Shown here in pieces: positions 1 through 56,019 of a DNA stretch of 56,019 nucleotides (positions are counted from its first letter, which is position 1; each line of letters starts with the position of its first letter). The translations under genes and the position numbers were made by a program. The DNA comes from Thermoleophilia bacterium (GTDB taxonomy: Bacteria > Actinomycetota > Thermoleophilia > Miltoncostaeales > Miltoncostaeaceae), in assembly GCA_020848615.1 (NCBI GenBank), contig JADLHW010000074.1:1-56019 (forward strand), read 5' to 3'. The notes beneath the pieces were generated by a model that made no database searches, was not told the DNA's origin, and worked only from the letters and a program-made list of their open reading frames with translations.

Positions 1-331
1 CGCCGCGACCCCTCCCCCGGGTCTCCCCCTGCCGTCCCGCGGTGCCGCCCGCACCGTGGTGCAGGATCCCGGTGATGGCCGACATCCCCACGGGAATGAC
101 GATCCGCGCCCTGCTGGACCGGTAACGCCCGCCGATCGGCATGCTCGTTGCAGCAACCGCCGACGGCATTGCGGGATACATGCTCCCGTTCGGATGGAAC
201 CTGCGGGAGCCCGCCGGCACCGTGCCGGCCCAGGGTGACCTGGTGGTCGCCCTGGGCCCGGTCGCCGCCCTGGGTGACATGGCGGCGTGAGCCGGAGGCC
301 CGGGGACAGGCCCGGGCTCCGGCGCATCCGC
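1..331. other. Left edge without a supported gene
   Basis: No convincing gene is seen here. Two short plus-strand frames exist: one ending at 125 with codons open back to the window edge, and one of 49 codons at 141-290 ending in AALGDMAA. The second starts with codons unusual for this genome (GTT, GCA, ATT), has no clear ribosome binding site and resembles nothing I recognise. It could be a tail or remnant of a gene outside the window. The MMPL gene converges on this region from the right. Confidence 0.4.
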
Positions 332-2437
332 CTAGTGCCCGAACCGCACGTCCGGCAGCAGCCGGTCGAGCCAGCGGGGCTGCCACCAGGCGGCGGGCCC
401 CGCGAGGCGCAGCAGGACCGGCACCAGCAGCAGCCGCACGAGCACGGCGTCCAGGAGCACGGCGACGCCCAGGATGATCCCCATCTCCTTCGGGGGCAGC
501 GGGCCGCTGAGAGCGAAGGTGAGGAACACCGCCACCATCACCCCGGCCGCCGCCAGGATCACCCGGCCGCTGTGGGCCAGGCCGCCCACCATCGCCTCAC
601 GGGCGTCGTGGGAGCGGTCCCAGTGCTCCTTCGCCGACGACATCAGGAACACCGTGTAGTCCATCGAGATCGCGAAGATCATCGCGAAGAAGAAGATCGG
701 ACCCCACGCGTCCAGGAAGCCCTGCGACTCGAAGCCCAGGAGCCCGCTGAGGTGCCCCTCCTGGAAGATCAGCCGGGCCACGCCGAACGCGGCACCGGTC
801 GCCAGCAGGCTCGTGAGCACCCCGATCGCCGCGGCCAGGGGCGCCTGCAGCGCGACCAGCAGCAGCAGGAACCCGAGCACCAGGATCATCCCGATCGCCA
901 GCGGCGTGTAGGTGCCGAGGGCGGTCTCCAGGTCGTGGTTCTCGGCGGCGCCGCCACCCACCAGGACGTTCGCGGGCAACTCGGCGCGCAGCCGGTCGAT
1001 CGCGTCCCCGAGGGCCGGGTCGGACGGGTCGACGCCGGGCACGGCCTGGGCGAGGCCCATGCCGCCGCCGCCGGGCTGGACCTGCGTGACCTGGCCGACG
1101 GCCGGGTCCTTCGCCGCCGTGGCGGCCGCCTCCCGGACGTCCGCGAGCGGGCCCACCAGCTGCAGGGCGCCGGGCGCTCCGGGCCCGAAGGCCTCCTGCA
1201 CCTGGACGTACCCCACGCGTGAGGAGTCGTCCTCCGGCACGACCTTGATGCTGGGCATGCCGGTGCGCAGGCCGAGGATCGGCCATGCGATGAGCACCAG
1301 CAGCGCGATGGTGGCCACGGCGAGGACGCCCGGCCGCCGCCACAGGAACTCGCCCCACCGGGCGAACCGGGGGGAGCGGTGCTCGCCCTCGTGCACCCAC
1401 GGCAGCGACAGCTTGTTCACGCGGCCGCCCAGCCGGCCCAGCACGGCCGGCAGCAGCGTGAGCGTCGCCAGCAGGATGAAGACGACCGACAGCATGATCC
1501 CGAGCGCCATCGACCGGAACGCGGGGCTCGGCACCAGCAGCACGGCCGACAGTGAGATGAGGACGGTGAGGCCGGAGAACAGGACGGCCTTGCCGGCGGT
1601 GTCCATCGTCACCGCGACGGCCTCGTCCCGGTCCAGGTGGGAGCCCATGAGCGCGCCGCGGAACCGCTGGACGATGAACAGCGCGTAGTCGATGCCCAGC
1701 GCCAGGGCGAACATGAGCGCGAAGTTCATGGCCCAGATCGACACGTCGGTGATCTGCGTGGCGAGGTACAGCGATCCGGCGGACATCGCGAGGGCGATGA
1801 TGGTGAGCATGAGCGGCAGGGTCGCGGCGACCAGCGCGCCGAAGGCCAGCACCAGGATCGCGAGCGTGACCGGCCAGCTCAGCAGCTCGGACTTCATCAT
1901 CGCGGTCTTGTTCGCCTCGTTGAAGTCCGACCACATGGCCGACTGCCCGGTGAGCTCCACCGTCACGCCGTCCCCGCCGGCCTTCCTGAGGTCCGCCTTG
2001 AGGTCGTCCGCGGCCTTCACCATGCCGGTGGTGTTCTTCCCGCTGCCGCCCATGATCACGGCGGTGTGGCCGTCCTGGCTCACGGTCTGCCCCGGCTGCG
2101 GGGCCTGGACGGTGGACACCGCGTCGCTGGCGTCCAGCAGCCGCGAGGCGCGGTCCACCGCGGCGGTGAACGCCGGGTCGCCGTACGTCGCGGTGTCGGA
2201 GTGCACGACGACCATGAGGGCGCTGCCGCTCATGCCGCCGAAGTGCTCCTGCACGAGGTCGCGGGCCGTCACGGACTCGCTGGTGGAGTCCTGCCAGCCG
2301 GCACCCGACAGGGCATGCTCGGCGGCGGGGGCGAAGATCCCCAGCCCCACGAGGGCGACGATCCAGATCGCGACGGTCGCGCGGACGTGCCGGGCCGACC
2401 AGCGGCCCAACCGCCCGATGGGACCCACGGCCGTCAC
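332..2437 (-). CDS. MMPL/RND-family membrane exporter
   Basis: A 701-residue inner-membrane protein of the MMPL family, proton-driven RND-type exporters of lipids or drugs; the substrate cannot be told. The chain shows the classic two-fold repeat: one transmembrane helix (about 20-40), an extracytoplasmic domain (about 45-185), a helix bundle with GIDYALFIVQR near 249-258, then a second large loop and a second bundle with SMDYTVFLMS near 591-600. The paired Asp-Tyr motifs mark the proton path. The GTG start overlaps the stop of the upstream ArsR gene by 4 bases (GTGA), which argues for translational coupling and excludes the longer upstream frame. The two genes form an operon, so the exporter is probably controlled by its own repressor through the palindrome at 2821. 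The length is typical for single-protein MMPL transporters in actinobacteria. Confidence 0.93.
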   Translation of the reverse strand: MTAVGPIGRLGRWSARHVRATVAIWIVALVGLGIFAPAAEHALSGAGWQDSTSESVTARDLVQEHFGGMSGSALMVVVHSDTATYGDPAFTAAVDRASRLLDASDAVSTVQAPQPGQTVSQDGHTAVIMGGSGKNTTGMVKAADDLKADLRKAGGDGVTVELTGQSAMWSDFNEANKTAMMKSELLSWPVTLAILVLAFGALVAATLPLMLTIIALAMSAGSLYLATQITDVSIWAMNFALMFALALGIDYALFIVQRFRGALMGSHLDRDEAVAVTMDTAGKAVLFSGLTVLISLSAVLLVPSPAFRSMALGIMLSVVFILLATLTLLPAVLGRLGGRVNKLSLPWVHEGEHRSPRFARWGEFLWRRPGVLAVATIALLVLIAWPILGLRTGMPSIKVVPEDDSSRVGYVQVQEAFGPGAPGALQLVGPLADVREAAATAAKDPAVGQVTQVQPGGGGMGLAQAVPGVDPSDPALGDAIDRLRAELPANVLVGGGAAENHDLETALGTYTPLAIGMILVLGFLLLLVALQAPLAAAIGVLTSLLATGAAFGVARLIFQEGHLSGLLGFESQGFLDAWGPIFFFAMIFAISMDYTVFLMSSAKEHWDRSHDAREAMVGGLAHSGRVILAAAGVMVAVFLTFALSGPLPPKEMGIILGVAVLLDAVLVRLLLVPVLLRLAGPAAWWQPRWLDRLLPDVRFGH

Positions 2438-2775
2438 TGGACGACCTCGCCCAGCAGGCCCGCCAGCTCGTTCGCCTGCAGCCGCAGCGACGTGCAGACG
2501 CGCTCGCAGAGATCGAGGACGAGGGGGTCGGCGATGCCGTAGCGGGCGGCGGTGCCCTCCTTGCGGCGGGCCACGATGCCGGCGCGGTGCAGCACGCCGA
2601 GGTGCTTGGAGACGTTCTGCTGGGTGGCGTCGAGTGCGGCGGTGAGCTCGCCGACGGTGCGGTCGCCGTCGCGCAGCACCTCGAGGATGCGGATGCGCAT
2701 GGGTTCCCCCATGACGCGGAAGCGCTCGGCGACGAGCTCGACGACGGGCTCCGGGAGCGGGTGCGGGATGGCCAT
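2434..2775 (-). CDS. ArsR-family winged-helix regulator
   Basis: A 113-residue regulator made almost entirely of the ArsR-type winged helix. It has helices with GEPMRIRILEVLRDGD near 22-37, a recognition region TQQNVSKHLGVLHRAG near 51-66, and a wing with RRKEGTAARYGIADP near 70-84. No obvious metal-binding cysteine pair (CxC) is present, so the inducer is probably not a soft metal; the only cysteines are two in the C-terminal helix. The ATG start has an AGGAGG site about 9 bases upstream. It is the first gene of a two-gene operon with the MMPL exporter, and a 16-base palindrome overlaps the -35 box upstream. A local repressor that is relieved by an exporter substrate is the simplest reading. 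Confidence 0.92.
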   Translation of the reverse strand: MAIPHPLPEPVVELVAERFRVMGEPMRIRILEVLRDGDRTVGELTAALDATQQNVSKHLGVLHRAGIVARRKEGTAARYGIADPLVLDLCERVCTSLRLQANELAGLLGEVVQ

Positions 2776-2820
2776 CGGGCCGGGTCCTCCTGGATCGCGT
2801 GGACACCGGCATGCTGCTTT

Positions 2821-2839
2821 ACAACCGTGCGGTTGTCAA
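2821..2839 (-). promoter_or_regulatory. Probable ArsR operator overlapping a -35 box
   Basis: ACAACCG-TG-CGGTTGT at 2821-2836 is a perfect 7-base inverted repeat. Reading on the minus strand, a consensus-like TTGACA (2839-2834) overlaps it, followed at 17 bases by a weak CAGCAT. An ArsR dimer bound here would cover the promoter of its own operon. The site is seen in the sequence; its occupancy by this regulator is inferred. Confidence 0.7.
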
Positions 2840-2965
2840 GTTGTCCCATGGGAGGGGCGGGTGGCGGCCGGGCCGGGGGGCGATGGAATGTCCATTGCCC
2901 GGCGAGGGGTAATCCGCGCCCCGCGGTTCCGTATGTCCGAAGAACGTGGGAGACTCTGCGCCGAC

Positions 2966-4456
2966 ATGACCCCCCTTCGCCTCCCCGCACTCGGCGCACT
3001 CACCGGAACCGCCCTCCTGGCATGGGCGTCCGGCGCCGCCGCGGTCACCCCCCAGGTCACCTGCGTCGCCCCCCGTCCCGGCGGTCTCACCGCGTACTTC
3101 GGGTACACGAACCCGCTGCCCAACCAGGTGGTCATCGGGGTCGGGCCGCAGAACCGCTTCAGCCCCGCCCCCACCGACCGGGGCCAGGACATCGTCTTCC
3201 GCCCCGACGCGGCGTCCGCGACGGCCGGCTACCGCGACGACCGCACGTACTTCTCCGGCTTCCCGGTCGACTTCACCGGGTCGGTCACGTGGAACCTCGA
3301 CGGCGGCGCCGCGACGGCGAACGCCGCCAGCACGCCGTGCCGGTTCGACGTCTCCGCGGAGCTCACCACCGACCGCGCCACCGCGCGGCCCGGCGAGGAC
3401 GTGACCTGGACGGTCCACGTCCGCAACACGGGCACCAGCCCCATCCCGCGGCAGCCGAGCTTCTACTTCGTCACGCAGGACCTGCCGCCCATGTCCAACG
3501 TCGGCAACCAGCCCGACGAGGTCCTGCCCGGCGAGGACCTGTACTACCACGGCATCACCCGGCCCGGACGCGAGGACTGCGGCCGCGTGGTCACCGGGTC
3601 GGTGCAGGCCAACCTCACGCTCCCGACGCGCGAGGCGAACCTCGCCGACAACACGTCCAGCACCAGCTTCACGGTCACCTGCGTCGGTGACCTGTCGGTC
3701 GCCGTCGCCACGGACGCCACCAGCTACTCGCCGGGCCAGGACGCCACCTACACGCTCACGGTCACCAACCGGGGCGACGTCCCGGTCGACACCGCCGGCA
3801 TCTCGGTGACCGACCCGGCGCTGAAGGGCCTGGCACCCGTCGGCACGATGCCGGCGCAGCTCGCGCCCGGCGCGTCGCTCACCTACCGCGGCACCCTCGC
3901 GGTCACGCAGGCCATGTGCGCCACCGGCGCCCGCGACGACGCACGCGTCACCGTGCCCGGCGACACCAACCCGGCCAACGACACCGCGTTCCGCGCCGTG
4001 ACGGTGAGCGGCGGCACGTGCAGCGAGGTGGTGGTTCCGCCGCCGGACACCGGCGTCACCGTCCTGCGCACCCGGCTGGGCCTCGCGACCGACGGCAGCA
4101 CGCGGGTGATCACCGGTGGCCTGGCGACCTACCGCGTCACGGTCCGCAACCGCGGGCGCAACCCCGCCCGCGGCGTGGTGCTGCAGCAGTTCCTCCCGTC
4201 CGGCGCGGCCCTCACGCAACGGCCGGCCGGCGCGAAGCTCATCTCGGGACGCCTGGTCTGGCGTCTCGGCACCATCCCCGCCGGGAAGACCCGGGTGGTG
4301 CGCGTGTCCGTGCGGTTCAGCGGCGGCGTGCCCGGTGACCGGGCCGGCCAGGCGGTCGCCACGGCCACGAACGCCACGCGCGTGCGCACGGCCTTCGAGA
4401 CGCAGGTCGTCGCCCGGCCGCGTCCCGCCCGCCCGCAGCCACCGGTCGCCGGTTAG
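2966..4456 (+). CDS. Secreted protein with CARDB/DUF11-like repeats
   Basis: A 496-residue exported protein of unknown function. It begins with a signal peptide (short basic start, then [18 protein letters not shown] and an Ala-rich cleavage region near 25). Three or more beta-sandwich repeats follow. The best are near 130-230, 235-330 and 350-480, each with the pattern '[14 protein letters not shown]', '[15 protein letters not shown]' or '[14 protein letters not shown]' typical of CARDB/DUF11 adhesin-like domains. The chain ends in a Pro/Arg tail with no LPxTG sorting motif or membrane anchor. The ATG was chosen because the signal peptide begins there; the frame itself is open much further upstream. 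It is divergent from the ArsR/MMPL operon. Its TAG overlaps the TAA of convergent meaB by the four bases TTAG. A surface or matrix protein is likely; no enzyme motif is seen. Confidence 0.8.
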
Positions 4457-5442
4457 CGATCAGCCCGCGGATCCCGGAGCACATGCTCCAGGATCCGCGC
4501 GGCGGCCACGTGCGGCAGCACGTGGCCGGCCCCCACCGCGCGCTCCATCTGCGCGGCGAGGTCGCCGGCGATGTGGCGGGTGCGGTCGATGAGGCCCTCG
4601 CGCACCTCCGTCCACATCCAGTCGCGCGCCTGGCCGGCGCGCATCGCGGCGAGCTCCCCATGGGCCTCCAGGTGGGAGCGGCGCCGCAGCAGCTCGTCCC
4701 AGAGGCCGTCCAGGCCGGTGCCCTCCACCGACGAGACGGGCAGGGCGACGCCCGGCAGGTCGCGGTGCCGGGGCGTCATCAGCTGCAGGGCGCCCCGGTA
4801 GGCGGCCACGGCGCGGTTCGCCGCCGGCAGCAGGTCGCCGTCGGCCTTGTTCACGGCGACCACGTCGGCGAGCTCCATGATCCCGCGCTTGATGCCCTGC
4901 AGCTCGTCGCCGCCGCCCGGCGCCACCAGCAGCAGGAACAGGTCCGTCATCGCGGCGACGGCGGTCTCGGACTGCCCCACCCCGACGGTCTCCACGAACA
5001 CGACGTCCGCGCCGGCGGCCTCGCACAGCACCAAGGCCTCACGGGTCCTGCGGGCCACGCCGCCCAGCGTCTCGCCCGCCGGCGAGGGCCGGATGAACGC
5101 CTCGTCGCGCCGGGCGAGCTCGGCCATCCGGGTCTTGTCACCCAGGATCGAGCCGCCGCTGCGCGCGCTGCTGGGGTCGATGGCGAGCACCGCGAGGCGG
5201 TGCCCCCGGTCCAGCACCAGCAGCCCGAGAGCCTCGATGAGCGTGCTCTTGCCCACCCCGGGCGTGCCGCTCACGCCCACGCGCACCGCCCGGCCGGCGT
5301 ACGGCAGCAGGATGCGCAGCAGCTCCTCCGCCTGCTCGCGGTGGTCCGGGCGGGTGGACTCGACCAGCGTGATGCCGCGAGCCAGGGCCCGGCGGTCGCC
5401 GACGCGGACCGCCTGCGCCAGGGCCGCCGGACCCGCGGTCAC
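4453..5442 (-). CDS. meaB: Methylmalonyl-CoA mutase-associated GTPase MeaB
   Basis: A 329-residue G3E-type GTPase that loads and protects the B12 cofactor of methylmalonyl-CoA mutase. Visible motifs in order are the P-loop GTPGVGKS (59-66), the [18 protein letters not shown] segment characteristic of MeaB/Arg[11 protein letters not shown] (switch II) and NKAD (base recognition). A C-terminal helical dimerisation arm follows. The GTG start overlaps the TGA of the mutase gene by 4 bases, so the two proteins are made together, which is the usual arrangement. The stop overlaps that of the convergent secreted-protein gene. The length is normal for the family. Confidence 0.96.
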
Positions 5443-7592
5443 GCCGTGACGCGCCGTTGCTCGATGAGATCGATGACCTCCTCCGCGGCCGCCGGGATGT
5501 TCGTGCCGGGCGGGTAGACCGCCGCGACGCCGGCGTCGATGAGCTCCCGGTGGTCCTGGGCCGGCACCACGCCCCCGCACACCACCAGCACGTCCCCCGC
5601 CCCGCGGTCGCGGAGCTCCTGGATGAGCTGCGGGACGAGGGTCTTGTGGCCGGCGGCGTGCGTGGACACCCCGACGACGTGCACGTCGCCGTCCACGGCG
5701 TCGCGTGCGACCTCGGCGGGGGTCTGGAACAGGGGGCCCACCTCGACGTCGAAGCCCAGGTCGGCGAACGCCGTGGCGATGACCTTCGCGCCCCGGTCGT
5801 GCCCGTCCTGGCCCATCTTGGCGACGAGCATCCGTGGCCGGCGGCCCTCCCGCTCGGCGAAGCGCTCGACCCGGGCGCGGATCGCGCCGAAGCCCTCGTC
5901 CTGCCGGTACGCGGCGCCGTAGACGCCGGAGATGCTGCGCACCTCGGCGCGGTGGCGGCCGAAGACGGCCTCCATGGCGTCGCTGATCTCCCCGACGGTG
6001 CAGCGCGCGCGGGCGGCGTCCACGCACAGGGCCAGCAGGTTGTCATCGCCGGCGGCGCCGTCGCGCAGCGCGGCCAGGGCGGCCTCCGCGCGCGCCGGGT
6101 CGCGCTCCGCGCGCAGCCGCTCGAGCCTGGCGACCTGCTGTGCCCGCACCGCCCGGTTGTCGACCTCCAGGATCTCGATGGGCTCCTCGGACTGCCGCCG
6201 GTACCGGTTGACGCCCACGATGACGTCCTCGCCGCGGTCCACCCGGGCCTGCCGGCGCGCGGCGGCCTCCTCGATGCGCAGCTTCGGCATGCCGGCGTCG
6301 ACGGCGGCGGTCATGCCGCCCATCTCCTCCACCTCGCCGATGAGCGCCCACGCCGCCTCCGCCAGCGAGTTCGTGAGCGACTCCACGTAGTAGCTGCCCG
6401 CCAGGGGATCCACGACGCGGGTGACCCCGGTCTCCTCGGCGAGGATGAGCTGGGTGTTCCGGGCGATGCGCGCCGAGGTCTCGGTGGGCAGCGCGATGGC
6501 CTCGTCGAAGCTGTTGGTGTGCAGGCTCTGGGTGCCGCCGAGCACCGCGGCCAGGGCCTCCACCGTCGTGCGGATCACGTTGTTGTACGGGTCCTGCGCG
6601 GTGAGGGACACGCCGGAGGTCTGGCAGTGGGTGCGCAGCATGGAGCTGCCGGCCTTCTTCGGGGCGAAGCCCTCCATCACGCGGGCCCACAGCAGGCGGG
6701 CGGCGCGGAGCTTCGCGACCTCCATGAAGAAGTCCATGCCGATCGCGAAGAAGAACGACAGCCGCGGCGCGAACGCGTCCACGTCGAGGCCCCGGGACAC
6801 GGCGGTGCGCACGTACTCCAGGCCGTCGGCGATCGTGAAGCCCAGCTCCTGCACCGCCGTGGCCCCGGCCTCCTGCATGTGGTAGCCGGAGATCGAGATG
6901 GAGTTGAACCGCGGCATGTGGCGCGCGGTGTAGTCGATGATGTCCGCCACGATCCGCATGCTCGGGGCCGGCGGATAGATGTAGGTGTTGCGGACCATGA
7001 ACTCCTTGAGGATGTCGTTCTGCACCGTCCCAGCGAGCTTGTCCGCCGGGACGCCCTGCTCCTCGGCGGCGACGATGTAGAAGGCCATCACCGGCAGCAC
7101 CGCGCCGTTCATGGTCATGGACACCGACATGCGGTCCAACGGGATGCCGTCGAACAGGATCTTCATGTCCTCGACGGAGTCGATGGCGACGCCGGCCTTG
7201 CCGACGTCGCCCTCCACGCGGGGGTGGTCGCTGTCGTAGCCGCGGTGGGTCGCCAGGTCGAAGGCCACCGACAGGCCCATCTGCCCGGCCGCCAGGTTGC
7301 GGCGGTAGAAGGCGTTGGACTCCTCCGCGGTCGAGAAGCCGGCGTACTGGCGCACCGTCCACGGGCGGTTCGCGTACATCGTGGCCCGCACGCCGCGCAC
7401 GAACGGCGCGAACCCTGGCAGTGACCCCAGGAACTCGATGTCCTCGAGGTCCTCGGCCGTGTACAGCGGCTTCACCGGGATGCCCTCGGGCGTCACGCGC
7501 GTGAGGTCGTCCAGGGGGCGATCGCCGAGCTCGGCCTGGGCGCGCTGGCGCCAGTCCTCGACGCCGGGACCCGCTGCTGGCTCGTCGGCCAT
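5439..7592 (-). CDS. scpA: Methylmalonyl-CoA mutase, single-chain type
   Basis: A 717-residue enzyme that interconverts methylmalonyl-CoA and succinyl-CoA using adenosylcobalamin, linking propionate or odd-chain and branched substrates to the TCA cycle. The N-terminal two thirds is the TIM-barrel substrate domain with well-kept stretches such as [25 protein letters not shown] and [12 protein letters not shown]. The C-terminal B12 domain carries the base-off DGHDRG motif (596-601, axial His598). One polypeptide holds both domains, so it should act as a homodimer like ScpA and not need a small partner subunit. The ATG at 7592 has an AAGGGG site upstream. It is followed by overlapping meaB. No epimerase is seen nearby. 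Confidence 0.97.
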
Positions 7593-7637
7593 CCTCAACC
7601 CCTTCGTGGTCGGTGCTCCGCCGCGAAGGATAGGCGA

Positions 7638-7670
7638 GGCGGGGCGGGGACGGCGTGCCGCCGCCCCGCC
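7638..7670 (-). terminator. Hairpin downstream of the MFS gene
   Basis: GGCGGGGCGG (7638-7647) pairs perfectly with CCGCCCCGCC (7661-7670). It lies just past the MFS stop (7682) and before the mutase start, without a U-tract. It probably terminates or attenuates the exporter transcript. Confidence 0.55.
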
Positions 7671-7681
7671 CGCAATGCGCC

Positions 7682-9163
7682 TTACACGCCCGCGGCGGCG
7701 TGCGCGGCGGCGGCCTCCTTCGCCGACACCTTCCGGATGATGAACAGCGTGCACACCAGGCCCACCACGGCCATCCCGATACCCACGGTGAAGGCGTTCA
7801 CGAAGCCGTCCACGAGGCCCTGCGGCAGGGCCGCCTGGGCGGCGGCCTGCGGGTCGTTCCCCGCCGCCGCGGCGGCGGCGACCGCGTTGTCCACCTTCCC
7901 GGTGGTCGTGGAGGTCGCGATGGTGGAGAGGATCGCGATGCCGACCGCGCCGCCCACCTGCTGGGAGGTGTTGATGAGGCCCGACGCGACACCCGCCATG
8001 CGTGGCTGCACGCCCTGCAGCGCGGCGATCGACACCGGCACGAACGAGAAGCCGAGGCCGATGCCGGCGAGGATGAACCCGGGCACCAGGTCCCGCGGGT
8101 ACGTGCCGTCCACGTCGATCTGCGTGAAGTACGCCAGGCCGGCGATCAGGAACAGCATCCCCGCGGCCAGGACGGGCCGCACGCCGAACCTCGTGACCAG
8201 CGCCTGCGACGCGGCCGCCGCGAAGATGATCACCAGCGCGAACAGCAGGTAGCGGGTGCCCACCCCGAGGGCGGAGAACCGCAGCACCTGCTGCATGTAG
8301 AGCGAGATGAAGAAGAACATCGCGAAGATCGACGCCCCCAGCAGGAAGCCCACGACGTTGGCGCCGGTGAGCGTGCGGTTCCGGAAGATCGCGAGCGGGA
8401 GCAGCGGGTCCTTCACCGTCGCCTCGATGGCGATGGAGCCCAGGATGAGGACGGCGGCGAGCGCGAGCATCACGATGGTGATGGTGTCGCCCCAGCCGTC
8501 GGTCTCGGCGCGCGTGAGCCCGTAGATCAGTGCCGCCAGGCCGCCGGTGATCGTGAACGACCCGCCAAGGTCCAGGCGCGAGGAGCCCTCGCCCCGGCTC
8601 TCCCGCACGAAGCGCGGCACCAGGAACAGCACCGCGAGGCCGATCGGCAGGTTCACGAGGAACACCCACCGCCACGACAGGTACTCCACCAGGAAGCCGC
8701 CGGCGAGGACGCCGACGGCGCCGCCGACACCCGCGATGGCGCCCCAGATGCCGAGGGCCTTGTTGCGCTCCGCGCCCTCGTCGAACGTCGTCATGAGGAT
8801 GGACAGCGCGCCGGGCGAGATGATCGCGCCGCCGACGCCCTGCAGGGCGCGCGCCAGGATGAGCATGAGCTCCGACTGCGCGAACCCGCACAGCGCCGAG
8901 CCGACGATGAACACGACGAGGCCGATGAGGAACACCCGGCGGCGGCCGAAGATGTCGGCCATGCGCCCGCCCAGCAGCAGCAGGCCGCCGAACGTGAGGG
9001 TGTACGCGCTGAGGATCCACTGCAGGTTCTCCTGGGAGAAGTCCAGCGCGGTCTGGATGTCGGCCAGGGCGACGTTCACGATGGAGACGTCGATGACCAG
9101 GATGAACTGGGTGAGGCTGAGCAGGGTCAGCACGATCCAGCGCCTGGAATCCGGCTGGGTCAC
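7682..9163 (-). CDS. DHA2-type MFS drug exporter
   Basis: A 493-residue integral membrane protein with about 14 hydrophobic helices, the layout of the DHA2 (EmrB/QacA) branch of the major facilitator superfamily. The first helix carries [14 protein letters not shown], the loop 2-3 motif is [14 protein letters not shown], and motif C-like glycines occur in the [15 protein letters not shown] region, all features of proton-driven drug antiporters. The start is GTG (VTQPDSRRW). The gene is divergent from a TetR regulator across a 97-base gap containing an inverted repeat, so inducible export of a toxic or signalling compound is likely. The substrate is unknown. Confidence 0.93.
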
Positions 9164-9189
9164 GGGGTTCCTTCCGATGTGGGCGTGTG

Positions 9190-9212
9190 CGCTACGCTAC
9201 CGTTGCGTAGCG
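9190..9212. promoter_or_regulatory. Inverted-repeat operator between MFS and TetR genes
   Basis: CGCTACGC (9190-9197) and GCGTAGCG (9205-9212) form a perfect 8-base inverted repeat with a 7-base spacer. A third copy of CGCTACGC follows at 9221-9228. The site sits midway in the divergent promoter region, where a TetR dimer would be expected to repress both genes. Binding is inferred. Confidence 0.7.
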
Positions 9213-9260
9213 GATGGCCACGCTACGCCCGCGTACGGTTCCGCGCAAGGGGACGACGGA

Positions 9261-9866
9261 TTGGGTGACATCGACCAGCGGCGGCACGGCTGCGACCCGC
9301 GGGTCGCGCGCTCCCGCAGCGCGGTGCTGGAGGCCACCGGGCAGCTGCTGTGCGAGGAGGGGTTCCCCGGTGTCACCATCGAGGCCGTCGCCGCGCGGTC
9401 CGGGGTCGCGAAGACGACGATCTACCGTCACTGGCCCACCCGGGCGGAGCTGCTGATCGCCGCGTTCCGCCACATGTCCTGCGACACGCCGTGCGTCGAC
9501 ACGGGGGACGTCCGCGACGACCTGGTCGCGGTGGTGCAGGGCCTGGCGGACGAGCTGGGCTCCGAGCGCTGGGCGACGGCCCTGCCGTCCCTGGTGGCCG
9601 AGGCACTGCGCGACCCCGGCTTCGCCGAGCTCCACTCGGCGTTCGTCGCCGAGCGCCGGCAGAAGGTGCTGGAGGTCATCAGCAGGGCCGTGGAACGCGG
9701 GCAGCTGCCCGCGGACACGGATGCCGGCCTGCTGGGCACGATGCTGGCCGGCCCCGTGTTCTTCCGGACGCTGGTGACCCTGGAGCCCCTGGACGAGCCG
9801 GGCCTGGCCGGGCGGATCGTCGACGCCGCGCTGGATGGCATGCGAGCGTCCCGCGTACCGGGGTAG
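9261..9866 (+). CDS. TetR-family transcriptional regulator
   Basis: A 201-residue regulator with an N-terminal TetR DNA-binding domain (ATGQLLCEEGFPGVTIEAVA, then RSGVAKTTIYRHWPTRAELL, near 26-67) and a mostly helical C-terminal ligand-binding and dimerisation domain of the TetR_C_11 type (RGQLPADTDAGLLGTMLAGPVFFR region). The start is best placed at TTG 9261 because AAGGGG lies about 8 bases upstream and the next in-frame ATG is inside the HTH. It is divergent from the DHA2 exporter, which it most likely represses together with itself through the inverted repeat at 9190. Confidence 0.92.
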   Translation: MGDIDQRRHGCDPRVARSRSAVLEATGQLLCEEGFPGVTIEAVAARSGVAKTTIYRHWPTRAELLIAAFRHMSCDTPCVDTGDVRDDLVAVVQGLADELGSERWATALPSLVAEALRDPGFAELHSAFVAERRQKVLEVISRAVERGQLPADTDAGLLGTMLAGPVFFRTLVTLEPLDEPGLAGRIVDAALDGMRASRVPG

Positions 9867-9915
9867 TCTCACCGGAGCCCCACGGCCACCGACCCGTTTC
9901 GACGATGGAGCACGC

Positions 9916-10230
9916 ATGAGCACGACGCCTCCCCCACCCGCGGGCACCCCCGGCGGTCCCGGCGGCGACGAGCCGCCGCCCGTCGAGACCTTCACCCAGT
10001 ACGACAAGGAACGGGACGCCTACCACTGCTCGTACGGACCGCTGGCGCCCGCGCGGACGATCTGGGACCCGGAACGGGAGATCCAGGTGCGCCTGGACCT
10101 CACCTCGCGCCGCGTCGTGGGTTTCTCCATCCCGGACTTCACGGCGTGGCACCAGAAGCACGCCTCGGAGGACGGGGGCTTCGAGATGGACCTGCCGGCC
10201 TTCTGGGAGGGCGACCTGCCCGAGGCCTGA
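9916..10230 (+). CDS. Small hypothetical protein
   Basis: A 104-residue soluble protein that I do not recognise with certainty. The first 25 residues are Pro/Gly-rich and probably disordered. The body (about 28-104) has alternating hydrophobic residues, with ARTIWDPEREIQVRLDLTSR followed by RVVGFSIPDFTAWH, and is acidic at the end. The strand pattern and the phrase 'VVGFSIPDF' recall DUF2283-type small beta proteins, but the match is weak. ATG has GGAG 9 bases upstream. TAGTCT overlapping the tetR stop (9864-9869) could be its -10 box. A bidirectional hairpin follows. Confidence 0.7.
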   Translation: MSTTPPPPAGTPGGPGGDEPPPVETFTQYDKERDAYHCSYGPLAPARTIWDPEREIQVRLDLTSRRVVGFSIPDFTAWHQKHASEDGGFEMDLPAFWEGDLPEA

Positions 10231-10253
10231 CGGCCCCGGGCGGCACCCCGGCG

Positions 10254-10284
10254 GCCCGGGTCGCGCGGACGCGGCGACCCGGGC
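10254..10284. terminator. Bidirectional hairpin between convergent genes
   Basis: GCCCGGGTCGC (10254-10264) pairs perfectly with GCGACCCGGGC (10274-10284) around a 9-base loop. It lies between the stops of two convergent genes (10230 and 10288), so it can terminate both. There is no U-tract. Confidence 0.6.
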
Positions 10285-10287
10285 GAT

Positions 10288-10557
10288 TCACGATGCGAGC
10301 AGGCGGGCGACGCCCTCGGGCCCGGCGCGCAGCAGGGCCGCCGAGCGGCGCGCGTCGCGGGCCTGCTCGCGGAACCGGCGCTCGCCGAGCTGGTCCCCCT
10401 GGGCGCGGCAGGCCTCGGCCTCGAGCTCGGCGTCGTCCGCCATGTGGTCCAGGCGGCGCGCCATCTTCTCGTTGCGGCCCACGCGCCGCCGCGGCTCGGG
10501 GTCGGGGCGCCGGCCCGCGAAGAGCGTGAGCTGCGTGTTGTCGGCGGCCTCGAACAT
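10288..10557 (-). CDS. Small charged helical hypothetical protein
   Basis: An 89-residue basic and acidic protein rich in Arg, Glu and Ala, predicted mostly helical (MARRLDHMADDAELEAEACR region). It has no recognisable domain. The start is uncertain. ATG 10557 (MFEAADNTQLTLF) is preceded at 9 bases by TACGGT, a plausible -10 for a near-leaderless mRNA. A GTG at 10596 would add 13 residues but has no ribosome binding site. The coding frame is supported by codon bias and by the hairpin at its end. Confidence 0.55.
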   Translation of the reverse strand: MFEAADNTQLTLFAGRRPDPEPRRRVGRNEKMARRLDHMADDAELEAEACRAQGDQLGERRFREQARDARRSAALLRAGPEGVARLLAS

Positions 10558-10653
10558 GTGTTCGTTACCGTACCGCCCCCACCGGACGGCATCCACGCCC
10601 CGGCGGTGAACATCCGGCCATGTCCCGGATGACCGGGCCCCGGACCCCGCTCC

Positions 10654-11349
10654 TCAGCGGGTGCCGGTCACCGTGACCTCGCCCCTGCCGGACGAGGCGA
10701 TGAGCTCCCGCGGCGACGCCGCGTCGGCGGTGATGCCCGTCACGGTCTCCCCGCCCTGCGTGCTGTCGGCGGTGAGCCGGTAGGTCCCCGCGGGCACCGT
10801 GAGCCGCACGTCGCTGGTCTCGCTCCTCGCCAGGACCCGGTCGGGCCGGGCCGTGAGCCGGGCCGTGATGGTGCCGGTCACCGAGCGGGTCTCCAGCGTC
10901 GGCGGCGCGCCGCGGACCGTGACGTCGCCGTCCTCGGACAGCACGCTCATGGGGCCGTCGATGCCGTCCACCGCCATGTGCCCGCGCACGGCCTTGACGT
11001 CGAGCTGCGCCGTGGACGGCACCGTGAGGACGATGTCGGAGCTGCACGACACCAGCGACAGCGTGGGGCAGGTGACCCTCACCCGCAGGGTGCCCTCCTC
11101 GAGGGTGGCGGTCACGTCCGGCCGCACGACGACCCAGCGGTCGTGGGCGGTGAGCTCGGCGCCGGACGCGGCGCCCGCCCGGATCGCCACGGCGCCCCGC
11201 TCCGACAGGAGCTCGACCTTCCGCACCTCGCCCTGCACGCGCTGCGTGCGGGTGCCCTCCCGGCCCAGGACCGCCACGAGCACGGCGCCCACCACGAACA
11301 CACCCACCACCACGGCGGCGACGATGAGCAGGGCGCGGACCTTTCCCAC
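10654..11349 (-). CDS. Membrane-anchored DUF4097-like beta-helix protein
   Basis: A 231-residue protein with one N-terminal membrane anchor (about 5-29, VRALLIVAAVVVGVFVVGAV) and an extracytoplasmic domain of short repeating strands. These strands (LDVKAVRGHMAVDGIDGPMSV, DGDVTVRGAP, LETRSVTGTITARL, ASSGRGEVTVTGTR) are the DUF4097-type right-handed repeat. Two cysteines (in TCPTLSLVSCSS) could form a disulfide outside the cell. The start is GTG. It begins 10 bases after the AI-2E-family gene, so they form an operon. The function is unknown; family members often accompany envelope-stress genes. Confidence 0.78.
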   Translation of the reverse strand: MGKVRALLIVAAVVVGVFVVGAVLVAVLGREGTRTQRVQGEVRKVELLSERGAVAIRAGAASGAELTAHDRWVVVRPDVTATLEEGTLRVRVTCPTLSLVSCSSDIVLTVPSTAQLDVKAVRGHMAVDGIDGPMSVLSEDGDVTVRGAPPTLETRSVTGTITARLTARPDRVLARSETSDVRLTVPAGTYRLTADSTQGGETVTGITADAASPRELIASSGRGEVTVTGTR

Positions 11350-11359
11350 GCCCGGCAGG

Positions 11360-12535
11360 TTACGCGGGCGCGTCCGCTCCGGCCGCGGGATCCTGGCCGC
11401 CGGGGACGGGCGTCACGGTCCCGGCGGGCGGCTCGATGATGAGGTCCCGGCGGCGGCGCTCCGCCGCCCAGTCCTGCACCACGACCTGCACGATGCCGGC
11501 CACGGGAATCGCCACCAGCGCCCCGGTGATGCCGAGCACCTGGCTGCCCACCAGCACGGCGATGATGATCCACAGCGGGTTGAGCTGCACCGTGCGGCGG
11601 TGGATGAGCGGCTGCACCAGGTTGTTCTCGATCTGCTGGTAGACGGCGAGGAACACCAGCGCCGCCACGCCCTGCGCCCACCCCTGGAAGAACGACACGG
11701 TGACGTACGGCACCGCCCCGAGGGTCGCGCCCACCAGGGGGATGAACGCCATGAGCGCCACCCACAGGGCGAGCACCGGGATGTAGGGCACGCCGGCGGC
11801 CCACATGAACAGGGCCGCCGCGGTCGCCCCGCACATCGCCACCAGCAGCACGCCCACCACGTAGCCGGCGATGACCTTGTACATGCCGTCCATCACCGAG
11901 GTCACGCGCATGTGGGAATCGCCGTGGAACTGCGCCTCCACCCAGGCGCGCAGCCGCGGGCCGTAGAGGCTCAGCAGGAAGCAGATGACCGCGATGCTCA
12001 CCAGGGCCACCAGGCCGTTCACCACCCGGGAGGCCGCGTCCACCGCGACGTTCGGGCCGGCGATGGTCCCGACCACGTCGGTCGCGCGGTCCTTCACCTG
12101 GGCGAGCACGTTGTACTCGCGGTCCAGGTCCTGGATGAACCGCGACCGCTGGGCCCGGTCGATGTATCCGGGGATCGCCTCCACCAGGCCGGTCGCGGCG
12201 TCGACCAGGGGCGGGATGAACACCAGGGACGCGCCGGCGAGGGCCGAGGTGCCCAGCAGGTACACCACGCCGATGGCGGCGCCCCGGCGGAGGCGGGCCC
12301 GGCGCACCAGGAGCTCCACCAGGGGGTTGATCGCCACCGCGAGGAACGCGGCGATCGCGATCCACTGGATCACCGAGCGGCTCACCCACAGGATCCAGAT
12401 GAGCACGAAGAGGCCCAGCAGGGTCAGGAAGACCCGGGCCACGGCGGCGCTCGACCAGCCGTCACCCGGCCGGGAGCGCAGACCGTCGGTGACTGCCTGC
12501 ACCGCGCGGGTGGTCCTCGTGGCGTCGGCAGCCAT
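11360..12535 (-). CDS. AI-2E family (PF01594) membrane protein
   Basis: A 391-residue polytopic membrane protein of the AI-2E transporter-like family (YdiK/TqsA/PerM relatives), with roughly eight helices. Characteristic stretches are the N-terminal pair of helices, a central cytoplasmic segment (about 110-175), and the C-terminal block with ALMAFIPLVGATLGAVP, QQIENNLVQPLIHRR and LWIIIAVLVGSQVLGI. The real substrate of most members is unknown, and some act as ion/proton antiporters, so the name should not be read as proof of autoinducer export. ATG 12535 starts just ahead of the first well-formed segment. It is followed at 10 bases by the DUF4097-like gene. Confidence 0.9.
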   Translation of the reverse strand: MAADATRTTRAVQAVTDGLRSRPGDGWSSAAVARVFLTLLGLFVLIWILWVSRSVIQWIAIAAFLAVAINPLVELLVRRARLRRGAAIGVVYLLGTSALAGASLVFIPPLVDAATGLVEAIPGYIDRAQRSRFIQDLDREYNVLAQVKDRATDVVGTIAGPNVAVDAASRVVNGLVALVSIAVICFLLSLYGPRLRAWVEAQFHGDSHMRVTSVMDGMYKVIAGYVVGVLLVAMCGATAAALFMWAAGVPYIPVLALWVALMAFIPLVGATLGAVPYVTVSFFQGWAQGVAALVFLAVYQQIENNLVQPLIHRRTVQLNPLWIIIAVLVGSQVLGITGALVAIPVAGIVQVVVQDWAAERRRRDLIIEPPAGTVTPVPGGQDPAAGADAPA

Positions 12536-12578
12536 GCACTGCCGATTCGCCGCGCGCGGCGGCGGTCCTGCGCGGCAC

Positions 12579-12612
12579 GGGTGGGCGGCGGGCGCGTGCC
12601 CGCCGCCCACCC
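12579..12612 (-). terminator. Strong hairpin after cheW
   Basis: A 15-base-pair stem, GGGTGGGCGGCGGGC with GCCCGCCGCCCACCC around a GCGT loop, sits 7 bases past the cheW stop and before the AI-2E gene. There is no U-tract, but this is the most stable hairpin between the two genes and probably separates the transcripts. Confidence 0.65.
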
Positions 12613-12619
12613 GGACCGG

Positions 12620-13075
12620 TCAGTACATGAGGCCGGCGTTCGCCCCGAACAGCTTCGGCATGTTGAGGATCACCAGCAGGCGGCCATCGAGCTTGGCCAC
12701 GGCGTCCAGGTACTCGGCGTCGCCGGCGCCCTCCGGCGGGGCCTCGCACTGGTCGGAGGCCACGGACAGGACCTCCTTCACCTCGTCGACGATCACGCCG
12801 ACGGTGGTGTCCTCGAGCTCGACGATGACGATCTTCGACTCGGCGGGCCGCTCGCCCATCGAGGCGAAGCGCGCGCGCAGGTCGACCACGGGGATGATGC
12901 GGCCACGCAGGTTGATCACGCCCTCCACGCCGTGCGGCGACCCGGGGATCGGACGCGGCTCGGTGTAGCGGATGATCTCCTGGACCAGCTTGATCGGCAC
13001 GCCGTACTCCTCCGCACCCAGCGTGAAGACGACGAGCTGGTGGGCCTGCGGATCGGTCGCGATGTCGGTGCTCAT
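12620..13075 (-). CDS. cheW: CheW-type chemotaxis coupling protein
   Basis: A 151-residue CheW, the adaptor that joins chemoreceptors to the histidine kinase CheA. The full domain is visible: LVVFTLGAEEYGVPI at the start, then QEIIRYTEPRPIPGSPHGVEG, INLRGRIIPVVDLR and IVIVELEDTTVGVIVDEV. The C-terminus ILNMPKLFGAN is also typical. The length and layout are standard. It stands alone here: no CheA, receptor or flagellar gene is in the window, so its partners must be elsewhere. It is divergent from the TPP riboswitch operon and closed by a strong hairpin. Confidence 0.94.
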   Translation of the reverse strand: MSTDIATDPQAHQLVVFTLGAEEYGVPIKLVQEIIRYTEPRPIPGSPHGVEGVINLRGRIIPVVDLRARFASMGERPAESKIVIVELEDTTVGVIVDEVKEVLSVASDQCEAPPEGAGDAEYLDAVAKLDGRLLVILNMPKLFGANAGLMY

Positions 13076-13203
13076 GTGGCTCCTCAGGGGTCTGTTGCGC
13101 CCGGGCCGTGTCGTCAGGGCGGGGGAAGGGCGCGGCTGTCCTCCCCTTCGGCACCCCGGACGGCGCGCATTAGCGGCGTGACGGTTCCCCGGCTGGTACC
13201 CTC

Positions 13204-13299
13204 GGCGGCGCAGGGGAGCCGCATTCGCGGCTGAGAGGAGGCGCTCCGGCCTCGACCCTTTGAACCTGATCTGGGTAATGCCAGCGAAGGGAGGAACCC
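13204..13299 (+). ncRNA. TPP riboswitch (thi element)
   Basis: The conserved core is plain: CTGAGAGGAGGC near 13231, then CCTTTGAACCTGATCTGG and GTAATGCCAGCGAAGGGA (13258-13292). These are the P2/J3-2 and P4/P5 signature blocks of the thiamine-pyrophosphate aptamer. The last bases (AAGGGAGGA) double as the ribosome binding site of thiL, 12 bases before its ATG. Ligand binding would therefore be expected to hide the site and lower translation. A TACCCT box at 13197-13202 may be the promoter -10. Confidence 0.96.
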
Positions 13300-13305
13300 G
13301 GGCTC

Positions 13306-14256
13306 ATGTCCGAGGCGTCGCTCATCGCGCACATCGCGGCCATCGCCGCCGTCCGCCCCGGCGTGTCCGTCGGCATCGGCGACGATGCCGCGGTGCTCAC
13401 CGGCGATCCCGCCGTGGTGCTCGCCCACGACATGGTCGTGCAGGACGTGCACTTCCGGCTGGCCACCGCCGGACCGCGGGACATCGGGCACAAGGCCCTC
13501 GCCGTGAACCTCTCGGACGTCGCGGCGATGGGGGCGTCCCCGGTCGCCGCGCTGGTGGGGATCGGCGTGCCGCGGGGCGTAACGCCGCGCTTCGTGGAGG
13601 AGGTCTACGAGGGCATGGAGGAGCTGGCGGGCGCCTGGGGCTGCACGATCGCGGGTGGCGACACCATCTCCGCGTCCGAGCTGGTGCTGGGCGTGACCGC
13701 GGTGGGCCGCATGGCACCGGGCATCGCCCCGGTGCTGCGCTCGGGGGCCCGCCCGGGCGACGTGCTGTGGGTCAACGGGGCCCTCGGCGCCTCCGCGGCC
13801 GGCCTGTGCCTCCTGGAGGACCGCTCCCTGCGGGTTCCCGCCGGCGTGCGCGACGCCCTCGTGGCCGCCCACCTGCGCCCGGTGCCGCGGGTGCGCGAGG
13901 GCATCGCCCTGGCCGCCGCCGGCACCCGCGCGATGCTCGACTGCTCGGACGGCCTCGCCATCGACGCGTCGCGGCTCGCCGCGGCGTCCCGCGTGCGCGT
14001 GGTGCTGGAGCTGGACCGGGTGCCGGTCGCACCCGGCGTGGCCGCGGTGGCCGCCGCGCTGGGCGTGCCCGCCGACGTGTTCGCCGCGACCGGCGGCGAG
14101 GACTACGCGCTGGTCGTCGCCGCCCCGCCCGGGTTCGCCCCGGGCTGCGCGCTGGTCCCCGTGGGCCGCGTGGAGGCCGGCGACGGGCTGGTGGTGACCC
14201 GCGGCGGGGTGCCCGTCGTCCTCGAGCGCCTGGGCTGGGACCACGATGTCGGCTGA
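13306..14256 (+). CDS. thiL: Thiamine-monophosphate kinase ThiL
   Basis: A 316-residue kinase that makes thiamine pyrophosphate from thiamine monophosphate with ATP, the last step of the pathway, in the cytoplasm. It has the PurM-like fold, with the metal and nucleotide motif GIGDDAAVL (23-31), HDMVVQDVHF, LAVNLSDVAAMGA and LDCSDGLAIDASRLA, the standard ThiL landmarks. The ATG follows directly on the riboswitch. The gene overlaps the next one by 11 bases. Sitting first behind a TPP riboswitch and ahead of a precursor importer, it should be switched off when TPP is plentiful. Confidence 0.96.
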   Translation: MSEASLIAHIAAIAAVRPGVSVGIGDDAAVLTGDPAVVLAHDMVVQDVHFRLATAGPRDIGHKALAVNLSDVAAMGASPVAALVGIGVPRGVTPRFVEEVYEGMEELAGAWGCTIAGGDTISASELVLGVTAVGRMAPGIAPVLRSGARPGDVLWVNGALGASAAGLCLLEDRSLRVPAGVRDALVAAHLRPVPRVREGIALAAAGTRAMLDCSDGLAIDASRLAAASRVRVVLELDRVPVAPGVAAVAAALGVPADVFAATGGEDYALVVAAPPGFAPGCALVPVGRVEAGDGLVVTRGGVPVVLERLGWDHDVG

Positions 14257-14992
14257 GCTCGCCCTGCGCGGCCTGGTGCTGGGCCGCGGCGAGGTGGCCG
14301 TGCTCGCCGGCGTGGACCTCACGGTGGCGCCCGGCGAGGTCGTCGCCCTGGTCGGCCCGTCCGGGTGCGGCAAGAGCACCCTCCTGGACGTCGCCGCCGG
14401 CCTCGTCCCCCCGGACGCCGGCGAGGTGCGGCTGGACGGCGGGCCCGCCCCGGATCGCCCGGGGCGCCTCGCGCTCATGCCGCAGGGCGACTCGCTGCTG
14501 CCGTGGCGCACGCTGGCGGACAACGTCGCGGTGGGCGCGCGCCTGGCGGGCGTCCCGGACGCCGCGGCGCGCGCGCGGGAGGCCGTCACCCGGTACGGGC
14601 TCGCCGGGTTCGAGGACCACTACCCCCATGCCCTGTCGGGCGGGATGCGGCAGCGGGCGGCCCTCGCCCGCACCGCTCTCGCCGGACGGCCGGTGTGGCT
14701 GCTGGACGAGCCGTTCGGTGCCCTGGACGCCCTCACCCGCGCCGAGCTGCACGCCGAGGTCGCCGACGTGTGGGCGCGCCTGCGGCCCACGGTGCTGCTG
14801 GTGACCCACGACCCCGACGAGGCCGCCGTGCTCGCGGACCGGGTGCTGGTGAGCGGCCCCCGGCCGATGGGCCGGCTCGTGGAGGTCGCCGTCCCGGAGG
14901 CCCGGCCGCGCACGCCGGCGGCCCGTGCCGCCGTGCGGGAGCACGTCATGGACGCGCTGCGGGCACAGCACGCCGTGGGGCGCACGGCGTGA
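14246..14992 (+). CDS. ABC importer ATPase, thiamine-precursor type
   Basis: A 248-residue nucleotide-binding subunit. It has Walker A GPSGCGKST (near 38-46), a Q-loop MPQGDSLLPW, signature LSGGMRQRAALAR and Walker B VWLLDEPFGALD. The sequence style is that of the SsuB/TauB/ThiZ group, which energises import by nitrate, sulfonate or pyrimidine permeases. Because it lies in a TPP-riboswitch operon with an NMT1/THI5-like binding protein, the ThiZ role (uptake of a hydroxymethylpyrimidine precursor) is the best inference. It overlaps thiL by 11 bases and the permease by 4. Confidence 0.93.
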   Translation: MSAELALRGLVLGRGEVAVLAGVDLTVAPGEVVALVGPSGCGKSTLLDVAAGLVPPDAGEVRLDGGPAPDRPGRLALMPQGDSLLPWRTLADNVAVGARLAGVPDAAARAREAVTRYGLAGFEDHYPHALSGGMRQRAALARTALAGRPVWLLDEPFGALDALTRAELHAEVADVWARLRPTVLLVTHDPDEAAVLADRVLVSGPRPMGRLVEVAVPEARPRTPAARAAVREHVMDALRAQHAVGRTA

Positions 14993-15765
14993 GCCGGGCG
15001 TGGCGCCGCCTGGCACTCCCCGTGCTGCCGCTGGGCGGGCTGCTGGCCTGGCAGGCGGTGATCTGGCTGGAGCGTCCCCGGGACTGGCTGCTGCCGTCGC
15101 CCGGAGCCGTGTGGTGGGCGGCGTGGGACCACCGCGACCGCCTGTGGTTCCACGCCCGGGCCACGCTCACCGAGACGCTGGTGGGGCTGGGCATCGCCCT
15201 CGCCGCGGGGCTCGTGCTGGCCGCCGGGATCGCGGCCAGCCGGGCGCTGGAGGCCGCGGTGTACCCGTGGGTGGTCGCCAGCCAGGCCGTGCCGATCCTG
15301 TCGCTGGCCCCGGTGATGGCCGTGTGGCTCGACTACACCCTCACCCAGATCATCGTCGCCGCCCTGCTGTGCGTGTTCCCGGTGATCGTGACCGCCGTGG
15401 ACGGCCTGCGCGGCGGCGACGCCACCCTCGCGCGCACGGTCCGCACCCTCGGCGCCTCGCGTGGCTGGACGTGGTGGCACGTCACCGTGCCCGCCGCGCT
15501 GCCGTCGCTGTTCTCGGGCCTCAAGCTCGCCGCGGTGTTCGCGGTCACCGGCGCCGTGGTGGCCGAGTACGTCGGCGCCGACCGCGGCCTGGGCTACCTC
15601 ACCGAGATCTCCACCGCCCAGTTCGAGACGGCGCTCGCCATGGCCGCCATCGCCGTCCTGGGCCTCATCGGCGTCCTGCTGTTCCTCCTGGTGGCGCTCG
15701 CCGAGCGCCTCGCGCTGCCGCACCGGCACCGCGCAACCCGACCCACATGGAGCACCCACACGTGA
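14989..15765 (+). CDS. ABC importer permease, thiamine-precursor type
   Basis: A 258-residue inner-membrane permease with about six helices of the BPD_transp_1 family. The EAA-like loop that contacts the ATPase is visible as RTLGASRGWTWWHVTVPAALPSLFSGLK. The GTG start overlaps the ATPase stop (GTGA), ruling out the longer upstream frame. The closest style is SsuC/ThiX. Together with its neighbours it forms a complete importer. Its stop TGA overlaps the ATG of the binding protein (TGATG). Confidence 0.92.
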   Translation: MSRAWRRLALPVLPLGGLLAWQAVIWLERPRDWLLPSPGAVWWAAWDHRDRLWFHARATLTETLVGLGIALAAGLVLAAGIAASRALEAAVYPWVVASQAVPILSLAPVMAVWLDYTLTQIIVAALLCVFPVIVTAVDGLRGGDATLARTVRTLGASRGWTWWHVTVPAALPSLFSGLKLAAVFAVTGAVVAEYVGADRGLGYLTEISTAQFETALAMAAIAVLGLIGVLLFLLVALAERLALPHRHRATRPTWSTHT

Positions 15766-16772
15766 TGCGACGCGTCCTCGCACTGGTCCTGTCCCTCGCC
15801 GCCGCCGGGCTGCTGGTCGCCGGCTGCGGCGACGACGGGACCGCCGAACCCACCTCCACCGGCTCCACGAGCTCCGCCGAGGTGATCCTCGACTGGTACC
15901 CGAACGCCGACCACGCCGGCCTCGTCGGCGCCGTCTCGGAGGGGTTCTTCACCCGGCGCGGCCTGACGGTCACCACCATCGTCCCCACCGACCCGGCCGC
16001 CGCCCTGAAGCAGGTGGCCGCCGGGAAGGCGCCGTTCGCGCTGTCCTACGCCCCCGAGGTGATCATCGCCCGCAACAGGGGCGTCCCCGTGGTCGCGGTC
16101 GCCGCGGTCGTGACGGCGCCCCTGAACAGCGTGATCGCCCGCGCCGACCGGGGCATCACGCGGCCGAGGGACCTGGAGGGCAGGACGGTCGGCGCCGCCG
16201 GGGTGCCGTCGGACCGCGCCCTGCTGGACACCATCGTGCGGGCCGACGGCGGCGATCCCGCCAAGGTGCGCCTGCGGAACGTGGGGTACGACCTGTCCCC
16301 CGCGCTCGCCGCCGGGAAGGTTGACGCCGTCATCGGCGCCTACTGGAACATCGAGGGCCCGGAGCTCGAGGCCAAGGGCGTGCGCCTGAGCATCCTGCGG
16401 CTGGAGGAGCACGGCGTCCCCGCCTACGACGAGCTGGTGGTCGTGACCTCCGACGAGGTCATCGAGAACGACCCGCGGCTGGTCCGCGACTTCCTGGCGG
16501 GGCTCGCAGAGGGCCAGGCGTGGGCGCGGGCGAACCCGTCCGCCGCCGTGGACGCGCTCCGGAAGGCCAACCCGGACCTGAACGCCGCCACCCTGCCCGA
16601 GCAGGTGCGGCTCACGGTCCCGCTGTTCGCCTCGGAGGGCGTGCGCCCCATCGACATCCTGCCGGCCAAGTGGGCCAAGCTCGGCGTCTGGATGCTGCAC
16701 GAGGGGCTCCTGGAGGACTCCGACGAGAACCTCCGCAACTCGGTGAACGACGGGTTCGTGCCCCCGGCCTGA
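15765..16772 (+). CDS. NMT1/THI5-like substrate-binding lipoprotein
   Basis: A 335-residue exported lipoprotein. The signal sequence ends in the lipobox LLVAGC, so the mature protein is tethered by a lipid-modified Cys. The body is a two-lobed periplasmic-binding fold of the NMT1/THI5 (ThiY, SsuA) type: LDWYPNADHAGLVGAVSEGFF at the start, AGKAPFALSYAPEVIIAR, then DLEGRTVGAAG. These binding proteins usually deliver pyrimidine thiamine precursors when in thi operons. ATG 15765, GTG 15762 and ATG 15747 are all in frame. A GGAG at 15749 favours the first two, and the ATG overlaps the permease stop. It ends the riboswitch operon, facing ftsH. Confidence 0.93.
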   Translation: MRRVLALVLSLAAAGLLVAGCGDDGTAEPTSTGSTSSAEVILDWYPNADHAGLVGAVSEGFFTRRGLTVTTIVPTDPAAALKQVAAGKAPFALSYAPEVIIARNRGVPVVAVAAVVTAPLNSVIARADRGITRPRDLEGRTVGAAGVPSDRALLDTIVRADGGDPAKVRLRNVGYDLSPALAAGKVDAVIGAYWNIEGPELEAKGVRLSILRLEEHGVPAYDELVVVTSDEVIENDPRLVRDFLAGLAEGQAWARANPSAAVDALRKANPDLNAATLPEQVRLTVPLFASEGVRPIDILPAKWAKLGVWMLHEGLLEDSDENLRNSVNDGFVPPA

Positions 16773-16790
16773 CCCTCCCCGGCGGGGCGG

Positions 16791-18614
16791 CTACGCCAGC
16801 GGCGCCAGGCGCTCCGCCCCGGGACGGGGCCCGAACAGCTCCGCCAGCTCGTCGCGCTCCAGGGCCTCGGCGTCCAGGAGCCGGCGGGCCCCGGACTCCA
16901 GGAGCTCCCGGTGCCGGCCGAGCAGCGCCGTGGCCTCCCGGAACGCCTGGCGCACCAGGTCCTGCGCGGCCCGCTCGACGTCCTCCGCCGAGCGGTCGCC
17001 CCCGGCGGCCGGCAGCCCCACCAGCAGGCTCTCCTCGGTGCCGCCGCGGGCCATCGCCATCTCCCCCGCCATCCGGCGGGCGAGGGCCGCGGCCCGGTTG
17101 AGGTCGTCGGCGGCGCCGCTGGTGAACTCCCCGAACACCAGCTCCTCCGCCGCGCGGCCGGCGAGCATCATCGCCATCCGCTCCATGCACTCGGTGCGGG
17201 TGGCGAGGAACCGGTCCTCGGTGGGCAGCAGGATCGTCACGCCGAGTGCCTGGCCCTGCGGGATCACGGTGACGCGCTCCACCGGGTCGCAGGTGGGCGA
17301 CAGGTGCCCCACCAGGGCGTGGCCCATCTCGTGGTACGCCACCAGGCGGCGCTCCTCGTCGCTCATCACGCGGCTGCGGCGCTCCGGGCCGGCGGCCAGG
17401 CGCATGAGCGCGCGGCGGAACTGCGGCAGGCCGATGTCCGCGCGGCCCTCGCGGGCGGCCTCGAACGCCGCCTCGTTGCACAGGGCCGCCAGGTCGGCGC
17501 CCGCCAGGCCCGCGGTCATGGCGGCCACCTCGACCGGGTCGGCCTCCGGCGCCACCGGGCGGCCCCGCAGGTGGACGTCGAGGATCTCCCGGCGGGCCGC
17601 GCGGTCCGGCAGCCCCACCGCGATCTTGCGGTCGAACCGGCCGGAGCGCACCAGCGCGGGGTCGAGCTCGTCCAGCCGGTTCGTGGAGGCGAGCACCACG
17701 ACGGGCTTGGAGGGGTCGGTGCGGAAGCCGTCCATCTCGCTGAGGAGCTGGTCGAGGGTCTGCTCGCGCTCCCCGTTGGCCGAATGGCCGGTGCGGCGCC
17801 CGCCGACCGCGTCGATCTCATCGATGTAGACCACCGCCGGGGCGGCCTTGCGCGCCGCCGCGAACAGGGCGCGGATGCGCCGCGAACCCAGGCCGGCGTA
17901 CACCTCCACGAACTCCGAGCCGGACACCGAGAAGAACGGCACGCCCGCCTCCCCGGCGACCGCCCGCGCCAGCAGCGTCTTCCCGGTGCCGGGCGGGCCG
18001 TGCAGGATCACGCCCTTGGGGAGCTGGGCGCCCAGGCGCTCGTACGGAGCCGGGTTGCGCAGCACGTCGGCGATCTCGGCCACGTCGTCGCGGATCTCGT
18101 CGATGCCGGCGACGTCGGTGAAGCGCGTCACGGACCGCACGGGCTTGAGGCGGTTCTTGAAGCGCGCCCCGCCCATCGCCCGCAGCGCGACGGCGGAGAC
18201 CGCCACCAGCGCGGCCAGCAGGATCATGGGGCCCCAGGTCTGCATCCAGTCGCCGATCGAGAAGGGCTGCTCGATGGGTCCGCCGAGGTCCGTCGCGACC
18301 GCGCGGGGCCGCTCGATGGTGAGCGGCACGTGCCCGCGCCGGGCGGCGGCCACCACGTCGTCGGACAGCTGCGAGGTGACCTCGGCGATGAGGTGCAGCT
18401 TCCCGGCCCGGATGTGGAGCTCCAGGGACCCGTCGGGACCCACCAGCGTCGCCGAGTCGGCGCGGCCCGCCGCCAGGCGGTCCAGCGCCGTGGAGATCGG
18501 CACGGGACGGATGGGGCTGTCGGTGGCGTCGGTGGCGGCCGCCGCGACGCCGGCCGTCAGCAGGACGGCGAGCATCGGCAGCAGCATCAGGGCATGGAGG
18601 ATCCGTTTGGGCAT
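16791..18614 (-). CDS. ftsH: FtsH-type membrane AAA+ zinc protease
   Basis: A 607-residue ATP-dependent protease that extracts and degrades membrane and short-lived proteins. In order: an N-terminal helix or signal anchor (6-27), an extracytoplasmic domain, a second helix (about 129-147), AAA+ Walker A GPPGTGKT (206-213), Walker B VVYIDEIDAV (261-270), the SRH region STNRLDELDPALVRSGRFDRK, and zinc site HEMGH (428-432). The pore loop reads FVEVYAGLG, with Tyr where FtsH proteins usually have Phe (MFVG). The C-terminus lacks the long acidic tail of some homologs. It is divergent from the small zincin gene and converges on the thi operon. It may be one of several FtsH paralogs. Confidence 0.95.
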   Translation of the reverse strand: MPKRILHALMLLPMLAVLLTAGVAAAATDATDSPIRPVPISTALDRLAAGRADSATLVGPDGSLELHIRAGKLHLIAEVTSQLSDDVVAAARRGHVPLTIERPRAVATDLGGPIEQPFSIGDWMQTWGPMILLAALVAVSAVALRAMGGARFKNRLKPVRSVTRFTDVAGIDEIRDDVAEIADVLRNPAPYERLGAQLPKGVILHGPPGTGKTLLARAVAGEAGVPFFSVSGSEFVEVYAGLGSRRIRALFAAARKAAPAVVYIDEIDAVGGRRTGHSANGEREQTLDQLLSEMDGFRTDPSKPVVVLASTNRLDELDPALVRSGRFDRKIAVGLPDRAARREILDVHLRGRPVAPEADPVEVAAMTAGLAGADLAALCNEAAFEAAREGRADIGLPQFRRALMRLAAGPERRSRVMSDEERRLVAYHEMGHALVGHLSPTCDPVERVTVIPQGQALGVTILLPTEDRFLATRTECMERMAMMLAGRAAEELVFGEFTSGAADDLNRAAALARRMAGEMAMARGGTEESLLVGLPAAGGDRSAEDVERAAQDLVRQAFREATALLGRHRELLESGARRLLDAEALERDELAELFGPRPGAERLAPLA

Positions 18615-18701
18615 GGATCCAGAAAACCGCACGGCCGGTGCGGCGGGCCACCGCCATGCGGACGGCGCCCACCGCCCGACCGGGTAGGGGCGGCGCGCCG
18701 C

Positions 18702-18707
18702 TACGAT
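18702..18707 (+). promoter_or_regulatory. -10 box of a probably leaderless gene
   Basis: TACGAT ends 7 bases before the GTG at 18715. That spacing puts the transcription start on or next to the start codon, and no ribosome binding site is present. Confidence 0.6.
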
Positions 18708-18714
18708 CACGTGC

Positions 18715-19059
18715 GTGATGACGCGCGTGGAGTTCGAGGAGCTCGTGGCCCGGGCCATCGACCTGGTGCCCGAGGACTTCGCCGGCGCGCTGGAGGAGAT
18801 CGCGATCACGGTGGAGGACCGGGCGCCGGCGCACATGGGGCGCCTCTACGGCCTCTACCAGGGGGTGCCGCGGTCGCGGCCCGAGGGGCACGGCTGGATG
18901 GAGCTGCCGCCGCGGATCTCCATCTACATGGAGCCGCTGGTGCGGGACTTCCCGCATCCCGACGACCTCGTGGAGCAGGTGCGGATCACGGTGCTGCACG
19001 AGATCGGGCATCACCTGGGCATGGACGAGGACCAACTCCGGGAGCTGGGGTACGGATGA
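18715..19059 (+). CDS. Minimal zincin metallopeptidase-like protein
   Basis: A 114-residue protein of the Zincin_1 family (PF06262, MMP-like). It has one conserved zinc site, VLHEIGHHLGMDEDQL near 94-109, that is HExxH followed by G and an acidic residue as in metzincin-like folds. ISIYMEPLVRDF and the N-terminal FEELVARAIDLVPEDF are family hallmarks. Its proteolytic activity and substrate are not established for the family. The start is GTG 18715 (or the adjacent ATG 18718), very likely leaderless. The stop overlaps the nitroreductase ATG (ATGA), so the two are coupled. Confidence 0.88.
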   Translation: MMTRVEFEELVARAIDLVPEDFAGALEEIAITVEDRAPAHMGRLYGLYQGVPRSRPEGHGWMELPPRISIYMEPLVRDFPHPDDLVEQVRITVLHEIGHHLGMDEDQLRELGYG

Positions 19060-19622
19060 ACGTCGCGGATGCGATCAGGGGCCGCAGGTCGGTGGGCCGC
19101 GTGCGGCAGGACGGGATCTCCCGGGAGCGCATCCTGCGGATGGTCGAGGCGGCCACCTGGGCGCCCAACCACAAGGTCACCGAGCCGTGGCGGTTCGTGG
19201 TGATCGCCGGCGACGCCCGGGACGCGCTGGGCGAGGCCCACGCCGACGCGGTGGCCCGCGCGAACGGGTCGCCCCTGTCCCCGGAGGCCCGCTCCGGGGC
19301 GGTCGCCCTCACCCGCCGGGCGCCGGTCATCATCGTCTGCATCTGCACGCCGTCCTCGGATGACCCGGTCGTGCGCCGGGAGGACCGCGACGCCGTGTCG
19401 GCCGCCGTGCAGAACCTCGGCCTCGCCGCCCACGCGGACGGCCTGGGCACGATCTGGCGCACCGGGCTGTTCGTCGACGAGGACGAGGTGCGCGCCCACC
19501 TGGGCTGCGCGCCGGCCGACGAGATCGTCGGCTTCGTGTACGTCGGGGAGCCCGAGGAGGCACCCGCGGCGCCCCCGCGCCGGCCCGCCGAGGAGGTCAC
19601 CGAGTGGCGGGGCTGGGACTGA
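19056..19622 (+). CDS. Nitroreductase-family flavoprotein
   Basis: A 188-residue FMN-dependent oxidoreductase of the nitroreductase superfamily. The FMN-binding start RRSVGRVRQDGISRERI, the WAPNHKVTEPWRFVVI block and the dimer-interface NLGLAAHADGLGTIWRTG segment are all visible. It is close in style to YdjA-type enzymes. The natural substrate is unknown. The ATG overlaps the preceding stop (ATGA), placing it in an operon with the zincin. No distinctive regulator is seen. Confidence 0.92.
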   Translation: MNVADAIRGRRSVGRVRQDGISRERILRMVEAATWAPNHKVTEPWRFVVIAGDARDALGEAHADAVARANGSPLSPEARSGAVALTRRAPVIIVCICTPSSDDPVVRREDRDAVSAAVQNLGLAAHADGLGTIWRTGLFVDEDEVRAHLGCAPADEIVGFVYVGEPEEAPAAPPRRPAEEVTEWRGWD

Positions 19623-19707
19623 TCCGCGCCTGAGCCGCCCCGGTGCGCGTTGCGCGGCGCCGGAACGCGGGAATACGCTCGCCCGGACCACGTCCAGGGG
19701 GTGGGCC

Positions 19708-20478
19708 GTGCCGGTTTCGAGCGGAGCGCGTGCGTGTGCCGCGCTGAGCGTGGCGGCCGTGCTGGCGCTGCCGGCGGCGGCCGGCGCCCAGGCGGTGCCG
19801 GGCATGCAGACCGAGCGGTTCCGGCTGGTCATCGAGGGCTCCTCGAGCGCGACCCAGGACCTCGACCTGGGCGCCACCGCCGGCGCGTGCGGCACCGCGG
19901 TGAACGTCCACCTCACCGAGCGCACGACGTTCCTGCGGGGACGCGGCGTGGTGGTGGAGTTCGTGCGCTTCGGGACCGGGCGCCGCGCGCCCGTGCTCAT
20001 CCGGCGCCCCGGTCAGCAGACCGCGGTGTTCACCGTGGTCGGGACGGTGACCCGCACGAGCAGCGGGACCGCGCAGCGCGTCGGCCCGCCGGAGTGCCTG
20101 CCCGTCTCCGAGGATCTGTCCACCGGGCCCGAGTGCGGCACGCAGGAGCACCTGCGTTCGAACATGACGCTGGGCTTCGAGCGGTTCGCGCTGCGCCTGC
20201 GCACCTCGGGGATCGGCGCGGTCTCGGACATCCGGTGCCCGGCGAGCCAGCTGTTCGGCGGGACCCCGAGCCTGAGGTACGAGTGGCCGACCCCCGCCCC
20301 GTTCCTGCTGGAGCCGCTGCCCCTGGCGCAGATCTTCGGCAGCCGGCGCGTCGTGCTCGTGCGCATGGCGTCCCGGCGGGAGCGGTCCGGCGGGCCGTTC
20401 TCCTCCGGGCTCCTCACCGGCAACGTGCGGGACACGGGGTTCACGCGGGCGACGATCCGCTTCATCCGGCTCACCTGA
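19708..20478 (+). CDS. Secreted hypothetical protein
   Basis: A 256-residue exported protein with no family I recognise. A signal peptide covers about 1-30 (ACAALSVAAVLALPAAAGAQA). The rest is predicted beta-rich with four cysteines in two places (ECLPVSEDLSTGPEC and others), suggesting disulfides outside the cell. The end repeats basic-hydrophobic strands (RRVVLVRMASRR). GTG 19708 is chosen because AGGGGG lies 6 bases upstream and the signal peptide begins there. A TACGCT near 19674 could be its -10. It is convergent with npdG across a terminator-like hairpin. Confidence 0.72.
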   Translation: MPVSSGARACAALSVAAVLALPAAAGAQAVPGMQTERFRLVIEGSSSATQDLDLGATAGACGTAVNVHLTERTTFLRGRGVVVEFVRFGTGRRAPVLIRRPGQQTAVFTVVGTVTRTSSGTAQRVGPPECLPVSEDLSTGPECGTQEHLRSNMTLGFERFALRLRTSGIGAVSDIRCPASQLFGGTPSLRYEWPTPAPFLLEPLPLAQIFGSRRVVLVRMASRRERSGGPFSSGLLTGNVRDTGFTRATIRFIRLT

Positions 20479-20604
20479 GGGTCGTGCACGTCCCGACAGG
20501 GAATTCAAGTCCGGTGATCGCGGCTCGATAGATCTGATGACGCGGGCGGCGTCCCGCAGCGAGGGCACCGCTGTCCGGGGGAGCACCACCGCTGCGCGCG
20601 TCCC

Positions 20605-20640
20605 GGGCGGGGAGAGCCTTGGCACGGGGCCTCCCCGCCC
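20605..20640. terminator. Hairpin downstream of npdG
   Basis: GGGCGGGGAG (20605-20614) pairs perfectly with CTCCCCGCCC (20631-20640). It lies 25 bases beyond the npdG stop, between two convergent genes. Confidence 0.55.
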
Positions 20641-20665
20641 CCAGAGGTTCCTTCCGCGCCGCCGG

Positions 20666-21361
20666 CTAGTGCGCGGCCGCGCCCGGGGCCGGCGGGGCGT
20701 TCTCCAGGCCGGTGATGGCGATGCTCGCCTCCCCGCCGTACCGCTTGTTCATGTTGATGACCAGCGCGGTGGTGCCCTCGATGACGATGGCGTTGGCGAG
20801 CGGGCCGGCGTCCAGGCCGCGGGCGCCCGGCAGGTCGTTGGTGAGCGCGATGACGGCCTCGCGGGCCTCGCGGCTCTTGCCGCACACCAGCACGTCGGCG
20901 TTCAGGTGGTGGCGGGCCTGCAGGCCGGCCGCCGGCAGGTTGTTGTAGGCCACCACGACCTTCGCCTCGGGGGCGAGCTCCTGGATGCGGTGCGCGCAGG
21001 AGGGGCCGCCGCCGGGGAGCTCCTCGCCCTGCACCGCCATGGCGCCGGACTTCCCGAACTTCAGGGCGTTGACCACGGAGATGAGCACCTTGCCGGCAAG
21101 CGCGTCGGCGAGTGCCGGGATGGTGGTGTCGATGCCCTCCCACGGGATGGAGACCACGGCGATCTCGCCGGCCTCGGCGGCGGCGACGTTCTCCATCGGG
21201 ACGAACCTGCCGTCGGGCAGGGCCTCCCGCAGCCCGTCCGCCGCCTGGTCGGCGCGCTCCTGGCTGCGCGAGCCCACGATGATCTCGTGGCCCGCGGCGG
21301 CGAAGCAGATGGCGAGGCCCCGGCCGAGGTCGCCGGTCCCTCCGAAGATCGCGATCTTCAA
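20666..21361 (-). CDS. npdG: F420-dependent NADP reductase
   Basis: A 231-residue enzyme that passes hydride between reduced coenzyme F420 and NADP. The N-terminus has the Rossmann signature FGGTGDLGRGLAICFAAAGH followed by the NADP-phosphate pocket VGSRSQERA. Then come VVSIPWEGI and SVVNALKFG, as in Fno/NpdG. The TTG start (LKIAIFGG) has AAGGGG 6 bases upstream. It is the last gene of a pcrA-folD-npdG operon, 14 bases after folD. It implies that the organism makes F420, in line with an actinobacterial host. Confidence 0.92.
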   Translation of the reverse strand: MKIAIFGGTGDLGRGLAICFAAAGHEIIVGSRSQERADQAADGLREALPDGRFVPMENVAAAEAGEIAVVSIPWEGIDTTIPALADALAGKVLISVVNALKFGKSGAMAVQGEELPGGGPSCAHRIQELAPEAKVVVAYNNLPAAGLQARHHLNADVLVCGKSREAREAVIALTNDLPGARGLDAGPLANAIVIEGTTALVINMNKRYGGEASIAITGLENAPPAPGAAAH

Positions 21362-21375
21362 CGTGTCCCCTTTTG

Positions 21376-22236
21376 TCAGGTCGTGGCCCCGGCCCGCCGG
21401 TGGGCGGCGTCCAGGGTGTTGGCGAGCAGGTAGGCGATGGTCATGGGGCCGACGCCGCCGGGCACCGGGGTGATCCACCCCGCCACCTCGGCGCACTCCG
21501 CGTAGGCGACGTCCCCCCTGAGGCCGTCGTCGGTGCGGTTGATCCCGACGTCCATCACCGCGGCACCGGGCTTCACCCAGTCGCCGCGGATCATCTCAGG
21601 CCGGCCGACGGCCGCGACGAGGATGTCCGCGGTGCGGCACAGGCTCGGCAGGTCCCGCGTGCGGGAGTGCGCGACGGTGACGGTGCAGTGCTCGGCGAGC
21701 AGCAGCATGGACTGCGGCTTGCCGACGATGAGGCTGCGCCCCACCACCACCGCGTGGGCCCCCACCAGCGGGACCTCCGCGTCCCGCAGCATGCGCATCA
21801 CGCCCTGCGGGGTGCACGGCACGTTCCCGGGCTCCCCGCGCATGAGCCGGCCCAGGTTCACCGGGGAGAACCCGTCGACGTCCTTGTCCGGGTGGATGCG
21901 GTTCGCGATGAGGGGCTCGGACAGCTGGTCGGGCACGGGCAGTTGCACCAGCATCCCGTCGACGGCGTCGTCGGCGTTCAGCTCGTCGATGAGGGCGTCC
22001 AGCTCCGCCTGGCCGGTGGAGTCCGGCAGCGTGATGCGGCGCGGCACCATGCCGGCCTCCTCGGCGGCCCGGGCCTTGCCGGCCTGGTACAGCTCGGAGG
22101 CGGGGTCGTCGCCCACCTGGATGCCCACCAGTCCGGGGGCGCGCCCGTATCGCGCGGCGAAGGCGGCGACGCCCTCCGCGACCTCGGCCCGCACGCGTGC
22201 GGCGGCGGCCTTGCCGTCGATCACGATCGCAGCCAT
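21376..22236 (-). CDS. folD: Bifunctional methylene-THF dehydrogenase/cyclohydrolase FolD
   Basis: A 286-residue cytoplasmic enzyme that oxidises 5,10-methylene-THF to methenyl-THF and hydrolyses it to 10-formyl-THF. It has the catalytic Tyr and Lys in [30 protein letters not shown], the NADP-binding [16 protein letters not shown] and the C-terminal [16 protein letters not shown]. All are standard. The ATG overlaps the pcrA stop (TGATG); a GTG directly before it is an alternative start. It is coupled to the helicase upstream and npdG downstream. Confidence 0.96.
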
Positions 22237-24407
22237 CACACGACCTTTCGCATCGGGGCGGCGCCGGCCATGAGGCGCCGCTCGGTTCCGTCATTGGCGA
22301 AGCGGACGCGCACCAGCTGGCCGCGGCTCTCGACGCCGGTCACGACGCCCTCGCCGAACGTGGCGTGGAGCACGGTGTCGCCGGTCGCGAGGATGACGGG
22401 CGGGGCCGGCGGCGCGGTCGAGCGCCCGGCGAGGGACGATCCGCGCGGCGCGGAGTCCGCGTACGCACGGCGCACCGGCGCGCCGGCGGGGCGCGCGACG
22501 GCGTCGCGGGGGATCTCCGACAGGAACCGGGACGGCAGCTTGTAGTCGCGGCCGCCGTGCATCGCCCGCGTCTCGGCGTGCGTGAGGATGAGCCGGCGGC
22601 GGGCGCGGGTCATGCCGACGTAGCAGAGGCGCCGTTCCTCCTCGAGCGACTCCGGGGTGTCGGAGCGCATGTGCGGGAACACGCCCTCCTCCATGCCCGT
22701 CATGAGCACCACGTCGAACTCCAGGCCCTTCGCGTTGTGGACGGTCATGAGCGTGACCTGCCCGGTGCCCTGGTCCACCAGGTCTGCGTCGGACTGCAGG
22801 GCGATCTCCTCCAGGAACCCCGCGAGCGACGGGTCGTCCGCCTGCCCCTGGTACTCGGCGGCCACGTTCACCAGCTCGTCGAGGTTCTCCAGGCGGCCCT
22901 GGGCCTCCAGGGTGCCCTCGGCCACCAGCGCCGACCGCAGCCCGGACCGCTCGATCGCCGCGTCGATGATCCGGTCCAGCGCGAGGCCGGCGGCGGCGTA
23001 CTGCCCCAGCTCCGCGAGCGTCGCCGCGGTGGCCGCCAGGGCCTGGCGCTGCGCGCCGGTGAGCCCCGGGACCATCTCGGCCTGCGGGATCGCCTCCGCC
23101 GGCGCCAGGTCGTGGTCGCGTGCGAACCGCGTGAGCTTCGCGATGCACCCGGGGCCGATGCCGCGCCTGGGCGCGCCCAGCATGCGGGCCATCGCGATCT
23201 CGTCGGCGGGGTTGGCGACCACGCGCAGGTAGGCGATGAGGTCCCGCACCTCGGCGCGCTCGTAGAAGCGGGGCCCGCCGACCACCGCGTACGCGACGCG
23301 GGCCCGCACCAGCTGGTCCTCGATGGCCCGGCTCTGGGCGTTGGTGCGGTAGAAGACCGCGATCTCCGACAGGGAGGTGCCCTCCGCGAGGGCCCGGTCG
23401 ACCTCGGAGACCACCAGCCGGGCCTCCTCGTGCTCGTCACGGCAGCTGTCGATGCGGATGGGCTCCCCGTCGCCGCGGTCGGTCCACAGCTCCTTCGGCC
23501 GCCGGCCCCGGTTGAGGGCGACCACGGCGTTGGCGGCGCGCAGGATGGTGCCGGTGGACCGGTAGTTCTGCTCCAGCGCCACGATGTGCGCGTCCGGGTA
23601 GTCCCGCTCGAAGTCCAGGATGTTGCGCACGTCCGCGCCGCGCCACGAGTAGATGCCCTGGTCGTCGTCGCCCACGGCGCACACGTTGCGCTGCGGCTCG
23701 GCGAGGACGCGCACCAGCCGGTACTGGGCGTGGTTGGTGTCCTGGTACTCGTCCACCAGCACGTGGCTGAACCGGCGCTGGTAGCGCTCCCGCACCTCTG
23801 CGTCGCCCTCGAGCAGGCGCACCGTGTGCATGAGGAGGTCGTCGAAGTCCATGGCGCCCGCGGTGCGCAGGCGGTCGGCGTACCGCCGGTACAGGCGCAC
23901 CACGATCTCGTCGCCGAACGACGCCGCCTCGTCCGCGAAGCCGTCGGGGTCGAGCAGCCGGTTCTTCGCGTCGGAGATGCGGGTGAGCACGGCCCGCGGG
24001 GCGACCCGCTTGGGGTCGACCTGCTCATCGGTCATGCACGCCCGCATGAGGCGCAGCTGGTCGTCGGCGTCGTAGATCACGAAGCGCGGGTCGAAGCCGG
24101 CCGCCTCGGCGTCGCGACGCAGGATGCGCACGCACGCCGAGTGGAAGGTGCTCGCCCAGATCTCGCGTGCGGCGGGGCCGACGAGGCCGGCGATGCGCTC
24201 GCGCATCTCCCCCGCCGCCTTGTTCGTGAAGGTGATCGCGAGGATCGCCCAGGGCGGCACGCCGCGCTCGGCGATGAGGTGCGCGATGCGGTGCGTGAGC
24301 ACGCGTGTCTTGCCGCTCCCCGCGCCCGCGAGGACCAGCAGGGGTCCGTCCCCGTGCAGCACCGCCTCGCGCTGCGGGGGGTTCAGGGTCTCGAGGAGGT
24401 CGCCCAA
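22236..24407 (-). CDS. pcrA: UvrD/PcrA-type SF1 DNA helicase
   Basis: A 723-residue 3'-5' DNA helicase for repair and removal of RecA or stalled complexes. It contains motif [10 protein letters not shown] (26-34), motif [14 protein letters not shown], motif [16 protein letters not shown], motif [10 protein letters not shown], motif [14 protein letters not shown] and motif [16 protein letters not shown]-terminal Tudor-like domain ([14 protein letters not shown]) as in PcrA binds RNA polymerase in other species. The TTG start lies 9 bases after TAGGAT, a plausible near-leaderless promoter. It is the first gene of an operon with folD and npdG. Confidence 0.95.
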
Positions 24408-24574
24408 CGCACGCGGATCCTACCGGGGCCGGTCACCGGAGCCCCGCCGGGACCGGGCGCCGCCCGGAGCCGGGCCGCGCTTTACATCTCGCTTACAGCC
24501 GCCCCGTCATGGCGGGACGGGCCGCGCGTTGAGGGGGTGTTCGCCGCACACCACGAACCACCGGGAGCCCACAC

Positions 24575-25969
24575 ATGACCCGCCGCACCCGCACCGCGCT
24601 CACGCTCGCCGCCGCCTCCGCCGCCGCGCTCTGCGCCGCCGGCCAGGCCGCCGCCGTTCCCACCGAGCCCGTCCAGAAGGCCGGCCCGGCATTCGCGATC
24701 GGCAGTTCGATCACCGCCGCGTGGAACCCGAGCACCTTCGGGACCTTCTCCAAGGGGCGCAACTACGAGATCCGCCTGCAGGATATGACCGTCGTGTCGC
24801 CGCTCGTGATCGCCACGGTCCCCGCCGCCGAGACCACGCGCACGTTCAGCGGGCTCGACAACGGCCACCGGTACCGGGTGAGCGTCCGGGCGTTCGAGGT
24901 CCCCTGTGTGTTCCTGGCCCCGGGCGGCGGGAGCTGCCTCGCGTACGCGGGCTCGTCGCTGTACTCGACCCCCGACGCCCGGGAGTTCCGGATGGACGCC
25001 ACGGACCCGACCGGCTCGGTGAACATCAACGGCGGCGCCCTCTACACCAACTCCCGCACCGTGAACCTCACCCTCGCCGCGACGGACCCCGCGTCGGCCG
25101 GCCAACCGGCCAGCGGCATCGACGGCGTGCAGATCAGCGAGGACACCACGTTCTCCTGCAACCCGCTGACCAGCACCGCCGATTGCCCGGTCCCGGTGAC
25201 CAACCCCCGCTCCTTCACCCTCGCCGACGGGCTTGACGGCAACAGGACCGTGCGGGTCAGGTACCGGGACAAGGCCTCCCAGTACAACCCGGGCGGGCTC
25301 ATCGCGCTGCTCACCGTCAGCGGCAACGCCTCCGCAACCTCCACCGACACGATCGTCCTGGACCGCTCACAGCCCACCCCAGTGGTCACCATGGGCATCC
25401 CCACCGCCGACGCCGGCGTCCCGGTCGCCTTCTCCGCGGCCGGCTCCACCGACGCCACCAGCGGCGTGGACCCCACCTCGGCGGTGTGGGACTTCGGGGA
25501 CGGCACCGCGCCGGTGAACGCCCTGCAGCTCAACAAGAGCTTCGCGAACCCGGGCACCCACACCGGCAGCCTCACCGTCAGGGACAGGGCCGGCAACACC
25601 AACACCCAGGCGTTCTCGTTCACCGTCACCGGCGCGCCCGCCCCGGGCGGCGGCGGGGTCACCATCACCAACCCGGGCACCGGCACGGCCGCCCTCACCG
25701 ACCCGATCCGCGGGGCGAAGCGCCTCAACCGCGCCGTGCAGGGCAAGAAGCTGCGCATCCGCGTCCGCCTGGCGAACCGCATCCAGGTGCGGGTGAGCAT
25801 CCTGCGCATCGCCGCCTCCGGCCGCGCCGTCGTCCGCCGCCAGGTGCGCACCGCGGGCCCCGGATTCGCGGTGTTCACCTTCACCGCCCCCAAGGCCGGC
25901 CGCCACGTGGTCCGCATCAAGGCCGGCGCCGACACCCTCAGCTTCCCCATGGGCATCGCCAGGAGGTGA
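24575..25969 (+). CDS. Secreted Ig-like/PKD protein, tandem paralog 1
   Basis: A 464-residue exported protein, first of three adjacent paralogs. Order of parts: a signal peptide (1-28, ends GQAAA); a beta domain with a GHRYRVSVRAF strand (about 30-120); an Ig-like domain starting DPTGSVNINGG (about 148-255) with two cysteines; a PKD domain around AVWDFGDGTAPVNAL (about 268-355); a Gly/Pro linker; and a C-terminal basic beta domain (LRIRVRLANRIQVRV to the end). No sorting signal or membrane anchor is seen. GGGAG precedes the ATG. The 3' half is nearly identical in DNA to paralogs 2 and 3. It may be a surface-layer or adhesive protein; function is not known. Confidence 0.82.
   Translation: MTRRTRTALTLAAASAAALCAAGQAAAVPTEPVQKAGPAFAIGSSITAAWNPSTFGTFSKGRNYEIRLQDMTVVSPLVIATVPAAETTRTFSGLDNGHRYRVSVRAFEVPCVFLAPGGGSCLAYAGSSLYSTPDAREFRMDATDPTGSVNINGGALYTNSRTVNLTLAATDPASAGQPASGIDGVQISEDTTFSCNPLTSTADCPVPVTNPRSFTLADGLDGNRTVRVRYRDKASQYNPGGLIALLTVSGNASATSTDTIVLDRSQPTPVVTMGIPTADAGVPVAFSAAGSTDATSGVDPTSAVWDFGDGTAPVNALQLNKSFANPGTHTGSLTVRDRAGNTNTQAFSFTVTGAPAPGGGGVTITNPGTGTAALTDPIRGAKRLNRAVQGKKLRIRVRLANRIQVRVSILRIAASGRAVVRRQVRTAGPGFAVFTFTAPKAGRHVVRIKAGADTLSFPMGIARR
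25346..25969 (+). repeat. Long direct repeat, copy 1
   Basis: This 624-base segment encodes the PKD and C-terminal domains. It is repeated at 26809 and 28271 with only scattered differences; copy 3 is the same length and closest. The 5' halves of the genes are far less alike. Confidence 0.9.
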
Positions 25970-25980
25970 ACCGGCGGCAC

Positions 25981-26005
25981 GCGTGCCCGGCCCCGCCGGG
26001 CACGC
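25981..26005 (+). terminator. Hairpin between paralogs 1 and 2
   Basis: GCGTGCCCGGC and GCCGGGCACGC form an 11-base-pair stem with a CCC loop, 12 bases after the stop of paralog 1. It may terminate or protect that transcript. No similar stem follows paralog 2 this closely. Confidence 0.6.
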
Positions 26006-26049
26006 CTCCCCGCCCGTCCGCGTCCCGCCCGAGTGATCAGGAGCCCCAC

Positions 26050-27465
26050 ATGACCCGTCGCACCCGCATCGCGCTCGCCTCGTCCGCCGCGGCGCTCGCC
26101 ATCGCCTGTCCCGCCGCCGCCGACCCCACCGCCCCGGTCCTGAAGACCGGCCCCGAGTTCGCGACCGGGACGTCGATCACCCCGGCCTGGACCCCCAGCA
26201 CGTTCTCGAGCCACTCCACCGGCCGCCACTACGAGCTGCGGGCCGCGGACACCACCACCTCCAGCACCGTGAAGGTGGATGTCCCGGCCGACCAGCAGCG
26301 CCGGACACTCGGCGGCGTCGAGAACGGCCACCGGTATGTGCTGTCGGTGCGCGCGGTCGAGCGCGAGTGCCTCCTCGTCTCGCCCGCCCCGGGCGGTGGA
26401 TGCGCCCTCTACTCCCCGTCCGAGACCGCCAGCGCCTACTCGTGGCGAGAGGTCCGGATGGACCAGACGGACCCGACGGGCTCGGTGAGCATCAACGGCG
26501 GCGCCCAGTACGCCACCTCACGGAACGTCACCCTGCAGCTGGCCGCCACCGACCCGCCGTCGGCCGGGGGCCCCGCCAGTGGTGTGGAGGGCGTCCAGAT
26601 CAGCCAGGACGCGACGTTCGCCTGCCAGCTGCTGGGCGACACCTCCGAGTGCCCGCTGCCGTTCGCCAACTCCAGGGCCCACACCCTGGACGAGGGTCCC
26701 GACGGGGGCCGCACCGTCCGGGTGCGGTACCGCGACGCGGCGGCGGCCTACGACCCGGGTGGGCTGGTGTTCGCGCCGGCCAGCGGCAACGCGTCGGCGG
26801 TGGCCTCCGACACCATCACCCTGGACCGCTCCCAGCCGACACCGGTGGTCACCACGGACGTGCCGTCGGCCGACGCCGGCGTCCCGGTCGCCTTCTCCGC
26901 GGCGAGCTCCACCGACGCCACCAGCGGGGTCAACACCGCCTCCGCGCGGTGGGACTTCGGCGACGGCACCGCGCCGGTCAACGCCCTGCAGCTCAACAAG
27001 AGCTTCGCGAACCCGGGCACCCACACCGGCAGCCTCACCATCAAGGACAAGGCCGGCAACACCAACACCCGGCCGTTCTCGTTCACCGTCACCGGGGCGC
27101 CCGCCCCGGACGGCGGCGGGGTGACCGTCACCGACCCCGGCAGCGCCGCCACGCCCGACCCCGGCACCGCCGCCACGCCCGGCGCCACCCTCACCGACCC
27201 GATCCGCGGGGCGAAGCGCCTCAATCGCGCCGTGCAGGGCAAGAAGCTGCGCATCCGCGTCCGCCTGGCGAACCGCATCCAGGTCCGCGTCCAGATCCTG
27301 CGTGTCAATCGCGGCGGCCGCACCGTCGTGCGCCGGCAGGTGCGCACCGCGGGCCCCGGGTTCGCGGTGTTCACCTTCACCGCCCCCAAGGCCGGCCGGC
27401 ACGTGGTCCGCATCCGGGCCGGCGCCGACAGCCTCACCTTCCCCATGGGCATCGCGCGGCGATGA
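26050..27465 (+). CDS. Secreted Ig-like/PKD protein, tandem paralog 2
   Basis: A 471-residue exported protein with the same plan as its neighbours: signal peptide (1-23), a GHRYVLSVRAV beta domain, an Ig-like domain beginning DPTGSVSINGG, PKD around ARWDFGDGTAPVNAL, and the basic C-terminal beta domain. Its linker carries an 11-residue insertion rich in Ala, Thr and Pro (PGSAATPDPGTAATPG), absent from paralogs 1 and 3 and built from a short internal duplication. AGGAG lies 6-7 bases before the ATG. The Ig-like domain keeps two cysteines. The N-terminal half has diverged from the sisters while the C-terminal half is almost the same. Confidence 0.82.
   Translation: MTRRTRIALASSAAALAIACPAAADPTAPVLKTGPEFATGTSITPAWTPSTFSSHSTGRHYELRAADTTTSSTVKVDVPADQQRRTLGGVENGHRYVLSVRAVERECLLVSPAPGGGCALYSPSETASAYSWREVRMDQTDPTGSVSINGGAQYATSRNVTLQLAATDPPSAGGPASGVEGVQISQDATFACQLLGDTSECPLPFANSRAHTLDEGPDGGRTVRVRYRDAAAAYDPGGLVFAPASGNASAVASDTITLDRSQPTPVVTTDVPSADAGVPVAFSAASSTDATSGVNTASARWDFGDGTAPVNALQLNKSFANPGTHTGSLTIKDKAGNTNTRPFSFTVTGAPAPDGGGVTVTDPGSAATPDPGTAATPGATLTDPIRGAKRLNRAVQGKKLRIRVRLANRIQVRVQILRVNRGGRTVVRRQVRTAGPGFAVFTFTAPKAGRHVVRIRAGADSLTFPMGIARR
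26809..27465 (+). repeat. Long direct repeat, copy 2
   Basis: A 657-base version of the repeat seen at 25346. It is longer by 33 bases because of an in-frame linker insertion near 27130-27180 made of two similar Ala/Thr/Pro units. Confidence 0.88.
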
Positions 27466-27508
27466 GCCGCGGTACCCCCGTGACCCCGCCGACCGCTCAG
27501 GAGCCGAC

Positions 27509-28894
27509 ATGACGCACCGCACCCGCATCGCCCTCGCCGCGTCCACCGCGGTCCTCGCCACCGCCGGCGCCGCCTCGGCCGCACCCGGCATCCCCCTGCA
27601 GAAGGACGGCCCGTCGTACGCGACCGGCACCTCCGTCACGATGGCCTGGAACGCCGCGACGTTCACGCCCCTGTCGAAGAGCCGCGAGTACGTCTACGAG
27701 GTCGTCGACATGACCGACGGCGGGGCCGTGGACGTGGAGAACAACCTCCCGGCGACGACGCTGTTCGTCCAGGTTCCCGGCCGCGAGAACGGCCACCGGT
27801 ACCGCCTCAGCGTGTACGCCCGCGAACAGCCGTGCGCGGCGGCACTCGCCGGCCCACCCCCGGTGTGCATCGCGTACGGCCCGTCGACCCGGGGCACCGC
27901 CCACCTCCAGTACGTCCGGATGGATGCCACCGGTCCGCAGGGCTCGGTCCAGATCGACGGCGGGGCGCAGTACGCCCGATCGCGAGACGTGATCCTCGGT
28001 CTCACGGCGACGGACCCGCCGTCGGCGGGCCAGCCGTCCAGCGGCGTCGACAACGTGCAGATCAGTCAGGACGCCACATTCGTGTGCGAGCTCTTCGGAG
28101 ACAGGTCCGATTGCCCGGTGCCGATGGCCGCCAGCCGCGCCTACGTCCTCGACGAGGGGCCTGACGGCCAGCGAACCGTCCGCGTGAAGTACCGGGACAA
28201 GGCGTCCCCGTTCAGCCCGGGCGCGCCCGTGTTCACCGATACCGACGGGAACGCCTCCGGCACGTACACGGACACGATCGTCCTGGACCGCTCCCAGCCG
28301 ACCCCCGTGGTCACCATGGGCGTGCCGTCGGCCGACGCCGGCGTCCCGGTCGCCTTCTCCGCGGCGAGCTCCACCGACGCCACCAGCGGCGTGGACCCCA
28401 CCTCGGCGGTGTGGGACTTCGGGGACGGCACCGCGCCGGTGAACGCCCTGCAGCTCAACAAGAGCTTCGCGAACCCGGGCACCCACGCCGGCAGCCTCAC
28501 CGTCAGGGACAGGGCCGGCAACACCAACACCCAGGCGTTCTCGTTCACCGTCACCGGGGCGCCCGCCCCGGGCGGCGGCGGGGTCAGCATCACCAACCCG
28601 GGCACCGGCACGGCCGCCCTCACCGACCCGATCCGCGGGGCGAAGCGCCTCAACCGCGCCGTGCAGGGCAAGAAGCTGCGCATCCGCGTCCGCCTGGCGA
28701 ACCGTATCCAGGTGCGGGTGAGCATCCTGCGCATCGCCGCCTCCGGCCGCGCCGTCGTGCGCCGCCAGGTGCGCACCGCGGGCCCCGGGTTCGCGGTGTT
28801 CACCTTCACCGCCCCCAAGGCCGGCCGCCACGTGGTCCGCATCAAGGCCGGCGCCGACACCCTCAGCTTCCCCATGGGCATCGCGCGGCGATGA
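27509..28894 (+). CDS. Secreted Ig-like/PKD protein, tandem paralog 3
   Basis: A 461-residue exported protein. It has a signal peptide (1-23, ends AGAASA), a GHRYRLSVYAREQ beta domain, an Ig-like domain beginning with GPQGSVQIDGG and containing two cysteines, a PKD domain (AVWDFGDGTAPVNAL) and the shared basic C-terminal domain. AGGAG sits 5-6 bases before the ATG. The 3' half matches paralog 1 almost base for base. As in the sisters, a dozen residues at the very start (MTHRTRIAL) are conserved in the DNA as well, suggesting the whole gene was duplicated and the N-terminal exposed domains then drifted or were selected to differ. Confidence 0.82.
   Translation: MTHRTRIALAASTAVLATAGAASAAPGIPLQKDGPSYATGTSVTMAWNAATFTPLSKSREYVYEVVDMTDGGAVDVENNLPATTLFVQVPGRENGHRYRLSVYAREQPCAAALAGPPPVCIAYGPSTRGTAHLQYVRMDATGPQGSVQIDGGAQYARSRDVILGLTATDPPSAGQPSSGVDNVQISQDATFVCELFGDRSDCPVPMAASRAYVLDEGPDGQRTVRVKYRDKASPFSPGAPVFTDTDGNASGTYTDTIVLDRSQPTPVVTMGVPSADAGVPVAFSAASSTDATSGVDPTSAVWDFGDGTAPVNALQLNKSFANPGTHAGSLTVRDRAGNTNTQAFSFTVTGAPAPGGGGVSITNPGTGTAALTDPIRGAKRLNRAVQGKKLRIRVRLANRIQVRVSILRIAASGRAVVRRQVRTAGPGFAVFTFTAPKAGRHVVRIKAGADTLSFPMGIARR
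28271..28894 (+). repeat. Long direct repeat, copy 3
   Basis: A 624-base repeat nearly identical to 25346-25969. Most differences are clustered in the first 100 bases (for example GVPSAD instead of GIPTAD); the rest has only a handful of changes. Confidence 0.9.
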
Positions 28895-29368
28895 GCTGCG
28901 GCCCCCTCACCGGGCGGCTCGCTCGCGGGGGACGCCGGTTCTGGCCGGTGTCCCGGCCGCGTCCCCCGCTCCACCACACGGCCTCGGTCTACGACGCCCT
29001 CGCGCGGCGGGCCGGCCCGGACCCCGGGAGGGACGCCATGCCCCGCATGCGCCGCATCCCTCCCGGGTGACCGGGCCCGTCCGCATCGCCGTGGGCGCCT
29101 CCGGACGCGCCCCCGTTTCCCGCATGCCACCCGACCGCGAAGGGCCAGCCGCAATGACCCGCCACGACATCAACGCCCCCCTGTGTCTCACCGACGCCAA
29201 CCGCCGCCGACGCCCCCGTGTGTCCCGGGCGACCGGGCCCGCGGACCGCCCGGTGCCCTCGACGCACATCGCCGGACGGTGAACGGACCGCTCGACAGGG
29301 ACGGCTCCACCGACGGCGGCGCCGGCGCACGCCGGCGCCGCCACACCCGTGCCCGAACCACCCCGCCC
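28895..29368 (+). other. Hairpin-rich gap upstream of the sigma gene
   Basis: No convincing gene lies in these 474 bases. Four inverted repeats with perfect stems do: GCGGGGGACGC/GCGTCCCCCGC (28925-28969), CCCGGGAGGGA/TCCCTCCCGGG (29023-29067), ACCGGGC/GCCCGGT (29232-29254) and GGCGGCGCCGGC/GCCGGCGCCGCC with a GCAC loop (29315-29342). The last is a likely terminator. A 42-codon frame at 29154-29282 (MTRHDINAPL...) with a weak AAGGG site begins like the paralogs and may be the start of a decayed fourth copy. A 10-codon frame (MPRMRRIPPG) lies inside the second hairpin. The region may be a structured RNA or a remnant. Confidence 0.5.
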
Positions 29369-29539
29369 ATGGATCTGCGCGAACGGATGCTGGCCGATTG
29401 GTCAGCCCTGGGGCTGCGAAGACTGACCGCCTACCTGGCGCGTCACGCGGCCTTCGAGGATTATCTTCGCGCCACACATCGGAAAGGCCCGGACCAGTGC
29501 CCACAAGCACCCGCCCAGACGGACCGCTCGGCCCGATGA
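29369..29539 (+). CDS. Possible small protein coupled to the sigma gene
   Basis: A 56-codon frame: MDLRERMLADWSALGLRR, then LTAYLARHAAFEDYLRATH and a polar tail. The first 40 residues would form amphipathic helices. Its TGA overlaps the ATG of the sigma factor by 4 bases (ATGA), like many true gene pairs in this window. No good ribosome binding site precedes its ATG, and the DNA is less GC-biased than neighbouring genes. It could be a leader peptide, a small regulator or chance. Confidence 0.4.
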   Translation: MDLRERMLADWSALGLRRLTAYLARHAAFEDYLRATHRKGPDQCPQAPAQTDRSAR

Positions 29540-30534
29540 CCGACGAGCAGCTCTCCCGCCTCGCGACCAACGGCGACCAGGAGGCGTTCCTGGAGCTGTT
29601 CACCCGGCACGAGCACGGCCTGCTCAACTTCTGCCACCGGCTCACGGGGAACCGGGAGGACGCCGCCGACCTGGTGCAGGAGAGCTTCCTGCGCGTCTTC
29701 GCCCGCCTCCCCGCCCTGGAGGGCCGGGACGTGAACCTGGCGGCGTACCTTCGCCGCACCGCCCGGAACCTCGCGTACGACGCGGCGTCCGGCCGGGTCG
29801 GCGAGGTGATGGTGGACGACATGGAGGTCGTCGCCGGCGCGGACGACGCGCTGGAGGCCGACCCGGAGCGGGCGATGCTCCTGGGCGACCAGCAGGCCGC
29901 GGTGCAGCGGGCCAACGCCGCGCTGCCGGAGCGCCACCGCCTCGCCCTCGCGCTGCGCGAGCTCGAGGACATGGACTACGCGCAGATCGGCGAGGTCCTG
30001 GAGGTCACCCCGGATGCCGTCGGCCAGATCCTGGTGCGCGCCCGGCTGGGACTGCGGCGGCAGCTGCGCCTGGCCTCGGTCGACGAGGAGCGCATGGCGC
30101 CCGCGTGCCGTGCCCGCCTGGGCGAGGTGGGCGCGCTCATCGACGGCCAGCTCGACCACGACCGCGCCCACGTCCTGCGGCAGCACCTGGCGGCATGTGC
30201 CACGTGCGCCCAGGTCCGGGCGGCGTTCGAGGACGCCCGCATCCGCTACCGGGCCTGGCTGCCCATCCCCCTCATCATGGGGCTCGGCCTGTCCACCCTG
30301 CGCACCGCGCGGGACCGCGGCCTGCTGGAGCAGTTCACCGACTCCATCTCATGGGGTGACGACGGCGGGGCCGGCGGCCAGCTGGGCGGCGCCGGCCAGG
30401 AGGTCACCGGTGGCGCCGGCATGGGCGGCGCGGCGGGCGGCGGCGGCCGGGTGATGTCGCAGGCGGCCGCCGGCGGCGGCGGCGCGGCGGGCATCGCCGG
30501 TGCGGCGGCCGACTCCCTGTGGGGCTCGTGGTAG
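29536..30534 (+). CDS. ECF sigma factor fused to a zinc anti-sigma-like domain
   Basis: A 332-residue protein. Residues 8-85 form sigma region 2 (LTGNREDAADLVQESFLRVF) and 130-180 region 4 (LPERHRLALALRELEDMDYAQIG, then helix-turn-helix VTPDAVGQILVRAR). It then continues into a ZAS-like zinc-binding segment: Cys191, His217-x3-Cys221-x2-Cys224 in CRARLGEVGALIDGQLD and QHLAACATC. A short hydrophobic stretch (241-255, WLPIPLIMGLGLSTL) and a Gly-rich tail of about 60 residues follow. Anti-sigma domains are usually separate proteins, so this is a self-contained sigma/anti-sigma fusion. ATG 29536 overlaps the small upstream frame; GTG 29497 with GGAAAGG upstream would add 13 residues. A Pro-rich membrane protein follows 12 bases later. 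Confidence 0.88.
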   Translation: MTDEQLSRLATNGDQEAFLELFTRHEHGLLNFCHRLTGNREDAADLVQESFLRVFARLPALEGRDVNLAAYLRRTARNLAYDAASGRVGEVMVDDMEVVAGADDALEADPERAMLLGDQQAAVQRANAALPERHRLALALRELEDMDYAQIGEVLEVTPDAVGQILVRARLGLRRQLRLASVDEERMAPACRARLGEVGALIDGQLDHDRAHVLRQHLAACATCAQVRAAFEDARIRYRAWLPIPLIMGLGLSTLRTARDRGLLEQFTDSISWGDDGGAGGQLGGAGQEVTGGAGMGGAAGGGGRVMSQAAAGGGGAAGIAGAAADSLWGSW

Positions 30535-30546
30535 CGGCGCCGCAGG

Positions 30547-31257
30547 GTGATCTCCGCCCTCGGCGGCGCCATCGTGCTGCTGGCCGTCGCGGGCGGCTCC
30601 GCCCTGTTCGCGATCCGCGGCGACGAGCCCTCCCGGGACATCGTCACCCTGGCGTCCGGGGACGTCACCGCGGACGTCGCCCAGGCGATCCCGCTGGCCG
30701 CCGCACAGGAGCTGCCCAAGCCGCCGCTGCCCGGCGCGCCGGCGCCGGACACCGCCCCGGGCGGCACGGATCCGTCGGCACCCGCGGCCCCGGACGACCC
30801 TGCGGCGTCACCCGCCGCCGCGACGACGCCCGCGACCCCCGCCGCCAGGCGCCGCGCCCCGCGGGTCCGCACCGTCGCGCCCGCCGGATCGACGCCCCAG
30901 GTCACCGTCGCCGCGACCCCCGAGACACCGCAGCAGCCCACGCCGGCGGCGGCCCCGGAGACCACCACCTCGGCGCCGCCGGTCACGACCTCGGCGCCGC
31001 CGGTCACCACCGTCCGGCAACCGCCGCCGGTCACCACCGTCCGGCAACCGCCCCCCGTCACGACCGTCCGGCAACCGCCGCCGGTCACGACGACCCGCGA
31101 GCCCCCGCCGGTCACCACCGAGCGGACGCCCAACGACCCGCCGCCGGTCACCACCGTGCGGGTCCCCACGATCCGCACGATCATCCAGGTCCCCCCGGTC
31201 ACCACGATCCGGATCCCCACCATCCGGATCCCGCCACCGAACCCTCCGCCCTCCTGA
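30547..31257 (+). CDS. Membrane-anchored Pro/Thr-repeat protein
   Basis: A 236-residue protein with an N-terminal membrane helix (about 2-23, ISALGGAIVLLAVAGGSAL). A long extracytoplasmic tail rich in Pro, Ala, Thr and Val follows. The tail contains PPPVTTVRQ three times in a row and further PPVTT units to the end (PTIRIPPPNPPPS). There is no enzymatic domain. Such tails span or bind the cell wall. It starts (GTG) 12 bases after the ECF sigma gene, so it is in the same transcript and may be its membrane partner or target. It ends inside a 30-base palindrome shared with the convergent cysE stop. Confidence 0.72.
   Translation: MISALGGAIVLLAVAGGSALFAIRGDEPSRDIVTLASGDVTADVAQAIPLAAAQELPKPPLPGAPAPDTAPGGTDPSAPAAPDDPAASPAAATTPATPAARRRAPRVRTVAPAGSTPQVTVAATPETPQQPTPAAAPETTTSAPPVTTSAPPVTTVRQPPPVTTVRQPPPVTTVRQPPPVTTTREPPPVTTERTPNDPPPVTTVRVPTIRTIIQVPPVTTIRIPTIRIPPPNPPPS
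31000..31080 (+). repeat. Three 27-base tandem repeats in a coding region
   Basis: Three consecutive 27-base units, each encoding PPVTTVRQP in rotation, differ by only a few third-position changes. They lie inside the Pro/Thr-rich tail and probably expand or contract by slippage. Confidence 0.9.
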
Positions 31258-31278
31258 GCCGGTTCCGGCTCAGGAGGG
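31249..31278. terminator. Symmetric terminator covering two stop codons
   Basis: CCCTCCTGAGCCGG and CCGGCTCAGGAGGG form a 14-base-pair perfect stem around TT. The left arm contains the TGA of the Pro-rich gene (31255-31257) and the right arm holds the TGA of cysE read on the other strand (31270-31272). It can serve as terminator in both directions. Confidence 0.75.
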
Positions 31279-32061
31279 GGCGTCGCCCCCGGAGCCGAGG
31301 ATCCGTGTGATCTGGTCCCGCACGGAGGGCATGCAGTCGCCGTTGCGGTCGGGGCGCGGCGGCGGCTCGCGGCCCTCGCGCAGCGCGAGGATCTCCTCCT
31401 CCAGCTCCCCGATGCGGCCCACCAGGCACTCCAGGGCCTCCGCGACCGGGTCGGGCAGGTGCGTGTGCTCGAGCGGCGGGTCCGGGACCCGCTGCCCGTC
31501 GACGATCACGGGGCGGCCCGGGTTGCCGACCACGGTGGACCGCGCCGGCACGTCGCGGATGACGATGGACCCGGCGCCGATCTTCGCGTCGTCGCCCACC
31601 AGCAGCGGCCCCAGCACCTGGGCGTCGGTCCCCACGATCACCCGGTCGCCGATGGTGGGGTGCCGCTTGCCGCCGTGGGCGCCGGTGCCGCCGAGGGTCA
31701 CCCCCTGGTAGACGGTCACGTCCTCACCGATCTCGGTGGTCTCGCCGATCACGACGCCCATGCCGTGGTCGATGAAGAACCCCGGGCCGATCTGGGCGCC
31801 CGGGTGGATCTCGATGCCCGTGAGGAAGCGGGAGACCTGGGACACCAGCCGGGACGGGAAGCGCAGGCCGCGGCGGTAGAGCCGGTGCGCCACGCGATGC
31901 ATCCACACGGCGTGCAGGCCCTGGTACAGCAGCACCTCGGCGGTGGACGTGGCCGCCGGGTCGCGGTCCTTCACGGCCTGGATGTCGCGCCGCACGATGC
32001 GCAGCGCGCGCTGCAGGCCGCCGCCGGTGGCGGCCGGGAGGGGATGCCGGTTCGCTGGCAC
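31270..32061 (-). CDS. cysE: Serine O-acetyltransferase CysE
   Basis: A 263-residue enzyme that makes O-acetylserine from serine and acetyl-CoA, the first step of cysteine synthesis. A helical N-terminal domain (DPAATSTAEVLLYQGLHAVW) is followed by the left-handed beta-helix of hexapeptide repeats with IEIHPGAQIGPGFFIDHGMG, VVIGETTEIG, GGKRHPTIGD and VIRDVPARSTVVGNPGRPV. The tail after about 210 is a coiled-coil-like extension (RIGELEEEILALREG), ending GDAPS, not in the usual C-terminal Ile that docks into cysteine synthase. GTG 32061 is the most likely start. It is divergent from a GNAT gene and near cysK. Confidence 0.93.
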   Translation of the reverse strand: MPANRHPLPAATGGGLQRALRIVRRDIQAVKDRDPAATSTAEVLLYQGLHAVWMHRVAHRLYRRGLRFPSRLVSQVSRFLTGIEIHPGAQIGPGFFIDHGMGVVIGETTEIGEDVTVYQGVTLGGTGAHGGKRHPTIGDRVIVGTDAQVLGPLLVGDDAKIGAGSIVIRDVPARSTVVGNPGRPVIVDGQRVPDPPLEHTHLPDPVAEALECLVGRIGELEEEILALREGREPPPRPDRNGDCMPSVRDQITRILGSGGDAPS

Positions 32062-32072
32062 GCGGGCCAGTA

Positions 32073-32078
32073 TAGGCT
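32073..32078 (+). promoter_or_regulatory. -10 box of a probably leaderless gene
   Basis: TAGGCT ends 7 bases before the ATG of the GNAT gene at 32086, with no ribosome binding site between. It lies just outside the start of divergent cysE. Confidence 0.6.
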
Positions 32079-32085
32079 GGACCCC

Positions 32086-32781
32086 ATGGGTACGCCGCAC
32101 ACCGGACCGTCCGTCACCGCCGACGGGGCCGGCTGCCGGCTCCGCCCGTCGCCCACCGCGTACGCGGTGCGCCTCGAGGGCCTGCGCGCCCGTGACGGCG
32201 CCGCGCTCGACGCCCTGCTCAAGCAGCTCCCGGAGCCGCCGTGGGACGCGGAGGTCGCGGTGGACGACGCCCTGGTGGGGCTCCTCGGGCAGCGCGGCTT
32301 CGAGGTGTACGCCAAGGGCGCGGTGATGGCCCGGCCCGTCGACGGCGTCCCCAAGGGCCACGCCGTGGGCATCGAGTTCGTGCCGTACCGCAACGACTGG
32401 GCCGAGGCGTTCACCCTCGCCGAGACCGCCGCGATGGAGGGCGTCGCGGCGTTCCGCGAGCTCGGCAGCCCGTCCGGGTACGAGTGGGGCGAGGGCCAGG
32501 GCGCGTTCTGGATCGCGCGGGACGCCAAGGGCCGGCTGCTGGGCTTCGCGCACGCCGACCTGCCGGACGGGTGGATCGACTGGCTCGGGGTGGTGCCGGA
32601 TGCCCGCCGGCAGGGCATCGGCCGCGGGCTGATCGCCGCCGTCGCCCGTCAGGTCGGTGAGGCCAGCGGTACCCACCTGGTGGCCTTCGCCGAGGACGGC
32701 ACGGCGGCCGCCGCGTTCCTGGGCCGCCTCGGGTTCACCGAGCGCGGCAGGCGGGCGCTGCTCATCCGGCGCGCCGCCTGA
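32086..32781 (+). CDS. GNAT-family N-acetyltransferase
   Basis: A 231-residue acetyltransferase. The N-terminal half (about 1-95) is a degenerate partner region, with PSPTAYAVRLEGLRARDGAALD. The C-terminal half (about 100-225) is a clear GNAT domain with the acetyl-CoA pyrophosphate loop DARRQGIGRGLIAAVARQ and the final strand pattern AAAFLGRLGFTERGRRALL. The substrate is unknown. Position beside cysE/cysK does not define it. The ATG is probably leaderless. A hairpin at 32787 closes the gene. Confidence 0.85.
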   Translation: MGTPHTGPSVTADGAGCRLRPSPTAYAVRLEGLRARDGAALDALLKQLPEPPWDAEVAVDDALVGLLGQRGFEVYAKGAVMARPVDGVPKGHAVGIEFVPYRNDWAEAFTLAETAAMEGVAAFRELGSPSGYEWGEGQGAFWIARDAKGRLLGFAHADLPDGWIDWLGVVPDARRQGIGRGLIAAVARQVGEASGTHLVAFAEDGTAAAAFLGRLGFTERGRRALLIRRAA

Positions 32782-32786
32782 CGGGC

Positions 32787-32804
32787 CGCGGGCCGGGGCC
32801 CGCG
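32787..32804. terminator. Hairpin between convergent GNAT and cysK genes
   Basis: CGCGGGCC-GG-GGCCCGCG is an 8-base-pair perfect stem located between the two convergent stops. It has a very short loop and no U-tract. Confidence 0.45.
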
Positions 32805-32818
32805 ACCCGCGGAGCGGA

Positions 32819-33769
32819 TCAGGCGTCGGCGAACAGGGGCGTGGTGAGGTAGCGCTCGCCCGTGTCGCACAGGAACGTCACGATCGTCTTGCCGGCGTTC
32901 TCGGGCCGGCGGGCCAGCTGCACGGCGGCCCACACGTTCGCCCCGGCGCTGATGCCCACCAGGATCCCCTCCCTCTGGGCCAGCTGGCGGGACGTCGCGA
33001 ACGCGTCATCGGCGGTGCAGGTGATCACCTCGTCGTAGACGGCGGTGTTCAGGACGCCCGGCACGAAGCCCGCGCCGATCCCCTGGATCTTGTGGGGCCC
33101 GGGCTGGCCGCCGGACAGCACGGGCGAGTCCACCGGTTCCACCGCCACCGCCCGGAAGCCGGGGCGGCGTTCCTTCAGGACCTCGCCGACCCCCGTGATG
33201 CTGCCGCCGGTGCCGACGCCCGACACGAGGATGTCCACCTCGCCGCCGGTGTCCTCCCAGATCTCCTCCGCGGTCGCGCGGCGGTGGATCTCGGGGTTCG
33301 CGGGGTTCTTGAACTGCTGCGGGACGAAGCTGTCGGGCGTGGCCGCGGCGATCTCCTCCGCCTTGGCGATGGCCCCCCGCATCCCCTCCGGGCCCGGGGT
33401 GAGCACCAGCTCCGCGCCGTACGCGCGCAGCAGCGCCCGCCGCTCCATGCTCATGGTCTCCGGCATGGTGAGGATGAGCCGGTAGCCCTTCGCGGCCGAG
33501 ACGAACGCCAGGGCGATGCCGGTGTTGCCGGAGGTGGGCTCCACGATCACCGAGCGGCCCGGGGTGAGGTGGCCCTCCCGCTCCGCCGTCTCGATCATCG
33601 CCAGGCCGATGCGGTCCTTCACGCTGCCGGCCGGGTTGAACGACTCGAGCTTGCCGAGGATGGTGGCCCCCGTGTCGTCACCGATCCGCAGGCGCACCAG
33701 CGGGGTGTGCCCCACCAGGTCGATGATGGAGTCGGCGATGCCGCCCCGATTGCCAGTGGCCGTGCTCAT
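32819..33769 (-). CDS. cysK: Cysteine synthase CysK
   Basis: A 316-residue PLP enzyme that combines O-acetylserine with sulfide to give cysteine. The PLP lysine is Lys51 in [11 protein letters not shown]. Also visible are the substrate loop [11 protein letters not shown], the phosphate-binding loop [14 protein letters not shown], and [13 protein letters not shown] and [12 protein letters not shown] near the C-terminus. The ATG overlaps the stop of the upstream PfkB kinase gene by 4 bases (ATGA). It lies downstream of an Rrf2 regulator, suggesting sulfur-responsive control as with CymR/CysK, though this is inference. Confidence 0.96.
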
Positions 33770-34791
33770 GTACCGACCTCCTCGCCGATCGCCAACCGGA
33801 CCACCTCGGTGAGGTCCGCCTCGGGGCGGGCGCCGATGTGGCTGATGATCTCCGCCGCGGCGGCCGCGCCGGCCAGCGCGCACCGCTCCGCGTCCCATCC
33901 CTGCGTGAGCCCGTACAGGAACGCGGCGGCGTACAGGTCGCCGGCGCCCGTGGTGTCCAGCACCTGCTCCGCGTGCACGGCCGGCACCTCGAACACCCCC
34001 TGCGGGGTGACGACCAGGGACCCCTGGTCCGACCGCGTGACCGCCGCGATCCGGCCGATCGCCTGGAGCCGGGCGACGGCCTCCCACACGTCCTCGACCT
34101 CGAACAGGGACATCGCCTCGTGCTCGTTGGCGAACAGGATGTCCACGGCGTTCTCCACCAGGTCGCGGAACTCGGCGCGGTGCCGTTCCACGCAGAACGG
34201 GTCGGAGAGGGTGAGGGCCACCAGCCGGCCGGCGCCGTGCGCCGCGTCGATGGCGACGCGCAGCGCCTGCTTCGCCCGCGGCGGGTCCCAGATGTACCCC
34301 TCCAGGTAGGTGATCCAGGTCTGGGCCACCAGATCGGTGTCGATGTCCTCGGGGCCCAGCTCGACGCATGCCCCCAGGTGGGTCGCCATGGTGCGGTGCG
34401 CGTCGCGGGTGACCATCACGAAGCACCGGGCGGTCGCGGCGCCCCGCGTGGAGGGCGGCGTCTCGAAGTGCACGCCCACGGCGTGGATGTCGTGCCGGAA
34501 GATCGTGCCGAGCTGGTCGTCGCGGACCTTCCCGATGTACGCGACCCGGGCACCCAGCGCGCCGGCGGCGGCGACGGTGTTCGCGACGGAACCGCCCGAC
34601 ACCTCCTTGGCGGCGCCCATGTCGTCGTACAGCTCCTCGGCCTTGGCGAGGTCGATGAGGGTCATGGTCCCCTTGTTCAGCCCGTGGGCGTCCAGGAACT
34701 CCTCCTCGGCGTGTGCCAGCACGTCGACGATCGCGTTGCCGATGCCCAGCAGGTCGAACCGGACGTCGTCGGGGCGGGTGATGAGGCTCAT
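33766..34791 (-). CDS. PfkB-family kinase, probable adenosine kinase
   Basis: A 341-residue ribokinase-type sugar or nucleoside kinase. The N-terminal motif [22 protein letters not shown] and the C-terminal [16 protein letters not shown] (catalytic Asp285) are the two PfkB signatures. The sequence start ([22 protein letters not shown]) and overall style match bacterial adenosine kinase, which would recycle adenosine to AMP; fructokinase or ribokinase are less likely. It is coupled to cysK by ATGA overlap and follows an Rrf2 gene by 13 bases. Adenosine kinase next to sulfur genes could serve recycling after methyl-transfer, which also needs the phosphorylase at 38507. Confidence 0.88.
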
Positions 34792-34804
34792 GCGGCTCCG
34801 GGAG

Positions 34805-35215
34805 TCAGATGTGGAACATGGGTGCCTGCGCGAGCCGTTCCTCCCGCTCGACCATGTCGGCGATCGTCAGCTCACCCAGCAACCCTGCCACGCAACTGCG
34901 GGTCTCGTCCCACACCTGATCGCACCCCGATGCGGGGTCGTCCGCCCCTGACAGGCGTCCGTCGACGGTCTCCACCACCTCCAGCAGCGACACCTCGGCC
35001 GGGGGACGGCGGAACGAGTAGCCGCCCTTCACGCCGCGCTGGCTCTGCAGCACGCCGGCGCGGCGCAGCCCCGCGAACAGCTGCTCGAGCAGGTGGAGGG
35101 GCACTCCGCGGCGCTCCGCGATCTCGAGGATCGGCACGGGCGCGGTCTCACCGCGGCCCGCCAGCTCGGTGAGCGCGCGCACCGCGGCGCGGCTCTTCTC
35201 GGAGATCGTGATCAC
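34805..35215 (-). CDS. Rrf2-family transcriptional regulator
   Basis: A 136-residue winged-helix regulator. The family signature is plain: ISEKSRAAVRALTELAGRG, IAERRGVPLHLLEQLFAGLRRAGVLQSQRGVKGGY, then SLLEVVETVDG. After the wing it has two cysteines eight residues apart (GCDQVWDETRSC), not the three spaced cysteines of IscR, so a full IscR-type Fe-S cluster is not assured. The start is GTG. It heads a cluster with the PfkB kinase and cysK, so it resembles the CymR type that represses cysteine synthesis genes. No clean palindrome was found in its upstream region. Confidence 0.9.
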   Translation of the reverse strand: MITISEKSRAAVRALTELAGRGETAPVPILEIAERRGVPLHLLEQLFAGLRRAGVLQSQRGVKGGYSFRRPPAEVSLLEVVETVDGRLSGADDPASGCDQVWDETRSCVAGLLGELTIADMVEREERLAQAPMFHI

Positions 35216-35287
35216 CGGAAAAGGGAGAATCGTCGGGACATTTCCGGGAGTTTACCCCAGCCGGCCGGCGCATCGCCGCGCCGGTGG

Positions 35288-35743
35288 CTACTCCTCGGCC
35301 AGGAGGAGGTTCTCGATGCCCTCGCGGAGGATCGCGGGCCGGTGCGTCTCCCCGCGCTTCGCGCGGAGGTTGTAGACGACCTCGATCGAGTCGATCCACG
35401 AATCCAGGTCGGGGACCACCAGCTCGTAGACGCACTCGGGTGCCACGACGAGCAGCCGGGGCCGCTTGCCGGCGCGTGGGAGGTCCTCCGGGCTCCTGGG
35501 GAACCGCTCGACCTCCCGGAGCGTCGCGAGGGAGATCTCCCGCCGCTTCGCGCCGAGCACGGTGTCGATGATCGTGGGGACGAAGACGATCCGCTCGTCG
35601 GTGAGGTACAGGGTCCCGTGGCGGCCCATCCAGCCGTTCTGGAGGTCCGCGCCGGAGCGCTTGCGGATCTTCTCGTCGGGCCGCGGCTTCTGCGCGTGCT
35701 TCACGCGCGGGAGGCGGGACGAGGGTCGGGCGGCGTCGGTCAT
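35288..35743 (-). CDS. Small PH/GRAM-like protein
   Basis: A 151-residue soluble protein. After a basic, disordered start (about 1-30) it has a beta-rich domain with GWMGRHGTLYLTDERIVFV, then RREISLATLREVERFPR, RPRLLVVAPECVYELVV and a closing helix SWIDSIEVVYNLRAK. That order matches GRAM/PH-type domains such as bacterial PH-like proteins. The partner is unknown. The ATG is probably leaderless, with TACCCT 7 bases upstream. A weaker upstream extension starting inside the -10 is rejected. Confidence 0.78.
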   Translation of the reverse strand: MTDAARPSSRLPRVKHAQKPRPDEKIRKRSGADLQNGWMGRHGTLYLTDERIVFVPTIIDTVLGAKRREISLATLREVERFPRSPEDLPRAGKRPRLLVVAPECVYELVVPDLDSWIDSIEVVYNLRAKRGETHRPAILREGIENLLLAEE

Positions 35744-35750
35744 GCCGCCG

Positions 35751-35756
35751 AGGGTA
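35751..35756 (-). promoter_or_regulatory. -10 box of a probably leaderless gene
   Basis: Read on the minus strand, TACCCT ends 7 bases before the ATG at 35743, and no ribosome binding site is present. Confidence 0.6.
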
Positions 35757-35766
35757 CACAACCGGG

Positions 35767-35797
35767 GGCTCCCCGGGGCCTCGTGCCCCGGGGAGCC
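35767..35797 (-). terminator. Terminator hairpin after hppA
   Basis: GGCTCCCCGGGGC (35767-35779) and GCCCCGGGGAGCC (35785-35797) form a perfect 13-base-pair stem around a 5-base loop, 10 bases past the hppA stop. There is no U-tract. Confidence 0.7.
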
Positions 35798-35807
35798 GCG
35801 CGGCGGA

Positions 35808-37925
35808 TCAGACCAGGAACGGGATGATCAGGATGGCGACGATGTTCGCGATCTTGATCATCGGGTTGATGGCCGGGCCGGCGGTGTCCTTGTAGGGGTC
35901 GCCGACGGTGTCACCGGTCACGGCGGCCTTGTGGGCCTCCGAGCCCTTCCCGCCGTGGGCGCCGTCCTCGATCAGCTTCTTCGCGTTGTCCCACGCGCCG
36001 CCGCCGGAGGTCATCGAGATGGCCACGAACAGGCCGGTCACGATGACGCCCAGCAGCAGGCCGCCGAGCATCTCGCGGCCGTTGTTGACGCCGAAGATGA
36101 ACGCGACGATGACCGGGAACACGATCGGGATGAGGCCCGGGATGAGCATCTCCTTCTGCGCCGAGGCCGTCACCAGCCGCACGCAGCGGGCGTACTCGGG
36201 CTTCTGGGTGCCCTCCATGATCCCGGGGTTCTCGCGGAACTGCCGGCGCACCTCCTCGACGACGGCACCGCCGGCACGGCCGACGGCCTCCATCGAGAAC
36301 GCGGCGAACAGGAACGGCATCATGCCGCCGATCAGCAGGCCGCAGACCACGAACGGGTTGCTGAGGCCGAAGTTGACCGTCTCCGCGTTGAAGACGCCGC
36401 CGTCCTCGACGATCGCCTTCTTCAACTCCTCGAAGTAGCTCACGAAGAGCACCACCGCGGCGAGGCCGGCCGAACCGATGGCGTAGCCCTTGGTGACGGC
36501 CTTGGTGGTGTTGCCGACCGCGTCCAGCGGGTCGGTGATGGCGCGCACCGAGTCCGGGAGCTCCGCCATCTCGGCGATGCCACCGGCGTTGTCGGTGATG
36601 GGCCCGTAGGCGTCCAGCGCGACGACGATGCCGGCCATCGAGAGCATCGCCATGACGGCGACGCCGATCCCGTAGTAGCCGCCGAGCTGGTAGGAGCCGG
36701 CGATGCCGGCGACGATGACCACCACCGGGGCGGCGGTCGCCTTCAGGGACACCGCGAGGCCCGCGATGATGTTGGTGCCGTGGCCGGTCTCGGACGCCGC
36801 GGCGATCTTCTTCACCGGCGGCCAGATGGTGCCGGTGAAGTACTCGGTGATGGCCACCAGGCCCAGCGTGACGCCGAGGCCGATGATCGAGCACCAGTAG
36901 TAGTCGTTCCAGGAACCCACCGGGCCGTTCTCGGCCCCGGCCCTGGCACCGTCCAGCAGCCACTTGGTGAGGGGCAGGAAGCCCAGCGCGGACAGGACCG
37001 CGGCGACGCCGAGGCCCGTGTAGAGCGCCATCGTGACCGACCCGCCCTCGCGGACGCGGACGAACCACGTGCCGATGATCGAGGCGAAGATCGAGATGCC
37101 GCCGAGGGCCAGCGGGTAGATGACGGCGTTGATGCCGTCCCAGCCCGGCACCTGGAAGAACAGGTACCCCAGGAACATGACGGCCACGGTGGTCACCGCG
37201 TAGGTCTCGAACAGGTCGGCGGCCATGCCGGCGCAGTCGCCGACGTTGTCGCCGACGTTGTCGGCGATCACGGCCGGGTTGCGGGGGTCATCCTCCGGGA
37301 TGCCCGCCTCGACCTTGCCGACCAGGTCGGCGCCGACGTCGGCGCCCTTGGTGAAGATGCCGCCGCCAAGACGGGCGAACACGCTGATGAGCGAGCCGCC
37401 GAACGCCAGGCCGACGAGCGGGATGGCGTCCTCAGCGTCACCGCCGAGCGCGAGGAAGTATCCGGCGACGGCCAGCAGGCCGAGGCCGACGACGAGCAGG
37501 CCCGTCACCGCGCCGCCCTTGAAGGCCACGCCGAGCGCCTTGCCCAGGCCGCCGCGGGCGGCCTCCGCGGTGCGCACGTTGCTGCGTACCGAGACGTTCA
37601 TGCCGATGAAGCCGGCTGCACCGGACGCGATCGCGCCGATGAGGAAGCCGATCGCGGCCTTCCAGCCCAGCAGGCTGGAGTCGACCGCGGAGCCGAGCAG
37701 GCCGATCGCCAGGAACAGCACGACCGCCACGCCGGCGATGATCGTGTACTGGCGGGTCAGGTACGCCTGAGCGCCTTCCTGGACGGCCTTCGCGATCTCC
37801 TGCATCCGCTCGTTCCCGGCGGGCTGCTTGAGCAGGTATGCGGTGAGCCCGATGCCGTACGCGACGGCGACGAGACCACAGATCACCGCGAGCAATGCTG
37901 TGTTGTCCGACAGGAAGTCGGCCAA
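35808..37925 (-). CDS. hppA: Membrane H+-translocating pyrophosphatase
   Basis: A 705-residue integral membrane enzyme with about 16 helices that hydrolyses pyrophosphate to pump protons. The catalytic loop [14 protein letters not shown], the [20 protein letters not shown] segment and the last acidic loop [17 protein letters not shown] are all intact. The residue after GNTT is Lys ([16 protein letters not shown]); in this family Lys at that place goes with K+-independent enzymes, whereas K+-dependent ones have Ala. The TTG start has GGAGG 7 bases upstream. It stands alone with its own leader (about 130 bases) and terminator. It saves energy from biosynthetic pyrophosphate. Confidence 0.96.
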
Positions 37926-38042
37926 GTGCGTCCTCCGAAATCTCCGAGTGCGTCGGGCGGGGAAGCCGACCCGCCCGGCGTGATCGGGGCCCCTCCCCGC
38001 CGCCCGTGTCGACACGCGGGCAGCACAGGGGGAAGGGCCCGA

Positions 38043-38057
38043 AAAGCCGCGGGCTTT
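38043..38057 (-). terminator. Intrinsic terminator of the zinc-finger gene
   Basis: On the minus strand AAAGCC-CGC-GGCTTT is followed at once by further T bases (TTTTC). This is the only stem in the window that I saw with a clear U-tract. It lies 45 bases past the stop at 38103 and before the hppA leader. Confidence 0.75.
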
Positions 38058-38102
38058 CTACCACACGGGCTCAGACGCCGTTGGCGGCGCGGCGCCCCGT
38101 GG

Positions 38103-38438
38103 TCAGCCCGGGTCCGGCCCGTCGTGCCGGCACCGCTCGACGCAGCCGCCGCACAGCACGGCCCCGTTCCCGGCGACGACCATCGGCGGGCACGGCTCGC
38201 CCGCGCAGCACGAACAGCGCGACGTGGCCCGGTCCGCACGCCGGAGCTCGACGCGGCGTGACACGCCCGGCCCGCCGGGCCCGCTCGACTCGGTCTGGCT
38301 CCCGAACGTCACGAAGTCGTCCGCCAGGAGGGTGCGCACCGCGCTCGCGCACCACGTGCAGACGCACCCCCCCGTTACCGCCCGCAGCGCGGCCTCCGGG
38401 GCGTCCGTCACCGTCTCGCACAGCAGGCATGTCGCCAT
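38103..38438 (-). CDS. Small double C4 zinc-finger protein, ClpX-type finger
   Basis: A 111-residue cysteine-rich protein. The first half (1-36) has CLLC and then CVCTWC; the second half (about 78-105) has CSCCAGEPC, then CGGCVERC. The second cluster has the layout of the ClpX N-terminal zinc domain (Cys-x2-Cys, about 18-20 residues with a hydrophobic strand, Cys-x2-Cys-x2-C), including the MVVAGNGAVLCGGCVERC stretch. No AAA+ domain follows. The middle (37-77) is polar and probably flexible. ATG has GGAGG 6 bases upstream. I know of no named family for this pair of fingers; a redox- or zinc-sensing or adaptor role is possible. It follows the MTA-phosphorylase-like gene by 68 bases. Confidence 0.78.
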   Translation of the reverse strand: MATCLLCETVTDAPEAALRAVTGGCVCTWCASAVRTLLADDFVTFGSQTESSGPGGPGVSRRVELRRADRATSRCSCCAGEPCPPMVVAGNGAVLCGGCVERCRHDGPDPG

Positions 38439-38506
38439 CGTCGCCTCCGTCCCGGCGGAACACGGGATGATTGTGACGCCGTCGCCGGCGCCACCGGCGG
38501 GCACCG

Positions 38507-39310
38507 TCAGAGCCGGGCGCCGTCCAGGGCGTTCGCGCAGTGCGGGTCGGGTTCCGCGGGGATGCGCGGGATCACCCGGGCGATGAGCTCACGCACCCGG
38601 GCGTTGTTGGCGGTGAACGCGCGCACCACCTCGTCGGCGGTGACCGGCGGCAGGCCCTCGGTGCCCTCCAGCCCCACGTCGTAGTCGGTGATGAGCGCGA
38701 CGCTGGCGTAGGCGAGCTCCAGCTCCCGCGCCAGGTGGGCCTCCGGGTAGGCGGTCATGTTGATCGCGTCCCACCCCATCTGCGTGAACCACCGGGACTC
38801 CGCCCGGGTGGAGAACCGCGGGCCCTGGATCACGACGACCGTCCCGCCGTCGTGCACCGGGACGCCGAGCTCGCGGCATCCCTGCACCAGCAGCTGCCGC
38901 AGGACGGGGCTGTAGGGGTCGGCGGACGACACGTGGACGGCCTCCGGGCCGTCGTAGAAGGTGTCGCGGCGACCGGAGGTGCGGTCGACGTACTGGTCGC
39001 ACACCACGAAGTCCCCCACCCGCACGTGCGGCTGCAGGCTCCCGGACGCGCACGGGCCGAGGATCCACGACACCCCGAGCTCCCGCATCGCCCACACGTT
39101 CGCCCGGTAGTCGATGGCGTGCGGCGGGAACTGGTGCCGCTCCCCGTGCCGGGGGATGAACGCCACCCGGCGCCCGCCGATCTCCCCCACCGCCGGCGGC
39201 GCCGACGGCGGGCCGTACGGGGTGTCGACCTCCACCCGCTCGACGTCGTCGAGCAGCGAGGTGAAGCCCGAGCCCCCGAACACCCCGATCTCCGCGACCG
39301 GCCCGGCCAC
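38507..39310 (-). CDS. Methylthioadenosine phosphorylase-like purine phosphorylase
   Basis: A 267-residue cytoplasmic enzyme of the MTAP/PNP family, which cleaves 5'-methylthioadenosine (or a related nucleoside) with phosphate. The phosphate-binding GVFGGSGF at the start, IPRHGERHQFPPHAIDYRAN, the GPCASGSLQ loop, VVIQGPRFSTRAESRWF and the substrate region NMTAYPEAHLARELELAYA with ALITDYDVG are typical. Asp in TDYD favours adenosine-type bases over inosine, hence MTAP; S-methylthioinosine phosphorylase is an alternative. GTG 39310 has GGAG upstream. It begins 8 bases after the DUF1844 gene. Confidence 0.9.
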   Translation of the reverse strand: MAGPVAEIGVFGGSGFTSLLDDVERVEVDTPYGPPSAPPAVGEIGGRRVAFIPRHGERHQFPPHAIDYRANVWAMRELGVSWILGPCASGSLQPHVRVGDFVVCDQYVDRTSGRRDTFYDGPEAVHVSSADPYSPVLRQLLVQGCRELGVPVHDGGTVVVIQGPRFSTRAESRWFTQMGWDAINMTAYPEAHLARELELAYASVALITDYDVGLEGTEGLPPVTADEVVRAFTANNARVRELIARVIPRIPAEPDPHCANALDGARL

Positions 39311-39318
39311 GGTGGCTC

Positions 39319-39750
39319 CTAGCGCGCGCCCGGCGGCGTCCACAGCCGGGACGCGGGGTCCGGCTGCGGCGGCTCCGGCGGCGGCGGCACGTCCTGGCCG
39401 GCGCTGCGGTCGGCCTCCGCGATCTGCGCGTACGCCATCTGCAGCGCCGCGAGGGGCTCGGTGAACGGCCGCACCGCGGCGGCGCCCACCTCGCGCTCGG
39501 TGAGCTGCAGCAGGGCACGGATGGTCTCGATGGCCAGGCGGGCCTGCGCCATGTCCTTCACCTCGTCGCCCTCGGGGCCGAGGCCCATCCGGATGCCCGC
39601 CACGTCGTTCATGGTCGCCATGGTCTGCATGAGGATGTCGCGCACCGGGGTGCGGCCGAGCCGGTGGACGAACTGGGCGGCCACCTCCTCCGGGGTCGGC
39701 ATGCGCTCCTCGCCGGGGTCGTCCCCGGCGGTCGTCGGCTCGTCGCTCAC
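39319..39750 (-). CDS. DUF1844-family protein
   Basis: A 143-residue cytoplasmic protein. The core (about 40-105: GRTPVRDILMQTMATMNDVAG, then DEVKDMAQARLAIETIRALLQL) is the all-helical DUF1844 domain. N- and C-terminal parts are acidic and Pro-rich. The function is unknown; in other bacteria it sits by housekeeping genes. The GTG overlaps the upstream carboxylate-amine ligase stop by 4 bases, and the phosphorylase follows directly. Confidence 0.85.
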   Translation of the reverse strand: MSDEPTTAGDDPGEERMPTPEEVAAQFVHRLGRTPVRDILMQTMATMNDVAGIRMGLGPEGDEVKDMAQARLAIETIRALLQLTEREVGAAAVRPFTEPLAALQMAYAQIAEADRSAGQDVPPPPEPPQPDPASRLWTPPGAR

Positions 39751-40946
39751 GCGTTCACTCCCGCGGTCAGCGTTGACAGGATCTCGTTCGCGGACTCCCT
39801 GGTGCGCTCCACCGCGGCGGCGTGCACCGCGCGCAGGTCGCCCCGGTGCGCGGTCATCAGCGCCCGCTGCCGGGCGGCGCCGCCGCCCTCGGCGAGCATC
39901 GTCTCGATGCGCGCCAGGAACGGGGTGAGGCCGAGCCGCGCGTGGTGCGGCTCGGTGCGCTCCAGCAGCGCGTTGACGGCCTCCGCAGCGGAGCGCTCCA
40001 CGCCGCGGTCCAGGTCGATGAGGCTGCCCTCGAGGCCGTGGCGCTGCGCACGCCACATGTTCTCGTCGATGAGGCCCCGCGCGTGCACCGGGAGGGGCCG
40101 GCCCTCATCGGCGTCGGCGCAGAACCCGGCGATGCAGGCGAGCGACAGGGCGGCCAGGGCCAGGGCGTCGCCGGCCTCGGTCTGCCCGTCGCAGATCCGC
40201 ACCTCCACGGTGCCGAAGGCGTGGTGCGGCCGGACGCTCCACCAGATCTGGGTGCTCTCCACGATCGAGCCGGTGGACTCCAGCAGGCGCACGTGCGCCG
40301 CGTAGTCGTCCCAGCTGGTGTAGGCGTCGGGGACGCCGCACCGCGGGAAGCTCTTCACGAACATCTGGGTGCGCGCGGAGGCCAGCCGCGTGTCGCGTCC
40401 CACGTACAGCGGGCTGTTCGCCGACAGCGCCAGGAGCTCCGGCAGCACGCTGCGCATCGCGGTCGAGACGCGCACCGCCCGGTCGGCGCCGCGCACCCCG
40501 CAGTGCAGGTGCAGCGCCCAGGTGTTGTTCACCCAGGCGATGTAGCCCAGCTCGCCCTCCACCAGCCGGTAGTGCGGCGTGTCGATGATGCGCTGGTCCT
40601 GCCACGGGCTGAAGGGGTGCGTCCCGGTGATCCCGACGGCGATCCCGAGGCGCTCGGCGTGCGCGATGACGTCCAGGCGGCCCTGCAGCAGCTGGCGGGC
40701 CGCGGGGGCGAGGGTGTCGTGGGCCTGGGTCTTGAACTCCACCTCGGCGGCGATGAGCTCACCGGCCAGGCGCTCCCGCAGCGGCGGCTCCGCGGCCGCG
40801 ATGAACTCCTCGAACCGGTTGACCAGCCCCAGGGTGACGGGATCGAGGAGCTGGAACTCCTCCTCGAGCCCGACGGTGAAGTCGGTCGAGGCGTCGAAGC
40901 GCTCACGGACGCCCGACAGGATCGCGGAGGTGGAGTCGCTGGCCAC
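39747..40946 (-). CDS. GCS2-type carboxylate-amine ligase (YbdK-like)
   Basis: A 399-residue ATP-grasp-like ligase of the GCS2 family, related to glutamate-cysteine ligase. It shows the start TVGLEEEFQLLDPVTL, ELIAAEVEFKTQ, the strand GITGTHPFSPW, HLHCGVRG and the C-terminal VEVRICDGQTEAGDALALAA. It probably joins a carboxylate and an amine with ATP; YbdK homologs have only weak glutamate-cysteine ligase activity, so the real product is uncertain. The start is GTG. It is coupled to DUF1844 and begins 35 bases after rex, so it may share the Rex-controlled transcript. Confidence 0.9.
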   Translation of the reverse strand: MASDSTSAILSGVRERFDASTDFTVGLEEEFQLLDPVTLGLVNRFEEFIAAAEPPLRERLAGELIAAEVEFKTQAHDTLAPAARQLLQGRLDVIAHAERLGIAVGITGTHPFSPWQDQRIIDTPHYRLVEGELGYIAWVNNTWALHLHCGVRGADRAVRVSTAMRSVLPELLALSANSPLYVGRDTRLASARTQMFVKSFPRCGVPDAYTSWDDYAAHVRLLESTGSIVESTQIWWSVRPHHAFGTVEVRICDGQTEAGDALALAALSLACIAGFCADADEGRPLPVHARGLIDENMWRAQRHGLEGSLIDLDRGVERSAAEAVNALLERTEPHHARLGLTPFLARIETMLAEGGGAARQRALMTAHRGDLRAVHAAAVERTRESANEILSTLTAGVNA

Positions 40947-40981
40947 GCCGGCGAAGTGTGGCAGGTGCGGCGGGCCGCCGC

Positions 40982-41605
40982 CTACGACAGGTAGAAGTAG
41001 AGCGCGTACAGGAGCTCGACCGCGGGACTGGACGTGTGGACGGTCACATCCGACGGCACCGACAGCAGCGCGTCGCTGTAGTTGAAGATGATCTTCACCC
41101 CGGCGGCGACCAGGTCGTCGGCGACCTGCTGGGCCACCTCGCCGGGTACCGCGAGCACGCCCACCATGATCCCGTCGGACGCGGCGACCTCGCCCAGCTC
41201 GTCGTAGTGGCGGACCGTGATGTCCCCCACCTTGCTGCCCACGCGGCCCGGATCGACGTCGAAGATCGCGGAGATCCGGAAGCCGTGGTCCGCGAACACG
41301 CTGGACGACGCGATGGCCTGCCCCAGGTTGCCCGCCCCGAACAGCGCGATGTTGTGCGTGCCGGAGGTCCGCAGGATCTTGCGGATCTGCTCGATGAGGC
41401 TGTCGATGTCGTAGCCGACGCCGCGCTTGCCGAACTTGCCGAACCCCGACAGATCCCGCCGGATCTGCGTGGGGTTCACCCCCGTGTACTCGGAGATGGC
41501 CTGCGAGCTGATGCTCGTCTTGCCCATCTTCTTCGCCTGGGTGAGGACCTGGAGGTACCTGGAGAGGCGGGCGGCGACTCCGAGGGTCAGACGATCTGCG
41601 GCCAT
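40982..41605 (-). CDS. rex: Redox-sensing repressor Rex
   Basis: A 207-residue repressor that senses the NADH/NAD+ ratio and controls respiration and fermentation genes. The N-terminal winged helix includes ISSQAISEYTGVNPTQIRRDLS and the family mark FGKFGKRGVGYDI. The NAD(H)-binding Rossmann domain has ALFGAGNLGQAIAS and ISAIFDVDPGRVG. A C-terminal swapped helix (AVELLYALYFYL) completes the dimer. The ATG is at 41605. A Rex-like operator lies 15 bases upstream, so it represses itself and probably the ligase, DUF1844 and phosphorylase genes behind it. Confidence 0.96.
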   Translation of the reverse strand: MAADRLTLGVAARLSRYLQVLTQAKKMGKTSISSQAISEYTGVNPTQIRRDLSGFGKFGKRGVGYDIDSLIEQIRKILRTSGTHNIALFGAGNLGQAIASSSVFADHGFRISAIFDVDPGRVGSKVGDITVRHYDELGEVAASDGIMVGVLAVPGEVAQQVADDLVAAGVKIIFNYSDALLSVPSDVTVHTSSPAVELLYALYFYLS

Positions 41606-41619
41606 GGACTGCTCCGGCT

Positions 41620-41639
41620 TTGTGACAACGCGTTGCAAA
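41620..41639 (-). promoter_or_regulatory. Rex-like operator upstream of rex
   Basis: TTGTGACAACGCGTTGCAAA (plus-strand reading) holds a perfect CAACGCGTTG palindrome flanked by TTGTGA on one side and CAAA on the other. It resembles the actinobacterial Rex site TTGTGAACGCGTTCACAA but is longer and asymmetric. Autoregulation is inferred. Confidence 0.65.
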
Positions 41640-41694
41640 CTACGTGGCGGCCCGCACCGCCGCAAGTGCCGAGTGCCACTATGTCACGCCGGGC

Positions 41695-44223
41695 TCACCG
41701 CAGGGCGAATACCGCCGATTCCGATGACACCTGCCTGCCCTCGGCCGTCCTCGCCTCGACCCGCAGCCGGTAGCGGCCCTGCGGCACCGTGCCGCCGGTG
41801 GGGAGCCGCCGGGACAGCACGAACTGGTAGGTGCCCGCCGGCCAGTCCTGGCTGCCGCCCAGGCCGGCGGCCACCAGGGGCTCGGACCCGTCCACGGGGA
41901 CGAACTCCAGGCGCACATCGCGGAGCGGGGAGCTGAGGATGCGGTCGCCGTCGCGCGCGAGGCGGCCGATGCGCACGGCGACCTGCGCGACGCCGTCGCC
42001 CAGGGTCACGTGGGGCACGCCGAGCTCCTGGGTCTGCACGCGCCGCGGCGGGAACGTCGCGGCGGGCGACACCGACACCACCCGGCTCGTCGCGTCCTCC
42101 ACCACCGCCACCCGGCCGCTCCACCCACGCCGGCGCACCGGCAGCGTGACCGTCACCGACGCGCGTCCGCCGGCGGGCACGACGACCCTCGGTCCCAGCG
42201 TGACCGGACGCCCCGCGGCGGACAGCACCACCAGGCGGTATGTGCCGCCCGTGCCGGCCAGGTCGGTGACCACGGCGTCGACGCGCGGGGTGCCGGGCCG
42301 CGAGGCGGCGGTGAGGATGGGCGGCCGCAGGACCGCCGCCGGGGTCCCGGGCGTGGTGAGCCGCCCCGCCCCCTGCGCCACCATCCGGACGTCGGGCAGC
42401 GGGTCGCCGGACGCAACCAGCAGGGCGCGGACCTCCTCGGGGGTCAGTTCCGGCCGGTCGATGCGCGTGCGCAGCGCCAGGGCGGCCGCCGGCGCCGCCG
42501 CGGCGGACGTGCCGGTCATCGTCGCGCTGCGCGGCTCGCCCCCGGGGCCGGGCGGCCAGGCGGTGGGCACCTCCACGGCGGGGGCCACGAGCTCCGGCTT
42601 GACGCGGCCGTCGGCGGTGGGGCCCGTGGACGAGAACGAGGCGACGGTGGCGGGCGCGGCCTCCCGCGGCAGCACGGCGATGCCGCCGGTCGTGACGGCC
42701 TGCCCCGCCACGAGATCGGACAGGGCCTGTCCCTGGTCGCGGCCGGCGCCGAGGACGGGGATCACCGGGCCCCCGTCGGAGGCGCCGCTGGGGAACACCC
42801 CCACGCCGGCCCGGTCCCACACCAGCACGGCCGCGGCGCCGGCGGCCGCGGCGGCCTGCGCCGTCTCCTGGCACGTGCCGCCGCCGCGGCTCACGATGAC
42901 CAGGGCCCCGCGCACATCGACGCCGGAGGCGGCCGCCGCGGCGTACTCGGCGGCGTCGGTGCCGGGACCGGGGCCGCCCTGCCCGGGCAGGCTCACCACG
43001 CGCACCGGGCCGGACACCGGGTCGGGCCCCAGGAGCGGCAGGGGTGCGAGGTCGGCGCCCGCCGGGCCCACGTCGACGTGCAGGCGGGCCTGCCGCGGGG
43101 CGTCGGCGCCCGCCAGGCCGCCGACGGTGAGCACGCGGCTCCCGGCGGCGGGTTGGCCGACGCTGCCGAGGCGCGCGTAGGTCGGTCCGTCGTTGCCCGC
43201 CGGGGCGACGACCAGGGCGCCGGCACGCGTGGCGCCGTCGCTCGCGAGCGCGACGGGGTCCTCCCCGCCGCCGGCGAAGCCCCCGGCCAGGCCGATGAGC
43301 AGCACGTCGGCGCGGTCGGCGGGATCGCCGTCGCCGTCAGGGTCCACGGCCCGCTCGATCGCCGAGACCACGCGGTCGGTGCGCGCCAGGGGCAGCTCCT
43401 GCCCGCCGACCCGCTCGGCGGACACCACGCGGTACGCCAGGAGCCGCGGCACGCGCTGGGGCGGCAGGCCCGCGAGCGCCGGGGAGCGCAGCACCAGGCC
43501 GGCCATCTGCGTGCCGTGCGCCTCCCAGTTGGCGGCGCCGTCGCCGACGGTGGGATCGGCGTCGCCGTCCACCAGGTCGGCCCCGCCGATGACGGGGTAC
43601 GTCGGGCCGATCCCGCCGCCCAGCTGGGGGGTGCGGGGGTCGAGGGCGGTGTCGATGAGGGCGATGTGCGCGGGGCGCACCCCGCCGGGCAGGTCCTCCG
43701 CGTCCTCGCCGGCCGATGGGCCCGCCGGGCCGGTGCCGCGGGCGGCGGGCGCCAGGTAGCCGGCGGGCGCGACGCCGCGCACGCCGGGCAGCGCGGCGAC
43801 GGCGTCGGCGCGTCCGGCGGGGACCTCCACGGCCATGCCGGCCACGGTGACCCGCCACCGCGCGGTGACCACCCCGCCCAGGGCGGCGATCGCCGGCTCC
43901 AGCTCCGCCTGGCGGCGGCTGATGTCGGCGGCGGCCGCGGCCCGCTGGGCGGGCGTCCGCCACGCGGCCCCCGGGCCATCGAGCAGCACCACCAGGTGCT
44001 CGGTGTCACCGGGGTCCGGGAGCCGGGGCGAGCGGACCGCGCCGATGGAGTCCGCCCATGCCGCCGCGGCCGCCAGGCCCTCCACGCGCGCGGCGTCGCC
44101 GGGACGCTCCTCCGGCACGGGGCCCGTGGGGGTCGTGCCGTCCCCCTGCCCCACCGCGGCCACCGCGACGGCCAGGGCGGCCACGCCGCCGGCGGCGCCG
44201 AGCGCGACGCGGCGGCGCCTCAT
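41695..44223 (-). CDS. Secreted S8 (subtilisin-type) serine protease
   Basis: An 842-residue exported protease. In order: a signal peptide (about 1-24); an N-terminal inhibitor-like propeptide (about 74-155); the catalytic domain with Asp191 (ALIDTALD), His236 (WEAHGTQMAG), Asn344 (APAGNDGP) and Ser573 (MTGTSAAAAP); an inserted PA domain near 425-515 (ALVIVSRGGGTC); and C-terminal beta-sandwich domains (about 640-842). The serine loop reads GTSAAAAP instead of the common GTSMAAP. Its ATG overlaps the stop of tsaD (ATGA), an odd partner for a secreted enzyme. The gene is the last of that operon, 89 bases before rex. Confidence 0.93.
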   Translation of the reverse strand: MRRRRVALGAAGGVAALAVAVAAVGQGDGTTPTGPVPEERPGDAARVEGLAAAAAWADSIGAVRSPRLPDPGDTEHLVVLLDGPGAAWRTPAQRAAAAADISRRQAELEPAIAALGGVVTARWRVTVAGMAVEVPAGRADAVAALPGVRGVAPAGYLAPAARGTGPAGPSAGEDAEDLPGGVRPAHIALIDTALDPRTPQLGGGIGPTYPVIGGADLVDGDADPTVGDGAANWEAHGTQMAGLVLRSPALAGLPPQRVPRLLAYRVVSAERVGGQELPLARTDRVVSAIERAVDPDGDGDPADRADVLLIGLAGGFAGGGEDPVALASDGATRAGALVVAPAGNDGPTYARLGSVGQPAAGSRVLTVGGLAGADAPRQARLHVDVGPAGADLAPLPLLGPDPVSGPVRVVSLPGQGGPGPGTDAAEYAAAAASGVDVRGALVIVSRGGGTCQETAQAAAAAGAAAVLVWDRAGVGVFPSGASDGGPVIPVLGAGRDQGQALSDLVAGQAVTTGGIAVLPREAAPATVASFSSTGPTADGRVKPELVAPAVEVPTAWPPGPGGEPRSATMTGTSAAAAPAAALALRTRIDRPELTPEEVRALLVASGDPLPDVRMVAQGAGRLTTPGTPAAVLRPPILTAASRPGTPRVDAVVTDLAGTGGTYRLVVLSAAGRPVTLGPRVVVPAGGRASVTVTLPVRRRGWSGRVAVVEDATSRVVSVSPAATFPPRRVQTQELGVPHVTLGDGVAQVAVRIGRLARDGDRILSSPLRDVRLEFVPVDGSEPLVAAGLGGSQDWPAGTYQFVLSRRLPTGGTVPQGRYRLRVEARTAEGRQVSSESAVFALR

Positions 44224-45239
44224 GCGGCGATGCCGCCGGGCGGCGCGGTGGGCATGGCGTCGGTGGCCAGGTCCTCCGGCCACGGGATGACGGGGGCGAA
44301 GTGGGCGGCGGCGGCGATCATCGCGGCGTTGTCGGTGCACAGCGCCCGGTCGGGCACCGCGACCCGCAGGCCGCGCCGTGCGGCGAGGTCCTCCACCAGT
44401 TCCCGCAGGCGGCCGTTCGCGGCGACGCCGCCGCCCAGGGCGACGGCCGGCACCCGGTGCTCGAGCGCCGCGTCCACGAGACGTTCCGCCAGGGGCCGCA
44501 CCACGGCCTCCTGGTAGGAGGCGGCCAGGTCGGCGCGCTCGGCGTCGCCGATGTCGTCGCGGCCCCGCACGCGGTACAGCAGGGAGGTCTTCACGCCCGC
44601 GAAGCTGAAGTCCCGGGCCTTCCGGCCGCCGAGCGCCACGGGGAAGTCGTGGGCGGTGCGGTCCCCGCCGGCGGCCAGGCGCTCCAGGGCGGGGCCGCCG
44701 GGGTATCCCAGGCCCAGCAGGCGGGCGCCCTTGTCGAGGGCCTCGCCCGCGGCGTCGTCGATGGTCTGCCCCAGGGTGCGCGGCGCGGACCAGTCCTCCA
44801 CCAGGTCCAGGCGCGTGTGCCCGCCGGAGGCGATGAGGCTCACGAACGGGGGGTCCAGGGCGACGGGCTCCAGCCAGGCGGCGCAAACATGGCCCGCGAG
44901 GTGGTCGACGCACACCAGGGGCTTGGCCGTGGCGTACGCAAGCGCCTTGGCGGTGGCGACCCCCACCAGCAGCGCCCCGATGAGCCCGGGGCGCTGCGTC
45001 ACGGCGATGCAGCGCACGTCGTCCAGGGTGAGGCCGGCGTCGTCCAGGGCCCGGTCGACCACGGCGTTCACGGTGCCGAGGTGATGGCGGGCGGCGACCT
45101 CCGGCACCACGCCGCCGTACGGCGCGTGCAGCTCGGCCTGTGAGGCCACCACCGACGAGCGCACGGACCGGCCCTCGACCACCGCGGCCGCGGTCTCGTC
45201 GCAGGAGGTCTCGATGGCGAGGACCGGGCCGTCGATCAT
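44220..45239 (-). CDS. tsaD: tRNA t6A transferase TsaD
   Basis: A 339-residue cytoplasmic enzyme of the Kae1/TsaD family that transfers the threonylcarbamoyl group onto A37 of ANN-decoding tRNAs. The iron/zinc site is HLAGH (His113, His117). Other landmarks are LAIETSCDETAAA, TQRPGLIGALLVG, SGGHTRLDL, the GEALDKGARLLGLGYPGGP loop and ALGGGVAANGRLR. It works with TsaB and TsaE, encoded upstream. Start and stop both overlap neighbours by 4 bases. Confidence 0.97.
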   Translation of the reverse strand: MIDGPVLAIETSCDETAAAVVEGRSVRSSVVASQAELHAPYGGVVPEVAARHHLGTVNAVVDRALDDAGLTLDDVRCIAVTQRPGLIGALLVGVATAKALAYATAKPLVCVDHLAGHVCAAWLEPVALDPPFVSLIASGGHTRLDLVEDWSAPRTLGQTIDDAAGEALDKGARLLGLGYPGGPALERLAAGGDRTAHDFPVALGGRKARDFSFAGVKTSLLYRVRGRDDIGDAERADLAASYQEAVVRPLAERLVDAALEHRVPAVALGGGVAANGRLRELVEDLAARRGLRVAVPDRALCTDNAAMIAAAAHFAPVIPWPEDLATDAMPTAPPGGIAA

Positions 45240-45757
45240 CCGGAGATCCCGTGCATGTCGTCCGGCGCGCCGGACCGCCACATGATGACGGCGTCCTCGC
45301 CGTTGTCGGAGTAGTAGCCCGGCCGGATCCCGTGCTCGGCGAACCCCAGATCCTTGTACAGCCGGATCGCGCCGCCGTTCGAGACCCGCACCTCCAGCGT
45401 GTAGCCGAGGTGCGGCTTGCTCGCGGCCCGGTCGAACAGGTCCTCCAGCATGCGGCGGGCGATGCCGCGGCGGCGGCGGTCGGGGCGGGTCGCGACGTTC
45501 AGGATGTGCCAGACGTCGGCGTACCGGGAGGCGAGGACGTACCCCACGATCTCGGCGGCGCCCTCCACCGTGACCAGGTCGATGGTGCCGGGCCGGCCCA
45601 GCTCGGACAGGAGCATGTGCCGGGGCCACGGGGTCGCCGAGATGACCTGCTCGATGCCGAGCACCTGCTGCACGTCGCGGGCCCGCATGAGCCGCACCTT
45701 CGCCGGCGGCTGCTCGGTGACCGCCTCGCCCACGGCCCGGGTCTTCCGCCGTGTCAT
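45236..45757 (-). CDS. rimI: RimI-type ribosomal-protein alanine acetyltransferase
   Basis: A 173-residue GNAT enzyme that acetylates the N-terminal Ala of ribosomal protein S18 in other bacteria. The acetyl-CoA loop is RPDRRRRGIARRML, with the typical RimI strand LEVRVSNGGAIRLYKDLGF before it and YYSDNGEDAVIM at the end. About 17 extra residues precede the domain. It sits between tsaB and tsaD, a classic location, with 4-base overlaps on both sides. Confidence 0.93.
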   Translation of the reverse strand: MTRRKTRAVGEAVTEQPPAKVRLMRARDVQQVLGIEQVISATPWPRHMLLSELGRPGTIDLVTVEGAAEIVGYVLASRYADVWHILNVATRPDRRRRGIARRMLEDLFDRAASKPHLGYTLEVRVSNGGAIRLYKDLGFAEHGIRPGYYSDNGEDAVIMWRSGAPDDMHGISG

Positions 45758-46446
45758 CGGCCCGCCGTCCCGACGGCGCGCAGGCGGTTCACCTCGGCGT
45801 CCGGCAGCCTGGCGTACACCGGTGCCGCCGGCAGGCCGGTGCCCGCCGCGACCCGCCGCACCAGCGCCCCCGCCGGCAGGCGGTGCCCCGGTGACCGCTC
45901 CGGCAGGGCGCGGACGCCCGCCGGGAGGTCCTCCAGCAATGCCGCGCCGGTGCCGGCGACCGCGACGTCGCCGCCCAGCGCCGCCAGGTGCCCGGGCATC
46001 TGGGCGACGGGCACCGCCGCGGGCGGCAGGATCTCGGTGAGGCCGCCGTCAGGGGTGACCCGGTAGGCGGCGGTGAAGACCTCCCGCCGGCGGGCGTCGG
46101 TGACGGGCACGACGACCTGGGCGCCGGATGCGTCCGCGATGCCCTGGGCGAGGGCCTCCAGCGACGACGCACCCACCACCTCGGCGTCCAGCGCCTGACC
46201 CAGCGCGAGGGCCGTGGCCAGGCCGATCCGTAGGCCCGTGAAGCCGCCCGGGCCGACGCCCACCACGATCCGCGTGAGGTCCCGCACGTCCACGCCGGCG
46301 GCGGCCATCAGGTGGTGGGCGGCCTCGAGCACGCGGCGGCCCGCCTCGGGGGCGGGGGCCAGCCACAGCTCGGCGAGCACCCGGTCGTCACGGGCGAGGG
46401 CCAGGCTCGGGCTCGTCGTCGATGTGTCGAGCGCGAAGGTCGTCAA
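45754..46446 (-). CDS. tsaB: t6A complex scaffold protein TsaB
   Basis: A 230-residue ASKHA-fold protein, a paralog of TsaD that stabilises it in the t6A complex. It begins with FALDTSTTSPSLALARD and has VGVGPGGFTGLRIGLATALAL, the two best marks, then VPVTDARRREVF. The metal-binding histidines of TsaD are absent, as expected. The likely start is TTG 46446, inside tsaE: the two genes overlap by 59 bases, more than elsewhere in this operon. No later start codon would keep the first strand. Confidence 0.92.
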   Translation of the reverse strand: MTTFALDTSTTSPSLALARDDRVLAELWLAPAPEAGRRVLEAAHHLMAAAGVDVRDLTRIVVGVGPGGFTGLRIGLATALALGQALDAEVVGASSLEALAQGIADASGAQVVVPVTDARRREVFTAAYRVTPDGGLTEILPPAAVPVAQMPGHLAALGGDVAVAGTGAALLEDLPAGVRALPERSPGHRLPAGALVRRVAAGTGLPAAPVYARLPDAEVNRLRAVGTAGR

Positions 46447-46900
46447 GGATCCGGCCCAGTTCGGCGGCACGGCGCGGATCGCCGCAGGTGAAACGTACCA
46501 ACCGCCCATGACCCCCCAGATGTTCGAGGTCCACGGTGACGGCGGCCTCCGGGAGGCCCGCGGCGAGGGCCTCCGGCCACTCGATGAACGTGACGGCGTC
46601 GGCCGCCCCGTCCAGCAGCAGGCCCAGCTCCTCGTCGTCGGCCCCCGACAGCCGGTACGCGTCGATGTGGAGCAGCTCCAGGCGCCCGGCGTAGCGCTGG
46701 GCGAGCGTGAAGGTGGGGCTGGTGACGGGCCCGCCGACGCCCAGGGCCCGGGCCACGGCCCGCACCAGGGTGGTCTTGCCGGCGCCCACCTCACCGCGCA
46801 GCAGCACCACGTCGCCGGGCGCGACCCACCCCGCGAGCGCCTCGCCGATCGCCCCGGTGGCCTCCGGTGACCCGGAGACCAGCTCGCCCACGGCCTCCAC
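46388..46900 (-). CDS. tsaE: t6A synthesis ATPase TsaE
   Basis: A 170-residue P-loop ATPase needed for tRNA t6A formation. Walker A is GEVGAGKTT (36-44); SPTFTLAQRY, LLHIDAYRL and VTFIEWPEAL follow in the expected order. The C-terminal 25 residues are a polar tail. GTG 46900 starts 4 bases after the uracil-DNA glycosylase stop. Another GTG 9 bases downstream is possible. Confidence 0.93.
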   Translation of the reverse strand: MEAVGELVSGSPEATGAIGEALAGWVAPGDVVLLRGEVGAGKTTLVRAVARALGVGGPVTSPTFTLAQRYAGRLELLHIDAYRLSGADDEELGLLLDGAADAVTFIEWPEALAAGLPEAAVTVDLEHLGGHGRLVRFTCGDPRRAAELGRILDDLRARHIDDEPEPGPRP

Positions 46901-46904
46901 GGCG

Positions 46905-47618
46905 TCAGAACAGGCCGAGCTGCTCGGCGGGGTCGGCGTCCCGCGCCGCCGGTGGGGGTGCGGCCGGCATCGCCGCGGGCTCCGGGACCACGGGCGTGGG
47001 CGCCGCGCCCGCCACCTCGCCGGCCCGCGCGACGAGCGCCGGGATGCGGGCGAAGTCCTCCTCCAGGGTGGCGAGCATCGCCCGGGTGTAGAGGGCCGCC
47101 GCCGGGTGGAACAACGGGTACAGCAGCGTCGGCTGCCCGCCGATCTCCAGGGGCAGCTCGCAGCCGTGGACCTTGGAGATCCCGTCCGGCCGGCCGGACA
47201 GCAGCTTGGTCGCGAAGTTGCCCAGGGTGCAGATGAGCGCGGGGCGGATGATCCCGACCTGCCGGAACAGGTGCTCCTCACAGGCCCGGATCTCGGCGGG
47301 CTGCGGGTCGCGGTTCCCCGGCGGCCGGCACTTGAGGACGTTCGCGACGAACACGTCGTCGCGGCGCAATCCGATGCCCTCCAGCAGACCGTCCAGCAGC
47401 TTGCCGGCCTGGCCCACGAACGGCACGCCCGTGCGGTCCTCGTGGTAGCCGGGGGCCTCGCCCACGAACATGATCCGCGCCTCCGGGCTGCCGCTGCCGG
47501 CGACCACCTGGGTGCGCCCCTCGCTCAGCGGGCAGCGCACGCATCCGAGGACGTGGTCGCGGTGGTAGGCCTCCAGCTCGGCCACGCGGGCCGACGATGC
47601 GTCCGGCGCGCCGTCCAT
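46905..47618 (-). CDS. Family 4 uracil-DNA glycosylase (4Fe-4S)
   Basis: A 237-residue repair enzyme that removes uracil from DNA. The active-site motif is GEAPGYHEDRTGVPFVGQAG and the second motif is LFHPAA. Four cysteines for a 4Fe-4S cluster are visible: Cys26 and Cys29 (CVRC) and the pair in KCRPPGNRDPQPAEIRAC. A Pro/Ala-rich tail ends AEQLGLF. That QLGLF end resembles a beta-clamp-binding peptide (QLxLF), which would tie it to replication forks. The ATG is probably leaderless. It is the first gene of the t6A operon. Confidence 0.93.
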   Translation of the reverse strand: MDGAPDASSARVAELEAYHRDHVLGCVRCPLSEGRTQVVAGSGSPEARIMFVGEAPGYHEDRTGVPFVGQAGKLLDGLLEGIGLRRDDVFVANVLKCRPPGNRDPQPAEIRACEEHLFRQVGIIRPALICTLGNFATKLLSGRPDGISKVHGCELPLEIGGQPTLLYPLFHPAAALYTRAMLATLEEDFARIPALVARAGEVAGAAPTPVVPEPAAMPAAPPPAARDADPAEQLGLF

Positions 47619-47624
47619 GCGGGG

Positions 47625-47630
47625 AAACTA
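47625..47630 (-). promoter_or_regulatory. -10 box of a probably leaderless operon
   Basis: On the minus strand TAGTTT ends 6 bases before the ATG at 47618. It would drive the glycosylase-tsaE-tsaB-rimI-tsaD-protease operon. Confidence 0.6.
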
Positions 47631-47677
47631 CCCCGGGGAACGGACGGCGATGATTCGGTGAAGTCCTCGCGGACCCC

Positions 47678-47707
47678 TTGTTGAGTGGTTCGCGGCGGGC
47701 GTACACT
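47678..47707 (+). promoter_or_regulatory. Promoter of the pantothenate operon
   Basis: TTGTTG (47678-47683) and TACACT (47702-47707) are separated by 18 bases, the best -35/-10 pair in the gap. Transcription would start near 47714, leaving a leader of about 130 bases. Confidence 0.6.
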
Positions 47708-47713
47708 GGCGCC

Positions 47714-47846
47714 GCCTTCACGGCCAGCCCGGCATCCGCCCTTCAGACGCGGAGTTGGAGCCCCGGTCCGGGGAGGTGGACGGTCCGCCGTCCCCATCAC
47801 GCAGCGATGTTCCGCCGAACGCCGCACCAGCGGCGGCAGGTGGGTC
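47714..47846 (+). other. Structured leader of panC
   Basis: The untranslated leader holds CCCCGG-T-CCGGGG (47761-47773) and GGACGG-TCCG-CCGTCC (47778-47793) back to back, with further GC-rich pairing near 47815-47840. It does not look like a known riboswitch class to me. It could be a pantothenate or CoA control element, or only leader structure. Confidence 0.4.
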
Positions 47847-48752
47847 ATGCACGCACCGACCACCGACCACACACCTCACTCCGTCCTCGCCCCGGGCCAG
47901 CCCGCGGTCGTGCGCACCGTCACCGGGATCCGGGACGCGGGCACCGCCATCCGCGCGCAGGGCCGCGGCGTCGCGTTCGTCCCCACCATGGGGGCGCTCC
48001 ACGAGGGGCACCTCGCCCTGGTGCGGGAGGCCGCGAGGGACGGCAGCGGCGTGATCGTGAGCGTCTTCGTGAACCCCACGCAGTTCGGGCCGAACGAGGA
48101 CTTCTCCCGCTACCCGCGCCAGGAGGCGCGGGATGCGGCGCTCGCGGGGTCCGCGGGCGCCGGGTGGATCTTCGCCCCGGGGCTGGAGGAGGTGTACCCG
48201 GAGGGGTTCGCCACCACGGTCACCGTCGGCGGGCCGTCGGACGGCCTGGAGGGCGCGATCCGCCCCGGGCACTTCGACGGCGTGGCGACGGTCGTCGCGA
48301 AGCTCCTGCTCATGGTCCGGCCCGACCGGGTCCTGTTCGGGCAGAAGGACGCCCAGCAGGTCGCGGTGGTGCGCCGCATGATGCGCGACCTGCACCTGGA
48401 CGACATCGGCATGGAGGTCGTCCCCACGGTGCGCGAGGCCGATGGACTGGCCATGAGCAGCCGCAACGCGTACCTCGGTCCGGAGGACCGGGCCGCGGCG
48501 CTGGCCCTGTCGCGCGGCCTGGCGGCCGCGCGGGCCGCCGCCGAGGCGGGGGAACGCGACGGGCGCCGCATCGAGGCGGCGGCGATGGCGGTCATGGAGG
48601 ACACGCCCGGCGTGGCGCCGGATTACGCCGCGCTGGTCGACCCGGACACGTTCCGTCCGATCACGACCCTGGATGGCCCCGCCACGCTGTGTGTGGCGGC
48701 CAAGGTGGGCCCGGCCCGCCTGATCGACAACACCCCGATCCGACCCAACTGA
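47847..48752 (+). CDS. panC: Pantoate-beta-alanine ligase PanC
   Basis: A 301-residue enzyme that joins pantoate and beta-alanine with ATP to give pantothenate. It has the nucleotide-binding motif [40 protein letters not shown], the pyrophosphate loop FGQKDAQQ and SSRNAYLGP. An extra 20-25 residues precede the family's usual start. ATG 47847 follows AGGTGGG, a partial ribosome binding site. It starts a complete panC-panD-panB operon: all three enzymes unique to bacterial pantothenate synthesis except ketopantoate reductase. Confidence 0.95.
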
Positions 48753-48766
48753 CCCGGAGGGCCCAC

Positions 48767-49162
48767 GTGGCGCCGATCTCCCGCACGATGATGAAGAGCA
48801 AGATCCATCGGGCGACCGTCACCGACGCGAACCTCAACTACGTCGGCAGCATCACGATCGACACGGACCTCCTCGAGGCGGCTGACATCCAGCCGTACGA
48901 GCACGTGCATGTGGTGAACATCAACAACGGCGCGCGGCTCGAGACCTACGCCATCGAAGGTCCCCGCGGCAGCGGGGCGATCTGTCTGAACGGCGCCGCG
49001 GCCCGGCTGGCCCAGCCCGGCGACCTGGTCATCGTCATCACCTACGCCCAGTACGCCGAGGAGGACTGCCGGGGCTTCGAGCCCCTCGTGGTCCACGTCG
49101 ACGAGAACAACACCCAGATGTCCGCGCTGGAGGCCGTGCCGGCCTCCTGGCAGGAGGGCTGA
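48767..49162 (+). CDS. panD: Aspartate 1-decarboxylase PanD
   Basis: A 131-residue pyruvoyl enzyme that makes beta-alanine from aspartate. It cleaves itself between Gly27 and Ser28 in [32 protein letters not shown] and [15 protein letters not shown] match the family. The GTG start has CGGAGG 6 bases upstream. It lies 14 bases after panC and 3 before panB. Confidence 0.96.
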
Positions 49163-49165
49163 CGC

Positions 49166-49957
49166 ATGTACGGGGTCCAGAACCCCCTCACCCCCGAGCG
49201 CACCGGTCTCACCCCGGAGCAGCTCCACTCCGCCAAGGGGCGCCGCCGCCTGGCGATGCTCACCGCCTACGACTACCCCACCGCCCTCGCCCTGGACGGC
49301 TGCGGCCTCGACCTCATCCTGGTCGGCGACAGCCTCGGGGAGGTCGAGCTGGGGTTCGCCACCACCCGTGAGGTGAGCCTGGCGATGATGTGCCACCACG
49401 TCCTGGCCGTCCGCAACGGCGTGACCCGCACCCACGTGGTGGGCGACATGCCCGCCGACACGTACCGCACCCCCGCCGAGGCGATCGAGAGCGCCCGCGC
49501 GATCGTCGCCGCCGGCGCGGACTCGGTGAAGCTGGAGGGCGCCCTCATCCCCGAGGTGGAGGCGATCATCGCCGCCGGCATCCCCGTGATGGGCCACGTC
49601 GGGCTCCTCCCCCAAACCCACACCGAGCGCCGCCGCCGCGGCAAGACCCAGGACGAGGCCGATCAGATCCTCGCCGACGCCCGCGCCCTCGACGCCGCCG
49701 GCTGCTACGCCATCGTCATCGAGGCCGTCGACCCGGACGTCGCCGCCCGCGTCACCGCCGCGGTCGCCGCCCCCACCATCGGCATCGCCGCCGGCATCGG
49801 CACCGACGGCCAGGTCCTGGTGTCCACCGACCTCATCGGCCAGCTCCCCGAGCCCCCCCGGTTCGTCACCCCCAAGGCCAACGTCTTCCAGACCGTCATC
49901 GACGCGGGCCGCGCCTTCGCCCGCGAGGTCCGCGCCCCCGCCGAGGTCGCGGCCTGA
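49166..49957 (+). CDS. panB: Ketopantoate hydroxymethyltransferase PanB
   Basis: A 263-residue TIM-barrel enzyme that adds a hydroxymethyl group from methylene-THF to ketoisovalerate. Visible are MLTAYDYPTALAL, the metal-binding LVGDSLGEVELGFATT, VGDMPADTY, VKLEGA, GIPVMGHVGLLPQ and IGIAAGIGTDGQ. The last 350 bases use C-ending codons almost without exception. It ends the pan operon, followed at once by a strong hairpin. The ATG follows the panD stop by 3 bases. Confidence 0.96.
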   Translation: MYGVQNPLTPERTGLTPEQLHSAKGRRRLAMLTAYDYPTALALDGCGLDLILVGDSLGEVELGFATTREVSLAMMCHHVLAVRNGVTRTHVVGDMPADTYRTPAEAIESARAIVAAGADSVKLEGALIPEVEAIIAAGIPVMGHVGLLPQTHTERRRRGKTQDEADQILADARALDAAGCYAIVIEAVDPDVAARVTAAVAAPTIGIAAGIGTDGQVLVSTDLIGQLPEPPRFVTPKANVFQTVIDAGRAFAREVRAPAEVAA

Positions 49958-49968
49958 CCCACCCCGGA

Positions 49969-50004
49969 CCGTCTCGGCGGCCCCGCCCCGGGCCGCCGAG
50001 ACGG
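49969..50004 (+). terminator. Terminator hairpin of the pan operon
   Basis: CCGTCTCGGCGGCCC (49969-49983) pairs perfectly with GGGCCGCCGAGACGG (49990-50004) around a 6-base loop. The 15-base-pair stem begins 11 bases past panB. There is no U-tract. Confidence 0.75.
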
Positions 50005-50405
50005 GGAACGCTCACGAGCGCCGCGGCGGTCCGCTGGGGCCGTCGGCCGGTCACCGGGGAGAATCGGCCGAAAGGGTGCCAACCCACGCCCGGGATGCGC
50101 GCGACCACCCAGGACCGGGCCGAGCCGGCGATGCCCCCGCGGACACGCGAAAGCGGCCCTTTCCGACCACTCGTGCCACGAGCCGTGAGGTCCCCCCAGG
50201 GGCCTCCCCCGCCCTGGCCGCGCCCAAGGAGCTCAGCCGCCGGCGGGTGGCCGGGAGTGTGCAATTGCACACGCGGGCGTTCAATTGCACATTCACCGCA
50301 CGCCCCGGCATCCGCATGTCCATGCGGTTCTCCACCGAGTGGTCATTCCCGTTTCCCCCGGTGGGCCCTGCGGGCCCGGTCCCCGTCCACCCGGGGCGGG
50401 GGCCC
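50005..50405. other. Intergenic region with palindromes, no gene seen
   Basis: No coding frame here has plausible composition or a start with a ribosome binding site. Besides the 16-base palindrome at 50257, there are CCGCATG-TC-CATGCGG (50312-50327) and GGGCCC-TGC-GGGCCC (near 50365). The A+T content around 50255-50345 is higher than the surroundings. The stretch may hold a small RNA, an operator for an unknown regulator, or remnants. Confidence 0.5.
50257..50272. promoter_or_regulatory. 16-base perfect palindrome, possible operator
   Basis: GTGTGCAATTGCACAC is perfectly symmetric. A related CAATTGCACA core recurs with its centre 20 bases away (50284), about two helical turns, so two dimers could bind on one face. 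No gene starts immediately beside it. The cognate regulator is unknown. Confidence 0.5.
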
Positions 50406-51590
50406 TCAGGTGAGGGCCGCGGAGAGGGCGGGCGCGAGGTCGCCGCGGGGATCGACGCGGACGCCGGTGAGGCCCAGCCACCCGGCCATGCCGCGGAGCT
50501 CGGTGGCAAGGGCGGCGGCGACCTCGTGCGCGTCGCCGTCGTCGAGGTGGGCGGCGCGGACGAGGAGGACCCCCGCCTTGCGGTCGGCTTTCAGGTCGAC
50601 GCGGGCCGCGAGGCGCTCGCCGAGGAGGAACGGCAGGACGTAGTACCCGTGGACGCGCTTCTCGGCGGGCACGTAGATCTCGAGGCGGAAGCGCATGCCC
50701 CACATCCGCTCGACGCGGGGACGGCACCAGACCAGGGGATCGAACGGGGCGAGGAGGGCCGCCGCGGAGGTCCGGCGGGGGATCCGGGCGTCGGGATGGA
50801 GGTACGCGGCCTCGTTCCAGCCGCGCACGCGCACCGGGACCAGGCGGCCGTCGTCGACGAGCTCGGCGAGGCGGGGAACCACCTCCCGCCGGGAGAGCCG
50901 GTGGTAGTCCGCCAGGTCGCCGGCCGTGCCGACGCCGAGCGACCGGGCGGCGAGGACCAGCAACTCCCGGTGCGCGGCCTCCGGGTCCGGCACCGGGGCA
51001 TCCAGGACCCCGGGCGGGAGGATCCGCTCCGGGAGGTCGTAGAGCCGGGCGAAGTCCGGGCGGCGGCGGGCGGCGAGCCGGCCGTGCCAGAACAGGACCT
51101 CCAGGGCCTGCTTGGCGTGATCCCACCCCCACCACGGGCCCCGCCGGCCCGTGGGGCCGAGGTCGGCGGCGGTGATGGGCCCCCGCTCCCGTGCGGCCGC
51201 CTCCACCTCGTCCAGGAGCTCGGGGCGCTCGCGGCCCAGCCGCGCCAGGCCGCCCCACTGGTGCGGGCGGGCCATGCGCCAGCGCAGCAGCGGGTGCAGC
51301 CCGGGCGGGCCGATCGACGCCTCGTGCGCCCACAGCTCCACCGCCCCGCCGGCGGCGTGCAGGCGCGCCAGCAGGTCACGGGGGTGGTTCCCCAGCCGCG
51401 ACCACACCACCAGCTCGTGGGCGCGGGCCAGGACGTTCACGGAGTCGATCTGGATGACCCCGACCCGGTCCAGCATGCGCCGCAGGTGCCCCAGGTTCAC
51501 GGGACCCGCGGGGCGGGGCGCCGCCAGCCCCTGGGCGGCGATCGCGGCGCGGCGGGCCTCCCCGGGGGTGATCGACTCGCGCGGCGGCAT
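50406..51590 (-). CDS. YcaQ/AlkZ-like DNA glycosylase (winged-helix)
   Basis: A 394-residue protein of the HTH_42/YcaQ family, monofunctional DNA glycosylases that unhook interstrand crosslinks and remove alkylated bases. The catalytic QxD motif is present as Gln47-Ile48-Asp49 (GVIQIDSVNVLARAHE). Other family marks are LWAHEASIGPPGLHPLLRWRM, FDPLVWCRPRVERMWG and FRLEIYVPAEKRVHGYYVLP. Three winged-helix modules make up the fold. The ATG overlaps the stop of the DUF1345 gene (TGATG). It ends the fumC operon. Substrate range is not predictable. Confidence 0.9.
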   Translation of the reverse strand: MPPRESITPGEARRAAIAAQGLAAPRPAGPVNLGHLRRMLDRVGVIQIDSVNVLARAHELVVWSRLGNHPRDLLARLHAAGGAVELWAHEASIGPPGLHPLLRWRMARPHQWGGLARLGRERPELLDEVEAAARERGPITAADLGPTGRRGPWWGWDHAKQALEVLFWHGRLAARRRPDFARLYDLPERILPPGVLDAPVPDPEAAHRELLVLAARSLGVGTAGDLADYHRLSRREVVPRLAELVDDGRLVPVRVRGWNEAAYLHPDARIPRRTSAAALLAPFDPLVWCRPRVERMWGMRFRLEIYVPAEKRVHGYYVLPFLLGERLAARVDLKADRKAGVLLVRAAHLDDGDAHEVAAALATELRGMAGWLGLTGVRVDPRGDLAPALSAALT

Positions 51591-52348
51591 CAGCCGAGGA
51601 TGTTCACGGCGCGGGCGGCGACCACCAGGATCGCCACGATCGACAGGCACGACTCGAGGGCCATCACGGCCTTCGCGGAGTGGGTGAGCGGCATGGCGTC
51701 GGTGGGGCTGAACGCGATGGAGTTCGTGAGGGACACGTACAGGTAGTCCACCAGTCCCGGCCGCCAGCCGGGACGCGCCATCGCCGGGTTGTCGTCCTGC
51801 GGGAACTGGATGTCCGGGGTGGTCCGCGGCCGGAGGGCGCGGGGCACCGGCCCCCCGCAGTCCAGTTCCCACAGCACCAGGCCGAACGCGACGGTGTCGG
51901 TGAGCCACACCGTCACCGCGGACAGCAGCAGCTGCCCGCCGCCGATGTGCGTCCCGGTCTCCAGCAGGGACGCCACCAGGAGCGCCACGGCGAAGATCTG
52001 GATCGCCAGGACCAGGGCCAGCAGGCACTGGACGGTGCGGCGGCGCACGGCCCGCGTCGCGACACCGGCTCCGAGGCCCGCCAGGAGGGTCACCGCGAGC
52101 AGCACCTGCGGCACGGCGGCGGAGAGCCACACCCACCATCCGAGGCCCCCGGCCAGCGCCCATCCGGCACGGTGGCTCACCAGGGCAAGCCCCAGGAGCA
52201 GGGCGGCGGCGAGGGTCGCGAACGGCGCGGCCTCGTCCCGGGCCTCGCGTTCGGCGGCCCGCATCGCCCCGCCGTCCGGCGGGGCACCCGGGGTGCCCGG
52301 GGAGGCGGCGTGCGCGTCGTCGCCCACGCCGCCCCGGCCCGGGGTCAT
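51590..52348 (-). CDS. DUF1345-family membrane protein
   Basis: A 252-residue membrane protein. After a polar N-terminus (about 1-40) there are about five helices, then DYLYVSLTNSIAFSPTDAMPL, a re-entrant or pore-like element, and a last helix. The region with YVSLTNSIAFSPTDA recalls the pore loop of two-transmembrane K+ channels and defines DUF1345. Channel activity is not shown for the family. One base separates its ATG from the fumC stop, and its stop overlaps the glycosylase ATG, so all three are cotranscribed. Confidence 0.82.
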   Translation of the reverse strand: MTPGRGGVGDDAHAASPGTPGAPPDGGAMRAAEREARDEAAPFATLAAALLLGLALVSHRAGWALAGGLGWWVWLSAAVPQVLLAVTLLAGLGAGVATRAVRRRTVQCLLALVLAIQIFAVALLVASLLETGTHIGGGQLLLSAVTVWLTDTVAFGLVLWELDCGGPVPRALRPRTTPDIQFPQDDNPAMARPGWRPGLVDYLYVSLTNSIAFSPTDAMPLTHSAKAVMALESCLSIVAILVVAARAVNILG

Positions 52349-52349
52349 C

Positions 52350-53663
52350 TCACTCGGCGAACCCGGAACCGGCGGCGATCTCCCGCAGGTTCAGGGCCTT
52401 GGAGAGGGTCTCCTCGTCCACGCCGTGCTCGCGCGCGACCTCACGCAGCGGACGGCCGTTGGCGGTCGCGGCCTTCACGATCTCACCGGCCTTGTCGTAC
52501 CCGATGTACGGGTTCAGGGCGGTGGCGGTCGCGAGGGTGCCCTCCGCGCTGGCCTCACAGCCGGCGAGGTTCGCCTGCAGGCCGTTCACGCACTTGTCCG
52601 CCAGCATCGTGGAGGCGCTGGTGAGCAGGTGGATGGACTGCAGGAGGTTCCGCGCCATCAGCGGGATGCGGACGTTCAGCTCGAACTGGCCCTGCATGCC
52701 GCCGATCGTGATCGCGGTGTCGTTGCCGATGACCTGGGCGGCCACCTGCAGGACGACCTCCGGGATGACCGGGTTGACCTTGCCCGGCATGATCGAGGAG
52801 CCCTTCTGCAGCTCCGGCAGGAACAGCTCGCCGATGCCGACGCGCGGGCCGGAGCCCATGAGCGCCAGGTCGTTCGCGATCTTCGTGAGGGACACGGCCA
52901 CGACCTTCAGCGCCCCGGACATCTCGACCAGGCCGTCGCGGTTGCCCTGGGCCTCGAACGGGTGGGCCGGCGCGGAGATCGGCAGGCCGGTGTCCTCCAC
53001 CAGCTTCGCCCGCACGCGGTCGCTGAACTCCGGGTGGCTGTTCAGGCCGGTGCCGGTGGCGGTCCCGCCGAGCGGGATCTTGCCGAGCCGCGGGGTGGCG
53101 TCCTTCACCCGTGCGGCGCCCTCGGCGATCTGCGCCGCGTAGCCGGCGAACTCCTGCCCCAGGGTCACCGGGACGGCGTCCATGAGGTGCGTGCGGCCGG
53201 ACTTCACGATGTCCTTGAAGTCCACGGCCTTCGCGGCGAACTCGGCCTGCAGGTGCTCGAGGGCCGGGACGAGCCGCTCGACGACCTCCTGAAGGGCGGC
53301 GAGGTGCACGGCCGACGGGAACACGTCGTTCGAGCTCTGGCCCATGTTGACGTGGTCGTTCGGGTGCGCGCCGGAGAGGTTCCCGAGCACCTCGTTGGCG
53401 TTCATGTTCGACGAGGTCCCGGAACCCGTCTGAAAGACGTCGATCGGGAACTGGTCGTCATGCTTGCCGGCGGCAACGTCGTCGGCTGCGGCGGCGATCT
53501 TGGCGCCGAGCTCGGCGTCGAGGAGGCCGAGATCCGCGTTCACGCGGGCTGCGGCACCCTTGATCCGGCCCAGCCACCGCACCACGGGCAGCGGGACGCG
53601 CTCCCCGGACACCGGGAAGTTGTCGACCGCCTTCCGGGTCTCACCACCCCAAAGCTCCGCCAT
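52350..53663 (-). CDS. fumC: Class II fumarate hydratase
   Basis: A 437-residue TCA-cycle enzyme converting fumarate and malate. The fumarase/aspartase signature GSSIMPGKVNP lies at 288-298 with the catalytic Ser at 289-290. FQTGSGTSSNMNANEV, the A-site HLAALQ/NMGQSSNDVFPSA segment and GRTHLMDAVPV are intact. The N-terminus starts directly at ELWGGETRKAVDNFP, about 20 residues shorter than most FumC. The ATG has AAGGGAG upstream, so the short start looks genuine. Aspartate ammonia-lyase is excluded less by motif than by overall similarity. Confidence 0.93.
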   Translation of the reverse strand: MAELWGGETRKAVDNFPVSGERVPLPVVRWLGRIKGAAARVNADLGLLDAELGAKIAAAADDVAAGKHDDQFPIDVFQTGSGTSSNMNANEVLGNLSGAHPNDHVNMGQSSNDVFPSAVHLAALQEVVERLVPALEHLQAEFAAKAVDFKDIVKSGRTHLMDAVPVTLGQEFAGYAAQIAEGAARVKDATPRLGKIPLGGTATGTGLNSHPEFSDRVRAKLVEDTGLPISAPAHPFEAQGNRDGLVEMSGALKVVAVSLTKIANDLALMGSGPRVGIGELFLPELQKGSSIMPGKVNPVIPEVVLQVAAQVIGNDTAITIGGMQGQFELNVRIPLMARNLLQSIHLLTSASTMLADKCVNGLQANLAGCEASAEGTLATATALNPYIGYDKAGEIVKAATANGRPLREVAREHGVDEETLSKALNLREIAAGSGFAE

Positions 53664-53748
53664 CGGGCTCCCTTCGCAGATTGAGTTCGAATGCCGGTCA
53701 CCGCCCTCCGGACGGCACCGGACCCGACAGCGGAGACTACCGCCCCCA

Positions 53749-55713
53749 TCATGCGCTCACGCGCCCCCGGGCAAGGTGTGGACGAACGCCACCCGGGGTT
53801 CCTCGTGCCGGTCGCCGGCGAGGGCGCACCATCCCGGTCACCGGGGCCCCGTCACCATCCGGAGGGGTCCGGCATGCAGCGGGCTCCCGCGGTGCTCCGG
53901 GGACGCACGGCCGTCGTCGCGGGGGCATCGTCGCGCCTCGCCCCGCCCGTCGCCACCGCCCTCGCGACCCTGGGCACCAGCACCGGGTGCTCGTCCCGGA
54001 TGCCTCCACGCGCACCGCTGCCGCCGCCCGGGCGGAGCGCTGCTCACCGTCGCCGCCTCCCCCGCCCTGCACGGCCCGGTCGACCGCCTCACCCGTGACC
54101 TGGCGGCGTCCCGGCACGGCCGCGGGCTGCGTGTGAACGGCCTGGTCGGGGACCCGGCGGACGCGGGCATGCTGCGGGCCCTGGCCCTTCTCGCCGCCGG
54201 GCGCGTGGCGGAATCCGGGCGCACGATCGCGCTGGGCGACGAGGGGCGACGGACACCCTCGCGTGACGGCGGCGCTCGGCCGGCCGGGGTGCCCCGGCGG
54301 TGAGGCCCGTCCGGGTCGTCCCGCGCCCTGGAACAGCGGTTCCAGGGCACCGCGTTCCGGCGAGGACCGCGTCCCGGTCCGCGGGCAGCCCGCCAGGCCG
54401 CCCAGCGCGGTGAGGATCTCCATGGCCGCCCGCGTGCCGATCCCCAGGTGCTCGAACCGCAGGTGCTCGTCGGGGCCGTGGATGCCGTCGTCCGGGAGGG
54501 CGAAGCCGGAGAGCACCGTGGGGATGCCCTTCGCGGTGAACGCCGCGACGATCGGGATGCTGCCCCCGGAGCGGACCGGCACGCACGGCCACCCGGTGCT
54601 GCGCTCGATCGCGGCGATCGCGGCCGCGACCACCGGGTCGCGGGGGTCCATCAGCGCGGGGTGCGCCTCCCCGAGCCGGGTGATCGTGACCTCGGCGCCG
54701 GCGGGGGCGGCGTCCCGGATGAGCGCATCCAGGGCGTCAGCGAGCGCGGCGGCGTCCTGCCCGGGCGCGACGCGCAATGACAGCGTGGCGGTCGCCTCCG
54801 CCGGGAGGTTGGTCTTCACGGCGGTGGGCTCGCCGCACGCCAGGCCGTGCACGTCCAGGGACGGCATCGCCAGCGTCCGCCGGTAGAGCTGGGCGGCCGC
54901 CGCGGGGTCCGCGGGCCGCAGCCCCGCCTCGCCGAGCACCTCGCCGCCGGGCGGCAGGCCGTCCCACGCCCCGACCTCCTCCGGGGAGGGCTCGGCGAGC
55001 CCCGCCATGAGGCGCGGGTCGAGGCGGCCGTCGTGCGGCCGCAGGTGCTCCAGCAGGGCGATGAGCGCGTGGGCGGCGTTCAGCCCGGCCCCGCCGTACA
55101 CGCCGCTGTGGGCGTCGCTCGCCGCGGTGCGCACCGCGATGCGCCGGTAGACCAGGCCGCGCAGGCCGGAGCACACCGATGGGCGCTCCGGGGCGACCAT
55201 CGCCGTGTCGAACACGATCGCCGCCGCGGCGGGCGCCGGGTCGGCGGCGATGTGCCGTACGGCCATCGTCCCGCCGCTCTCCTCCTCGCCGTCGATCACG
55301 AACGACACATGCACCGGCAGGGCGCCCGCCGCCGACAGGCGCTGCACGGCGGCGAGCAGCATGAACATGTTGCCCTTGTCGTCGCTGGCGCCGCGGCAGT
55401 ACAGGTCGCCGTCACGCACGACGGGCTCGAACGGATCCGAGGTCCAGAGGGCGCGGTCCCCGCTGGGCTGCACGTCGTAGTGCCCGTACGCGATGACCCG
55501 GGGTGCGCCGGCGCGTCCGTCCGACGGCGGGACCTCCCCCACCACCAGCGGGTGGCCGTCGCCCGTGACGATCTCCGCGGTCCCGCCGGCCCGGCGGACC
55601 TCGTCGGCCACCAGGGCGGCGGCGCGGGCCATGTCCGGGACGTGCTCCGGCAGCGCGCTCACCGACGGCACGCGCAGCAGGGTGTACAGGCGGTCCAGCT
55701 CCTCCGGCGTCAT
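53749..55713 (-). CDS. M20-family dipeptidase with an abnormal C-terminal tail
   Basis: A metallopeptidase of the M20 family that cleaves dipeptides or acylated amino acids. Metal ligands are visible: His78 and Asp80 (YGHYDVQP), Asp111 (GASDDKGN), and Glu143-Glu145 (DGEEESGG). SVCSGLRGLVYRRI and the dimerisation domain with DAHSGVYGGAGLNAA follow. The family-like part is about 441 residues (54391-55713), the normal length. The frame then runs on for 213 low-complexity residues through the SDR relic and a hairpin without a stop, so the ancestral stop was probably lost. ATG 55713 is likely leaderless. Confidence 0.85.
   Translation of the reverse strand: MTPEELDRLYTLLRVPSVSALPEHVPDMARAAALVADEVRRAGGTAEIVTGDGHPLVVGEVPPSDGRAGAPRVIAYGHYDVQPSGDRALWTSDPFEPVVRDGDLYCRGASDDKGNMFMLLAAVQRLSAAGALPVHVSFVIDGEEESGGTMAVRHIAADPAPAAAAIVFDTAMVAPERPSVCSGLRGLVYRRIAVRTAASDAHSGVYGGAGLNAAHALIALLEHLRPHDGRLDPRLMAGLAEPSPEEVGAWDGLPPGGEVLGEAGLRPADPAAAAQLYRRTLAMPSLDVHGLACGEPTAVKTNLPAEATATLSLRVAPGQDAAALADALDALIRDAAPAGAEVTITRLGEAHPALMDPRDPVVAAAIAAIERSTGWPCVPVRSGGSIPIVAAFTAKGIPTVLSGFALPDDGIHGPDEHLRFEHLGIGTRAAMEILTALGGLAGCPRTGTRSSPERGALEPLFQGAGRPGRASPPGHPGRPSAAVTRGCPSPLVAQRDRAPGFRHAPGGEKGQGPQHARVRRVPDQAVHTQPAAVPGRRQVTGEAVDRAVQGGGGGDGEQRSARAAAAVRVEASGTSTRCWCPGSRGRWRRAGRGATMPPRRRPCVPGAPREPAACRTPPDGDGAPVTGMVRPRRRPARGTPGGVRPHLARGRVSA
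53874..54303 (+). pseudogene. Decayed short-chain dehydrogenase (SDR)
   Basis: The start MQRAPAVLRGRTAVVAGASS, with a good GGAGGGG ribosome binding site, matches the SDR NAD-binding strand and glycine loop. The loop then reads SRLAPPVATALATLG where GIGxAIA is expected. In another frame from about 54040, LTRDLAASRHGRGLRVNGLVGD and AAGRVAESGRTIALGDEG match the SDR C-terminus (tRxLAaE...IRVNxVxPG, GRTI...DEG). The two halves need a frame change near 54000-54040. The central part with the Tyr-x3-Lys catalytic pair is missing. With only about 140 codons it is a relic. It lies antisense to the M20 tail. Confidence 0.65.
54325..54348. terminator. Hairpin between SDR relic and M20 core
   Basis: GCCCTGGAAC-AGCG-GTTCCAGGGC is a perfect 10-base-pair stem. 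It lies after the relic SDR stop and about 43 bases past the end of the conserved M20 domain, where a shared terminator would be expected. Confidence 0.6.
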
Positions 55714-55720
55714 GCCCGGC

Positions 55721-55726
55721 AGCCTA
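55721..55726 (-). promoter_or_regulatory. -10 box of a probably leaderless gene
   Basis: On the minus strand TAGGCT ends 7 bases before the ATG of the M20 gene, the same box and spacing as at 32073. No ribosome binding site is seen. Confidence 0.6.
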
Positions 55727-55781
55727 GAGGACAGCGCCGCCCGGACCGGTGGTCGAACCTCAGGGCCCGGCCCGGGCGGCT

Positions 55782-55822
55782 CGCCGTTCCCGGACCCGGA
55801 GAGGCGGGGTCCGGGGACGGCG
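55782..55822 (-). terminator. Hairpin after the right-edge gene
   Basis: Bases 55782-55797 and 55807-55822 can form a 16-base-pair stem with one T-G pair and a 9-base loop. It follows the stop of the partial gene at 55835 and precedes the M20 promoter. Confidence 0.65.
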
Positions 55823-55834
55823 AGGTCGTCGATG

Positions 55835-56019
55835 TCACCGGCGGCGCACGACCCGCAGCCGGAACGACGCGGTGTCCACGCGCCCGCCGGTGGCGATCAC
55901 GCGGACGCTCACCCGGTAGGTGCCGGTGATGCGCGGTGTGCGCACGCGGACGGTGTTCACGCCGCGCTTCACGCGCTTGCGCGCGACCTTGACCTGCCGC
56001 GAGCCCGAGAACACCCGCA
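55835..56019 (-). CDS. C-terminus of a secreted-type beta protein (partial)
   Basis: The last 60 codons of a gene that starts beyond the window. The residues are very basic with alternating hydrophobics: RQVKVARKRVKRGVNTVRV, then TYRVSVRVIATGG and ASFRLRVVRRR before the stop. This is like the basic C-terminal beta domain of the three paralogs at 24.6-28.9 kb in style, though not in exact sequence, and fits the end of a surface protein. Nothing can be said of the rest. Confidence 0.65.
   Translation of the reverse strand, partial: RVFSGSRQVKVARKRVKRGVNTVRVRTPRITGTYRVSVRVIATGGRVDTASFRLRVVRRR

Follow-up and report, generated by a model that had tools for sequence, protein, structure and literature searches.

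Evidence for segmental gene conversion of the 3' part of three tandem genes for secreted beta-sandwich proteins in a Thermoleophilia bacterium

How can three neighbouring genes be so alike in one half and so different in the other? The question is raised by a tandem array in the window analysed here, a stretch of 56,019 nt from a Thermoleophilia bacterium. The three genes lie on the forward strand: copy 1 (g1) at 24575–25969 (464 aa), copy 2 (g2) at 26050–27465 (471 aa) and copy 3 (g3) at 27509–28894 (461 aa), with intergenic gaps of 80 bp (g1-g2) and 43 bp (g2-g3). Each has its own start codon, a plausible ribosome-binding site and, by inspection, a plausible signal peptide; a promoter and terminator scan of the array gave no signal above chance. 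The array is flanked by pcrA/uvrD (22236–24407, reverse strand) and a sigma-factor gene (ORF 29218–30534, forward strand), and stands far from either end of its contig, which measures at least 56 kb, in a draft assembly of 183 contigs.

The sigma-factor ORF is itself peculiar. It is broken by an in-frame TAG at 30532–30534, ahead of the part that codes for a hydrophobic segment and a tail rich in Thr and Pro; the reading frame goes on past this codon, and the same region in the sibling species introduced below is a single ORF (L036 4561–6870, 769 aa). The TAG is either a nonsense change splitting the sigma-factor protein or a sequencing error. At 30995–31120, 27-nt tandem repeats (4.7 copies) code for the PPPVTTVRQ-type tail of this gene, and the sibling has them too.

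The product of g1 comprises a signal peptide, an Fn3-like domain, an Ig-like domain, a PKD domain and a C-terminal Ig-like domain, and the architecture of g2 and g3 matches it by alignment. The 5' halves, which the earlier note took to code for outer Ig-like domains, therefore code for an Fn3-like followed by an Ig-like domain. This assignment relies on profiles and on a predicted structure. The PKD profile PF18911 scores 50.5 and 48.2 bits in the two copies scanned, g1 and g3, against a gathering cut-off of 27; the Fn3 profile PF00041 is marginal in g1 (25.5 bits, cut-off 25), and at E 0.1 it was without a match in g3, where the query started three codons early. An AlphaFold2 model of g1 built from 12 homologues (mean pLDDT 81; an earlier fold from five sequences, before seven distant homologues were added, had reached 48) displays four beta domains: Fn3-like at residues ~30–140, Ig-like at 141–262, PKD at 264–353 and, after a low-confidence linker, C-terminal Ig-like at 377–464. 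In this model the PKD domain resembles the PKD structures of the clostridial collagenases ColG/ColH (Z 13–14; for 4aqo, Z 14.1 and rmsd 1.0 across 86 residues), and residues 27–140 resemble an Fn3 domain of integrin beta4 (Z 9.9, rmsd 2.4 over 92). The C-terminal domain falls below the cut-off of every curated family and is rare in relatives. We considered whether it is a general sorting or anchor domain; its profile (A5) has four matches in its own genome and 0–3 in each of 15 relatives, so that it is not a genome-wide anchor. Neither a catalytic domain, nor an LPXTG motif, nor a transmembrane anchor was seen by domain searches and inspection.

When the genes are compared base by base (codon alignment), identity rises in an abrupt step in all three pairs: from 64.4% to 96.8% at 25346/28271 for g1-g3, from 63.4% to 91.5% at 26820/28282 for g2-g3, and from 68.0% to 90.4% at 25406/26869 for g1-g2. 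The gains in log-likelihood from these breakpoints are 127, 80 and 51 respectively; none of 300 codon shuffles gave more than about 12. The step lies at residues 258–278, which is the Ig/PKD junction of the g1 model. Upstream of it are the diverged 5' halves, whose four-fold sites are near saturation: 24575–25345 in g1 (coding for the signal peptide and the Fn3-like and Ig-like domains; 64–68% nucleotide identity to g2 and g3), 26050–26819 in g2 and 27509–28270 in g3. The clear divergence of the 5' halves noticed earlier is thus borne out (63–68% nucleotide identity, dS 0.58–0.72). They are nevertheless homologous, alignable among the copies over their whole length at 50–58% amino acid identity, which disposes of the idea of unrelated genes fused to one shared 3' module.

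Downstream of the step, the near identity first reported for all three copies applies to g1 and g3 only. Their homogenised tracts, delimited by likelihood breakpoints, are 25346–25959 in g1, covering the PKD domain, the linker and the C-terminal domain, and its partner 28271–28884 in g3. Between them 16 of the 614 nt are different; the core (25406–25959) has 8 differences in 554 nt, and the longest identical run is 119 nt. The tract is delimited at each end: the 60 nt 5' of it are 47% identical, it stops 7 nt short of the g1 stop codon, past the stop the alignment is no better than shuffled, and the DNA outside is unrelated on either flank. The corresponding part of g2 (26820–27465; 91.5% to g3, 90.4% to g1) is a mosaic at 89–91% to the other copies, made of older and younger patches, with a 33-nt insertion in the linker and a diverged patch near 27285–27336. 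Its match to g3 includes the last codons and the stop codon, then runs ~10 nt further. There were probably at least two conversion events, of different age.

Synonymous sites repeat this division. The dS values (NG86) for the 5' and 3' halves are 0.58 and 0.09 for g1-g3, 0.72 and 0.13 for g2-g3, and 0.67 and 0.21 for g1-g2; the equal synonymous divergence that the earlier note had named as the sign against conversion is not what we find. Corrected for codon bias, the four-fold-site distance of g1-g3 is 0.08 in the 3' half (CI 0.04–0.13), and that of the 5' halves within the genome is 0.78 or saturated. Silent-site run tests (sum-of-squares) are significant for g1-g3 (P 0.001) and g2-g3 (P 0.003).

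The decisive comparison is with a sibling species (G001; LNFL01, MAG Ga0077560), one genome per species being compared, both draft. In G001, two copies of the gene stand in syntenic position, next to the same sigma factor and the same cysE, cysK and adenosine-kinase-like genes. These two copies show no recent homogenisation (3' dS 0.56 versus 5' dS 0.71), and the silent-site run test on them is not significant. Because they are not homogenised, the 3' half cannot be intrinsically slow at synonymous sites. Between species the 3'-half dS is 0.41–0.64, and the orthologous neighbour genes stand at dS 0.39–0.52 (four-fold distance 0.66–1.06), which makes the conversion younger than the species split; it falls at some one-tenth to one-third of the species-split distance. 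Trees of the 3'-half DNA reject the positional-orthology topologies that were tried (AU P ~0.0004 or less). The 5'-half trees are star-like and largely without resolution, and do not separate an expansion before speciation from one after it. The 5' halves differ within the genome about as much as between species; they are old paralogues, split about as early as the species or earlier and not by fast change inside one strain, and with synonymous sites near saturation this age is a lower bound only.

The PKD and C-terminal part was copied among the three genes after the split from the sibling, the latest time between g1 and g3. Being recent, specific to this lineage and limited at both ends, the homogenisation points to ectopic gene conversion, and the explanation by gene conversion proposed in the earlier note is supported by the unequal dS, the bounded tract, the sibling that is not homogenised and the 3' trees. 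We estimate at about 85% the probability that the array is a tandem family of secreted beta-sandwich proteins under segmental concerted evolution, by ectopic conversion of the 3' part. As for the mechanism, RecA-type ectopic conversion would act where the likeness between copies still allows pairing: the 3' half, under structural constraint, would remain convertible, and the fast-evolving 5' half would have fallen below the pairing threshold (~64% identity), so that exchange would end at the Ig/PKD boundary. Ordinary conversion would suffice, with no need for a dedicated system. That the tract border is a domain border could be due to selection, or simply to conservation starting there.

The protein sequences diverge in the same direction. 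Between species, protein identity is 73–78% for the 3' half and 47–56% for the 5' half; by domain it is 37–40% for Fn3, 61–63% for the Ig-like domain and 70–89% for the PKD and C-terminal domains. Among the neighbour proteins, five of six are 83–94% identical and one 79%. The Fn3 domain, with 37–49% identity between copies of the array, is the fastest-diverging, and its variation spreads beyond the loops. From the fold, the conserved C-terminal part may serve for attachment or as a structural stalk, and the Fn3/Ig part at the N terminus may face outward, with a binding that would differ between copies. The fast divergence of Fn3 is compatible with an exposed, ligand-facing head and diversification of ligands, or with relaxed constraint.

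The earlier note suggested a possible antigenic or ligand-variation system; in such a system active recombination would serve diversity by keeping variable N-terminal parts on a homogenised C-terminal stalk. This reading is about purpose and may overlap with segmental conversion, and the low identity of Fn3 between siblings, far under that of most neighbour proteins, is in its favour, as is the coincidence of recombination boundary and domain boundary. We nevertheless find it unsupported and consider it unlikely. DNA and protein searches of the assembled genome for silent or partial cassettes returned only the three full-length copies, each with a start codon and a plausible ribosome-binding site of its own, and one distant paralogue (37–40% aa). 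Tandem repeat searches (TRF) revealed no phase-variable repeats, only short imperfect repeats at 24435–24641 and, in the linker of g2 (27131–27181), a duplication of 24 nt, and no recombinase was found among the neighbours of the array examined. Besides, the exchange is limited to the part that is conserved, and no recent exchange between copies is seen in the variable 5' halves; the 5' divergence is old, the Fn3 variation is not confined to loops, and nothing points to host or immune pressure. In the cassette-type variation of pilE/pilS or vlsE, by contrast, silent or partial cassettes feed one expressed locus and recombination renews the variable region; here the assembled genome has no such cassettes, and recombination touches the conserved part only. 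A related reading, to which we give a slightly better though still low chance, is that of a maintained diversification locus: conversion would keep a common stalk, selection would halt exchange at the domain boundary, and the Fn3/Ig heads would be selected to diverge, each to bind its own partner, whether phage, prey, polymer or neighbouring cell.

Alternatively, whole genes might have been duplicated recently and their 5' halves then swapped for divergent alleles, brought in from paralogues or other strains by domain shuffling. This would account for 5' halves as different within the genome as between species, next to 3' halves that are young within the genome. However, such duplications should have left shared intergenic DNA, yet the g1-g3 match ends 7 nt inside the gene between unrelated flanks; moreover donor 5' halves were not found elsewhere in the genome, and the three pairs differ in breakpoint and age. 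We regard this scenario as quite improbable. A short-read assembler cross-joining similar copies is very improbable: a draft in 183 contigs, a sibling assembly that breaks at the corresponding array and identical g1-g3 runs of 119 nt give it some ground, but the 16 differences are scattered along a tract that is not identical, the flanks are distinct, the frames intact and the array well inside its contig. Last, strong protein or codon constraint on the 3' half without recombination would fit its better protein conservation between species, but it is ruled out by the sibling comparison, where 3' dS is ordinary both between species and between the sibling's own paralogues.

The family extends beyond the two species. 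The genus of the source genome has three copies here and at least two in G001, where one contig ends inside the array (C159, L036:9534) and another starts inside pcrA (C101, L045). In another genus of the bacterial family (G010) a single copy, 44% identical to g1, adjoins a related sigma factor (L039). Remoter members are found in G004 and G015 and at other loci of G000, G001 and G010, and collection scans for further named relatives yielded nothing apart from the sibling and PKD proteins of a generic kind. A further paralogue of G001 (C55, L037:6284–7303) ends just after the PKD domain, without the C-terminal domain; it is possibly a truncation or a pseudogene. The papers searched include none that joins Thermoleophilia with the PKD domain. 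With secreted PKD and Fn3 proteins at large (PF18911, PF00801, PF00041) the array proteins share common profile matches, and with ColG/ColH the PKD fold; they differ in having no visible catalytic domain or anchor motif.

The array offers a clear and quantifiable case of conversion that halts where one domain meets the next, in an actinobacterial lineage that has been little studied, and calls for caution with whole-gene phylogenies of such families. It also indicates that the adhesin-type pattern of converted stalk and diverging head arises without the cassettes and switching of pathogens. The closest parallel is with the surface-protein paralogues homA/homB and babA/babB of Helicobacter pylori, whose 3' segments are likewise homogenised within a genome while the 5' segments diverge independently. 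Segment 3 of homA/homB has a Ks of 0.051 within strains versus 0.202 between, with divergent 5' segments (PMC2795765), and the pattern of both pairs has been explained by gene conversion within the genome, acting on a segment under structural constraint (PMC2795765, PMC3960876). The same relation holds here: the 3' dS is lower within the genome (0.09–0.21) than between genomes (0.41–0.64), and the adjacent 5' segment is not homogenised (0.58–0.72). On the other hand, the H. pylori genes lie at separate loci, encode outer-membrane proteins and are known to switch, whereas the array, without sign of switching, belongs to an unrelated Fn3/Ig/PKD family, in tandem, in an uncultured environmental actinobacterium. 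The novelty is modest: the segmental pattern is known, and this is a new instance of it, in a new protein family and a new lineage.
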